Source: Oidiodendron maius Zn
Lineage: Eukaryota > Ascomycota > Leotiomycetes > Myxotrichaceae
Assembly (NCBI GenBank): GCA_000827325.1
Contig: KN832878.1
Span: 248,001 to 312,000 of the forward strand
Direction: 5' to 3'
DNA: 64,000 bases
The notes below the pieces were generated by a model. The model saw only the letters and a list, made by a program, of their open reading frames with translations, searched no databases and was not told the origin of the DNA. Below, piece after piece: positions 1-64,000 of this stretch; position 1 is the first letter of the stretch, and every line of letters starts with the position of its first letter. A program made the position numbers and the translations under genes.

Positions 1-676
1 GGACGCCGGTGATGCGTAATGCAAGATACGCGCCTGGACGTATTAGAAAGACGAGTATTATTAATGAAGAGAGGAGAATTTAGGAAGTGATTGACCAGAT
101 GTGATGGGAGGTATGTTAAAGTGTTTGAAAAAGTCAATTGCGATCCTATGGCGCTTGGTGGCAACATCTCCTCGGGAAAAAAACATTGTACCTAAACATT
201 TGAAAAAGAACCTCACTACTTGACATATTAATTTAATTAAATTTTGGTTATTGTTCTTCTCTAACAGTGTCAGCAAGAAGAAAAAGAAGAACGGAGATTG
301 TTTTCTGAAGCTTCGTACTGAATATGTCGTACTCCTGCCACATATCGGACATACGCTAAGTATAGTGTTGTCGGCATGAGATATCCAGGAGTATTTGCAC
401 AGCTCGAGTTTTCAAACAAAACTATTAGTAGTTTGAAAAATGAGTTGCAGGCGACAACGTAGTTGAGTAAAATCTACGGAGGTAAGTAAAATCCGGGAGG
501 GGTAGTTCCCGCTGCAGCTGGGACGGGATTGGTTTTGGTGCTGTGACTCAATCTCCTACAATTTTCATATTTTCTTGATTTCATGAAATCATGGTGGTAT
601 CTCCTGCACTAGAACCAAAAAAAAAGCCCAGATTCAACCATCGTCCAATTTCTTGACTCAGCATTTCTCAGCCTGC
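1..676. other. Left flank, no gene seen
   Basis: AT-rich sequence on the 3' side of the minus-strand questin-oxidase-like gene. Short open frames are present on both strands, but none shows a domain, a signal peptide or splice-consistent continuation. It probably holds the 3' UTR of the neighbour and intergenic DNA. Confidence 0.6.
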
Positions 677-2148
677 TCACAACCGCACGGGCCTATCTTC
701 AAACTGCTCCCAGGCCTCCTCAAACCCCACACTCCTCGCCCACTTCGATCGCGGGCTCGGCGCCTCCACGCTGTCTACCACCATATTCGCGACCGTCTCC
801 CACTGTTCTCCCTTGATCTTCGCCCAACTCTCCCCCTCGTACGGCCTCAAAACGTTCTTAGCATTCGCTATTGCGCGCCCGAACTTCACTGCATGTCCAT
901 CATCCGCATGCACGAACAGTCGCTTGAAGACACTCTCCCAGCTTGTCTGTGAGGGATCTTTCTTCGCAGGGATGTAATTTGTGATCTCATCGGGAAGAAG
1001 AGCCGGGGCACCCTGCGAGGCGTAAATCGTGAGGTCCATGTACCCCTTAAATTTGAGCAGGCGGATCTTGGAAGCTTCAGAGAGCCAGGGCTGCGCGTTG
1101 AAGGTGGTGAAAAATATGGAGCTGTTGACGGCGTGCATGAAGTAGAAGTCGAATCTAACCTGTGATAAAAGATTAACTGACTGGTACGGCAGATTTTCGG
1201 ACGCGGGACTCGCCTGCTTGGGAGGATGCTGAGCTGTAACTGTGTAATACAATGCCGAGCTGGTCATCTCCGCTGTCTTCCTCTCCAGCTCGCCTGGAGA
1301 CACCGTCCACTGCTTCACGTGCTTGATCGTCAGCTCCGGCGCACGGTTTAAGTGGCCCAAATCCATTGCGTCTTTCAGATGCACAGATGCCATAAGCTCT
1401 TTGTCTTCCTTGATCTCGTTGAGGATCTGCAGCATCATCTTGGAACTCGGCTCTGTCGCGACTTTTTCGACTTCAAGGAGGTAGTTGCTGTCCCTGCTGT
1501 CATGCACAGCTGCCTCGGCGAGCGCCTCGGCGATTATGGCTGGCTGGCGGAATTCAATCCCAAATCCGAGGTGGATTAGTGGATGCAAGAGCCCTACGCC
1601 TGTCAGTATCCTTTCTCTATTTATGACGCGGTAACTCACCAGCAAAGGTACGAGCCAGCAGATCATCTGCTTGCTTTGTGCCCGAGAACAAGTACTCGTT
1701 CAATACGTTCTCCCATCCCTTCTTCTCCATCTCTCTCTGAAAGAAAGTCACATAATCGTGGTAGTATGTCTCCTTGCCCAAATACTTTGCGAAGTGTTCC
1801 TGGTTGGCCATGTCGGTAACGGTTCTCTCCTCGACGGGGAACTGAGGCCGCTGGTAGGCAGCATTGCGCCGGTAATGCTTCTCGATCACGGAAGCTGGAG
1901 CGCCTAGGCTGTATAGGGTAAGAAGATGGTGAACGATGTGATTGTGGAATCCTTCATCGTTGAAGAAGATGTGGTGTATCTTGGTCACGTGTTAGCCCGA
2001 AATCCTGGATGCTGAAGTGTGGGGTACCTGCAGCATGATTCTCCTGGAGGAGCTGAGAGGTCTTCGCTGCACTCTCTTCCGTGGGTGCCTGGGAGTGCAC
2101 GACCCCACTGTCTTTCAGCGTCAGATGAATCTTGCTTGGAGTTGCCAT
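677..2148 (-). CDS. Questin-oxidase-like (DUF4243/AflY-type) oxidoreductase
   Basis: Predicted 459-residue protein from three exons: 2032-2148, 1640-1979 and 677-1599. The first intron (1980-2031) fits only as a GC-AG intron with donor GCAGGT; the second is a 40-bp GT-AG intron. The conserved stretch IHHIFFNDEGFHNHIVHHLL, near residues 41-60, together with later motifs such as HPLIHLGFGIEF and FKGYMDLTIYASQGAPAL, is typical of the questin oxidase family. Family members (HypC/GedK/AflY relatives) perform Baeyer-Villiger-like cleavage of anthraquinone-type polyketides, and many copies lie outside known clusters. No signal peptide is seen, so the protein is probably intracellular. The ATG at 2148 is chosen because the family N-terminus begins about 40 residues before the His-rich motif. 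An upstream in-frame ATG at 2280 exists but encodes unrelated sequence. No polyketide synthase is present in the window, so the substrate cannot be named. Confidence 0.85.
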
Positions 2149-3128
2149 GCTGGTGGCTTTGGTTGATATTGTCCTTGGCTTGAAGTTTTGGACCGATATT
2201 AATGGTGACTGAGTAGATGTAAAAGTCCAGATGCTTAACTTGAATCGAGGAGCGCGAGAAATAGCAGCGACAAGTCTCATTTCGCCTCTCCATATAGTCG
2301 CATCTCGTAGATTTAATAGCAGGCGAATCCCCGTATTTCGCGCCGCACCGCATGACGTCGAAGAGGGTGAGGGTTTTGTAATACCAGCTGTCCAGACCGC
2401 CGCATTTATAAATCATGTCACCTTTCGGACCTACGATCGTGGGCCTGGAATCCCATATCAATAAGCCTATTCAGGTGGAGGAACAGATCCCCGTGGCATA
2501 GGAATAACGCTTGTTAAATCAGGATAGAGATAGAGTAGATCTAACAGAAATAGAAGTCTCACTCATGGCCGTCCCCGGATTTTCGTCGAGTGATATATTC
2601 GCACCAGTTTAGGATATACCGGCGCCCCGCTATAGATCTCGCTCCATGTAGCGTACAGTGTAACAGACCTAAGGTACTAAAGCAGTAGTGGAGGTGGATA
2701 ATCACATAGCAGGAGGAAAGGGGTTTATAAGTTAGCCTACCTCTCTTAGGAGAAGGCTTTTACATTTAAGCACGTATTTATTCTTTTTCTACTACCTTTA
2801 CAGCACATGGCGCAAACACTCAAAACACTCTTGACTCAATAGCACGGGTTCTTCGCTTCTACAATGGCTCCGAAATTTCAGAGGTTAAATATTAGGCATC
2901 AAGTTAAACTCAATCATAAGCTATCAGCATGATGTGGCGGTATACGCAGAGCTTCGTAGATGAATTTTCGTGTGTCGGTTCATTTTCCAGGATGGTTATG
3001 CATATCCAAAGTATTCTCCTCCATGACCAGGCATATAGAAACCAGCAATATCCTAACTAAACATTACTCGTTCCAACCACAATAAATAGCCGCTCCCCCT
3101 CGCTCCTCATCCCAATCCTACCATCTCC
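2149..3128. other. Intergenic, no gene seen
   Basis: About 1 kb between two minus-strand genes. It contains the promoter of the questin-oxidase-like gene and AT-rich sequence towards the 3' end of the FAD oxidase. No frame with family resemblance was found. Confidence 0.55.
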
Positions 3129-5075
3129 TCAAACCCTACAAACCCTATCCCCAACCTCCTCCCACTCTTCACTCCCCACGCACGGATGACACCAAAGCAC
3201 ATCCTCCGGATCTACTTTCCTCTTGATCTGCAGCAATCTCTCATAATTACTCCCCCAAAACGTCTTCTGCCAATTCGGCTCGTACTTATCCGCCTCATTA
3301 ATATACGCACCAGAGTCCGGGTCCAAATTGCGAAGATACTGCACCGTGGTGTACGTCAATTTTGGAATCACCTTAGCCTTTTCCGCATTGTCTAGCGGTG
3401 TCCAGGACGTGCCCGTTACTAGTATTGCTGTATTAGCTTTGTCTAATCTGGGAATTGGTGAGCAGGACACGAACCACAATGCACCAAAGCCTTTCTCCAA
3501 GCGGGATTCACGGCATCACTCCCACCTCTTGGAACGGCATCCGCAACCCCTTTTCCGCCCAGCAAATAGAAATTCAGACCCGCTGTACCGATATCTGAGG
3601 GCAGCACACCCTTCAAAGCTGTTTCTACGGCGTTAGTGTCGCGCAGCGCATCGGCGCCGATTAATCGCGAGCCGATGACGAGTTCCGTACCGGCGTTGTC
3701 GGGGCCATTAAATGGAAGCCACCAGTCATAGAAGGTAGCGTAGGTGGTTACATTTGAGACACTGAAGACGAACTGGTCGGGGTAGGTGGCAGAGATGTTT
3801 GCGAGGATAGGTGCTAAGGCGGCATTTAAGGAGTCAGAGGTGTTTTGGGGGGACAGGACGGGAAGCATGAAATTCCCTTGGAAGCCACCATAGTTGATGC
3901 CGTTGACCGAGCCGTTTGCAGTAACCGAATTGTAACTGGTTATGCCGAGGGACGAAAGTAAGGGGAATTGGGAAAAGAAATAGCTCATGGCAGTATAGAA
4001 AGATGGGTTTCCGGCCAGGGTCCCGAAAGTCATGTCCAGTGTTAAAAAGTTGAACGCTGGCCAGGCGCGGGTAGTGACTGACGTTATAACCCCGAATGTA
4101 GACCCTCCCCCCTAGTTCACAAGCCGTTAATCTTCTTTCCGTATGATTTATGAGAGATTTTAATAAAAGTGCTTACACCCCGAGTGGCCCAGAACAAGTC
4201 CTGGTTTTGACATTCGTTAAGCGTCAAGAATTCTCCGGTAGGAGAGACAATCTCAAATTCCAAAACAGAATCAGCCGCCATTCCATATGTAGAAGCCAGA
4301 GCTGAGTGGCCTCCCCCGGTAAGATAGCCTCCATAACTCACGGAGGCAGAACCTCCAGATAAGATATAGAGATTTTCCTGGCTAGCGGCGAGGTTTAATT
4401 CTCCCATTTGACTTCCAGCTCCAGCAGTTATAGCTGGGACATCTATACAAAAATCACATCCCTGAGGTTTGAAAGACTTGGAGATTGAAATCCCTTTGAG
4501 ATGGTGTGTCCAGATGGAAAGAGAATTTGGGGATGTTGATCTACATTGCGTTAGAATTCGTCTTGGAATCTGAATGCTGGTTTTGGACTAATATACCTTC
4601 CTAAATAATCGTGCCCCGTACTCTTAATGTTCAGCCTGATATTATTTTCCCTCGCGAAATCAATACCGGCTTTCACATCCTCCTTACATGTCGCATTGAT
4701 TACATAGACAGGGTATCCCTCCCCACTACAGGGCGACGGTAGTGTAGGCAAACAGGAATCGTTATTCCAGTTGTCCCATGCACTGCTAATTGGATTTTCA
4801 GTGTGCAAGGTAAGATCAGACCATGCATTGAGCACAGCAGGACACTCCGTAGCACTGTAAGTCGGCTGGCCAGGATGACAAACTGCACCTGGTGGCGGAG
4901 GTTGGAGCAAGCGGCCAGAGATAGAGGCATTGAGGGCAGCCCATTGGCAGAGACTGGGCCAGTCTGAGGAGCCAAGGGATGCCTTGCAGACTGGTGTCTT
5001 GGATTGCCCCGCAGAAGCCAAGTGCAGGAATTGAAGGATCAATATAAACATTACGAGGTGTTCATGGTAGAACAT
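3129..5075 (-). CDS. Secreted FAD-linked oxidase (PCMH/BBE family)
   Basis: Predicted 589-residue protein from four exons: 4597-5075, 4177-4540, 3475-4111 and 3129-3418. The three introns are 55-65 bp with clear CTAAC/GCTAAT branch sites. A signal peptide covers roughly residues 1-25 (FYHEHLVMFILILQFLHLAS). The FAD-binding PCMH domain shows GHDYLGR, whose His is the usual 8-alpha-histidyl FAD attachment site, then GGYLTGGGHSALASTYG and the LFWATRGGGGSTFGV motif. The C-terminal BBE domain ends in GAYINEADKYEPNWQKTFWG. Relatives oxidise sugars or secondary-metabolite alcohols with O2, giving H2O2, usually outside the cell. The second covalent FAD ligand, a Cys shortly before GGY in bicovalent enzymes, is not seen in GGSASVSYGGY, so single attachment is likely. 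A weaker upstream in-frame start exists at 5120. It may belong with the neighbouring questin-oxidase-like gene in an old metabolic locus. Confidence 0.88.
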
Positions 5076-5120
5076 TATGGAACGACAATACTCAGTGTTG
5101 AAAGAGAAGCTGAGTTGCAA

Positions 5121-8106
5121 TTCTGCATTCTGAATTGGAGATAAAGATGTTTTGTATCTCTAGGCAACGCTTTCCCGGGCGCCCGGGGCCAAGCACTTTC
5201 ACGTACATTGATACTTCATTTCGTTGAACTCGCCCCCTGCGACAGGTCCAATTCTGTAGGCAAAGGCAGGCCAATATTTTGTATCTCCGTCGGCCTGCAG
5301 CAATTGCGTAAGCTAGAATGAATGAAGAAATAAAATGGATGAACTGAGCGCCCTGCTCGGTTGGTAGAAACAAGCTTCGTGCGGGGGAACAGCGGGCGAC
5401 CAACTCAGGAACGTCATCCGGAACAACGTTGCCGCTCCAGACACAAAACAACGGTCGCAGGTGAGGCATTTTAGTGAGAAGAAGGGCTGTTGACTTGTAT
5501 TTGAGGGGTTTTCTACCATTGACAGGTCCATCTAGATATGACCGTCGCGTACCAATGTGGCCGGGCGGAATAGGGGCAGCGAGGGTCGTTACCGGAAACA
5601 GTATCAATCTGCGGGAAGCGGCACGATACCCTGGCTGACAGACGATAATGCGTTAATTAGGTTTTGAACTTTGCAGCCCTACAAGTACCATAGAACTCGC
5701 CATATTTTCGCCAGAAGTTATCGACCTTAAGAATGCGTGCGTATGTTGGCCTGTAAATCAATTCTGGTTGAGGCATACATAGCCCTCTCCACGTGGCAGT
5801 AGTTTTTATTTTCGTCTTTTAATTCGAGCCTCTCCCCAAAAAATGCTACATTAAACAACACTAGGATCTCACTACTACATTAAGTTGTATACCGTAATCG
5901 CACCTCGCGAAACATTTCTTGCAATAGTTATATGAAGACAAATATGTCAGTCCAACTCCAACTCCAGCTTGGCAGCACACAGAGATTGGTGTTGCAGAGG
6001 TCAGGCAAAATTGCAACTCAAGTGAACTGGCCATTGAGAAATATATGAGACGGAGGGACTTTACGTATAGGATTATGAGGACTGCTATTGACTGCAGACG
6101 TAATTCCTTCCAGTTTAGACAGCCTAAGGTAAAACACGTGACATATATCGAGTTGCGTTTATGAGTCTCTTGGGCCAGTAGGACGGACATTATATTACCA
6201 GGTTGCCGGCTACTATCTGTTCCTATATTCATTTACGGTACGGCAAAACCTATCTATGATGCAGATTGAGCGTCCAGATTGTAGAGAAACCTCTAACCTT
6301 CATATGAAGTTGCAAATGCTTAGATAAATGTTCCGGATGAGCCATTCTAATTAATTGCGACTCTAACCACCCCCTGGGCAAATACAGAGGCTGTCCTTTC
6401 ATTTGATCAGACATAAGTTAACATCTACTGACCAGATACCTTGGCTTTATGGCCCCAGGATAAAATACTCTTCTGGATGCCATCCTCACTGCCCCACTTG
6501 TGAAGATCAGTAAGAAAGTCTCGAATGGAGATAACTTTCCGATGAATCATCGTGGGCACGGCTGTTCATCCACAGCTCAAGGGATACTCCCATCTGCGGG
6601 GCGGCAATGAAGAAGCCAACTATTTCTGTTATACTGATTGGTTTGCACAACAACTGTCTACATACGAGGAATTTTAAAAGAGTAAACGCCAACACAAGTT
6701 AGCCCGCTCGGGCGAGAGCAGCGCACGGCTTGACTCCCAAGGCGACAAAGGCAAGGCTGCGAGCTATTTACGTATACGACAAGCAACATATATGGGGTGC
6801 TCAAATAGAAGGAGTCCAGTGACAACCCGTGCTGTTTGGCCTTAACTCGATCCGCTCACCTGGAATTCAAACCAGCCGCCTGCAGCCACTAACATCGAGG
6901 GAGGCACAATGTCAGCCGCACTCAGGTGTCCCAGAATCCTGGTGTGTGGCTGACCAAAAGCAATAGCCTTAGGAACCCCGCAGAGGGTCCTCGCTCATTC
7001 GGCTCCCTCGTGCCATCCGCTTCTGTGCCTCAACCAGCAACCAGGGGGGATAAGACGATATTTAGTTTCCGCTGTCTAGTAGCCGTACCTGCGCGGGCCG
7101 AACGACGATCTCGCTCGCATGCAGACACATGGGAAGTGCCGCCCTTCTGCATCGATATACATCTGGCCCCCAAGGGCCGCGGATTCCCTCCATCAAACCA
7201 GAAGTCTGGCATGGTCGGCGCGCCAAAGGGCTGCTGCAGAGCGAAATTACATCTATGCGCGAGTAGTTCTGATGGGGCTGAAAATACATTTCGCTTCAAG
7301 GCTCTCTGTCAATGTGGTGGTCTCTCCCCGGTGCTGCAGCATGGAAATACACCACCACCGCCCCCCAAAGTTCAGATCTATTCGTGGATGCATCCAGGGC
7401 AAGGAGACTCTTCTATCCCGCGATTTTGCTTTTCTTTCAGCTGTATGAAGCTTCCCAGGGGTCACGCGCGATGTCGACTTACCGACCGGAAATGAGGCTT
7501 AAGCCACACGAGACTTTTATTGCTTGTCACATCGTACAAGAGGAGTGAGCCGCAACTTTTGAGTTCACAACTGGTTACGACCGCAGCGCCACTTATATCG
7601 AAATCACTATTTTTAGCGATTATCGCTATGCTTCTCTGGATTCAGCCAGGCCATTTGTCTGTGCAGCCGCGGGATATCTCCCTCACATCGGCTCCAGGCG
7701 ATCGAAGAGCTCTCTCACCCCAGGTCCTATGCTGGAGCGTGGCGAAAGCTTAGCTCGGGACCCGAGACTGGGAAAAGGGCAGTGATCGAGTGGTCAATTC
7801 GCAGATGAGGTCTTGCAAGTTCGAGGCTCGCAAGCCATATGTGTCTGAGCTATGCCTACCTTGACGCCCTCTATTACGTTTACAGCATTCCATGGGCCAG
7901 ATGGGATGACAGCCTTGTTTGATGTGCATCACGAACTTGGGGGCCCCGTCCGGCTGGATGAAGATTGGAAATTTTCTCAGCCGTACCGCTACGATGGATT
8001 ATCATGCTTCCTGTCTCCTCTGTGATATATATACCCCGTCTTGAACTCGCCATGATTAGGCTAGAGGAACTATCAACCCAAGACCATCTACACAACCCAA
8101 TACAAC
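5121..8106. other. 3-kb gene-poor stretch
   Basis: AT-rich up to about 6.9 kb, then more mixed composition. Several frames of 60-190 codons exist near 5.1-5.6, 6.9-7.5 and 7.5-7.75 kb. They overlap on both strands, are Arg/Ser/Cys/Pro-rich without pattern, and match no family I know. A TATATATA-like promoter sits near 8024-8032 ahead of the next gene. No transposon ends or tRNA-like fold were recognised. Confidence 0.5.
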
Positions 8107-9111
8107 ATGGTAGCCCTCACTCCAACTCTAATAGATCGCATCCGCTCGAATCGCTTCATCTGGAGCGTCCGATTCCTCCAAGGAATCTTCGCCATCGCAG
8201 TCCTTGGAATATGTGCCTCAAATGCATCAATGTGGGCAGATATAGGCTGCTCTACTCCCAGCAGACTAGCGTATCACATCGCCGCAGTAGGTAACCCCTT
8301 TCCCTTCATCATCTGAACACCACATGACCAGGCTTAGAGCATAATTACCCTCTTCCCAGTCGTCTTCTTCATCCTGACATCCGGTCCCCTCTCCTACACC
8401 TCCTGGTGGGCATTCTGGGCCCAGATTACCCTCGACAGCATTTTCATAATCTTCTGGATTGCTGCCGCGGCAGTGGCGGACTACACCTGCGATGATATCT
8501 GTTCTGCCTGTAGTGGGTCTGCTGAAATTCCATTTTACTGCCCTTGCGGCTTTGATTTGGATTCTAGTGGCCTGAAGTCAAGGGGGAGCGAGCCCATTCA
8601 AAAAGGACGCTCTGGCTCAGCACTAGGGAGTGTCGCAGAGAAGGCCACGGACATCGCGGCTAAGCAGGGCTTGGATGGGTCTATGATGTGAGTTGATTCA
8701 ATCACTATGTTGAATCAATGTTAATTTATGATGTGAAGTTTTCTTCTCTTCGTCACGCTCCTTACTGCCATCTACCTTCGACTTGGCTGGTCAGAGAAGA
8801 AAGCACAAGAAACTGCAATTGATGACGCCGAGGCGATGACTGAAAATGTAGGAACGGGAATTGATATAGGCAATGCCCTTGCTGGCAACAACAATAATAA
8901 CAACGACAACGGCAATATTAACATCGACAATGATAGTAATCATAACGACAACGATAGTAGTCATAACGGCCACAATAATAACCATAACGGCCACAATAAT
9001 AACCATAACGGCCACAGTAATAACCACAACGCCAAAGATAATGATCATAACGGCCACAATGACAATGACAATAATAATGGCAACAACGCGGCTAGTAGTA
9101 CAGCTATTTGA
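8107..9111 (+). CDS. MARVEL-like four-helix membrane protein with Asn/His-rich tail
   Basis: Predicted 294-residue protein from exons 8107-8290, 8360-8687 and 8739-9111. Four hydrophobic helices are visible. The first starts near FIWSVRFLQGIFAIAVLGIC, the second is AYHIAAVVVFFILTSGPL, the third is WWAFWAQITLDSIFIIFW continuing into an Ala/Val run and ADYTC, and the fourth is IFLLFVTLLTAIYLRLGW. This layout fits the fungal MARVEL-like family of plasma-membrane or vesicle proteins. A Cys-containing loop (DDICSACSG, then FYCPCGF) follows the third helix. After the last helix comes an acidic linker and a long cytoplasmic tail of Asn, His, Asp and Gly, encoded by 21-bp tandem repeats. The second intron joins ATG-AT to TTT, which restores the fourth helix and supports the splice. 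The function is unknown. Confidence 0.75.
8962..9066 (+). repeat. 21-bp coding tandem repeat, five units
   Basis: Five consecutive 21-bp units at 8962, 8983, 9004, 9025 and 9046. Units one and two are identical, unit three differs by one base, and units four and five are more diverged. Each unit encodes seven residues of the type HNGHNNN inside the tail of the MARVEL-like protein. The length is a multiple of three, so copy-number change would keep the frame. Confidence 0.9.
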
Positions 9112-10171
9112 GCTTCCTGGGGACGCTCTCTGAAATTAGTAACTTTTGCTAGTGTTTGTAAATTTTTTTTTGGAGCTTTTCAAATGCTTTTATGGCAATG
9201 ACTCTTGGAAGACGGCTCGCATAGCGGGTGAATCTATGCAGAGGTATTTAATTTGTCCCCTGGCCGATTTGGACATTGGTTCGTCGGACCTCGGATTAGA
9301 TCTTGAATAAAATACGCCCCGTATGTATCGTCCCGCCATTTGGCTAAGGTGGCAGCGTCCGTATTTCCGTTAGCGCTCTCCGTTATGGCGTTTAGTCGGG
9401 CCGTCAGAGTCAAGTCTGGTGAGATACTGCGCGGGAAGCATCTTTTCTGTCATTAACTACTGCGATGAAGACGACGGATACCCAATAAGCAAGTCGATCT
9501 CCTGCTCAAGCAATTGCCTTCCATTCGCCTTGGTTATCTTGCTTTACAAAGAAAAGCGAGAGGTAGAGGTGGGATTTCGGATCCAAGGGATGCATTACCT
9601 TGTTATTACCATGTCCATGGTAATGATAAGCCCTGTGGTACAAATCTCAATAGGAAGAGGTACTGGAAGAGGCAAGGCCTTGTCAGGACAAGTGGCCGCG
9701 TGTAGAGGAGACCGATGTCCTATAAGAGCTTGACTGATAATTTTCTTTAGTTACGGTATAATCAGGAGGATACTATATTTCCATTGTCTCGTTCTATTGC
9801 CGGCTTATAATCTGTGCCCTTATTATGGATCACTGCCTGTGTATGTACAATGTCTTAATTTAACCTTAAGTATATGTCCAAATCCTGTGGTATAAAAATA
9901 TCACTCATACCATAGAGCCAAAGAACAAAGTTAAGCTTCAAGGTAAATGCTACATCCATCCGTATACATAGGAAGTAATGACCCCCTTCTTTACTAAGAT
10001 AATACCAAATAAGCGTACATAATGTTACACTACTAAAAACTTCATTTCTTGCAAGAAAATAACAAAGCAGTAATTTGTGTTTTCCATATTAAAATAGCGC
10101 TTAAACTTTCAACTTAGCTACAATCTTGCAGTGGTATCTTCGTTTAATTGCACATCCTCGACACTATCTTC
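9112..10171. other. Intergenic, AT-rich
   Basis: Increasingly AT-rich from 9.7 kb on. A 104-codon frame near 9419 has no recognisable domain. The composition from 9.75 to 10.15 kb is that of old, possibly RIP-affected DNA, although I could not compute dinucleotide indices. Confidence 0.5.
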
Positions 10172-10387
10172 CTAGGCAAGCTCACAATAGACCCCATCCT
10201 CGCGTCTCGTTTCCCACTCTAAGATAATCTCACCAATCTCACTCTTAGCCGCGATGTCGGCTCCTATCTGAACTAGCAGCTGAATTATGGAGTCATGACT
10301 ATTGCAAACAGCACACCATAACGGTGTCGACCCACCGCTCACCTCTGGCCTCGTCCCAATATTTGCTCCAAGCCTGACAACATCGAT
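10172..10387 (-). pseudogene. Ankyrin-repeat gene fragment
   Basis: The minus strand encodes about 71 residues ending in a stop, with the ankyrin signature GSTPLWCAVCNSHDSIIQLL followed by VQIGADIAAKSE. This is one and a half ankyrin repeats plus a short C-terminal tail (GVYCELA). Upstream the frame meets a stop and no further repeats are clear, so only the 3' end of a once longer ankyrin gene remains. An intron just upstream is possible, but no second exon was recognised. The surrounding sequence is AT-rich and otherwise empty. Confidence 0.6.
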
Positions 10388-10552
10388 CTAGGTAACAACC
10401 TGCAATTAAGGCCATCTTTCATTAACTTCTAGGTACTGATTAATGAGCATAAGATTTAATCTATTCATAATCTATACTGAGTAGTGTTTCAGTTATATAG
10501 TACAAGGTTTATCTACAAGGTTATTTTACCACCAACTATCGTGCTTCAGAAT

Positions 10553-11440
<888 letters not shown>

Positions 11441-12242
11441 TACGTCGTGGCCTAGTATCTTTCGTACAGTAACATTTGTTCCTTCTCCTAATTTGCTCAT
11501 AAAGTCCTATACTATAATAATAATATGAGGCTCATGGGCGTTCTGGGTTCATCTTACGTGATCCCACCTCTCCTGGGACCTCATTTTGATAATGACAGCT
11601 CTCACTTCTAATCTGGTCAGATGGATCTTAAGAAACGCCTGCTTTCAAATTTAACAAGTTAGAATTAATGAATACCCACTGCTTGAGAGCCATTTTGCCC
11701 TTTGCAGCGTTCTAATGCATTCACTGTGCACGATACGAATGTTGGAGAACATTGGACTGTATCACAGTGTACACTTACGAGGAATACACATCTCAAGATA
11801 AACCCCTCCTTTAGTGGCTTCCCGACGACGGAGACTATGGCAAAGTGTATTCATAATGGCAAATTGGTAGCCTACGATCATAGAGCGACATTTATCTGAA
11901 TAGTTTGATATAAATGTTAAAAACAGTGACTTATATTTTATTCTGGTGATGTGACTTCTTCGCAGCCTGAGGCGGCGACGAGGAGTATTAAAAGCAGCAA
12001 GGACATTGGTGGGGTGGTGGTTTGGAGCTCTCTAATTGGCCGATTCAGCTATGACGACGATCTGCGACGACAAGCTCATGTTTTCCGAGCTATCCTGCTT
12101 GCATGGCATGATGATAATAACGTCGGGATATATCTCATTGTTAACGCCCTCTGAATTCTATTTCCTCCTCTCTGCTGGTTCAATTAGACTCATGCTCCTA
12201 TTCTAGGATACCATTGCTCGGCTGCTCCCGTCTTACAGCTAG
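11441..12242. other. Intergenic, no gene seen
   Basis: Two short plus-strand frames (about 65 codons, near 11.70 and 11.95 kb) have no recognisable features. The missing N-terminal half of the flavin monooxygenase was looked for here and not found. Confidence 0.5.
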
Positions 12243-14325
12243 ATGGCATCCTGGTCAGAAAGAGCCACCTTGGTGAGCTCCATAGCTCTGCGAATAGTCG
12301 CGTACCTCTTCCTCAGATGGTGTCCGGGCAATGCATGCCACCCAATTGCATACAAGATAGAGTTGTTCTAATCTTCTGCAGCTATTCCCACCCATAATCT
12401 GGACGGCGTTCGCAATATATGTCCCCTCCTTTCTTACCGGCTTCCTCTCACAGTCCCAGTACGCCGTCGTCGAGGATGATACCGAGATCACTATAACTGA
12501 GATATCGCATAACATACGTGACCAAGACGAACCAACAACGGCAGAAGGAGAAATTAAAGTCGAGGAGACGGTCATTCTCCGAGAGAAGCCTCCCCGAATA
12601 TGGCGGACAATGCTTACTGGCTTGCCCAGTCCTTCGTCGGCCCTGTGGTCTCTGATAACCCTCGTGGTTAATCTCGCCCTAGTCCTCGCCACAACGGACA
12701 TGGTATACCGGGCAAAGGTCTTCTACCCAAGTCATGACCTGTCTTTTGCTCGACTGGGTTATGTTTCTCCCACAGAGGCCAAGTTGCTGGTCCGAGAACC
12801 GAACCCATCACAATTGCCCATTTTTGTATCGTATAGGCTCGCCAGTCCTCCTGCTTCGTATGAGGATGCTTCATGGCAATCAGTGGGCACTATCACGGCC
12901 CTCGGAAATGACACAGATTATACCGATGTCGTGACATTCCCGCTTCCCAATCACCCGGATAGGACGTACCAATGGGCGACATCGAATAACCACACCGGGT
13001 ATTTCACAGTACCTCCCAAAACTGGACATGTTCCAAGCACGTAAGTATCCCGACGCTGAATTATACCGGAATTTTTATTATTAAATATATATACATATAT
13101 ATATTATAAAAAAAGACCCTGCGTTTGCACTTCTTTCATCAATATCAAGATCTTTAACTGATTACTGCTGACTTAATTTCTAGAGGATTTACCTTTTTGA
13201 CTACCAGCTGTATCAAGGCACGGTTTCCCTATAATCCATTTACTCAGCACCCGCTAAGTATTCCCGGATTCAAACACCTAGCCAACGTTATCAAGTCTAT
13301 TCCGGGCGGCGCTCAATTTATGCTGTTCCTTGGAGACTTCATATATATTGACGTTCCGCGAAGATTTGGTACCAGCGCTGAGGATTATCGCAGGGAGTAT
13401 CGCCAAGTGTACGCTTCACCTGATTGGCCGGCTGTTGGTCAAAATCTTAGCTGGATTCATGTTTTGGATGACCATGAAATCGAAAATGATTGGGACAAAA
13501 AGACGACAGGTGTCTACAAGACAGCAGCTGATACCTGGTACCACTACCAGGCCGCTGTAAACCCGCCCAAAGCACGGGAAGGTGGACATTTCCATAGAGT
13601 CAGGAAGAACGCGACCTATTTCGAGTTCACTCAAGGCCCAGCCTCTTTTTTCTTAGCAGATACGAGAACATACCGAGATTCTTCCAGCCTCCTACCTGCC
13701 AATAGCACTGAAAAGTCTATTCTTGGCGCTCACCAACTCAATGATCTCTTGGCGTATCTGGTTAGACCTGAGCCTAAAGGAGTTAAGTGGAAGATTATTG
13801 CCTTTAGCGTGCCTTTCACCAAGAACTGGCATGTAAACGGCAAGGATACCTGGGCTGGGTACCTCGGCGAACGCCAAAAGGTCCTGGAAGCCATGTGGGA
13901 TGTAGGTCTGAGAGGGGGCGTTGGTGTCGTTATCATCTCGGGCGATCGACATGAGTTCGCAGCTACAGCTTTTCCTCCACCTCTTGGTGGCAGGTGGCCT
14001 ATCAGCGCCACTGTGCATGAATTCTCGTCGAGCCCATTGAGTCAATTTTATATCCCAACACCATCATATAGTCAGACTGATGAGGAGGATATCATGATGA
14101 AGTATGTTGATCCTGTCCTGCGCTGATGCTTGTTCTAATTAGCCTAGATATATACCGAACGGAAACTCGAAAGTCGGGGCCATCACCATCGAGAACGCTG
14201 CCAATGAGCAGAGCGTTCTGAAATTCCGTCTGTATGTAGATGGACATGAAGCATGGTCCTCAATCCTCCTCTCTCCCCCCATACTGCCAGGCAAGGGCCG
14301 GGCCAAGGATGCTCTTTGGGGGTAG
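12243..14325 (+). CDS. Membrane-anchored PhoD-like metallophosphatase
   Basis: Predicted 614-residue protein from exons 12243-12332, 12382-13040, 13184-14101 and 14148-14325. The first intron fits as a GC-AG intron and joins RWCPGN to LFPPIIWTAFAIYVPSFLTG. Two hydrophobic segments (about residues 34-52 and 112-130) anchor the N-terminus. The phosphatase domain runs from GFTFLTTSCIK through MLFLGDFIYIDVPRR (metal-binding Asp), LDDHEIENDWD (the family's DDHE motif) and VVIISGDRHEFAATAF (the SGDRH metal site) to VHEFSSSPLSQFY. These are the hallmark motifs of the PhoD/alkaline phosphatase D superfamily, which uses Fe/Ca or similar metals. Intracellular membrane location with the catalytic domain in the lumen is likely but inferred. 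The C-terminus after the last intron (YIPNGNSKVGAITIEN) restores a normal family ending. Confidence 0.88.
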
Positions 14326-15690
14326 ATTACAAGTCCACAGTCAGGAGAATAAATTGGAACTGGATGTTAAAGACGGGCGTGCCATGGAGTGATGAGTAGG
14401 AATGCATCGCGGCCTTGACTCAATTGCAAATGCAAAGATTTCTTACTCTCTGTGTACTGTACAACTCCGCATGCAACGTCGATGTTTTGAATTTAATGCA
14501 GTATAAACTTCACCTGGCAGCTCACCACTCTCCTGCTAGCAGAAGTGATGCATATTTCCTCGTTTCTGATGTCGTTGAACACCTTACTTTGAAGGGACAG
14601 TACACGCGTACATGATATTTTGTCCTTTGCCAAAGTGTTATCTTCCTTGTCTCTCTTAGCGATAGCGGAAGGACGAATTGTTCTTCCTGCCCGATGCTAT
14701 TCTCTCTTCTCTAACTTGAAGAGCAGAAGCGGCATATCATTTTTCCCTTCTTCTCTATGTCCCGCTCAATAGATATGCCATATCCTATTGTCCGCTCTCC
14801 GTCTCGCTTAGCGAGTATATAGTTTTCGTTCTGTCTTTCATCCTTCATTTCCGTCTCTCCCAACAACCTCCTTCTTTCCTCTTCGATCTTCCCCCTTTAC
14901 ATGTCTTCGTTCTCCTTTGGACTCTCATACCTAAGATACGTCCAACAAGGTTCTTTCTTGCTTGCTTCCACTTCTGGCAACCGAAGACGATCTTGGTCTT
15001 CGGTTTCTGGACAGGACTGAAATACGACTCAGGATCACGACGCTTCCCTCTGCAGTGTGATCACAGTTCCCTTTAATTAGACATAATACTTGCCTGCTCC
15101 ACTTCGAACACACATAGGAAATTCACAGATCAATCGGCTTAGGTACGTAATATCAGTTCCCTTTATCCATATCTATTCTACTATTATCCCTTTACCCCCT
15201 TTCACACTCTATATGTCTTCGATCTACCCCTTCCCCTCCTTGTGTCAGGAAATCTCATCACATTAACATTTCTGCCCTGACCGTCCGGCCTTATTCAGGC
15301 TCTTGCCTGTCTATTTTCCATGAAGTCAGCTCTGCTGCTTGGTTTTCTCGCTTCGTTTGAATCTCGATTGTTATTTTATTATTGCGTCTGAGGTCTCCAC
15401 TGAGAGACATTCTATCAAATGTCGTTCTTGACTAGCATTTATATTGTCCTCAGCCGACGTTGCATCAAGTAGCTCTGTTATCTAGACAACAGCCCCTCTC
15501 TGGCTTGGGATTTCGCTGCACCTCCGCTAAGCTTCCATTATTGTTTGTGGATACTAACGTAGGATCTGTAAGTAGACTCTCATCCAAAGATTGAGCCAGG
15601 GATAATTACAAGCCACTTGAGCAGAACGACCCATTACCCCTTCCATCAAATATCATCAGAATAACAAGAGGCAACCTTGAAACAACGAAA
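14326..15690. other. Long CT-rich leader/promoter region
   Basis: No supported coding sequence. From about 14.64 to 15.3 kb the plus strand is markedly pyrimidine-rich (many TCTTC, CCCTT and TCTCTC runs), as is common in highly used fungal promoters and 5' leaders. A perfect short palindrome CTCGCTTAGCGAG lies at 14803-14815. The GTAAGT at about 15570 could begin a leader intron. Confidence 0.45.
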
Positions 15691-17067
15691 ATGGGCAACA
15701 AGAATTACAGAGGCAAATCTGCGACATTCTCTACTCGCACTACTTCTGCAGGGTCTTCTATGTCTCAAATAGACGCCGCTACTCAGCCGGTCAAGGCCAG
15801 ATCTGACAGCGGCTTAGTCGGTGATTTCATGGGTGAGGTTACTCCTGACTCTTCAACTACACCTGGTACTAAGACCTCGCCTCTTCCATTTCGATCTTAC
15901 CAGACTGGTACACTGCACTCCGACAACTTTGAGGCATCTTGCTCTACCGAGAAAACTGCGACTACCAAATTGAAGAAGCGACTCTCTGGTGCCTCACCTG
16001 CCTTCGTCCCTTCCGACAAAACGGATGGAAGCGCTCTCGCAGAAACAAAGACACTCAAGAAGCTGATGGATTTGCTTGCAACCTTCCCAAAGAACTCTCG
16101 TCATGATCGTGCCAAGAACAGCAGAATGTCGACGATAGCTCATAGTGGAGGCATATTGGGTACTCCAACTGATCGGTCTGTTAATACCAGCATCACTAGC
16201 CCTACTGCGACTGAATGTAAGAGTGAAGCCAAGATGGTTAATCACTTCCTGACTCGCGCCGACAAGTCTAAAAAGGATGTCATCATCGACCACTGTACCG
16301 TTTGGCACAATGTTGTTCGTCTGCTGGAGTACCAATATCCCTCTGGGGCAACGTATTACGTGCCCACGGAAGAGTTCCAGCCACCGAACTATATATTTGA
16401 ACGTGTTCACTGCCAGATGAGAGACAAGGAAAGAATTGACTTCTGGACCAACAACTGGGTCGAGATCGTTGTGAACATTGGTGAGATCGGTGTCTGCTCG
16501 GACTTCTGGGCCAAGTCAGCCAAGGATATGGAGGAAGATCTTCTAGAGCACCAGGTTGCCATCGTCAATGTTATGAATAGACTTGGCGAAGTCTTCACCA
16601 CTTACACCCGCAATGTCTTCGTCATCATCCAGTTCCCTGACGACAACCGCGAAGCTCTGCCCAACAAGGTCAACTCATGCACTAAGGAGCAGCAGGATTC
16701 CCCTGGCTACCGTGCCATCCAGAACATCGCTAACAAGCTTAAGGAATTCTCCTCTCTCGCGCGAGTCGAGATCATTCTTTGCACACCGGCCTACTCACGC
16801 AATCCGATCAGCCTCGAGCAGCTCAACTATGCTCTCCCATTCTACGAGCTCCCCTTCACCAATTGGCTGCTCAAGTGGCAGAACACGTTTATGAGCCGCC
16901 CCGAGACTGTCAGGGGTTGGCCAATAGCCTACCTCGACATTGAACGCGGCAAGATTGATCGCGAAATCACGAAGGTCATGCGTGAGCAGGAGAGAGCCTT
17001 GCAGGAGCAGATATTCGTGCGCGCCAGTGACTCACCTGAGGTTCATGATCTCCCATTCGCCCCTTGA
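15691..17067 (+). CDS. Conserved-looking protein of unknown function, 458 residues
   Basis: A single uninterrupted frame. The first 180 residues are low-complexity Ser/Thr/Lys-rich and probably disordered. From about residue 180 the protein is folded-looking with regular hydrophobic spacing: VIIDHCTVWHNVVRLLEYQY, then DFWTNNWVEIVVNIGEIGVC, VFVIIQFPDDN and FTNWLLKWQNTFMSRP. No signal peptide, membrane helix or known catalytic motif is visible, and I do not recognise the family. The start is the first ATG after a long pyrimidine-rich leader, in good context (AAAATGGGC). The combination of an intron-free frame and a long leader suggests a regulated gene, but that is inference. Confidence 0.75.
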   Translation: MGNKNYRGKSATFSTRTTSAGSSMSQIDAATQPVKARSDSGLVGDFMGEVTPDSSTTPGTKTSPLPFRSYQTGTLHSDNFEASCSTEKTATTKLKKRLSGASPAFVPSDKTDGSALAETKTLKKLMDLLATFPKNSRHDRAKNSRMSTIAHSGGILGTPTDRSVNTSITSPTATECKSEAKMVNHFLTRADKSKKDVIIDHCTVWHNVVRLLEYQYPSGATYYVPTEEFQPPNYIFERVHCQMRDKERIDFWTNNWVEIVVNIGEIGVCSDFWAKSAKDMEEDLLEHQVAIVNVMNRLGEVFTTYTRNVFVIIQFPDDNREALPNKVNSCTKEQQDSPGYRAIQNIANKLKEFSSLARVEIILCTPAYSRNPISLEQLNYALPFYELPFTNWLLKWQNTFMSRPETVRGWPIAYLDIERGKIDREITKVMREQERALQEQIFVRASDSPEVHDLPFAP

Positions 17068-18287
17068 GCTGAGAATCCGAAGCTTGGGATTTCGACGCCT
17101 GATAGTTCTGAGCTTGGGAGCGCCAATACTGTCTAATATGGAAACAGTTGGTCGGCATTCCACGTCTTTTCGGCCTCCGAAAGGAATGGTTTCTACTCGG
17201 TCTAAAACAACGATGGCATGATAACTTTTCGCCCATCGATATTCAATTCTTGCTTGTATTAACAACTACTCTCCCCGCTCATCTTCAGTGATGAGAGAGC
17301 TGGATATCGAGATGTGGCTCTGCTTTCTTCCAATCTATGCTTCTTTTTCGCTTCTTGACGTTCGTTTCTGACGATACTTTTAATGACAGTACCGGATAGA
17401 TGGAGGATGATTTCCTAAGGATGGATTTTCATGGGGTTGATTATGAGTGGTATGGGAGAGGGGTTTTACACTTTGAGACGGAAATGGCGGCCGTTTATGA
17501 AATTGATGAATGACAGCTGGGAATCAGAGGCGGGGATACTCTAGGCGCTCTTTCACTGCTGGCTTCTTTGCCTAGGCAATTATGCATACAGACACTCTGA
17601 AATGGAAAGAAATGTGAAATAAACACCATTTATTTTTATATTGGCCAGTATCCGGGTCTGAGTTAAGCCCAAGCTGAATTTCAGGTGCACGTGCATTTGT
17701 TTTCTCGATAATGACCCTTCGGTTCCTCCTCAAAGCCATAAATCAGCGCTCTACCAACCTCTCCTTATGTCGTCAAATATACCTAGGCACATCTGAAGCC
17801 TTCGTCATCAAGCCTCCCCAACGACCCGCAACCCCACAATTCTCCGCGCGGGGAAATTCTATCAAATCCAGCATCTCGCCACCGACGTCGGTCTTCGGCG
17901 CGGCAAACCCGTGCGCCTAGCTTGAAGCATTGCATGTCGCCCAGGGCAGTAGATTCCCCAAACAGGAATACAGCTCGGATGATCGCCCTCTTCTGCATAG
18001 CTGAGGGACATGCTAGCTGGGTCGGGTTCCATTTTCCTTTTCGTATGGACGAATAGAGGCTGTGGTAGCGTGCTAGGGAGGGGATTCTCACGAGCCGAGG
18101 TATTTTCGAAATGCAAGGCTACCACGAACTCCAGGACGGAGATTTGAGGGGAATCCTGCTAAATACGAATTGGGGGAGGCTATAAAGACTATGATATTCC
18201 GGGGAAGTCTGGTCTGCCAAGAGTCTCCTTTCTTCTCTGCAGAATATTATTTCTCCAGATCACAGGTGTCGGAAAGCTTCGCTCACA
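17068..18287. other. Intergenic with 3' UTR and esterase promoter
   Basis: Frames near 17.0-17.3 and 17.7-18.1 kb overlap on both strands and lack any domain. The palindrome TGCACGTGCA lies near 17690-17700. No gene is supported. Confidence 0.5.
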
Positions 18288-20286
18288 ATGAGGGTGTCAT
18301 CCCACATACTCGGCGGGGCATTTTGTGCCGCTAGCCTCGCCCACGCCATACAAGTGCAAGAGAGACAGGCAAACTGGACTGTAGGACAAGTGGTACAGAC
18401 GAGCAGCGGCCCGGTGACTGGGCATCCGGCTTCAAATAGTACGGACGTGTCCGAGTATCTGGGAATCCCATTTGCCGTGCCGCCGCTGGGAGATCTCAGG
18501 TGGACTGCGCCGCAGAGATTCAATGGCACAGATCCTATTAACGGGACGAGTTTTGTAAGTTGTTCTCTTATTTCAACTTTTTTATCCTTGATCTAGATTG
18601 ATAGGGTATCGATCATCCTCTGAATGGCTGTTACTCCAAGTTGAGAGCTTCATCTCATTGTCTCCAAGATGGAAAGTCAATGATATATGAACTGCTGAAG
18701 CTTGGTAATTATAAAGATTATAAAATTACAAAAATTATTATATAACTTACAACTCAACTAACTCCCTGTAGGGCTTTTCTTGCCCAATCGCCACTTCAAC
18801 AAGCGGGAGCGCCCCCACTCTTCAACCCCTCAATGTCACCCAAAGCGGCCTCGAGGTCCTCGCGCTCCTTGCACAAGTCGGTGACAAATTTAGCGAGGAC
18901 TGCCTCACGATCAACGTCTGGACGAAACCTCAAACGGGTGATCCCCAGAAAGCAGTTCTTGTCTGGATCTACGGCGGAGGCTTCAGTACAGGTAACAGCG
19001 ACAACCCGGGGTACAACGGGCAGTACTTTGCGGAGCAAGAAGATGTTGTTCTCGTCTCCTTTAACTACCGTCTCAATGTCTTCGGCTTCCCAGGTATACC
19101 AAACGCCACACAGAACTTAGGCCTTCTCGACCAGCGGCTGGCAATCGAATGGGTGCGCGACAACATCGCAGCCTTCGGTGGTGACCCTTCGCGCATCACG
19201 ATTTTTGGGCAATCCGCCGGCAGCGCCTCTGTGGACTACTACACCTATGCCTGGGCTTCTGACCCTATTGTGCACAGCTACATTGAAGAAAGCGGTTCGG
19301 TCTTTGGCCCTGCGCCTGGTCTGGGTTCTATAACGGCAGACATTGCAGCCGGTAGCTGGCTCAGCCTGTCCTCTGCTCTGGGATGCGGCTCACCAAACTC
19401 TACCAACAGCTCCTCTACCACCATCCTCAGCTGCATGAAATCCCAATCTATGCCTGCCATCGTCTCCGCGATGGCCACGATGGACGCCTCTTCCCAATCC
19501 CCCATCCCGTCCAACTTCGGCCCCACCGTCGACAACGTCGTTGTCTTTAGCAATTACACCGCCCAATCCATGGCAGGCAACTTCTCAACCCTCCCTCTCC
19601 TCCTCGGCAACGCAGACTACGAAGCTGGTCTCTTCCGCATCCTCGACGCGCTAAAGAACGTAAGTCTCACAGACGCAGCCTGGGATGCATTCAACAGCGA
19701 CACCTTCGTCTGCCCATGTGCTACGCGCGCAAATTTCTCCCTCGCGAATAAAGTACCAACATGGCGGTACCGCTGGTTCGGGGCCTTCCCAAACACGGAG
19801 CTGACAACCATACCATTCTCTGGAGCATGGCATGCGAGTGAGCTGCCCGTGCTGTTTAATAACGTCCCGTTTGGCGCTGGGGTCCCGCCGAGCACGGATG
19901 CGGAGGTGCAGATTGGGGATTATATTCGAGGCGCATGGGCAGCGTTTGCGAAAGATCCCGTAAATGGACTTACGTCGTATCAGGATGGGTGGCCGATGTA
20001 TGATCCTAGTGGGGAAACGCTAATACGGTTAGGATTTAATAACCAGACGGGGACGAATTTGGCCGTGGGGGCTATGTATGATGGGGGATGTGCTGGGGTT
20101 GTGAGTGTTAGTGTGGGTGGAAATGGCACATCCGGTGGGAATGGGAGTAATAGTTCGAGTCCGAGTCCAAGTGCGACGGGCTCGGCGCCGGGACCGACGA
20201 CGAGTAAAGGGGCGGGAGTGGCGATGGCAGTAGAGGTGACTGGTTTGATTGGGGTTGTTGTGGCAATGGGGTTTGCTGCTCTTTGA
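18288..20286 (+). CDS. Secreted, probably GPI-anchored type-B carboxylesterase
   Basis: Predicted 593-residue protein from exons 18288-18554 and 18772-20286, separated by an AT-rich 217-bp intron. The signal peptide is VSSHILGGAFCAASLAHA (residues 2-20). The alpha/beta-hydrolase has the oxyanion loop VWIYGGGFSTGN, the nucleophile elbow ITIFGQSAGSAS, a catalytic acid in DYEAGLF and the catalytic His in FSGAWHASELPVLF. It carries many N-glycosylation sequons. The C-terminus is a Ser/Gly/Pro-rich linker followed by a hydrophobic tail (VTGLIGVVVAMGFAAL), the usual pattern of a GPI-anchored wall or membrane protein. Members hydrolyse esters or lipids, but the substrate is not predictable from sequence. 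All triad residues are in place, so the enzyme should be active. Confidence 0.92.
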
Positions 20287-22444
20287 TGCTGGTTACAAAG
20301 TAAGAGATTTTGGTTTGTATATAAAGAGCTTTCTTTAATTTGGAATGGAGCACGGTTCTCGCCATCAAAGCGCACATTAATAGTAAAATTAATAAATGTA
20401 GCTCGCAGTTCGATATCTCTGATCTGTACTATAACAATATTGAGACATCAAATGTCTAAGACTTCTCATATCAAGGGAATAAGGATGAAGGGTTAGCCTC
20501 GCTAAATAAAGGGGCCGGTCAAGCGAGTCCATAAGCATGCCGGATTACCTATCTTGGTAGGTCGGCAATATTATGAATATTCCACATATTTTTACCGATG
20601 AATCTGGTCTGACATCAAATATTATCCTCATATATTGTAAGCATAGGGCTTAAAGTCAACTCTACTTCTATGTAGACACGATAATCACATGACAACTCGG
20701 GCTTGGCCAATCACGTGATTGACTCCGGCCAGCTCCGGTCTCCAACATCCCGAAGAATAAACATCTGGCCAACCCGAACCATCGCACAGAGATCCAGCAC
20801 CTTGCAACTCGAGCGCCACTGCTGCAGGGCCAACAGAAGTGAGAGCGCGCGAATTGTGCGGCGCGAGGGAGAGGTTTTGCATTAGCACCTGCATTGCCAG
20901 CTCATCGTGTCGCCCAGGGATATTCTTACCGGGGGATGGGAGGAAGCGACGTTGCGGGAAATTATTCGAGAGGCAAATGGGAAGAGGGAATAACGCAGAG
21001 CTGGCAAATGATAGTGAGAGTAATATTGCAATTTCGCATTTGTATGGAGGATATTTCATAGTTAGCTAGGTAGGCTGGGGCGCGTCAAGACGAGCAGACA
21101 AATGACGTTTCGGCTAGCTGGGAGGAGAAGAGGAGTCTGGCAAATGCGATAGGATGGGAGGATGATGCACGAAGGACAGTGCAGACAAAAGGAGACGGAT
21201 TCTTTGGTTGAGCGTTGGGGAAAAATATGCGCGGGGGCAAATAAGACAGATAACCTCAGCTGGCCAGAGATGGTGCGGTGTTTGGAGTATATGCACTGTG
21301 CGATGTACGAAGCACGGGCACAGTAAAAATCTCAAAACTACGCCGTCTAGATCTCTGACCGTTCATGCAAACAAGAGGATGATCTTCGTCTCCTGGCTTC
21401 CTCGTGCTGCTGATCCGATCGCGGTCCCGAGAGCCAGGAAATGCCCTCGCCCACATCGTTGTGCCACCAGCGACGAGGGCAACCATACCGTGCCACTCGA
21501 GGCAGCTCAAGTCCAGCGCCCTGGCACTCCAGCGTTGTTCTGGGTGGCTCCTCCACGAGCAGTAGTGGCGCCGTGGGAGGCTGAATGGAGGTGTCTTGGA
21601 GTTGCGATCAGCGGGGGCAGAGACTGGACGCAAAATGACACGGCTGGACGTTGCTCTCCTGTCTTCTTTTACCTGCTGCACGGCCGGTGGAGATGCGATG
21701 TGCTGGGGCGCCCATGTTCTGCCATGTTATGCTTTGCTTTTGCTGGGCATGCGGAGGCGTGTAGCTTAAGTACTGGATGTACCGTACCGACAGAAGTACC
21801 TGTGCAGCATAAAAGAAAGGCAAGCAATTTGCGGTACTTGGCCATACCGAGTACCGTCCCCAGGTACTCGCTCTACGTGCGGCATAGTGTCGCTGTATGT
21901 GCTGTTCGAAGTGGTACGACGGCTCTGTATGGCGGCCGCGTACAATCCCCAGGTACCTCCGGCATCCTGGTGCTGGCCACACAGCTGGCATGCTGCCCTG
22001 ACCGGCAGCAGCGAGAGTGATTGGGTGGCGGTTCTTTCATCCCAGGTCTCCTCGTCGCTGCGTTGGCAGAGACAGAGAGGACCGCCCGGCGCGTTGGCCG
22101 TCAGAGAATCGATTATCTGTCGTGCTGTCAGCTTTTGCCTCAATTCTGCTCTTACTTCTCTCCTCCTTCTCTTCTTCCCTCCTCATATCTCGTGCACATT
22201 GAACATTCCCTTGGTGGTTGTCGTTGCTGTGAAGGCCATCGCTCGTCGGGCTTATCGACTATCTCGCTTGGGCCCCGCCAGCCTTCTCCTGTACGTTACG
22301 GCCTCACTAAACATTCAATATCTGCAATATCTGCAATCTACGATCATTGTCTTTCACCCTTCCCCCTCCCCTTCCTGAGCGCCCTCTTATCTGGCATCTC
22401 GCAGCTCCCGGCTCGAGATCGCATTCTCCACAGCAGATGGAGCC
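20287..22444. other. 2.1-kb intergenic/leader region
   Basis: Contains a 14-bp CACGTG palindrome (20709-20722), a small hairpin ACCTA...TAGGT near 20548-20563, and a cluster of GTAC tetranucleotides at about 21775-21955. The last 350 bp are pyrimidine-rich and probably form the leader of the next gene. Frames of up to 270 codons around 21.2-22.0 kb are Arg/Cys/Trp-rich, overlap equally long frames on the other strand, and are not believed to be genes. Confidence 0.5.
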
Positions 22445-25400
22445 ATGATACAAATGCAGCGCTCCCTCTCTCTCCCCGGCCCGGCACACGCCACTCCTCG
22501 TACGTCTCTGTTAAGCTCCAAGTTTTATGATTTATGTATGCTTGTATAGGGGCACAAGAGTTTTCCTGCTAATCCCCTGCTCCAGCCATCTCTCCCACCA
22601 TCACCCAGCTCTCGTCGAGGAGCCCGACCCCCTCCCCCGAGAGTCTTAACCATGTAGTCCCGCCACGACTCCAGCGGTTCCAGTCACGCAGCCCGAATAG
22701 ACCCCCTTCCTCCTACAAAGAGAAGCCGGCAGAGCGAGAGAGGGCGCGCAGCTTTTCGCGCCATGTCTCTCCCTCTCCAGCTGCGCGCACAATCGACATC
22801 GTGCTACCCCCTCCCTCTTCCAAGAACCCCCCGCCCGAGCCCGAACTCCTGCCCCCAGCAAAGTTGCCCCAGCTGCCCCTGCTCCAGGATATCTCCCAGT
22901 ATACAAACCCCCAGATTAGTGTCGTGACCGAGGAGGTGGCCACCACGACTTTGGAGGAGCTCGCCCACCTGGTCCGGCTGTCCACATACCAGGAGAGGAA
23001 GCGGACGCACTCCCGTATCCGCTTGCACAGGTCTCTGGTCTCGACTTCCCTCTCTGCCCGTCTGGCACGTTGCGGCGAGTTGGCACACCGTACACTGGTT
23101 GACAATTTCAGGGCTGATGAGAAGAAGAGCTTTGCCACTCTGTACAATGCTATCCACGACGTACGGAATTCCTGCGATGCCACGCGCAAGTTCGCCTTGT
23201 TGGAGCCCGATTTGGATAAAGGGCGTCCCAGCCTAGCGGACGACCCGTCCTCCCTCTCCACGTTCATGGGTGAGATTCCACAGCGCTCGCGTGATACCCT
23301 CTTAAACTTCCTCACCCAGATCCGTACGAACCCGGATTACCTGGCCAGTCGCATTTCTTCGCTGAATCCTTCGGAACTGGCCGCCTTGACCGCTTTCCAC
23401 CAAGGATTGGAGCCCATAGATTCCGTTCTGACATTTCATACGCGTTCTAAAGGCACTTCCTCCTCCCTCTCTCGCAATTCTTCCTCGCATATACCTACTG
23501 CTGTTGAGCGTCTCCTTTCCTTCCAGCGTCATGACCCCCTCTCTGCTCTCATCCATACATGCTTTGCCAACTCTGCCGGCCCAGATTCGGGCGAGGACGT
23601 CCGCAGAACGGATGTCTGGGCCACCACCTGCGCTAGGCTCATCACCGAGAGCAAACCTGGCACGGATCCCTTCATCTGCAGCGTCTTAAACGTCTGGACC
23701 GCAATGCGCGATTGGTCAGGCCGCAGTAACTTGGAGTGGTACCTGATGAAGATCCTTGAGGATGGAGCATTTCTTTTGGAGAAAGCAGAGGAGCACGCGG
23801 GCCCGCGTCTGCATATCGAACCAAGGAGTGCCAAGGATGTCATTGCTGCCGATGAGTTCTATGATAGCGCGATCCAGGGCCTTTTTGAAGTGGTAGATGA
23901 CCCAGGATCCGGAGTTATTCCAGAGGGCCTTATTGAGCTGGGTAACGCCATAGTCCGGAAATTGGATCCCAAGCGACACAACCCCACCAGGAGATTTCTT
24001 GTATCCAAGTGGCTCTTTTCAGTTTTCCTTCTCAATGCTATTATTCACCCAGAGGTATTTCTTTACTGTGGCTACTAGAATGTTATAGCTGACTGTATTT
24101 AGTCTTACGGCATGATGTCTGAGTATCATATTACCGAGTATGGGAGACAGAAGATTTTGAAAGAGGTCGCCATGAGATCGCAACGGATCGTGGTTGATCT
24201 GACTTGGTATGCTTGGTACTAATTTCGACTATCAAAGACTAATAGTTTACAGGAACAAATCGGCTTCTACTCCACTCGCGCTCAAGGGGCACATCGAGAA
24301 CATAATGTCTCGTTTCCGCTCAAGCCGACCATCCCGGCCGAATGCAAAGCTTCTCCCTGCGAGATCCATCACATCTCTGAGAGAGACTGCTGAGGTGCAT
24401 CCTTACCTCGTCCTAGGACCGTCGGATCTCATAACTATGGTAAATGCTCTCTTCCCGGAGAGGCGTCCTGTCTCTAGCTCTTTATCAAAGGACCACTTTA
24501 ATGGGTTGAGATCTGGCGCATCGTCAATTTCCGGGACAAATTCCATCCCCATGTCAATGCCTGGACCGCCCAGAGGTGGCTTTGATAATGCCTCTATTAT
24601 CAGCACGAGCGGATCATCAGTGATCAGCGACACCACCACTTCACGTGAGCCATTGCTGGATGATGGTTCAAGCAGTGGACAAAGATTTTTCCCTTCGCCT
24701 ACTGCATCTGGAAATCAATCTCAGCGTCTGAGCTTGTATGAAGATGATGCGTTTGAGCTTCGCCTGGCACTGTATGAAATGGCCCAAACTCTTGGGGCAG
24801 ATGGCGTTACCGGTTCTTGCCACCCCTGCGCAGAGAAGTGGGCTGTTCTGTTCATGTCTCCAGATGGACAGAGGCTGTCTACTCAGATGATGCATGATCC
24901 CGACGACGATAATGAGGACGAAGAATCTACCTCCAGCAGTGAGAGCGATGATGAGGATAAAGTATCCCGGCCGGATCTGGATAAAGACTATCACCAGCTG
25001 AGAGACTCTATACTAAAGCTTGTAGAGGACTACGAGATTCCACAATTCCTTGATTCGAAGAGCGAGACCAAGACTTTCAGCAACAGGATCTCCACAATGG
25101 ACGGCTCACGCAGGAAACCACGCAGCAGACCCGGATCGTCAGCGCAGACACAGTCAAAAAATCCTTACCGTACGCGAGATCCTTCTCCTGAGAAAACCAA
25201 GCAGGTTGACTCCAAGAACCGGCCTCGTAATTCCGAAAGCCGCAGGAATTCGGAATCAGAGCCGCCGTCCGTCTTGATCTATATGCTCGAAGCAGCTGAG
25301 AAGCAGTGCCAGTCTCAATCCGACTTCGTCAATGCCCACCTGTATTGGAAAACGCTGCAGCAGCTCCAGCAACTATCTTCGCCTTCGCTGAAGAAAGATG

Positions 25401-27805
25401 GGTTTGCTTCTCTTCTGAGTATCTTCTCCAGAGGGCCACGTGACTCGATCAGACGCTCCACAGGAGCAATCGAGGAGTACGACGCCTGGCTAGTCTGGCT
25501 CAAACAGTCACAGGAACGCCACGACAGTACTATTGAAGTTATGGTGAAACGGCTGAAGGCTTTACGAGACAAGATGTGGTACGTCACGGATGTCAGGAAC
25601 TCTGCGGCATACGAGGGCGCCCGCAACATCGCGTTTGCTTTGAAGAGCATGGCGACGCCGAAGAAGAACCCAGATGGTGGAATACGCCCGCGCACGCTCT
25701 CACGACCGCCCTCACGACCGCCGGCAAACAACTTCCTCCTCAAGACCGAGGCGCAGATCATGGAGGCCATGGCTGCAGCGGAGGAGCAGGGCGGTCCAAA
25801 TAAACTGTCCGATGAACAGTCGGATAGAACTCTACGCTGGTTGTCCCAGTTTGGTATCGAGAATTTCTGTAAAGGCGAAGAACGCATCCATCGATTCTGT
25901 CTCGAAATCGAATCCTGCATTAATAAACTCGTTGGGGACAACCTGATGGAGGGACCTGTATTATGGTCTAGCGAGCTGTTCTATAGGGATAAACGCATAT
26001 TGGACAGTGGACGTCATAAAGGGGATCTCTTCCTTAATGGAATTGGATCCTTGAATATCTCGGGAGATGATCCCCACGAGGCTGAAGCTGGACGGCGTGG
26101 ATTGCGAAGTACCGATTTTAATCGACCAGGCAATCTCCGCGCAATGTCGGTGAGAAATGGGTCACAACAGAGTTTTGACTCGGGAAGGTACAGCATGTCC
26201 AGGCTGAGCACGACAGGGGATCTCATGGATTCTCAAGACTACTTTGGCATGGCTAGCCCGGTATTGACGATCGATTCTGCCACAACCTTCTGGTCGCCAT
26301 TCCAAACACGCGTCCAGTCCCCGACGACGAGCATCAGCAGCCATAGACCGGGGACCGCCTCTTCTACCAGTGAGACGGTCATGATGAAAGAAGAGCAAGC
26401 TGGGCTAACAAGGCAACGATTCTTGCATGACCTTAAGCAGACCCTCACGAGCCTGCTTATAAGTGATCTTGGTACACTTGTCTTCGCTCGAGGCAGTGAG
26501 ACGGATTCCTGGTTCTCCGGTAATTTCGGCCAGGACTGCATGGAGAGGAAGGATAGAGCTGAAAAGAAGCTGCGGAGAAGGAGTAAGAAGCGCACGCTAG
26601 AGAAAAAGAAGAGTTTTAGAGATTTGCGCGGCGCACAGCGGCCGGAATCGGGAGAGGGGCATGAGAAGCTGTCTAATGGCACAACGCCGACAAGAGAGAA
26701 TGGGACCCCGGAGGTGCATTCTACGGGCGAGTATTCGTCTACCAGCGACACTGTGGTGAACGGATCTCGAAACAGCATGAGCAAGGAGCTGGAGTCGCCT
26801 GAGTTTCCCTACAGGAAAGCGTTCCAGCGACTGCTGAGGATGTTTTCCGTGCACCCCAATCCATATGCCAAGCTTAACGCATTGTACGAGCTGGAGCATC
26901 TGATCATAGCATACCTAACTCCATCCGCGCCTCGTCGACCGAGGATACGCCAGGAATCGTTGACCGCTCCACACACTCCTGAGGTGCAGCACATAAGCGC
27001 CTTTGGGCCTAGCGAAGCCATTGCAACCGCCCCACGAGCTAAGAATCTGGAGGAGGCAATCGACAATTGCAAGGAGCGCCGCTCCCAAACCATCAACCGC
27101 CCAGAATCTGCCTCCTCGCCAGTACACCGCACCTCAGAGCGCTCGTCGGCCTCACCCAACCCTGCTAGCACAGATATGATTGTGGAGGTCCTGCAAGACC
27201 TCTTCCGCGATGCTGATGTGCGGCCCAAGACGCTCTTCCGTGACCTGCAGTTCATCGCATCTTTCGTGCCCGCGTATATCCTCGACAAGACCGAACGCGG
27301 CAAAGCCTTCTGGGATGCGGGTCTTGCAGCTCTCGGCTTGAAACAAGACGTCTGCCGCACGCTCATCGAGATCGCAGACGAGGTCGTCGTGCACTACACT
27401 CAGACCCGCAAGACTCTCTCCTCCACCCCGGATCCCTCTGCACAAGCAAATGGCACCTGTGACGAGATCACGAAATACACCATGCAAGATGCCGCGCGGA
27501 TGTGGACCATCACTGCCCGGGAGGGTGACCCCGTCGCCGAACGTGAGCTAGCCATTTTCTACTTAACCCATCCAGAGCTCGTAGAACGCATCACTGCGCC
27601 GCTGAGCCGGCCCCGGGAGACCTTCAAGGCGCAGGTCATGGAGATGCATGGCGGTGGAGCGGGAAACGAAGAGCGCGATCGGGAAAGGAGCGACCCCACG
27701 ACCATGTGCGTGGCGTATCATTGGATGGAACTCTCTGCACAGGGCGGCGACGAACTGGCAAAGAAGTACTTGAGGCAGAGAGAGGAGCTGAACGCCATTC
27801 CATGA
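22445..27805 (+). CDS. Large 1726-residue protein with RasGAP-like helical stretch
   Basis: Exons 22445-22499, 22586-24054, 24103-24206 and 24253-27805. The short first exon (starting MIQMQRSLSLPG) splices in frame into a Ser/Pro-rich region, and there is no ATG in the coding frame near the start of the long second exon. Residues about 130-550 are mainly helical and include RRFLVSKWLFSVFLLNAIIH followed by PESYGMMSEYHITEYGRQKI. This resembles the FLR...P.I..P segment of RasGAP domains, but the diagnostic arginine finger was not identified, so the link is tentative. The middle is disordered with an acidic run (EDEESTSSSESDDEDK) and basic Ser-rich stretches. The C-terminus (DAARMWTITAREGDPVAERE, then CVAYHWMELSAQGGDELAKK) looks like two Sel1/TPR-type helical repeats. 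It is probably a conserved cytosolic signalling or scaffold protein of filamentous fungi. Confidence 0.75.
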
Positions 27806-28497
27806 GATTCGAAATCTACCTCACAGATGAGGGATGACAGCTGGAGTTCTGTTTTATTTTTCAGCGACCGCACGCAGAGATACCTAAGTTTAAGCATGTT
27901 GGGCATTTAGCGCGTTGGATCTAGTTATTTCTGTTCCTCGCTCATGATCTTTTACGTTACCTCTCATGACTCCCTTTTTGGAATGTTTGTGGGTCGGCTG
28001 TCTGATTTACGTTTTTGCTCCTTTTCTATATTACAGCTTTAACGACGTTATGTCTATGCCTGCTAGATGAGACGGAATACGGGGTGATAAGGGGGGGCCT
28101 TTTATGGGAAAATGAAAAAAGGACTGATCAAGGGAGATTCGTGCTGGGAACGACGTGATGGTGTCTGTATTGTATACTTACCTTTATGATGTTATAGAGC
28201 GGACAGAATGGATGACCAAAAATTTGGACTTTCTTGTTGAAATTTTGACATCTTGAATTATAGGATGTGCTGTGAAGCCAGGTTCATTAACTCACTATGT
28301 GATTTGCTCTGTTTTGATTCCATTCCTTTTACTTTCATGCTTGCTCATTCCCATTGTGAATCCAACGCCAATTCATATAAACACCGCCGCCACATTGATA
28401 CTCATACGCAACCCCGTTCCATGTCAAGTTAACCACGCCATTTTGTAGAATAAAAACTGATTTCCCAAAACATTCTTCCGGCACTTTATGTATGATC
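27806..28497. other. Convergent intergenic region
   Basis: Holds the 3' ends of the 1726-residue gene (plus) and the small secreted protein gene (minus). On the minus strand, 28335-28500 is an open stretch (GKSVFILQNGVVNLTWNGVA) that looks protein-like. It is not in frame with the gene upstream unless an unrecognised splice joins them. Confidence 0.4.
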
Positions 28498-29176
28498 TCA
28501 AGTGCAGAACTCGCATCTTTCAGCGGGTACGGCGCGTAGGGGATACATCTCAAAGACAGAGCGCTCGAAGGAGCCTGCCTGGCCGAAGTTGTTCTGGACG
28601 TCGTCCTCTTGGCCGCGCACGTCATCAGAGGAGAAGATCCAGGTGGCATTGTCGTTGCATGGGGGACCCTCGTGTGCACTTTTGCTCATTATCAGATTAG
28701 GGGTTATAAGATTCGAGGTAGTATAACAGGAGAGAGCAAGGAAGAGGAGAGGAGTGGAAAAGAAGGCGAGAGAGAATAAGTACCTTGTTCCGCAGGAACC
28801 CCACAAGTGCGTGACATTTAGTTGGAACCAGGTGCCAGTGGGATAGAGGCTGAAGGTCAAATTAGGGTTGTTACAAGGTTGGTCGACAGGGTAGTCGTCC
28901 AAAGCGAATTCGTAGGCGGTGTCACCGAAGTAGTTGCAAGTGGTGTTAAAGGCCTGAAGGGTGTTGTTGGAGGAGTCGAGGATGTTAAATTCCCATCTGA
29001 TATATGTGAGTATTTCTATAGAAGTACGGAAGAAGAGTGTCGTACGTCCCGCCCGTGCCATGGCGAGTGTTGTACATATTGAGGTTGGTCACTTCCCATG
29101 GCACAGGGACCATTAGTTGCTGAGCAGAGGTAAGAGCAGCTAACACCAGGGAGGAGAGGAGAGTAGCAGCACGCAT
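28498..29176 (-). CDS. Small secreted Cys-containing protein, possibly AA1-like fold
   Basis: Predicted about 174 residues from three exons joined by two introns (near 28.98-29.05 and 28.69-28.78 kb). The signal peptide is RAATLLSSLVLAALTSA. The mature part begins VPVPWEVTNLNMYNTRHGTG and continues with WEFNILDSSNNTLQAF, YEFALDDYPVDQPC, TWFQLNVTHLWGSCGT and PPCNDNATWIF. The W.V.N.. opening, the beta-rich pattern and the spaced cysteines recall the AA1-like (Alt a 1-type) secreted fold of fungi, but the match is by eye. Several N-glycosylation sequons are present. The C-terminal boundary is uncertain: the frame ends AERCEFCT, while a different frame just downstream also looks protein-like. Such proteins are commonly effectors or allergens, but no function can be assigned here. 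Confidence 0.65.
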
Positions 29177-30173
29177 TGTGAAGACGAGTTGAAGAGGTTA
29201 TTGGGGTGGGGAGTGGGAACGCTTTGAGTAATTGGGAGAGCTGAGAGAAAGAGAATAGAGGTATATGTCAGATGGTCGAGGAAGCTCTTGATATGTGAGA
29301 TACACTGGTACTTCTTATACTTTTCGCAAGGGCAAGGTTGTTGAGATACGCAATGCACACCTGCCACTGCATACCTTCCGTGAGCACTCTCAAGATCGAA
29401 CTCTAGCTGCCCCAAGCGCCTTACCACCGACTATAATTAGCAGAAGGCAGACGCATGCACCGTGAGATGCTTTCTTCTTCCTCTCTCTCACCTAATAACC
29501 TTCGGCATCTTCACGCAGCTGGATACGAGGACGGACGGGATACGAGGCCAAGACGTGGTCCAATTACCGACCGGAAAGAAAAGAAACAATATGGGAGATA
29601 GCAGACACGGCAAATGGCGTACGGTAAGCGGCACGTACGGCACTTGACGTTTCAGTCATGTCGGTCCAGAACTGCGCAGAATAAAGAGGTGATATTTTCG
29701 GTCGGGTTCGAGACTTGACGTACTCATTTGCTCGAGCTGTGAAAGAGAGAAAGATAGTGCCGATCTCGATCGACTTTCTCCTGCTAAATCCATTTGCCGT
29801 ACCTATCAGCAAAAGGAGTTGTTCTCCTCACATTATTATCGGGCGCGGGACAGACAGGCACGGGAAGGAAACGGCAGCAACACGAGATGCTAGTCGCAGG
29901 TAGGATTAATCACAGCAAGTCCATTTGCGGGCGTGTGTTTCCGGGCCACTCCACATGATCAAGTGGAACGAGGCTATGGAGGGAGGTCACGGACATAGGC
30001 GGGCAGGAGAGACAAGAGGAACCTTCGGATGAGAATGTTATCCAATAGAACCTCTATGTCTCATGTCGAAGGGTCCAAGGACAGAAATGATATCATAACC
30101 AGCTCCTCTTAAAGAGCCTACAGACTTGGCACATGTCTCCTTTCAGCTACCCCACAATTCTCAGTTCAACATA
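29177..30173. other. Intergenic, no gene seen
   Basis: About 1 kb that holds the promoter of the secreted-protein gene and the 3' flank of RNase T2. GC-rich short motifs recur (GACGGACGGGA, GGCACGTACGGCACTTGACG). No supported frame or RNA gene. Confidence 0.5.
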
Positions 30174-31306
30174 TTAGTCCTCGTCAACCTCCGACCCGGG
30201 CGTGCGCTCGTAATAATGAAGCGCTCCGTGGGTCTTCGCACAGTTACTCACGCTGGCCCCGTTGATGCTGGCATCGACCGGGCGAGCCCGGCCGTTCTGC
30301 ACCCGGCCCAGGACATGGTGGTAGTACCACACCTCGCTCACGACCGTCATCCCATTGTCGCTTGAGCCTTTGCCCGCGGCTGTGGCGTTGTAGCGCGGGC
30401 CCGAGCAGCCGACGTACGGCAGAGCGCCGAAGCCTTCCGTCAGCGCGTGCTGCAGGTCCTTGAGGGAGTAGGTTGTTGTATTGCACGGTCGGATGGACTT
30501 CTCGGCCAGCCAGCGGTACGTGGGCAGCGTCTGGTAGTACATGACGGCCGTCTCAAAGAAGTCCACTACCTCCTCGTGTTTGCGGTACTGCGGGCCGTAG
30601 CAGGGCAGGTCGAAGGTCGAGTAGCAGGTTCCATGCTTGGAAAATTCATGCCCCCAAAAGTTTCCGTTGGGACTCCCCTGGGAGATCCAGTACCTGTAAT
30701 CACGCCTGTTAATTTTCCCTGCGGATAGGCACCTGGGAATATGGAACAAACTTGTTCATGTACGCCAGCAGATCCTGCTTGCCAAAAGGCTCTAGGAACG
30801 TGCTGATGCTAGGTCCCTTGTACGGCGGAACTGGTGTTCCGCTGGGAGTCCCTGTCGTGGTATTCGGCGAAGGAGCAGGATCATATTGACGGCTAGCCAG
30901 AAAGGTCAGTTTCGCACTTCTTTTCCTCCTCCTTGTACTCACTCTAGATCACAGTATTGCGTATACGAGCCATTGCAAAAGTCCGGCCACAGTCCGTGCA
31001 GCGTCCATGTGTCCTTTGGAAGCACTTGGCCCTGTGCCTCGAGGCCTGTATAAGTGTCCCAGAACTGCGTGCTTAACACCAGGCCCCCGAAGGTCTCGGT
31101 GCAGCAAGAGTCGGTGAGGAGCGGGTCGGCGTACTTAGAGCAGGAGTAGTACGGTGTTTCTGAGGCATATGAGGGTTAGATTTGGAGGAGCGTGTTGCAG
31201 CAAGGAGGGACGGACGCAATTGACAGGTGTGGTTGAGGTTGCTCTCCCCGTACAGCGAGGCCTGCACCAGGGCAAAGAGTGCGACGACGGCAGCAAGGCG
31301 CAACAT
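30174..31306 (-). CDS. Secreted ribonuclease T2
   Basis: Four exons are read between 31306 and 30174. The signal peptide is LRLAAVVALFALVQASLYG. Both RNase T2 active-site blocks are intact: CAS1 as WTLHGLWPDFC and CAS2 as FWGHEFSKHGTC, each with its catalytic His. Paired cysteines such as TDSCCTET, FCNGSYTQYC and LPYVGCSG match the family's disulfides. The second-last intron uses donor GTTTGT and joins YMNK to YWISQGSPNGNFWGHE, which gives the expected spacing before CAS2; reading straight through gives a stop. Between the CAS blocks lies a Pro/Thr-rich insert (TTTGTPSGTPVPPY). The enzyme cleaves single-stranded RNA via a 2',3'-cyclic phosphate, outside the cell or in the vacuole. About 350 residues in all, with a normal C-terminus. 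Confidence 0.93.
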
Positions 31307-31946
31307 CGCGATACTTTACCAATTGACTCTGTGCTAAATAAATAGTAAATATGAGGCGTGAGAAATCCAATTGCCGCGATACCAGAGCAGAAGAGGAAAA
31401 TGCATGGAAACCCGAAGAATAAATAACCAAGGGAAACAGGAAGGAAACCAGAATACTCCCTTTCCATGCCAAGCCCATCATCCCACTGCACGTATACTGG
31501 CAGGATGATTCCGTTGGTTCGGCATCGCGGTAGAGTTGCATTACCAGGGCTGAAAAAGTCGAGTCCATATGGCGATTGCCCAGTGCAGTAGGAGAAATCA
31601 GCAGCTTCTAGGCTTCAGTAGGAAGGTTCCAGGCTGGCAGGTCTTGGCTACGCCTGTCGCGCGCTGGAAGCGAAAACACGTGGGCGGCTGGAGGAACAGG
31701 GAACAGAAAATCTGAGATGGGAGGAAAGACTAAGATCGGAGGGAGCTGAAATTGAGAGTTTGAATTGGTTTTGTGTAATTGAATTTATTTATATATATAT
31801 ATTGGGGTGGTGGTTGATTATTTTCTTGAGTTGGTTCGGGGTGGTAATGTGCCTAAGTTAATTCACAGCATAGCAAAATACTTAAAACCCCCCAGCAACA
31901 AAATCACTGAACAATGCCTTGAGGCGAACAAATCTGCTCAATAGCC
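31307..31946. other. RNase T2 promoter and hapX 3' region
   Basis: Contains the upstream region of RNase T2 and the 3' end of hapX, with a (TA)n run near 31790-31801. No further gene is supported. Confidence 0.5.
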
Positions 31947-33317
31947 CTATCCTCTGCCAAATCTGCGATCGAATAGCTTCAAAACTCCCATGACACTCGC
32001 TGCCTCCACCTCCATTGGCGCTCTCCCTGCGTGCTGAGGCGTTGCATGCAACCGCCCAAGCCATGTATTCAACTCATCACTCGCCTGATCGAAATTCTTA
32101 TGCGTAGAGAGAGTCTTATATGTATCGGCAACGGACAGACTGGGCGGAGGCCTAGACTCTGTGCCACGAGTCTTGCAACACGACCCACCTGCTGCGTTGC
32201 CTCCACAGCAGCCCGCTGTGACAGAAGATGTGGAAATAGATCCTCTTTGCGCTGCCATTGATCGGCAGAAAGTGCCAGATTTAGGATCATTCTGGCACTG
32301 ATGACATGTCCCAGGTCCGTTGATGCAAGGATTAGACGTGGTCGACTCGTGCAGTGCGGCGAATGAGCGACAGAAGAGACCAGACTTGGGATCGTTTTGG
32401 CATTGTTGGCAAGTCCCCGGGCCATTGATGCATGAGTTGGTCGTATTACCAGGGACAATTGATCGATGGATCTTAGCAGGGTGCAGGGCCCGCGGCTTGG
32501 TGGTACTGACGCCTTCCATGTCCGTGTCGGATGGAGGCGGGGTGACAGCGTTCATGAGGGCCTCGTTAGAAAGAGGAGCAAGCTGGATCTGATTCTCCTG
32601 CTCGCCGTTCGCGGCCGATGCAGCACACATACAGTACGTGCCCTCCTTGCAGAACCCGCACGACTCAGCAAGAGGTCCTGCGGATTCCTCGATGTCTTGA
32701 TTGGAGTGGGCCGACTCGATCTTTGAAGAGAATTGCGCGGTGAAGTCGATTTCCATCTCCATCGGCGTGTGGGGCTTCTCCAGCTCTGCCCCAGGCGTAA
32801 GTGCTTTTACATCTTGCTGTCGAGAGAGTCTCATGAGTGGGACTGCATCAGTCTCAGATCGAGTGTTATTTCGAAGATATGCGAGCTCTGCAAGAGCAGC
32901 TACCTTCTCCCTTCTCTCATACTCAACAATCTGATCCAGGGTGTCGCAACGTATTCTCCAGGATTGTAGCTCATTGTTAAAACGTAGAACCTCTGCTTCA
33001 AGACGAGTAATCTTATTTTTCATGTCGGTCTGGCGTTTCAATTGCTCGTCTTTGACTTCTTCGAGCTGTTCTTCCAGCTCGCCCACCCGAGCTGCTCGCC
33101 GCTCTCGGAAAGCTCTCTGAGCTGCCCGGTTTTGAGCCTTACGCTTGGTGGGTGGAGTGTCCGTTGCCGGTTTTCGTCCGGGCTTTGGCCGTGGTGGTAC
33201 GACCCATTCTTTCCTCGTCACAATGGTAGGAGTTTGAAGACCAGAGGACACCTTAACGGCGAGAGTTGGATGAGTGGGGGCTAGGGCGGCAGGTGTTAAG
33301 CCCAAGGGAGAAGCCAT
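31947..33317 (-). CDS. hapX: HapX, iron-responsive bZIP regulator
   Basis: A single-exon 456-residue protein. The N-terminus carries the HAP4-like CCAAT-complex-binding segment RKEWVVPPRPKPGRKPATDT, followed at once by the bZIP basic region KRKAQNRAAQRAFRERRAAR (N..AA..AF.ER) and a leucine/coiled-coil zone. This order is diagnostic for HapX. The C-terminal half holds four Cys-rich clusters: CGFCKEGTYCMC, CINGPGTCQQCQNDP...CRS, a near-copy CINGPGTCHQCQNDP...CRS, and CCGGNAAGGSCC. These are known iron-sensing (Fe-S binding) regions in the family. In Aspergillus and relatives HapX binds the CCAAT complex, represses iron-consuming pathways in iron starvation and activates vacuolar iron storage in excess. 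The start lies in good context (GCCATGGCT-like). An SreA-type site upstream suggests the usual repression in iron sufficiency. Confidence 0.95.
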   Translation of the reverse strand: MASPLGLTPAALAPTHPTLAVKVSSGLQTPTIVTRKEWVVPPRPKPGRKPATDTPPTKRKAQNRAAQRAFRERRAARVGELEEQLEEVKDEQLKRQTDMKNKITRLEAEVLRFNNELQSWRIRCDTLDQIVEYERREKVAALAELAYLRNNTRSETDAVPLMRLSRQQDVKALTPGAELEKPHTPMEMEIDFTAQFSSKIESAHSNQDIEESAGPLAESCGFCKEGTYCMCAASAANGEQENQIQLAPLSNEALMNAVTPPPSDTDMEGVSTTKPRALHPAKIHRSIVPGNTTNSCINGPGTCQQCQNDPKSGLFCRSFAALHESTTSNPCINGPGTCHQCQNDPKSGTFCRSMAAQRGSISTSSVTAGCCGGNAAGGSCCKTRGTESRPPPSLSVADTYKTLSTHKNFDQASDELNTWLGRLHATPQHAGRAPMEVEAASVMGVLKLFDRRFGRG

Positions 33318-33740
33318 CTCCTCCGTACGGCGGAGGCGATTAGTTATATATACGTGACAGGATGCAGCAGAGTGTGTACAGAGCGTTTATAGAGCGAGTG
33401 ATTCGATCGGAACGAGGAGAGAAAGAGGGGAGGAGAGAACTCAGGATCTGATGATCTGATAAGATTACGCGAGCACGCTAAGTCTTAGGGCAGATTGACC
33501 AGCCGAGGCTTTCCGAAAATCGGCGTGGCGTTTGGTCCTCAGGCATTCAGGCCGCCGTAACTCCACTTTCTTTATAGGGTTTTGTACAGTACACAGAACC
33601 AGGCCAAGGAACTTTTCACTTCTATCTATAACCTAGTATGGACTTAGGATTTACAAAGTCTAGCATTTCCAGCTATCTGCTGAAATCTACGAATTGTTGT
33701 TGCTATGGTATTCCCTCTGTATATTCTTCTTTTGCGCCCA
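33318..33740. other. hapX promoter region
   Basis: About 420 bp between the hapX start and the end of the PHD-finger gene, both on the minus strand. Apart from the GATA-type site no other motif is claimed. Confidence 0.5.
33453..33462 (+). promoter_or_regulatory. SreA/SRE1-type GATA site upstream of hapX
   Basis: GATCTGATAA matches the published SRE1/SreA consensus (G/A)ATC(T/A)GATAA at every position. It lies about 136 bp upstream of the hapX start codon, and a second half-match GATCTGAT directly precedes it (33445-33452). In Aspergillus SreA represses hapX when iron is ample, so the placement is what that circuit predicts. Binding is inferred. Confidence 0.65.
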
Positions 33741-35482
33741 CTACTTCTCAACCAAGACGACCACCGCCTTTACAATTGGAAGACTCCGTACCCTGTCTTT
33801 CTCTTCCCTCTGCAAAAAGTTGTGTGATGTCGCTGTTGCCTCCGAAACCGTAGCATTTTGATCGAGCTCTTTCCTTGCATGTGAAAATACGGCAGCTTCG
33901 ATGCAGAGGCCGATGGCTCGGCTGACTTGGGTAGATGCGCTGTTTTTCCCCGCTATGGCCTGTGTTTCCATTGTCTTTGGGTTAAATTTTGTGCCTGGTG
34001 GGTAGATTACTATCTCGTAGTCTTCAGTGTTAAGGCAAGAGTCGGCTTTCATCCTCAAAGCAGCTTTGAACATATCCTCAAAACGCTTGCGTCTGCCGGT
34101 CCACTCCTCTATATCGTCGTGCCAAGTTGCAAATCCATCCCAATCTACTTCTTCCCTTGCTTCGGGCATTTGGCTAAATAGTGGCGCTAAGGTCTGTGAA
34201 AGCTTAATAGCGAGGCTTTTCGCTGTTTCTGGAATTTCTCTCGCCTGGAAAGCCATACTACGGGTGAGTGATGCTCGGGCAGCCAGGTCGATATTCCTCA
34301 ATGCGACTGCCCCATCTATTTTATTTTCAATTAGTAACCAGTCGGGCTTTCTGGAAGATAAAGTCGTTTACCTTGGGTTGCCAGTAATTCTCTGTATTTG
34401 TTAAGAAATTCGGATGACTCTTTGTCGAATTGAGGAAAATCAGTTTCGAACACCCATAGCAAGAGTGCGCATGTTGCTAGTGCTCGGACCACTTCATCTG
34501 GAGTAAATCTTAATAATATGTTCATTGCTTCATCCATCTGTTCGGGAGTTCTAAGTTCTACTGACAAGCACTTGCTGACTAGATTCTGAAGCTTGTCATG
34601 CCCAACGAGTGAAGGCGTGAATTCCCAATTCTCACAGTCTCGTTGGCAAAGAATCTGTCGACTTTCGCTGTAAATATCATAGAACCCATGATCAGTTTTA
34701 ATGTGTCCGAACCATTCTCGAGATGTGGCCGCAAGTTTTGCGAACTTAGCCCCCTCCTGGCGAGCTCTCAGGTTAGCGTATAGGCTCCTTTCTTGTTTAA
34801 GATTTTCTGTCATCAATTTCTCCACTGGGACACCGGTCTGGGCGTCCCGTTGCTTCTGGGATTCCTTCAAGCAGGATACCTCTCGCTCTAGTCCGGTTAT
34901 GGTAGTGTCACGGACCTCAAGTTCGAGCTTCAACTGCCATATTTCTTCCTCTAGATCGCTTATTTTCTCTCGCGCAGTGCTTTGACCTGGAAGCATAGTC
35001 GAAGGTGTCTCCCCTGCTAAACTGGTTATAATATTTTCATCCACTGATTGGAGATTATTTAGCTCTTCTTCAATTGGTGCTGTTGCTGACCGCGATCCCC
35101 TCAGATTCACAGATACACTGGGTGTTATATGTGTGGAAGACTGATTAGGCTCGCGGTTCATATGAAATTCCGGTTCGCAGCGTTCGCAAAAGTATTCTTC
35201 TGGCAAAGGAGCGCCGTCAAAGTAATAAATAACGCAAAGAATATGCTGCCATGTAATGCAACGAGAGCATAAGATCCACTCGTGGGGAGAATACGGATTC
35301 TCTCGTTCCACCGGGGATGGTATATCCTCCGTAGCTCCGCATATACAACGCGTTGAAATTTCATTATCATCATCAGCGGCTTCTCGCCGGCCTAAATGGT
35401 TATCTAACTCCTCCTCACTATCGTTGATGACTGACATAGAAGGCTTCCGATGTCGTCCAGCCCTTCCATGCCTTGTATTCAT
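33741..35482 (-). CDS. PHD-finger and coiled-coil protein
   Basis: Predicted 561 residues from exons 34372-35482 and 33741-34315, with a 56-bp GT-AG intron. Residues about 45-105 form a PHD-like zinc finger: CICGATEDIP, then ILCSRCITWQHILC and YFCERCEP supply a Cys4-His-Cys3 pattern. Such fingers usually read histone H3 tails. A Ser/Thr-rich linker is followed by a coiled coil (EKISDLEEEIWQLKLELEVR). The second half is helical: TPEQMDEAMNILLRFTPDEV, then YEIVIYPPGTKFNPKTMETQ and ARKELDQNATVSEA. I do not recognise that half. No nuclear signal is certain, although the N-terminus is basic (RHGRAGRHRK). It lies next to a small Myb/SANT-like gene on the same strand and opposite an HSP70-like gene, in AT-richer DNA than the flanks. 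Confidence 0.72.
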
Positions 35483-35561
35483 CTGGGGTCGCGGCGTTCG
35501 GTTTGGAGACTTCGCAAATGCTATATTGGGCGACTAAAATTTATTTCTTTAGCTTATTGAA

Positions 35562-36182
35562 TCAGTTATATTCAATCATACTAACACTTATATTTTGTGA
35601 CGGTTTGTATTTCGTCTTCTTTGCTGGAGACTTCTTCCCAGGTGGAGATTCTATTTCCCGTTTGATAGCTGACGGTGTCAACGAATAAGTCTGCGTTCTT
35701 TTTCGAGGAGTCTGAGACGTCTGGATTGGAGGCTTCGGCGAATTCAACCCCGTTCTTCGAGCGGGAGAGAAATCGTTCGATCTCGACTGGCTTCGTAGCT
35801 TACGGCTCGGTTGCAATAACTGCTTGGCAGCATATTCCTCTTCAAATAACATTGTCCATGTTGTCAATTCTTTCAGAACCTCTTGGGGTAGCCCGTATTC
35901 CATGTGGTTGGTGCGCTTGAGACATTCTGAACCGTAAGTGTTAAGGTCACTCACCCAGATGCCAGGTTTCCGCTCTTCGTGATGCGGCCCATAGCTTTTC
36001 CATAGACCAGCTAACTTGCGATTAATCTGAGCAATGGTATAGACGCTGTTCAAGCGAGTGACAATCGTGCTTTCAAAATCTACTTCTCTGTGTGCAATGG
36101 TATGGTCAAGCCAGGCCAGCAAGATCCCTTCCTCTTCCCGTTCCCATCTATGCTGCTGCGCTCCACGCTTTTTCTTAGCCAT
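35562..36182 (-). CDS. Small basic Myb/SANT-like protein
   Basis: A single-exon protein of 206 residues starting at the ATG at 36182. Residues about 10-75 (HRWEREEEGILLAWLDHTIA, then FESTIVTRLNSVYTIAQINR and KLAGLWKSYGP) have the tryptophan spacing and three-helix pattern of a Myb/SANT-like DNA-binding domain. The C-terminal 80 residues are very basic and Ser/Pro-rich (RKRTQTYSLTPSAIKREIES, PGKKSPAKKTKYKP), typical of a nuclear-localised disordered tail. The gene lies 80 bp upstream of the PHD-finger gene on the same strand. The domain assignment is by eye, and a transposon-derived Myb/MADF-like domain is an alternative. Confidence 0.65.
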   Translation of the reverse strand: MAKKKRGAQQHRWEREEEGILLAWLDHTIAHREVDFESTIVTRLNSVYTIAQINRKLAGLWKSYGPHHEERKPGIWVSDLNTYGSECLKRTNHMEYGLPQEVLKELTTWTMLFEEEYAAKQLLQPSRKLRSQSRSNDFSPARRTGLNSPKPPIQTSQTPRKRTQTYSLTPSAIKREIESPPGKKSPAKKTKYKPSQNISVSMIEYN

Positions 36183-36612
36183 CACGACATATACTTACAC
36201 ACAATATTTAGAGGGGAACAGAGATATTATCACAGAAAGACAGAATAGCCGCCGAAGACAATCTCCAGCGGGGCTCCATTTCGTAATTGGACGATGACAG
36301 GGTTTGTATGCACCTCAATCACCAACATTTGCCCCGTCGAAGTTGATGAGACGGCCGAACCGCGTCTGTGGAACCAGCAAGCGAATAATATATCGGCAAA
36401 GTTTGTCAACTATTTAGAAGAGGGCTAGCTGTCCGCTCGATTACGAAATACCTCAGACACATGATACATTGGCGGAGGTCGAAGTTGTGGCGGCGGCAAA
36501 ACCACCCCCACCTCGTGCTCATTGATATAAGGGGGAGAGTGAGTGCTCGCGTGCCAGTATTTCCCCCTTGATCCGACCTCCAAACGTTGTATTAATCAAC
36601 AAGGATGAAAAT
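36183..36612. promoter_or_regulatory. Divergent promoter between Myb-like and HSP70-like genes
   Basis: About 430 bp separate the start codons of two divergent genes, so this stretch should contain both promoters. No specific motif is claimed, and no canonical heat-shock element was recognised. Confidence 0.5.
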
Positions 36613-39234
36613 ATGAAGGACAACGATCGCACCCTAGAACTCTGGAGAAATGAGTTTGTTGTCGATATCGAGACCGCAAGGCTTGCACGACATGCCAGAG
36701 GCCAGGCCCAAGACCGGGAAATGTCTGAAGCGTCTACGGAAACTCTACGCTCTATACCGCCATCTAGAGAGTCAACCGTGACAATCAGAGCGATCTCTGA
36801 AACCCCTCACCTACCTGCTGATTTAGCAGATACAATGGACTTAGATGAACCGGAGAATGGACAGTCTACGAATACTAGGCCCGAAGCGGCTCTAGTTGTT
36901 GCTACAGACTTTGGAACAACTTTTTCTGCAGTTGCATTTGCGTTCCGTGATGGCGCACAGCTGCCAACTATAAGGATGATCACCGGCTACCCAGCTGATC
37001 CCAGGGCAGGAGGTAGAGCAGGTCTCGAAGTACCAACTGAGAGCTGGTATTCTGATGCATCACAGCTTGCGGAGTTGCCTTTCGAGGTCCATCCGACACC
37101 CTCCGACGACGATAGCACAGCCGATACAGATGAGGAGAATATTGATGGTGTATCTGACACTGAGGATGATTTGCACCTAGATGATGGCGCTGCAGAAGTC
37201 TTTGCTGATGAGCACGTTCCCAACATGCCAGCAGAAAGAGCTACTCGAGAATTCATTTGGGGCTATGAAATCCAAAATTATATTGCTGCAAACATGGACC
37301 CAAGGCAATTTGACCGTATATCTCGTTCAAAACTATTACTTGATGATAGCGAACACACAAAGCAAGTACGAGATGACCTTGCGCCACTCATCAAGAGATT
37401 AAAGCGGAAACGAATAATCAGCAATGACCTTGATATAATAATAGATTACCTAACTCAATTATTCGAACATGCGAAGCAACAGCTTGTGAATTCCTTCGGA
37501 GAATCTTCCTTGCCATCTATCGAGCACGTGTTATCGGTACCCGTCGCTTGGAAACCAAGAGCGCTGCGCAAGATGCAGATAGCCATGGAAGCTGCCGTTA
37601 GGAAATCTCAATTTGGAACGGTTGATAACTTCTTCCTCGTGTCAGAGCCTGAAGCAGCTGCAGCATATGTGCTTGAAAATGTTAAAAACATAGACAATAC
37701 AAGAATTGTCGATGTGAGTATATGCTATAATGGTCTATCGGCTGTATACTGACTTAAAGTAGGTTGAAGAAGCATTCCTCATCCTTGATGCAGGAGGCGG
37801 AACAGTAGACGCGACTACATATAAAATAGATAAAGGGATGCCATTGAGGTTATCCAAAGAACTCGTAAAACCCGATGGTAATGTTGATTTCATGTTAAAA
37901 TATTTCGCAATGTACTAAGTCCCTTAAGGTTGTCTACATGGATCAAGCTACCTCAATGAAGACTTTCGAAAGTACTTGTTAAAAAAATTGGAGACTGAGA
38001 CATACTTAAATCAGAATCAGACAACCAGAGAAGGTATAGTAGAGACAATACTGCTGGACTTTGAGACAAGATTAAAGAGATCGATTGATGTTACCGATCC
38101 TAAAATGAGAACTGAAAGAATCACTGTGTGGGGTCTTAGAGACGATCCAGAGAAGCATTTTCAACAGAATTATATGTTTATTACTAAGTGTGTTGGCAAA
38201 TCTGACTTAGAGACTTTGAGCTGACTCAATAGAAACGATTTCCGCAACATATTTATGCCACATCTTGAGGCAATCGCAGAGTTGATGACAAAGCAGCTGA
38301 ATGAAGCCAAGAAGACGGAACATGCAGTGAAGGTAAGGAAGTCTTAACTAGGAGTAGCGAATCGCTAACTAGAAGGTTGTGGAAAGAAAGTTGTTCTTGT
38401 CGGTGGATTCTCAAGTTCACAATCTTTACGAAATTACTTGAGGCAGCGGCTTCTAAAGCTCAGCAAGCTATGGGGATACAAGATCAGGCTATATGACACT
38501 GTGTACGCAGGGGTCCCGTAAGTTGTGTTCGCTTTATACTCCTAAATATTAATATAAGGCTAACATCGGACATGGAGTGAAACTGCAATAGCGCACGGAG
38601 CCGTTCTAAGAGCGATGAACAAAGAAAAGGGGCCTAAGAGGATTGCTCAATGTAGTTATGGCTTTTTACGCACTGAGCCATATCGGGAGTGGGATGAGCA
38701 CAAAGGCGTCAAACCATTCATTGACGAACTGGATGGCGAAAAGTATGTGCGTGATACGATTGACTGGTTGGTGAAAAAGGATGCAGAAGTGGAATACCAT
38801 GAAGAGCATATCATCGATGCCTATCATCTTTTTCCCGCCTATAGAAGAGTCTTCAAGTTTGAAGAAGTACTCTACGTCTCAGACACAAGCTTTGAATCCC
38901 ACTACAAGAAGAGCCATAAGAAGAACAAAGGTAGCATGCTGAATATTCGAGTATGTGCTCCTACAGCTGACTTTTAACTTGAATAGGCAGCGAGGTTGCG
39001 GGTAGAATCATTGCAGACATGTCGTTCCTTGTGAAGGAAAATATTATCCAGCCGATCATGCCTGATCCAATGTCTGGCGGCAAACCACATTACAAGATCG
39101 AATTTCAGTTAGTGATGATCATTGACGGTCGAAATCTGAGATATGAAGCTCGTTGGCCAAAAGGTAATGACGCCAGAGTCCACGGAAGCGGTCAAATATG
39201 TATTGCAGCTGCCTTTCAGCCAGGCACTGACTGA
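36613..39234 (+). CDS. Divergent HSP70-family ATPase (HSPA12-like type)
   Basis: Predicted 768 residues from seven exons: 36613-37713, 37763-37877, 37929-38187, 38233-38332, 38387-38517, 38578-38930 and 38987-39234. The nucleotide-binding fold is complete: phosphate-1 loop VVATDFGTTFSAVAF, phosphate-2 loop FLILDAGGGTVDATTYKI, adenosine motif KVVLVGGFSSSQSLRNYL and AGVPETAIAHGAVLRA. A very acidic, Asp/Glu/Ser-rich insert lies near residues 165-200, and about 90 residues precede the ATPase domain (rich in Thr, Ser and Arg). The C-terminal domain is not that of canonical Hsp70 and lacks an EEVD ending. This type is expanded in filamentous fungi and resembles animal HSPA12. An apparent stop after DLETLS lies inside a 45-bp intron (donor GTGTGT, branch GCTGAC), so the gene is intact. 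Confidence 0.85.
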
Positions 39235-39630
39235 GTTTACCATCCACGACACTTTGTATCCTACCAACTGTGAGAGTACTCCGGTTATAACTTGAAAGAT
39301 TCTTTTTGCCGTTGATAAAATAAATGGGAACTCCGGATTACAGTACAACTTTCAGAACAAAATCTTGCAGGCCAAAAAGCTCTTAAATCCTGGATATTTA
39401 GGCAACAACAAACCTCTTTGATTAGTCATCCAATCTTTATCTTGTTCTCCATCATGTCAAGAAGTGAAGAAACAGAAATATGAGAAGAACCAACCTTGTA
39501 TCAGCCACAATAAATCAAGTTTCGACATAATTATATAACTCTCTGAGCGTGTAATAGCTGTCGCGTGCTTCCTGGCTTTCGAGCTGTTGTCAGCAAGAGC
39601 GACTGAGTGAGAACATTTCTACTTCTCAGG
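39235..39630. other. Intergenic, COG2 promoter
   Basis: An AT-rich 0.4-kb stretch with no gene. It separates the AT-richer three-gene island from the housekeeping block. Confidence 0.55.
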
Positions 39631-40497
39631 ATGAGCAAGTTCTTTTTTGGCGGAGGCTCAGAAAGTCACTCTTCTGACGATGAGGATAATCTCCCATATC
39701 CTGCGGCCCTCCCACGGGGTGACTTCCTCACGAAAGACTTCGACGCGCCAACTTATCTCTCTACTCTTGCAGATCGGCATCAGACGTTAGAAGACCTCCG
39801 TACCGATCTGAGAGAACGCTCACAGGCTCTATCGAAGGAACTTCTCGACCTAGTCAACACCAATTATGAGCAATTCTTAAGCCTGGGATCGGATTTGAAA
39901 GGTGGGGAAGAGAAGGTCGAGGATGTCAGGGTGGGACTTCTTGGTTTTAAGAGAGGCGTTGAGGATGTCAGAGCTAAAGTCAGGGAGAGGAAGAACGAAG
40001 TGGAGACCTTCTTGAATGAAAAGAAGGGGATTGGTAAGGAAATTGCATTTGGGAGGAAACTGTTGGAGTTGGATTCGAGGTTGGAGGATCTTGAAGACCG
40101 ACTGATGGTCTCTTCTCTCAGCCGTGGTGTTGATGGTGTCGATGAGGATTCCTGGAGCGACAGCGAGGACGAAGAAGGCGACGATGATGAACTCACAGTG
40201 GACGGAGTTATTGGAGGAACCTGTACCAGAAAGCTTCGAAAATTTGTACTTGACTATCGGCATATCGACTATTTGCTGGACAGTATTGGGAGAGAACACC
40301 CATTCGTTGTTGCCCAAGACTCTCGCATAACGAGAGTCAGAAATACGATTCTGCTAGATCTGAATACAGCAACGAAGCAAGCTGCTGCTATGGGCGACGA
40401 TGGAAAGCCACGGCTCGTAAAGATGCTAAGCACCTACCGAGAGTTTGGGGCTAGCGAAGAGGCTATCAAGCTCCTAAGGGACTTAAAATCAAAATAG
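39631..40497 (+). CDS. COG2: Conserved oligomeric Golgi complex subunit 2 (N-terminal COG2 domain)
   Basis: A 288-residue single-exon protein. The opening ALPRGDFLTKDFDAPTYLST is the typical COG2 N-terminus, followed by a long coiled coil (residues about 45-150) with YEQFLSLGSDLKGGEEKVED, as in the COG2 domain that docks lobe-A subunits. An acidic patch (DSWSDSEDEEGDDDE) precedes a second helical part ending KLLRDLKSK. The start at 39631 is preferred because the in-frame codon at 39607 is GTG. The COG complex tethers retrograde vesicles at the Golgi. Fungal COG2 proteins are often this short compared with animal ones, so it is not judged truncated. The gene converges on the uL1m gene with under 100 bp between stops. 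Confidence 0.88.
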   Translation: MSKFFFGGGSESHSSDDEDNLPYPAALPRGDFLTKDFDAPTYLSTLADRHQTLEDLRTDLRERSQALSKELLDLVNTNYEQFLSLGSDLKGGEEKVEDVRVGLLGFKRGVEDVRAKVRERKNEVETFLNEKKGIGKEIAFGRKLLELDSRLEDLEDRLMVSSLSRGVDGVDEDSWSDSEDEEGDDDELTVDGVIGGTCTRKLRKFVLDYRHIDYLLDSIGREHPFVVAQDSRITRVRNTILLDLNTATKQAAAMGDDGKPRLVKMLSTYREFGASEEAIKLLRDLKSK

Positions 40498-40592
40498 TCA
40501 TCAAAAATAGTGCAGCATAGCGTTGGAGTTCGAGGAAGAATACCAGGGATATAAATGAATTATAATACATCTGTCATCTGCTATCTTACACC

Positions 40593-41579
40593 CTACGAAG
40601 TCGACAAGTCCTTAGGCTGGATGTCTGATTTCGAATTCTTGAATTCCCCGTTCAGACTGAAGCCGGGCCCATTTGTCGAGCTTAGTACCACTTCCGTAAT
40701 ATCCTTGTTGATCTTGTCGCTTAGAAGTCCCATATCCTTCTTCACAGACTCCATGAAAGTCTTGATATTCCGTGCGAGCTGGTCTGGAGTAAATCCCAGT
40801 TGGCCAACGGCCATCCTGATCACACCCAGACGCTCCCTATACTCTGCACCTCCGATGAAATCCCTAACCAACAAACTCGGGTCCTTGACAACAGTACCTA
40901 GCTTAGGACTCGGCATCAAACCCTTGGGACCCAAAATCCTCCCAAGCTGCGCCTTATTCAATTTTGCATAAGAGTCCGTCTGGCAGATGCATCGGTCGAA
41001 TTCAATGCGCCCGTTCCTTATTGCCTCAAATATCTCATCCTCCCCCACCAGCGCCGCTCCAGCGGCTCTCGCCGATTCCGCGAACTTCGAATCAGGGGGT
41101 GCTATTACGCACACACGTAAGTCCGTCTTCACCGGGTGAGGAAGCCGTAGCCGATTGCGGACCACGGGGCCGTTCTTCAGAGTCTTGAGTTTGAGAGAAA
41201 TCTCATATTTGACTGATGTCGGTGCTCGTCCTACTTCAAAAGCGCGGATATATCTACAAAATATTAGAATATGTTGTCTTGATTCTAGGAAAGGTTTTAC
41301 GCACCGGATAGCATCACACAACGCAAATTGCTCTCCGTCACTAAGGTCGTATTGTCTGAAAGTCGTCCTTGGCTTCCTCTTTTTTCTCTTCTCCACCAAC
41401 TTTTTTGCCTTCATAGCGAGTTCGCTCCTCGAAGCCTTCGGCTTGTTATCCTTAGATTTATAGCGGATTTGGAGTGCTGGACCTAGGATCTGCGTTGATA
41501 TTCGATGTGGCATTGTCCCGCCTCCAGCAGATATGCACATCCTGCTCAGCTGAGTAAGACATGGCGTTAAGGAGGCCAT
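40593..41579 (-). CDS. MRPL1: Mitochondrial ribosomal protein uL1m
   Basis: Predicted 311 residues from exons 41305-41579 and 40593-41253. The 51-bp intron keeps the frame if read through, but it has proper GTGCGT...TTGTAG ends and a TTCTAAT branch, so it is taken as spliced. The N-terminus is a basic targeting region (residues 1-40). The body shows the L1 signature LGRILGPKGLMPSPKLGTVV with VCVIAPPDSKFAESARAAGA before it. The protein belongs to the L1 stalk of the mitochondrial large subunit, which binds 21S rRNA at the tRNA exit site. The gene is head-to-head with glutamyl-tRNA synthetase, 118 bp apart. Confidence 0.93.
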   Translation of the reverse strand: MASLTPCLTQLSRMCISAGGGTMPHRISTQILGPALQIRYKSKDNKPKASRSELAMKAKKLVEKRKKRKPRTTFRQYDLSDGEQFALCDAIRCVKPFLESRQHILIFCRYIRAFEVGRAPTSVKYEISLKLKTLKNGPVVRNRLRLPHPVKTDLRVCVIAPPDSKFAESARAAGAALVGEDEIFEAIRNGRIEFDRCICQTDSYAKLNKAQLGRILGPKGLMPSPKLGTVVKDPSLLVRDFIGGAEYRERLGVIRMAVGQLGFTPDQLARNIKTFMESVKKDMGLLSDKINKDITEVVLSSTNGPGFSLNGEFKNSKSDIQPKDLSTS

Positions 41580-41697
41580 TGTGTCGTTGACAATTCTGCC
41601 CGTACCTGAGGATGTTAAGATTTCGAGAAATCGTTGGTTGTTCTTGTGCTAGTGGATTAAAGTTTCCCCGTTCCGTCGACTCATCAACTCTGCCAAA
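41580..41697. promoter_or_regulatory. Shared bidirectional promoter, uL1m / glutamyl-tRNA synthetase
   Basis: Only 118 bp separate the two start codons (184 bp if the synthetase starts at 41764), so both promoters must overlap. Both products act in translation. No motif is claimed. Confidence 0.6.
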
Positions 41698-43689
41698 ATG
41701 AAAACCCCACCAAGATGGATTTCTGTGGTGAATCACAACACTGAACTGCAAACAATTGCAACAATGAAGACCCAAGATCTGTCTCAGCTCGCGAAAAAAC
41801 TCGAGGAGCCAGATTTCAAGGCTATCGAGCCCCATCTGCTGGATCTAGACAAACACCTTATTCTACGAACGTTCATTGACGGGTATTCGATCAGCGAGCT
41901 GGATACCAAGATATGGGTCACCCTTCGAAGTAATAAAGTGGCAAATGCTTTCATAAAAAGAGGAGGCCTTGCGAATTTGGGAAGATGGTTCGGCTACGTT
42001 GAGCAAACTCATCCCGAAATTCAAGAGGAAGTGAAAGCCAAAGAGGAAACGGAGAAAGCAAAGAAAGCTGCGGCGAGCAAAGCAGGAGCTTCATACAATT
42101 TGGCCCTGCAAGACACTGATAAAGGAGTCGTAACAAGATTCCCACCGGAGCCATCGTATGTGTGTCTGCTGGTGTAAGTGTATTTTGCTAAATTAACTAG
42201 TGGATATTTGCACATCGGGCATCTAAAAGCTGCGTTGCTAAACGATTACTTCGCGCATGAGCTTTATAAAGGAACACTCCTTCTGCGATTCGACGACACC
42301 AACCCATCTAAGGAGAAACAGGAATTCCAAGATGCCATTGTTGAAGACCTAGCGCTAATTGGCATTAAACCGGATAAAACTAGCTTCACAAGTGACTACT
42401 TCAAGACATTACACCAATATTGTATTAGGATGATCGAGGAGGGCCATGCCTACGCTGATGATACGGACCAGGAAACAATGCGGGACGAGCGGATGAAGGG
42501 CATCGCGAGCAAAAACCGAGATAAGAGTGTGGAGGAAAACCTTGCAATCTTGAAAGAGATGAAGGATGGCACAGCGATTGGACAGAAGAATTGCATTCGC
42601 GCAAAGATGTCTGTGGACAACCCAAACAAAGCTATGCGCGACCCTGTCATATACCGATGCAATGCAGACATTACTCACCACCGGACTGGCACAGACTGGA
42701 AGATGTATCCTACATACGACTTTGCCTGCCCTATTGTGGACGCCTTGGAAGGGGTAACTCACGCTCTCAGAACAACAGAGTACACTGACCGCAATCCCCA
42801 ATATCAATGGTTCCTTGACACCCTTAAGCTCCGTCAGGTGCACATATGGGACTTTTCTCGCATGAACTTCATACGAACTGAGCTATCGAAACGCAAATTA
42901 ACGAAAATGATTGAGACCGGTAGAGTTTGGGGATGGGATGACCCAAGATTGCCCACTATCCGTGGTGTCCGAAGACGAGGGATGACGATTCCCGCACTGC
43001 GCGAATTCATCTTGAAGCAGGGCCCGAGTCGAAATATCGTCAATATGGACTGGACAAATTTCTGGGCCACAAATAAGAAGGAGATTGACCCTGTTGCACC
43101 GAGACACACCGCTGTTGAGTCAAAAGATGCCGTCAAGGCAACAGTGCTCAATGGTCCCGCTACCCCTTACACAGAGGACAAGCTCAAGCATCCGAAGAAT
43201 GCCTCCATTGGTTTGAAGAAGGTTGCATACAGCAGGCAGCTAATTCTCGATCAGGAGGACGTAAAGCTCTTCAAGCAAGGTGAGGAAATTACTCTCATGA
43301 ACTGGGGAAATGCATTTGTGCGCAAAATCACAGGCTCCAATCCCGTCACAGAGATCGCACTTGAGTTACACCTGCAGGGTGATGTAAAGAAGACCGAGAA
43401 GAAGGTCACATGGCTTTCAACTGAAGGCCAGAAACTCGTTCCTGCTCAGGCCTGGGAATTCGACTATCTGATCACGAAGGATAAGTTGGAGGATGGCGAC
43501 AATTGGGAGGATTTCTTCAACCCCGAATCAGGGAAGGAGACAGACGTCATATGTGATTGCAATGTAAGAGAATTGCATGATGGAGATATCATTCAGCTTG
43601 AGCGTAAGGGTTATTTCAGGGTTGACAAGGCGGCCAAGGACGACCAACCTGCTGTGCTGTTCGGTATTCCCACAGGCAAGACAAAGTAA
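41698..43689 (+). CDS. GUS1: Cytosolic glutamyl-tRNA synthetase
   Basis: Predicted 648 residues from exons 41698-42155 and 42201-43689; the 45-bp intron restores [20 protein letters not shown], the class I HIGH motif. Class I catalytic features follow: LLRFDDTNPSKEKQEFQD, THALRTTEYTDRNPQY and LSKRKL as the KMSKS-equivalent. The N-terminal 120 residues form the GST-like domain that in yeast binds Arc1, with a Lys/Glu/Ala-rich linker. The C-terminal beta-barrel anticodon domain is complete. The enzyme charges cytosolic (and, in yeast, indirectly mitochondrial) tRNA-Glu. A second in-frame ATG at 41764 gives a 626-residue form and is a realistic alternative start. The length fits eukaryotic cytosolic GluRS. 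Confidence 0.96.
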
Positions 43690-43919
43690 GAAATAAAAGC
43701 GCTGTTGCTTGCCGTGGATGGAATCTGCATTGGAATAAGCATTGTGAGCGTGAAGCATCTTGTCACCATGTACGTAATATCGCCGATGCTTATCTTCAAC
43801 ATGGGTTCTTGACCTGATGAGAATAAAAAACTCATACTGCACTGAAAAAAAATGCTCTTCCATAACTCCACATTTTAGCACAAGTCGTAATCATACAAGT
43901 GCAACACTCCAGTCACTCT

Positions 43920-44335
43920 TCATAACAGACCCTTCCTGGCCAATTCTACTTTCCTCACCGCCTCTCCGGCTTTGAACCCCCCCTTAGAGATGCACACCTT
44001 CCCGTTCCCTAACTCAACTTTATCCTCAACATTGGGATGCGGGCAAGGACAGTGTGCAGGAACCGATACGCATGCCAGGGTGTCGGGGCAGAGATACTGA
44101 TTGCAGTATGCTGCATAGATCATATTAGTTCCATTTATGAGCAAAGGGATAAGGGGGACACACCATTGTCATAGTTTTCCTGATACCAACTTGAGTCGCT
44201 AGCTACATTCTGGGGTTCCTGTCGTTGTTGTTGTCCACCCTGCTGGAACATCTGCTCAAAGAAATTGAACTGAGCGCTTGCGCTCGCCGCGAGGAGGAGT
44301 GCAGCGGATAGGAAAGAAAACAACATTCGTGCCAT
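43920..44335 (-). CDS. LCL2: Lcl2 (long chronological lifespan 2) family protein
   Basis: Predicted 120 residues from exons 44164-44335 and 43920-44110, with a 53-bp intron. The signal peptide is [19 protein letters not shown]. The mature protein begins [16 protein letters not shown], then [32 protein letters not shown] and [20 protein letters not shown], ending [13 protein letters not shown]. This is the full fungal Lcl2 pattern with conserved cysteines. The family was named from a yeast lifespan phenotype, and a role in ER-linked protein quality control has been suggested. The gene is head-to-head with the bL27m gene (169 bp between starts). Confidence 0.93.
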
Positions 44336-44504
44336 ATTTGCAGTGCCAGTCAGTTGAACTGAATTCCCCCACGAAGTCTATTCTTGAATCCCGAGAGTGT
44401 TCTAGGTGAGGTGTCCAGAAGCTGGTGATGTATGATGACTAAGCGGTGAACTGGGATGAAATATTTCAACTCCACGACCTGCTCGATCATCACCAGCACC
44501 AGTT
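44336..44504. promoter_or_regulatory. Shared promoter region, LCL2 / bL27m
   Basis: 169 bp between two divergent start codons. It must contain both 5' leaders and promoters. No motif is claimed. Confidence 0.55.
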
Positions 44505-45337
44505 ATGCTGCTTCCACGATCACAGCAGCCAATACGGGCTGCGCTGACATCAATCGGGCGATCAGCTTCGGTAGGAAGCTCACAAGTCTGTCTCAATGAG
44601 GCATTCGGTCAGCTCTCCATAATAGCCTCCACCCCCGTCTTAACATTCGTCCGCCACGCATCACACGCCCAGCAAGGAGCTGTCAACAAGGCGAAAGATG
44701 GTCCTGGAAAGCGTCTAGGGGCCAAAAAATCTGGAGGTACGCTAGATAGTACATACGCTGTCGCAAGAAGGAGGCTAACGGTGTGATAATAGATCAATAT
44801 GTGATTCCGGGCAACATTATATTCCGCCAGCGCGGAACACACTGGTTCCCAGGCGACAACTGTGCAATGGGTCGAGACCACACTATCTATGCGACGGAGA
44901 GCGGATATGTAAAATACTATAAGGATCCGGAGAAGAACCCTAAAAAACAATACATCGGAGTAGTTTTCGAACGTCATCAGACGCTTCCACTCCCACGAAA
45001 CAGTGCACGGAGAAGGAGACTTGGGATGATCGCCACGAAGATAGAGGCTACCCCGATCGAAGCCCCAGCGAGCATGGCAGAGGAATTAGACACTGATACC
45101 GAAGGAGTACTGGTGAAGAAGCGATCGAAGAGAGGCGAAGGAGAGCGGACCTGGGAGTTGAAGGAAGGGTACATGTACAGGGAGTCAAATTGGGAGATTG
45201 GACGTGCGGCGGAGAAGGCCAATATTAGGGTGCGGAAATTCAAGCCTGGAGACCGGTGGGTGGCGTGGAAGAAGAAGGCTGCTACGGCCGCAAGAGCTGC
45301 AGAAAAGAGACGCTTGGGTCGGAAGGGCAAAAAATAG
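44505..45337 (+). CDS. Mitochondrial ribosomal protein bL27m
   Basis: Predicted 258 residues from exons 44505-44736 and 44793-45337. An N-terminal basic/Ser-rich targeting sequence leads to [20 protein letters not shown], then [20 protein letters not shown] and [20 protein letters not shown], the defining L27 sequence. The bL27 N-terminal arm reaches the peptidyl-transferase centre in bacteria. The fungal C-terminal extension (about residues 130-258) is charged, with GRKGKK at the end, as in yeast Mrp7 relatives. The intron splits the codon for the Gly/Asp junction (GGA G|AT) and restores the family sequence. It is the second mitochondrial ribosomal gene within 4 kb. Confidence 0.93.
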
Positions 45338-45728
45338 TGTTTGAGAATGTAGGTATTGAACCAGGTAGACTGGGGATTCCTTGTATTACTATCCGAGTTC
45401 TCATTGTACGTAGTCAAGTGAGTCCACTATATAGATCAAATGCGGGCGGGAGTAATTCGGGGGGAAAAAATCGTGTCGTATGAAGAATGATACCGTTGAA
45501 CTCAGTCCGAAGCAGACTCCACACCTGAAACTACCTTTAAATACCTCTACCTAACTTAGACTCACTGAATAACTCCCACAAGCATGCACTTATTATACAA
45601 CAATCAATCACCATATTCATCTGCCATTAAACTCCAATCCGCAATGAACCCCTAATTTTCCGTCCAGACTCCTATCCATCAGACCAGTGTATAGTCCCCC
45701 TTTCATTTGGGACGCCAAATATATAGAA

Positions 45729-48700
45729 TTAAACACAAGTCCATTCGGCAAAGACACACCATCGGGCGCTTCTATCTGCCAAGACCAGACCCCTCCAAAC
45801 ACCCCTCTCCCCACATTTGATGATCGTCTCCCATGTGCCGCCATCTCCTCCATCGTGCAGACTCTGACCTCTCTCTTCTTTCCTCATCAATCTCAGGATC
45901 TTGCCGCCCGGGGCTTGGATTGCGAGCTTGGCAGGCTTTTTGCCCGAACTCGAATAGTTAGAGGTGCTCGGGTTCGATCCAGAGGCAGAGGAGTTAGTAA
46001 TTGACATTGCGGAGCCAGGACGGATGAATGGGACGGGCGAGGTGCCGCCGCCGTTTGGCAAAGCGGATGAGAGGGAGGATGGGTGTTGACGGACAGCGAA
46101 GACAAAGGTATTGTTAACAGCTAGGAATTGGCATTGAGGTTGTGCAACATAGAGGTCATGTCGCTGAGCGTGAGGAGTTGGATGGCGCTTCAAGAATTCA
46201 TATGGCGGATTGTCTCCGGTGTGAAGGAGTGGAAGCGTGAATGCAACTGGATGCGGGATGTCTTTGATCGAGTGCATAAGTCCCCTCTTTCCCGCGTATA
46301 CTTTCAGTGTTCCATGCCCTTCATCACCAGGAAGAAGAGCCTTCACAGTGTACCGCTTCTGGCCCCCAACCCACTCCGCTTGCGCCAAGGCAGGCTTCTT
46401 AACAATGTCCCCGCTCTCAAAAAAATCACCATCGGCATCACGTTGAAAGGCTCGTGCTTCAACTTCTGCCACGCACTCTACGTCGGATGGAGCAGTGAAT
46501 TTGATGTGGGCCAGCTCCAAATCCTCAATTCGGATCATGCTGGTATCATAATCGACCATCTGAAGAGAATTCTTGAAGTACGGAGGACAGGCACAAGGGA
46601 GAGCTAGCAGCACTTCGTGAGCCATTGGTGGGCACAAATGTTGCTGGTAGTGTTGTTCCGGAACGTGGGTCCAACAGATCTCAGAAGGACGCGCTAAGAA
46701 CCACCAGAATTCCGCCTGTTGGCCACCAACACTTGAAAACTGGGCTCGACGAGGATGTGATGGTGCTGCAAGAGAGCAGTCCATGATCCTCCACTGCCTG
46801 TCAACAATGACTGCGTTCCACCAGTGGTTTGGACGAGGCATTAGGCCTACTTCTGGCACCTCTCCAGGCGACTTCAGATAACCTCGAACTATCTCTGCGT
46901 GGATTCCAACTGCGGCGCACATCTCTAACACGAGAACTGCGACTTCTTCTGCGCATCCTCTTTTGGTCTGTATTACCCTTTTTGGGTCAATATCACTCTC
47001 AAGTCCCTCCTCCCAAGTGATCTTCTCGCTAACCCAGGTGAAGATGGCCCTTAAACGCTGGACATCGCTTCGGTATGGCCTGCACACAAATCCGGTGGAC
47101 AAACTGACTGGATTGGTCATCGGAGGCAAGCTATTAATAAATCTAGCGTTCTTATCAACCAAGCTAAGATTCACAGCCTGGAAGTTAGTTGGTTCCAATA
47201 TTGGATTACCGTCTGCCCCTTCATCTCCGTCACAGCTTTCATAAAGCTCATCCACTGGGCTGATTGCTGGATAGTCCATCATCTGACAGCGCTCTTTCCT
47301 CTCGATCATCTCAATCTGGCTCAAAGAATTCGACCGGTTTACATCTCGACGAACTTGGACCCAGTCAATTCCAGACTTTCCTCCTCCAAGGCCCATATCG
47401 CTGGCAGCATCGCGGCCATAAATGTTTCCGTGGCCACCTGCAATGGCAGAAACCCCACTAGGTATCATGTTCTTGCTTGGGGCGGCTAAATTTGATGCAT
47501 CAGCTACAGCGAAGCTGCTTCTGGCACTGGCTGCCCCCGTCTTGGCAGATTCAAGAATTTTCTTAAAGAACCCGCTCTTCTTTGGTTTGGGGGCTACCAG
47601 GCCGCCCAGCATGCTAGACGAGTCATTCGCCGATGTATTCCAGCCTGCCTGAGACTGCGACCTGGGAAGGCCAGAAGCATGACTGCTGTGATATGTAATC
47701 CCAGTAAGTGGTGTCTGTGGTCTGCTGTTACCGAAGTTGACTTGGCTCTCATTTGTTGCAAGAAAATTATCTTTCCTCGTGCCAAATGCACTATGGGCTC
47801 GGCCATAAAATGCCTCTTTCTTTCTTGCAAGACTTCCCGCGCTAGTGGAGGAAAATCCGCCGGCTGAAGGGCCACTCATGATACTCTTATCAGTCAGCTG
47901 CGTGCCAGAACTACCATTTGTTGTTGTACTTCGAGTGCCTGATGAAGAACTGGTTGAGTTTGTTTTGGTAGTGAATGTCCGTCCAAGCATTGAGCGGCCA
48001 ACTTCATAAGCAGACTTACGATGGCGCAACTTTCGTTCCGTTTCCGGATATCTTCCCATTGACGATTTCGGCCGATCAAGATCACCAGATCCAGTTTTTG
48101 ACGGGACTGGCGGACCTCGATCGACATTGTCAGGGTAATCTCGTGAACTATTTGCGTAAGTTTTACTTAGCCTATTTTCCATCCTTTGCACATAATTGCT
48201 GAGCTGCGGACGGAACTGTTCTTGTGGATATGGAGAACGAGAAGGGGCAGCGTACGGCTGGACCACGTTATATCCATCATAGTCATTCTGTCCAACATCC
48301 ATTGCACTATGAGGGCGAGGGAGATTGTTTCGCCCCACTTGGGCATATGTTTGATCGAAAGCTTCAGGTGACCAAGGGCCGAGAGAGGGTTCTGGTGACT
48401 TGCTTGTTCTTGACATGCCCATGTCTGCTAATGAGGACATTATATCGTCCATAGCGGATCGAAGAGGAGATGGCGTCAGCCCATCGCCCCCTGGAGATGG
48501 CGGTGCAGGAGAAGTCGCCCGGGGAGTATGATAGCCGTTGGAAAGGTTATACGAATTTGTGGACTGGTCTGGTGCATACACGCTGCGGTGGGGAGGGGGC
48601 GGTGGAGGCGGGGTGGAACTAATATCAGGCTGCGGGCTCGGTTCTCTCGAATATGCCTGGTACTGGTAGGAAGCATGGAATGACGGTGCAGGAGACGGTG

Positions 48701-49281
48701 CCCTCGATCCTGCATGCATAGGAGGTGCCGGCGATGGCACTCTCGAGCCATAACCAGGAACGAGAGTAGGCGGGACTTGTGGATTATTATCAAACATGGT
48801 AGCAGGATTCGGCGACGGAGATCGAGATGATAGAAGACTGTCCTGCTTCTTCAACTCTGCACGCTTCAAGGCGGCTTGATCAGGTGCTGAATATGCTTCA
48901 AATGGCCTCCGATATGCTTTCGACTTAGTTTTCTGAGGCGGGTTGGACGGATTTGGACTCGGAGTACGTTCAGGCATCGGACTCGATACTCTGCTAGCAG
49001 GCCGAAAGCTATCGTCCAGCACCTCGACGAAATTTGACGGGAACAGGCCGATCATACGTTTATCGCGTCTTAGCCTTCCCATCCACCACGATCCATCTCC
49101 GGCATTGAGACACTCGATCAGATCACCTTCGACAAACCCGAGGTCCCGCTTGGACTATTGTTCATATTAGCACGTAGGCATATAGTCTCGATCTAAAAGC
49201 TCATACTTCACCGCCCCAGCTATAGACAGCTCTCACCCAGCATGGAAACCTGGTGGGGAGAGATTGAGGCGCGGGCGCCAT
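45729..49281 (-). CDS. CYK3: Cytokinesis protein Cyk3 (SH3 and transglutaminase-like domains)
   Basis: Predicted 1166 residues from exons 49207-49281 and 45729-49154. The 52-bp intron splits the N-terminal SH3 domain: FPCWVRAVYSWGGE joins SKRDLGFVEGDLIECLNAGD, then GSWWMGRLRRDKRMIGLFPS. A long disordered Pro/Ser-rich region with SPAPP and PPPPPP motifs follows (about residues 75-620). The transglutaminase-like domain lies around 720-860 (RLRAIFTWVSEKITWEEG, TKRGCAEEVAVLVLEMCAAV, PRPNHWWNAVIVDRQW, RIMDCS). At the usual catalytic Cys position relative to EVA there is Ala, with a Cys one step earlier, so the domain is probably non-catalytic as known for Cyk3. Cyk3 acts at the septum with the contractile ring and chitin synthase. 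The C-terminus ends WRGLVLADRSARWCVFAEW. Confidence 0.93.
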
Positions 49282-49866
49282 CTTGTATAGGTATCCTTCG
49301 AGGACGCTGCTCTCGAGCCCTAGGAGGCGCGTGGAGACACTTCACCGCCAATCATGGAAACCCTGAGGTTTTGGAAATCACCATACAGTGACTCGCAGAG
49401 TTTCAATTATTTCCGCTGGGACGTGAAGGAATCTTATACGACTGGTGAGTTGCAAAGCGGTGTTGTGGTTCAATAGCGCATTGTCGAGGTGTGAGGTTTA
49501 TTGATTGTCGCGTTGCCTGGCAACCAGACATTGGAGATGCGGATCAGTGTTGGGGATCAGCAAGAGAAGTCCGGAATGCAAAACAAGATTTATTGAAGGA
49601 AAATATGGTTAACAAACTCAATAATCCCTCTCCAAGAACGTGAGAAGGGTCGGAATAATATATTGGTACAAACTAATGCCATAATTCTCTCCTCATTCAA
49701 CTCCATGTCGCCTGAATATTTAATCACGTGATTGATTCGGATTAACTGGATCCGCCGATCCCGAAGTGTTGTTTACGTTGATACCCTGAAGCCAATGAAT
49801 GTTCTCTTCTCCTGAACCCCGAATTCGTCCTTCGTCCAAACGCTCTTGCTCTGCTGCTCAACCACC
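49282..49866. promoter_or_regulatory. Divergent promoter region, CYK3 / GCK kinase
   Basis: 585 bp between divergent starts of a septation protein and a germinal-centre kinase. The palindromic 14-mer AATCACGTGATTGA is at 49722-49735. The same 14-mer occurs at 20709-20722 in the window. Confidence 0.55.
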
Positions 49867-51912
49867 ATGGCAGAAGAGGGTGCAGCATCGCAATACCAGG
49901 TGCTTGAGGAGCTCGGCAGTACGTATTCCTCCTTTTCATAAGTCCTATCATCGTCACAATCATTGTGTCTAACCGTCGCAGGTGGCAGCTTCGGGGTCGT
50001 GTACAAGGCCATCGAGCGTGCGACTGGGGAGATTGTTGCTATCAAGCATGTAAGTATAATAATTGCCCCTAACTATTTCATACTAATTATGCCAGATTGA
50101 CCTTGAGTCCAGCGAGGATGACATTCAGGAGATCCAGCAAGAGATCTCGGTGCTGAGCACATGTGCAAGTCCATTTGTAACTCAGTACAAAGCTAGCTTT
50201 CTTCGAGGTCATAAATTATGGATAGTTATGGAATATCTAGGTGGTGGTTCATGCCTAGATCTGGTATGAGACATGTTCCTCTACTGCGATTTGAGACTTA
50301 CCCTACCAGCTCAAACCCGGACCCTTCAACGAAGGTCACATCGCTATCATCTGTCGAGAACTCCTCTTCGGCCTAGATTACCTACACCAAGAAGGGAAAA
50401 TACATCGGGATATCAAGGCAGCAAATGTGTTACTTGCAACCTCTGGCAAGGTCAAGCTAGCTGACTTCGGGGTTGCTGCGCAACTTACAAACATAAAGTC
50501 ACAACGGAACACGTTTGTTGGCACTCCATTTTGGATGGCTCCAGAAGTTATACAACAGGCGGGATATGACTTTAAGGCAGATATCTGGTCCCTCGGCATA
50601 ACTGCGATGGAGCTTATTAATGGAGAACCACCTAACGCCTCCACACATCCCATGAAGGTCTTATTCCTCATCCCAAAGGCCCCAGCTCCAAGACTTGAAG
50701 GGCCTAACTACAGCAAAGACTTTAAGGATTTTGTTGCTCAGTGCTTAGTTAAGGACTGTGACAGACGTCCATCTGCCAAGGAACTTTTGAAGCATAAATT
50801 TATCCGCTCTGCAGGTAAAGTCGAGGCTTTACAGGAGCTAATTGAAAGAAAGCAAGAATGGGATGGGGGTCGGTCTCGGCCCTCCCACCCGAGGTTCTAT
50901 GAAGAGACTCTGTGGGTTCATGCGCTCATTATTTATCCGTACCTAGAGCTAATACTACATCTTCAGAGTTACTATGGCCCCCAAGAACAATCCTGATCAA
51001 TGGGTCTTTGACACGATAAAAGCCCCTACGATTACGCCCAAAAAAGATACGACAAAGCGCCGGAAATTGTCCGTCATCCATGCCAATGGCCAAAGCTATC
51101 ATGACGGCCCAGATGAGATGCTGAAGCGACTTGATCTGAAGGACTCTCCACTCGAGTACTCCTCTCCACCCCAGGCAACTGTGAAGAAAGGTACGGTGCG
51201 CAAGCAGCCATCAATTGTCCAGCTCGCAACTCCAGTCAAGCAGCGCCAAGCAAGTGTTCAGAGACGTCCTCTCCAACCTGACATTAGCTTTGGAAACACG
51301 GGTTCTACAGTGCGGCTCTTCCGCAGGGTGTCAGACAATTCGACAACGGCACAAATATCTTCCGATGTGTCGCCCCCATCCACGACTCGCGATGAGAATA
51401 GACCACCGATGGCTGAGTCCACTACGAAAGAGGCAGTTCTAGGGAGAAGGGTTTTTAACAAAATCTTCGACCCATCATTCCAAGAACTGCACGCGCAAAC
51501 TGGCAATCAGGCAAAACGAGAGGCGCTCTCCAAACTTGCAGATGCATGGAGCGCACTGGATGCTGTTGACCCGGAAGGCGAATACCAGTTGCTCAAACTA
51601 ATGCTTGACAGAGTACAGTCCGAGCCAAAATTATCTGCAGCTCTATCAGCTGCCAAATCCCCTCTCGCAGATGGAACGCCACAGAGCAGCCCAAAGAAGC
51701 CCGGTGCCAAATTGGTGCTTGCACAGAGCAATCCTCATCTCCAGAGCCACCGTCGTCGCCAATCTAGCATTCAGCCAGAGCCTGACTATCGTGAAAGGTT
51801 GGCGAATCTCCCAGGCCAGGCTATTGCCGGTATGGAGCACACAAAGCAGCTTGCGGATGTGCTCTATAACAGATGGTCTGAGGGGCTTCGAAGCCGTTGG
51901 CCTGCTGTATAA
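49867..51912 (+). CDS. Ste20-family germinal-centre kinase (GCK III, Mst/Kic1/Sid1 group)
   Basis: Predicted 611 residues from exons 49867-49918, 49982-50049, 50096-50263, 50310-50911 and 50967-51912. The kinase domain occupies residues about 10-260: Gly-rich loop [14 protein letters not shown], catalytic Lys in [29 protein letters not shown] and the GCK signature [20 protein letters not shown]. All catalytic residues are present. The last intron (donor GTGGGT) joins RFYEETL to [18 protein letters not shown]. The C-terminal half is Ser/Pro/Lys-rich and probably regulatory, with a short helical end ([20 protein letters not shown]). Fungal relatives act with Hym1/Mo25-type partners upstream of NDR kinases in polarity or septation. 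It is divergently placed to CYK3, a gene of the same process. Which of the fungal GCK groups it belongs to needs a tree. Confidence 0.92.
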
Positions 51913-52469
51913 TTTTGCTAGTCTTGGCATTCACCGGCGCTCGTATTTGGCATTATTCACAGCATGAGTTTGCATAAAAGCGCGTTTGCAATTTCAGTAC
52001 TAGACGAATAATAGAAGAGCCCGATGTAAAGGCAGAGTCGATTTGGAAAGCCTATTGTACCAGCCATGGCATTTGACGATTGATGATAACGTTTCCACTG
52101 TTACCTTCAATGCTTTCCTACTTAATCCAGCGGGGATTGGGCTTGTTTGTATAGTAGTCCAACATGTTATATTATCTTGATCTGAACTCAGAATCAGCAC
52201 AAGTGTCGCGTCAACATCTATGTAGGGGATTAAATAATCTCTCTCTTCTTTCAATATAACCAGTGTTGTGAATACGAATAGCCCGTTCGGCTACATAGCC
52301 GTGTGACGGCTCCTACATTGTGGCACTACGCGATTTCTTGAGCATCCGTAGAAGTGATAGGCCCGAATCTGACAAGACGAACTATAATCCTGTACACGTA
52401 CGATAATACCTATTCGGAGTTGAGCTATTCAGTCAGGGCAGAGTCTTATATGGCCATTTTCGGTCAGGG
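51913..52469. other. Intergenic, no gene seen
   Basis: 3' flank of the kinase gene and AT-rich sequence. No supported frame. The palindromic element follows at 52470. Confidence 0.5.
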
Positions 52470-52568
52470 GTCAATAATCGCTGGCTCGCTTATCCGGACC
52501 TCCTCCCTTCGCCGATTCCAGACGCAAATGCGGCGAAGGGGGCCTGCCTAAGCGAGCCGACAATTGAC
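52470..52568. repeat. 99-bp imperfect palindrome, MITE-like
   Basis: The left arm begins GTCAATAATCGCTGGCTCGC and the reverse complement of the right arm begins GTCAATTGTCGGCTCGCTTA. The inner stem is CCCTTCGCCG against CGGCGAAGGG with a loop of about 16 bases. Arms are roughly 38-45 bases with a few mismatches. No gene lies inside. A small non-autonomous inverted-repeat transposon or a stable hairpin is the simplest reading. No clear target-site duplication was seen. Confidence 0.7.
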
Positions 52569-52750
52569 AAGTATAAAGGGGTGATTGAGCCCAAATCCTT
52601 CAGAAGAACAGAGCATTTTTATCTGCAAACAAGTAGTCATCACGTGGTCCCACTAGACGCGAGAATAGTGGGCGTCGACTTGCTACCTCGACTACATCAA
52701 ATACATATTGTTTGCTACTAAGCCTCCTACATTCTCCTTCACTCTTGGAA

Positions 52751-54274
52751 ATGGATTCCCTCGAGTATGAGTTTGAAGTAGCCACGTCTACGCAAAAGAT
52801 TCCTGGAACAATCCTCGCTGCTGCGAATACAAATGGCATGTGCCCCTTGACATCTCTTACCTAAATATCCTGCTCCATTTAACGCATTTGATTAACATCG
52901 TTACAGGCTCTTTTGAGTACTTGAAACCTTTTGGAAATATCAGCCTCGCAAAAGATGCATCGCCTGTGTCTACATCATCGACGATGTGTCTGGCTTCTGC
53001 CACAAAACTCGTTACATGTGTTGCTGCTATGCAGTGTGTCGAGCGGGGCATCATCAAGTTAGATGAGGACGTTTCAGCCTGGCTCCCTGAGTGGAAAGAG
53101 GCCCAGATTCTGAAAGGATTTGACACTAGTAATGAGCAGAAACCTATCTTAGAAAAGGCTCAACGCCCTATTTTCCTGAAGTTCGTAGGTTAGTAGTACC
53201 CTGCAAGACAAGAGCTGATATAGCTAGGCATCTCCTATCACAAACGAGTGGTATCACAGGTCTAGAGAATGAAGAAGTCATGAAATACTATAGTGCAATC
53301 GGGCATGTCAGGGCTACTATAATACCCCGCTACTTCATGAGCGATGACGATGATGTGCGGAGGGGAGCACTGCCAGATGTACTGGAGGCCATGGGCACAC
53401 TAGTTTGTCGTATCTCCTTACATTATATCACCACACTCTGACATGCATCAGCTAGTTGAACCTCTTGTCTTCGAACCCGGGAGTGACTGGGGCTATGGCC
53501 AAGGTGTGGATTGGTCCGGACAACTTGTAACTTCCAGATCCCACTCTTGTTTGCCCACTATTTACCATATCTCCAGGTCGAGCGACTCACAGATTTAACA
53601 TTAGAGCAGTACTGTGCAGAGAATATCTTTAAGCCGCTAGGGATGAAAGATACGACCTTCCGTCTGCTAAATCATCCTCACATTGCAGATAATCTCATTA
53701 AAATGTCGTCTCGAAAGAAAGACGGTACCCTCGAAAGCGCAGACACTATTTACCCTCTCGATCCCAAGACAGACATGGGTGGTTCTAACTTATACACCTC
53801 CGCCCCTGACTATCTTGAACTTCTGAAATCTCTCCTCCGCAACGATGGACGCGTGCTACGCCCTGAAACCGTAAATGAGATGTTCGACTATCGACTCCCT
53901 GACTCCCTCGCGTTTACGAAGTTCAAGACAGAGAATGCAAAGGATTATCTTGGTGGGCTTGCAACTGAAGGAATGACAGTGGATCATTGTCTTGTGGGAC
54001 TGGTTAATAATGAGGATTCCAAAGGAGGTAGGAAAGCTGGAAGTGTGACTTGGGCGGGAGCTACACGCTGCTTTTGGTAAGTGCTTGGAAAGTCATACAG
54101 ATATCTTGAGCAGATTAATTGATGAGAGATAGGTGGATTGATAGGAAAGCTGGCATATGCGGGTTCTATGGCTCTCAGCTGCTTGGAATACATGACCAGC
54201 AGATATCGAAGGCCATGTTTGAGACGTTTGAAAGAGCTGTGTATGAAGATTGTGGTAAGCTGTCAGCCCCTTAG
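52751..54274 (+). CDS. Beta-lactamase-like serine hydrolase (LovD/transesterase-type)
   Basis: Five introns are inferred. The first fits only as GC-AG (donor GCATGT, near 52839) and joins ILAAANTNG to SFEYLKPFGNISL. The catalytic S-x-x-K motif is SATK in MCLASATKLVTCVAAMQCVE. Later motifs are HLLSQTSGITGL, the Y-containing block DWGYGQGVDWSGQLVERLTD, and YCAENIFKPLGMKDTTFRLL. The C-terminal exon gives WWIDRKAGICGFYGSQLLG, the usual end of the fungal family. No signal peptide, so cytosolic. Relatives range from esterases to LovD-like acyltransferases that finish polyketides; the substrate is unknown. It converges with the ABCC transporter, with about 115 bp between stops. Confidence 0.85.
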
Positions 54275-54388
54275 GGGATATTCTAGATCATCTGGATTAT
54301 TTTGTTCCAACGAGCACCTAAACTCTGGAACTAGATAGTCGAGCTCTTATGTTTATCCTACTTAATTTTGACCACGACTTGTGCCTCT

Positions 54389-57300
54389 CTATGAATTATA
54401 TAACTCTCTAAATGCACTTGGCCTTCCAAGTAAAGCCTTAGGAGTATCAAATTCGAGTAGTTCACCCCCACTTAGGAGAGCTATTCTATCAAAGTCCAGG
54501 ATCGTATCCAACCTGTGGGCGACAGCAATAATTGTGCAGTCATTAAACTCGCTGCGGATAACTTTTTGCATGAGCTCATCAGACTTTGTATCGACACTAC
54601 TCGTTGCCTCGTCCAAGATTACCACTTTACTCTTTCGCAAAATGGCCCGCGCAAGGCAAAATAACTGCCTCTGGCCGTGCGAGAAGAATTCCGCATCTAG
54701 GTCGGCGTCCAAGCCACCTTTCTGCTGGACCAGCTCCCAAAGCTGTACCTTCTCAATTGCGTCGATGATCTCGGTATCTGTCTTCTGGCCATTTGGATCT
54801 GCATTTATTCGGACATTTCCAGTGATAAAAATAGGTTCCTGAGGAATGGCATTTAACCTCTCTCGGACGAGCTGCCTCGGGATCGTGGTAATATCGACTC
54901 CGTCAATCGTAATTGAGGAGTCGTCTGTGATCTCGAGCATACGGAATAATGTACTCACCAAGGAGCTTTTACCGCTGCCGCTACGACCACAGATTCCAAT
55001 CTTCTCACCCGGTTTGATCGACATTGCGAAATTACGGAGAACAAGGTCGGAGTCGACCGAATATGAAGCAGAAACTTTTGCGAACTCAATTGCTCCTCTG
55101 GTTGGCCAGTTATCCGGCGGGGTTTCAATTTCTCTGGGAAGGTTCTCAGATGCCGTGTGGGCAGAAAAGCTCTTGAGTCGTGCAATTGCGCCGAAAGAAG
55201 TCTCGAGGAGAGTCCAGTTCTTAATAATCTGAGCTAGGGCGCTATTGAAGGTCGTCTATCATAACAGGGATATTAGCACGTCGTTACCTTAGAGCTCATT
55301 GGTCAAATAAAATATAAAAGTTCAATTACAAAGGTATCTGAACTTGAGAGAACGTACCACATTCAACAAAGCCAGACCAACGAAGCCGCCAGAGACGTCT
55401 GTTCGCAACTTAACAACGAGAACCATCAATATCACACCAAGAATAGCAACCATAAGGTCCAATAGCAGGCCTAGCCAGCGTTGGATGCAGAATAAGAGAT
55501 AATATGGTTTCTGAGAAACATCCAACAACTTCAAGTTTAATTCTTTGAAGTGCTCAGTCCACCCAAATGCTCGAATAGTAGCGAGACCAGACAGTGACTC
55601 AATAAAATTAGAGTATAGTGGAGACTTCGCTTCAAGATCAAGAAGGCGTAGCTGGCGTGATGTTCTAAGGTAATACTTTTGCAAAACTGTAGTCACGAAT
55701 GTTAGCATAGAAAGTTTTCCGAGACATCAACATTAACCTACTCCAGACGGCCAAAATCACTGGAGGCAATGTAGCGGCAAAGTAACCCGCGGATAGACAC
55801 ATAAGAATAGCTCCCATTATCGCCATCACAGTTGAAAGTGAGAGATCAACTAAGGAATAGGGTAGCTCGGCATCTATTACCGTCATATCCTGACTAAACC
55901 TGCGTAATATTTAGCACGCACATGGAATTAGCACTATCTTCACACTAACCTGTTTGTTGTAGTGCCAACGTCTGTAGAGGTGAAGAAGGAAAGGGGGGCG
56001 GCCATAACCGTTTTTAAAAGTCTCTCATGCAGCACTTCTGCGCTCTTTGGCACCATGTACAGGGCCAACACAATCACCGTGAGCGTGAGCGTAAGAGTTG
56101 CAAGCCCGGAGAGTAGCGCAAACATGCCTAGATAGAAGCCGTTTACCACATTGCCCCTTATAGCCACGGCGCTCGTCCCTGTGATTTGTCAGAATATCTT
56201 GTATTTGAACTCAATCATGATTTCTAGGAGCGTAAAATTCGTCTATCGGAGAGAAAGATGAAAATAATTGGCCCTTACAATAAGTTAATAGGATTTCGGG
56301 CATCTTCGTTGTGACCCCAACCAAGACCGCAAAAACGAAAAACATCAGCACATGTCTCCATCTCATTGAAGCAAAATAATATTTGTAGACTGAGAAGTCA
56401 CCACTCTGTCTATTGAGCTCTTCAGCGTGGGCGTCGTGTTCATCTGCAGTGGCCTTGAATGCACTAGTATCTAACTTGGCGGCTTCTTGTGGCTTTTTTT
56501 CTGAAGAATCATCGCTGTCTCTAAGTTTGGTCGTAATGTTTTCAACATAACCGCCTGACGTCTTAAGCTGCTCAAAGTGGCCTTGTTCTATGACGTGTCC
56601 GAAAGAGTCGAGTGCGATGATGTGGTCGGAAAAAGGCAGTCTGTGAACAGCGTGCGTTGCAAGAAGAACTGTCGTGCCCATCCGGCGGAGTAGCCCTTCG
56701 CCTCCAAATAATCTGTTGAACACTTGATCTTCAGTCTCTGCATCAAGGCCAGAGAACACATCATCCAGAAGGATAAATGTCTTCCTTGCATAAACAGCGC
56801 GAGCCAACGCTACCCGTTGCTTTTGGCCCCCGCTGAGTGAAATTCCTGCACTTCCAACAGGAGTGGCTAATATTTTCAGCTCTTGAGTCTAACGAATATG
56901 GGAGCGCCCGAGACTTACCATGGCCTTTAGGCAATTTTGAAATATCGAACTCAAGAGCACAGGCCCTGATTACTTGGCTATACCAAGATTCGTCAAAACT
57001 TGATACACCTAGAATATTTTGTTGTATTGTTGCGTTTTGAATCCAAGGGGTTTGGTCGTTGTAGGCAATACTCTGCGAGCTGCTGTATACGAACCCCTGA
57101 GTTGAAGGTGTCTCACCAAGTATTCCCTTCAGCAGAGTACTTTTACCACTCCCTACTGGTCCTATTATGAAACAAAATTGCCGTTGTAAAAGTGTGAGGT
57201 TGATGTCACTGACATCAGGACGTCCTCCGGAGTTCCAGCCGAAACTAGCATTTCTTATAATCATGATTGGGGAAATTTCTCCTGGGCCTAATAGGGGAGA

Positions 57301-59500
57301 TAAATCTCTTAACTCGACACCACTGTTCGACGCACTTGTCTGCTGATCGAGAGAAGAAACATCGGCGTTTTCTAAGGGTAAGCGATGATCCATTCGCGTG
57401 CCAGAGTTTAGGAATGATTGGATTCGCTCGAAGCATGCCATGGCAGAGTTTATTTGTGGAATAGCCGCAATTAGAATGTTCATGGGACTCGCTATCAGAG
57501 AGATAAGTGAGAGAGCAGTGAATGATGTTGCAGCGTCAAGTTTCTGGCCAGTTATCCTAGCACTGACGACAAATACAGCAAAGGTTGCGAGAGGCGCGAA
57601 CGTTTGTGTAAAATTTGCTAAGAACACGCGGCCACAGAGCAGCTTGCGAAATTTTCTGGAAAGCCGCAATTCTGTTACTCGAAGACCTTGGACAATATTA
57701 GACATAATATTCGTGAATCCTAACATTTTAATGCCCTGTGGCTGAATTAGACAGTGATTGGTGGCATTATCACAGACAACATACCTTCATTGATGAGAGC
57801 ATTGAGGCAGAAACATCCACTCGAGTCTGAATGCCTTCGATCCAAATTTTTTGAGCATTTCCCATGTACTTTGCCATAATTAAAATACCTGTGGTGGAAA
57901 ATAGTGTTACAACAGCGGTAGCCAAGAAAGCCAGACCTAGTTGCATGTGGAGGAGATACAATGCAATTCCAAGTTCGATTGGAACGGCCCAGAACTCGTG
58001 AAGAGTCGTGAAACCTTGGCAAATTGTTTCTTCAATCTTATTATCAGCATGGGGTATGATTGGCCTTAAGATTATTATGGCTTCATACCCGTGTCACTTG
58101 CCATTAATGTGACGGCTGCAGACTCATCTAGAGCTGTGATGCTTAGATCGATGGTCTTAGCATAGATCATGCTAACAAGAGTCCCCCGAACGGAAGTAAC
58201 AAATCGGTATGTCATGTGGTCTACATAGTAGTGTCAGTGTTCTCATTCTACCACTCCCAAATCGGAGGTTGATGAATCCAAATTTGGAGGCAGGCAGACA
58301 TACAATAGCTTCCATTAGCTACCGCCAGGCCGATAAACACGATCCCAAATGCCGCGGTAAGACCCCAGCCTACTACATCGGGTTCTTTGGGATTGCTAGC
58401 GAAATCGACAGTCCGTGATAGTAAAAATGGCTGTGCATATCGAAATCCAGTCAAGCAAAGACGTGGGAGTATGCCGTAACAAAATGGCACTAATGATGCT
58501 CTCAGGGTAGCCCACAATAGTGCCCTATGCTTTGTTTTGTCCGCTTCGGCCCAAACCTTCTGGGCATAGTCACTTAGTCTAATGGAGGTCATTTCTTCGT
58601 CGATAGGATATAGATCCTCATTGTTAATAACTCTGAGGTACCCAATTCGCATTAATCTACACAATTAAGCTTCGAATAAGCCTACTTGAAGAAAACCTGT
58701 CTACAAGATATACGTACTGATTCAACCACCAAAAGAAGCTTCGGCTGTATATTCCACTAGTGGCCTCGGGAGATGTGTGTCGATATCGATCTAATAGTAT
58801 GGATCTCTTTTCCATAGCTTCAGTAATAAGAATTATAAGCTTGATTCCCAAAGCACTAGTAAAAGCAGCCGCTACAGGCCTCGTCGCTCGTCCTAGCCAT
58901 AGCGTTCTGGCTCGAGCGGCATCAAACGGCAGTGTGAGCAAAAGATAGGCATTGATGATGGTCGACGGCCTGATTGAGTGGTTGTGTTCAGAGTGAGATA
59001 GAAAGCATAGCGCAAGGCCATCAAGGACGCTGAGAGTAGCTGCAACTAGAGTTGCACGGGTTCGCAAGACACGGGTTAAGGCATGTAAAATGAGGATTAC
59101 AGTTTGCATGCTTGTATATACAATAAGAAATAGCTATACTGATATTAGAGATGCATCAAACAGCAAGTGTAATAAAGAAATATCAAAACAAGCTAGAGTT
59201 TACCAAGCCCCTCCAATATTCAAGTTATATAATCACACTAGGTGGCAATTGACAAGCTGATTTGGACAGCAAGTGGAAAGGAAAGCCACATACCAGTTTG
59301 TGATCATGGAGTGCGCTCCATGATACTTTTCTTGGTTTCCGATGCAAGTAAAAGACACGAAACGGGACTGAGAGTAGCAGGAATATGGATGGCACTATTG
59401 AGAGAAATATATCTTCGAATAATGGGGTGAAGTCGAACTCCGGCGATACGGTAGGACCAAAAGATGTCACGGAGTAGACATCTGAAAGATTCGAGGCCAT
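54389..59500 (-). CDS. ABC transporter, ABCC/MRP type
   Basis: A full-length ABCC transporter spread over about ten exons, roughly 1450 residues. The start is at 59500 (MASNLSDVYSVTSFG). An N-terminal TMD0-like set of helices (LFEDIFLSIVPSIFLLLSVP; TVILILHALTRVL; AAFTSALGIKLIILITEAME) precedes TMD1. NBD1 has Walker A GPVGSGKSTLLKGILG, signature ISLSGGQKQRVALARAVYAR and Walker B FILLDDVFSGLD, where Asp replaces the catalytic Glu as is usual in ABCC NBD1. TMD2 includes FFTSTDVGTTTNRFSQDMTV. NBD2 has Walker A GRSGSGKSSLVSTLF, signature FFSHGQRQLFCLARAIL, Walker B VVILDEATSSVD and AVAHRLDTI. It probably exports conjugates or metabolites across the plasma or vacuolar membrane. Individual exon ends were not all fixed. 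Confidence 0.93.
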
Positions 59501-60004
59501 AGTAAAGTTGATCGACAAAACGACTCTCTAGAGCAATGGACGGAATCTGGACTTACATAGTAGCACAGCTCATGAAGGGATTGTATGTTTTATACTCATT
59601 CAGCCTTTGAATAATGTTGGATCCTAGAATTGAGCGGCGGATATTATCCCGATGCTGACATTCAGCCTCCCTTATCAAGACAGGGGGCCATGCAGCAACC
59701 TAAGCGATGAGGGGTCGTTGAAAGCTGATGCCTAGCTATCCAGACAGCCAAAATATGCGATCCTACAGAACAGTTGCGTACACCTTTCCACAGAATTCGA
59801 CCCATTCCAAGCAAGCTGCGCAAGCTTGTGCGCGGCCAGAGTGTTGTGGTACCTTGGCGGCGTGATATCTTTAGTCGACGGATGATGCGTACGGGTGTAG
59901 ATAAGCCTGTCGTGCCTGGCAAAGAGCGCCTCAAGCAGCTTCAGAAGTGACTCGCTATAGGGTCGTTGTGGAGGAGAAGCACACATGCCAGCGAGCTCTA
60001 GAAT
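59501..60004. other. ABCC promoter region
   Basis: Contains the upstream region of the ABCC gene and the 3' flank of the ligase-like gene. Minus-strand frames of 84-90 codons around 59.66-59.99 kb have no recognisable domain. Confidence 0.5.
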
Positions 60005-61469
60005 TCACACTGCGCCTATCCAGCAGCGTCGCCAGGGATCATAAGTCAATTCCTTTCCTTGATCAACTTTTCCAACACATTCCAAGATGCGCCAATCGTA
60101 TACCTCTACCCATAGCTTTTCTCTTTGAGGAGTTTTCAGATCCAAGCTTTCAATTCTTCTCATAAACTCGGCCGCGTCGTTTGCTCTCCTTGATTCGACA
60201 AGAGCTATCCTTCTGTATTTCTTGCCAGTTTGAGGACACCGGTTTAGCATGACTAGACTAGAGAACGCCTGGAGAGAGGTAACATAACTCACTCCATGCC
60301 AAGGTAGCAAGTTCTCAATCAGCCAGGGGGTTGTCGATATGCAAGGCACGAGAATAAACAAGCAGTTAGATAATGGGCAAGTTTGCCCAGTCAGCCGACA
60401 TATACCTTTCCCTTTAACAAAAACTTGCGGGCTGGAATTATCGGAAAATTTGGAGTTATTTTGTTCTCCAATTTCTGGGCTACAATGCTTCATTATTACC
60501 GTCTCTGTCGCGTTTACACCTGGCGAAATAATGTCTGACCTGCAAATGGCGTTGCCTGCTGGAGGTGACAGTGATCCCAAGGCTGTGGCGGGTGGCGTTG
60601 GCAGAAGGCTGTCAACTGATCTAAGAGAACTTGCTAATTTCAATGACCCTGGTCCCTCTCGACGCAGCTTAACTGGTATCGAGCTGGAGAATTGGGCGCG
60701 GACTTGAACGCATCGGGGGAGAAAAGAATGGTTTGACCGGCAGGCCAAACTATCAGGAAACTTCACAGGGCTGATATTCTTGAGAATGAGGCGAGTTAGC
60801 CATTTTGCCTCTCTGGAAGCTAATCGTTGATAAAGTTCTCCCAGAGTATCTATGGTGTCATATTGCATACTTCCAAGAGTCAAAGATCGGACTTCCGCAG
60901 AGGAGTCTTTGTTCTGCGACGCGATCCGGAGCAAATATTCATCAACCATTTCGACCGTCACTGCACATGCTTGAGCTTTGATTGCCAAGCGGTGCTTCAC
61001 CTACAAGGATACGTCAGAAATAATCTCAACATATGACAGCGACATTTAGGAGAAGACATGGAATATATCCAACGGCCGCATACATATTGAAGAAACTTAC
61101 ATGAGCCATATTCTCCATAACTCGCTCTACACAAGAAGCAAGATCTCCCTGGGCGGGCCCATTCCGCCATCTCTGCAGGTCTTGGCAATGCCGTTTTGGG
61201 AGGTTCAGTACCCTGGCAATTATATTCTCCAAGGACCATTCGTCCAGTCCATAGATGCGGTCCGTTCTCTTTTCTGGCTGTAAAGTCAAAATGACGCAGT
61301 CATCATCTGTCGCTGTCGCATCGAGGAGACCGCGGTGTCTTTTCAACCAGCGAAGCGTGATCTCAGTCGTCCGCTGGTCTAGATCCTTTGGCAGAAGGGG
61401 CATAACATGATTGTAGAGGTGCCTCAAATCTTCAAGAAGATCACACACATAGACAAATGGAAAGGGCAT
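60005..61469 (-). CDS. DNA-ligase-IV-like protein lacking the catalytic core
   Basis: Predicted 454 residues from exons 61101-61469 and 60005-61000. Residues 1-240 match the DNA ligase N-terminal DNA-binding domain of ligase IV type: TTEITLRWLKRHRGLLDATA, KRTDRIYGLDEWSLENIIAR, VTVEMVDEYLLRIASQNKDS, SREAKWLTRLILKNISPVKF and HSFLPRCVQVRAQFSSS. In the family this is followed by the nucleotidyltransferase domain with the K-x-D-G lysine and the OB fold, about 400 residues. Here the frame runs directly into a Ser/Pro linker (SLLPTPPATALGSLSPP) and a C-terminal domain (CRLTGQTCPLSNCLFILVPC, EVYDWRILECVGKV, YDPWRRCWIGAV). There is no K-x-D-G motif and no room for one in an intron. The frame is clean otherwise, so the gene may be expressed as a DNA-binding, non-ligating protein, or be freshly deleted. 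Confidence 0.78.
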
Positions 61470-61953
61470 CACCGACGAGCAGCATTGGGAGGATTGTCAT
61501 AGATGATTAAAGTTTGATATTTTTGAGTGGAGCGAAAGCGGAGAAAGATCAATAACGCGTGGTCTCGTGATCAGGTCAAAGAAGGGTTTCCCGATCCGGA
61601 CATCCCAGGTAGATGACATAAGCAGAATCCCCCAAGGCTACGAGCAACTATGGGCTCACGATGACTTCACAACTATATCCCACTCGGATCCAGCTTCTGT
61701 CTCTATATCCTACCTTTGACACGTATCTTCTCCGTTTCCTTCTTGCAAATATCTGGGATACCGGGTGGCGCTTGGGAGGCTCATTCTGCACGTTTTCCTT
61801 TTGCGTGTGCTGCTTTTGCCCTTCTCATCTCAGCTTTTGTTGGAAGTAATCACACACCCGGGATCGACTGCTTGCTTTTCGCACCGCCAACCTCCTCCAC
61901 GTTCATTTCCAGATCGCAGAGCTTCATAACCACCTCCGCATACGATATGCAAC
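61470..61953. promoter_or_regulatory. Divergent promoter region, ligase-like / DUF4048-type genes
   Basis: 484 bp between divergent start codons. Short frames on the plus strand near 61.66-61.95 kb overlap the leader of the next gene and are not supported. Confidence 0.5.
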
Positions 61954-63506
61954 ATGGCGAGCAACAATCGCCGTCCATTCTCTATTGACGGTCCTCCAGC
62001 CGGATTTGTCCCTCTTTCAGGGGCTCACACCACCGCTCCCTCGACCCCGTCACTGAACAACGAACCCCAATTTCCCATGGCAGAGGTGCCCAGACGTACC
62101 GCCAGGCATACTCGAGCTCAATCGTACAACCCGCGAAGACCAAATCGCCTAAGTTTGTCTTTCCCAGTTGCTGCGAGCAATAGTGGAAGCGAAAGGCCTA
62201 CACCGACATCCACAAATCCATCCCCATCCCGAACACCAGCACCAGATTCAGTTCCACCATCACCTAACGATAGTAATAGCTTCTTGGTTGCTATCGCAGG
62301 TCAAGAGAGAAGAGTGCTAGAGCTGAAGGAGGAACTTCAGAAGGCAGAAGCCGAGCTTGCTACGCTGAAGCTTCAATGGGCGGCCCACGAGAGAGCGAAG
62401 AAGAGAGCTGAGATCAGACATATACAACCGCTCCAGCCTCTACAATCGGTTGTGACGGAAGGCGGGAGGCGGGGTGAGGAGGTGAGCGGTCCAACTCGTC
62501 AGAGCGCCGAGCTAGAGAGGAGGAAAGCTCTCCTCTCGAACATCCCTAGAGAACCTCGCAGGAAGGTCATTACTGGAGGGCATACACGCACACTCTCTCT
62601 ACTCTCCCCAGATAGATCTAATTATACGCAGCCGTTCCCACCTGTGCAGGAGTCGGCGGCCGAGAGCAGAGAACCGCCTTGTAGCACGACGATGCCAGAC
62701 ACGAGCAAGGGTATAACCAAGATCCGCTCAAGACATTCTTATCAAGGCGGCGTTACCGACAATGCAAAGCAAATCGCGGTAGACATGAAAGCGGGGCTGT
62801 GGACATTTCTGGAAGATCTGAGACAAGCTACTGTTGGCGACGAGCCGATTACCGGCAAATCGAATCGAACAGGTGGAGACTCTCCACGGTCTGGTCCAAA
62901 ACGAAAGGGCAGTCCAGGCAATCAGTTGAAGACGGAGGTAGATCAGACTACGCAGCTGCAGAAAGGAAACATTTCGCCGAGGACCTGGGATTCTCTAACA
63001 GGCTCTAGTTCAGTGCTTCTAGATGCCGGAGGCACATACTATTTGGACGCCTCGCGCCAAGGCTCCAAATCTGCTGCTGCTACAAAAGAGGACGTGGCAA
63101 AACTGTTTCCACCCGACGCCGATGAACTTGACGATTCCTGGGGAGAGTGGGACTCCCCCGCTCCCGTATCACCAAGATGGAGCGGGAGCACGGAGCTCTC
63201 GGGGCCATCCACACCTGCCACTACCAACACTGAAAACCGCTCCGTCAAGTGAGTTCCTATCCCACCCGTCAATATCCCTCCGCAGACATGACCTAATCGC
63301 CCTGCAGGATCCTCGATCATATCACAGATGATGCAGCCGTGCTGTCCAAGCGTGACGAGATCCAATGGCCCGCGCTGGAGAACCTCACGCCATCTAACCT
63401 CAAAAGGACCGTGTCTACCATCATGAAAGAGTGGGAGAAGAGCCTTACGCCGACCGAGGAACGACAAGATCCGATCTCGGGGTCTGGTTCGAGGAAAAAA
63501 GATTGA
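61954..63506 (+). CDS. DUF4048-type coiled-coil protein
   Basis: Predicted 497 residues from exons 61954-63248 and 63308-63506. The N-terminal 110 residues are Pro/Ser/Thr-rich and disordered. A coiled coil follows at about 112-150 (ERRVLELKEELQKAEAELAT). The motif RKVITGGHTRTLSLLSPDRS near residue 207 is the conserved core of a fungal domain I know as DUF4048. QIAVDMKAGLWTFLEDLRQA forms a second conserved helix. The last exon adds ILDHITDDAAVLSKRDEIQW, then a conserved-looking KRTVSTIMKEWEKSLTPTEE end. Function unknown; cytosolic, with no signal or membrane helix. The phase-2 intron is well supported by frame. Confidence 0.8.
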
Positions 63507-64000
63507 TGGTTCTGGATAGCTATTGTCCCTTCTATCTCCTTCTACTTTTAATATCATGAGTACCGGACGACGGCAATTTATGCGATGGGCGAAAATTCTA
63601 AAGGCCATTCGATAGATGATAGGGGTGTTCACGACGGACGACGGATAATATGGTTGCATGAAATGAACGACAAAACGCTCAACCCCTTTATATACAATAT
63701 ATAGCCCTGGTGGTGTACGATACATATGGCACGTGCGGATTCAAGCGAGCCCTCTCAGGTCAGACGGGCATACGAGATAGAAGATATGTGGCTATATTTG
63801 AGATGCATTGGAGCCATGGAGATAATATGATATTTTAGATGTATATAGATCACATTATATGATAAATTTATTTGAATTTGGGATCAAGGGGTTATGCCTG
63901 AATTAACCTTCTGACGATGGTTATTGAAGGCGATGTCAGAGTAGTAACATACATCTGAATCGAGCAGCCACAAGGGAACTCCCCCCCTTCAAAAAAAAAG
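63507..64000. other. Right flank, no gene seen
   Basis: 3' flank of the DUF4048-type gene. A minus-strand frame through 63.04-63.73 kb is the antisense shadow of the coding exons. AT-rich with a TATATA run near 63.69 kb and homopolymer C and A runs at the very end. No gene is supported. Confidence 0.55.

Follow-up and report, generated by a model that had tools for sequence, protein, structure and literature searches.

ATP-dependent DNA ligases carry the active-site lysine motif KxDG, and their nucleotidyltransferase (NTase) and OB domains together make up about 400 residues. In DNA ligase IV, tandem BRCT domains lie at the C-terminus, and there is also a linker to which XRCC4/Lif1 binds. Longer ligase-IV-like paralogues, which go by the name “ATP dependent DNA ligase domain protein,” occur in other filamentous fungi. 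Their N- and C-terminal parts are presumably similar to those of the protein that we describe here; unlike our protein, these paralogues carry the catalytic domain. Ligase-type proteins that are unable to seal DNA, yet have a role at breaks, are described in the available excerpts of two papers as inactive point mutants of Dnl4/Lig4 (PMC3694833, PMC11754673). For example, yeast Dnl4 without catalytic activity continues to promote imprecise end joining, probably via Cdc9, and dead Dnl4 mutants retain their normal interaction with Lif1 (PMC3694833, excerpt). These mutants keep all of their domains (the changes are point mutations), whereas our predicted protein is without whole domains. A fungal protein of this kind was not described in the literature that we searched by title and by the start of the abstract.

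The gene in question lies on the minus strand of the window, by which we mean the entire stretch of 64,000 nucleotides that was analyzed (C9:248001-312000, from a genome of 45.9 Mb in 58 contigs, all of which was searched). Judging from short introns and from its Pfam content, the genome is probably that of a filamentous ascomycete. In a single predicted open frame, a DNA-binding domain is followed by a short linker and then by a C-terminal region of an unrecognized kind, with no NTase or OB domain. The explanation that we favor, and to which we give about an even chance, is that this is a ligase-IV-type paralogue that has undergone an internal deletion or rearrangement and that is probably dispensable.

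The protein has 454 residues and comes from two exons on the minus strand (61469-61101 and 61000-60005). Exon 1 (61101..61469) encodes residues 1-123, which are the first half of the ligase N-terminal DNA-binding domain (PF04675 positions 21-102). The intron (61001..61100, 100 nt) has a GTAAGT donor, a CTGAC branch, and a TAG acceptor. Exon 2 (60005..61000) encodes residues 124-454, ends with a TAG stop codon (60007-60005), and includes PF04675 positions 104-159. The overall match to PF04675 (60776..61397, minus strand; residues 25-198) is split by the intron. The next segment (60422..60775, minus strand; residues 199-316) comprises the last part of the DNA-binding region and the unassigned linker, and it is here that the NTase and OB domains would be expected to start; the junction within this segment is not placeable to the base. 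The rest of the frame is the C-terminal region (60008..60421, minus strand; residues 317-454), which matches no recognized family. We found three intron pattern matches in 59900-61500: the intron just described (61100-61001), a variant that shares this acceptor but uses a donor at 61083, and a candidate at 60870-60771. According to the intron scan, the second and the third of these shift the frame.

At 331 codons, the open stretch of exon 2 exceeds the longest frame of every one of 1000 first-order Markov sequences, among which the maximum was 222. The two-exon ligase-like frame exceeds chance expectation, and the initial annotation was correct that the frame stays open after a ligase N-terminal DNA-binding domain. 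The gene is present in a single copy: one six-frame search of the genome returned three places, which were its own two exons and a third place at E 0.15.

The match of the protein to PF04675 (E 8.8e-15; 55.8 bits versus a cut-off of 24.6) covers positions 20-159 of the 174 in the profile. In a six-frame search of the whole genome, each exon matched the profile on its own, with 25.1 and 25.2 bits. Because the match stops at position 159 of 174, and because the alignment does not reveal, in the window protein, the stretch that comes after the long helix of other ligases, we consider the end of the DNA-binding domain to be divergent.

Among the genome's three other ligases, the ligase IV on C3 gave the best pairwise score. 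Its local score against residues 1-235 of the window protein was 62 (z 6.3), which is above all of 300 shuffles (maximum 54). The corresponding scores were 43 for the C7 ligase (z 2.7; shuffle maximum 48) and 33 for the C1 ligase (z 0.8; shuffle maximum 56). In phmmer, the three ligases rank in this same order, and ligase IV comes first at only 7.8 bits. The nearest PDB chains to the whole protein are also DNA ligase 4, and this similarity is weak (E 0.28). A ligase-IV-like label for the window protein appears reasonable on these modest pairwise scores. The PF04675 domain is common to the window protein and DNA ligase IV (human LIG4, yeast Dnl4, and the C3 copy), but, unlike DNA ligase IV, the window protein has no NTase domain, no OB domain, no KxDG motif, and no recognized BRCT domain, and the end of its DNA-binding domain has diverged. 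Given its family membership, it is plausible that the protein binds DNA. If translated, it would at best be able to hold, via its ligase-type domain, duplex DNA that is nicked or broken.

Neither PF01068 (adenylation) nor PF04679 (OB) was listed for the 454-residue protein at E values of up to 10, in a search whose reach is limited because the HMMER filters discard most matches above about 0.1. A motif scan found no K.DG, and indeed no DG, anywhere in the 454 residues. When we compared residues 220-320 with three catalytic regions, no remnant of a catalytic domain was detected (z of -1.1, 1.0, and 1.8). Downstream of the PF04675 match, which ends at 60776, only 771 bases remain, with the stop codon (at 60005) included, and this is too little to accommodate the NTase and OB domains with their approximately 400 residues.

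Genome-wide, PF01068 matched four places at E 0.001 (two on C1 and one each on C3 and C7), all of them in ligase genes. For PF04679, three of the four candidates that were scored are listed at this threshold, and these are in the same C1, C3, and C7 ligase genes. No orphan place for either domain was found at E 0.001 across the 58 contigs, in a search that was six-frame and exon by exon and that a heavily broken displaced copy could escape. We rejected the idea that the catalytic domain had moved elsewhere because its places are confined to those three genes. The initial annotation had named a hidden adenylation exon as one of the findings that would overturn its reading, and no such exon was found. 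The other intron candidates do not keep the frame, and an unannotated exon is very unlikely, given that the locus has no room for one and that neither domain has an orphan match. Overall, the claim that the catalytic domain and the active-site lysine are missing holds for this assembly, and the domain search of the full protein came out the same way (PF04675 found, PF01068 not listed). Because these domains and the lysine motif are absent, the window protein as assembled is unable to adenylate or seal DNA; if the assembly is right, ligation by this protein is excluded.

A ligase IV gene with the catalytic motif is present elsewhere in the genome, on C3, and the initial annotation had proposed that such a gene would support a separate role for the window protein. 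The C3 gene has the lysine motif IEEKLDGERMQ, and its C-terminal frame contains one BRCT match (C3:1608330-1608560). Its N-terminal part matches PDB chains of DNA ligase 4 (E 8e-40), and one of the chains matched by this ligase IV, 3w5o, is human LigIV according to the available excerpt of PMC6035275. The genome also contains two Ku matches (on C1 and C2) and two further ligases (C1:1378921-1380884 and C7:598503-600253), each with matches to PF04675, PF01068, and PF04679. We take the C1 and C7 ligases to be ligase I-like, judging from their motifs, and the N-terminus of each presumably has a short stretch that resembles a PCNA-binding box.

Because a ligase IV gene with the catalytic motif is present, we lean slightly toward the window gene being a relic or a dispensable copy rather than a gene that is kept by selection. 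It would most likely have arisen from a complete ligase gene, through an internal deletion or a rearrangement. We infer a complete ligase as the ancestral state, since the searches turned up no orthologue that has a catalytic domain. With exon 2 as the query, none of 67 pattern matches was confirmed in a collection of genome contigs (genome_contigs), and none of four was confirmed in a collection of viral contigs (viral_contigs). Since this query found no relative, a clean and recent deletion is likewise something that we infer.

Codon usage leans weakly toward relaxed constraint on the window gene. The linker and the C-terminus have codon scores that fall within the bottom 3 to 7 percent of 90 gene chunks and well inside the range of random sites. 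When all codons are considered, scores as high as these occur at 36 percent (linker) and 58 percent (C-terminus) of 2000 random sites, and on synonymous choice alone, about 80 percent of random sites reach them, in a test that separates coding from random sequence poorly in this genome. The DNA-binding exons score in between: 15 to 17 percent of random sites do as well on all codons, and 31 to 35 percent on synonymous choice. The low scores of the linker and C-terminus could indicate relic DNA or weak codon bias.

Alternatively, the protein might have been retained as a non-catalytic binder of DNA ends or nicks, which would act as a competitor or a scaffold in end joining. We consider this unlikely. 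It would fit with the frame and the splice sites being intact over 454 codons, with the presence of the ligase IV gene and the two Ku matches in the genome, and with the imprecise end joining that dead yeast Dnl4 still supports (PMC3694833, excerpt). However, the codon scores do not favor a retained binder, no BRCT region was recognized in the protein, and the DNA-binding domain is divergent at its end. Furthermore, the dead Dnl4 mutants keep their interaction with Lif1 (PMC3694833), a property that is only hypothetical for the window protein. Less likely still is a pseudo-ligase that selection maintains beside the catalytic ligase IV because it occupies nicks or DNA ends and thereby shifts end joining to other ligases. 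A loss of whole catalytic domains that spared the part of the protein that grips DNA would offer a test, provided by nature, of the non-catalytic role that dead point mutants led others to propose for ligase IV; if the gene is no more than a relic or a fault of the assembly, then it would reflect ordinary decay of a paralogue or a sequence error.

The initial annotation had assigned the C-terminus to the ligase family. This assignment was not confirmed: residues 317-454 have no convincing similarity in Pfam, NCBIfam, PDB, or the genome's own ligase IV. For residues 307-454, nothing in Pfam was above the cut-off (the best E value was 0.095, for an unrelated model), and there was no relevant chain in PDB (the best E value was 0.76, for an antibody chain). 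NCBIfam, which is made for bacteria and archaea and is therefore a weak test for a fungal protein, had no match at E values of up to 1 when the two exons were searched apart. We also compared the C-terminus with two C-terminal stretches of the genome's own ligase IV, of which only the first is confirmed as BRCT by PF00533, and the scores were at the level of shuffles (z of 0.2 and 0.0). Of the 14 places with a match to PF00533 (BRCT) at E values of up to 10, none is at the locus of the window gene. Thus, neither the pairwise comparison nor the PF00533 search detected a BRCT domain in the C-terminus. Single-sequence fold models were uninformative (pLDDT of 30.9 for exon 2 and 33.0 for residues 317-454).

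It is quite improbable that the gene belongs to an old fungal family in which the catalytic domain was never present, or was lost long ago, and in which the C-terminus is an unrelated domain. The C-terminus was without kinship to the BRCT sequence of ligase IV in the tests that were made, and the DNA-binding domain is only distantly similar to known ligase IV (E 0.28), as such a family might show, but the longer ligase-IV-like paralogues of other fungi have a catalytic domain and presumably a similar C-terminus. Least probable is a collapse or misassembly that dropped about 1.2 kb from a normal ligase-like gene: the would-be junction does fall within a single exon, but the window contains zero N letters, no direct repeats of at least 12 bases, which might promote a collapse, were found in 59900-61600, and the contigs hold no orphan catalytic domain at the threshold given above.

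Elsewhere in the window, three plus-strand frames (15691-17067, 22801-24078, and 24209-27805; 458, 425, and 1198 codons, respectively) have no Pfam match at E 0.001. Downstream of the ligase-like gene, on the minus strand, lie pieces of one or more ABC transporter genes (54389-59109), with PF00005 in the frames at 54389-55024 and 56761-57726. On its other side, a gene for a DUF4048 protein (PF13257; 61954-63252, plus strand) adjoins it divergently. Within the gene, a perfect 12-nt inverted repeat pair (60305-60316 and 60625-60636) flanks most of the linker region; on a rough estimate, chance alone would yield about 0.09 such pairs in 1.7 kb.
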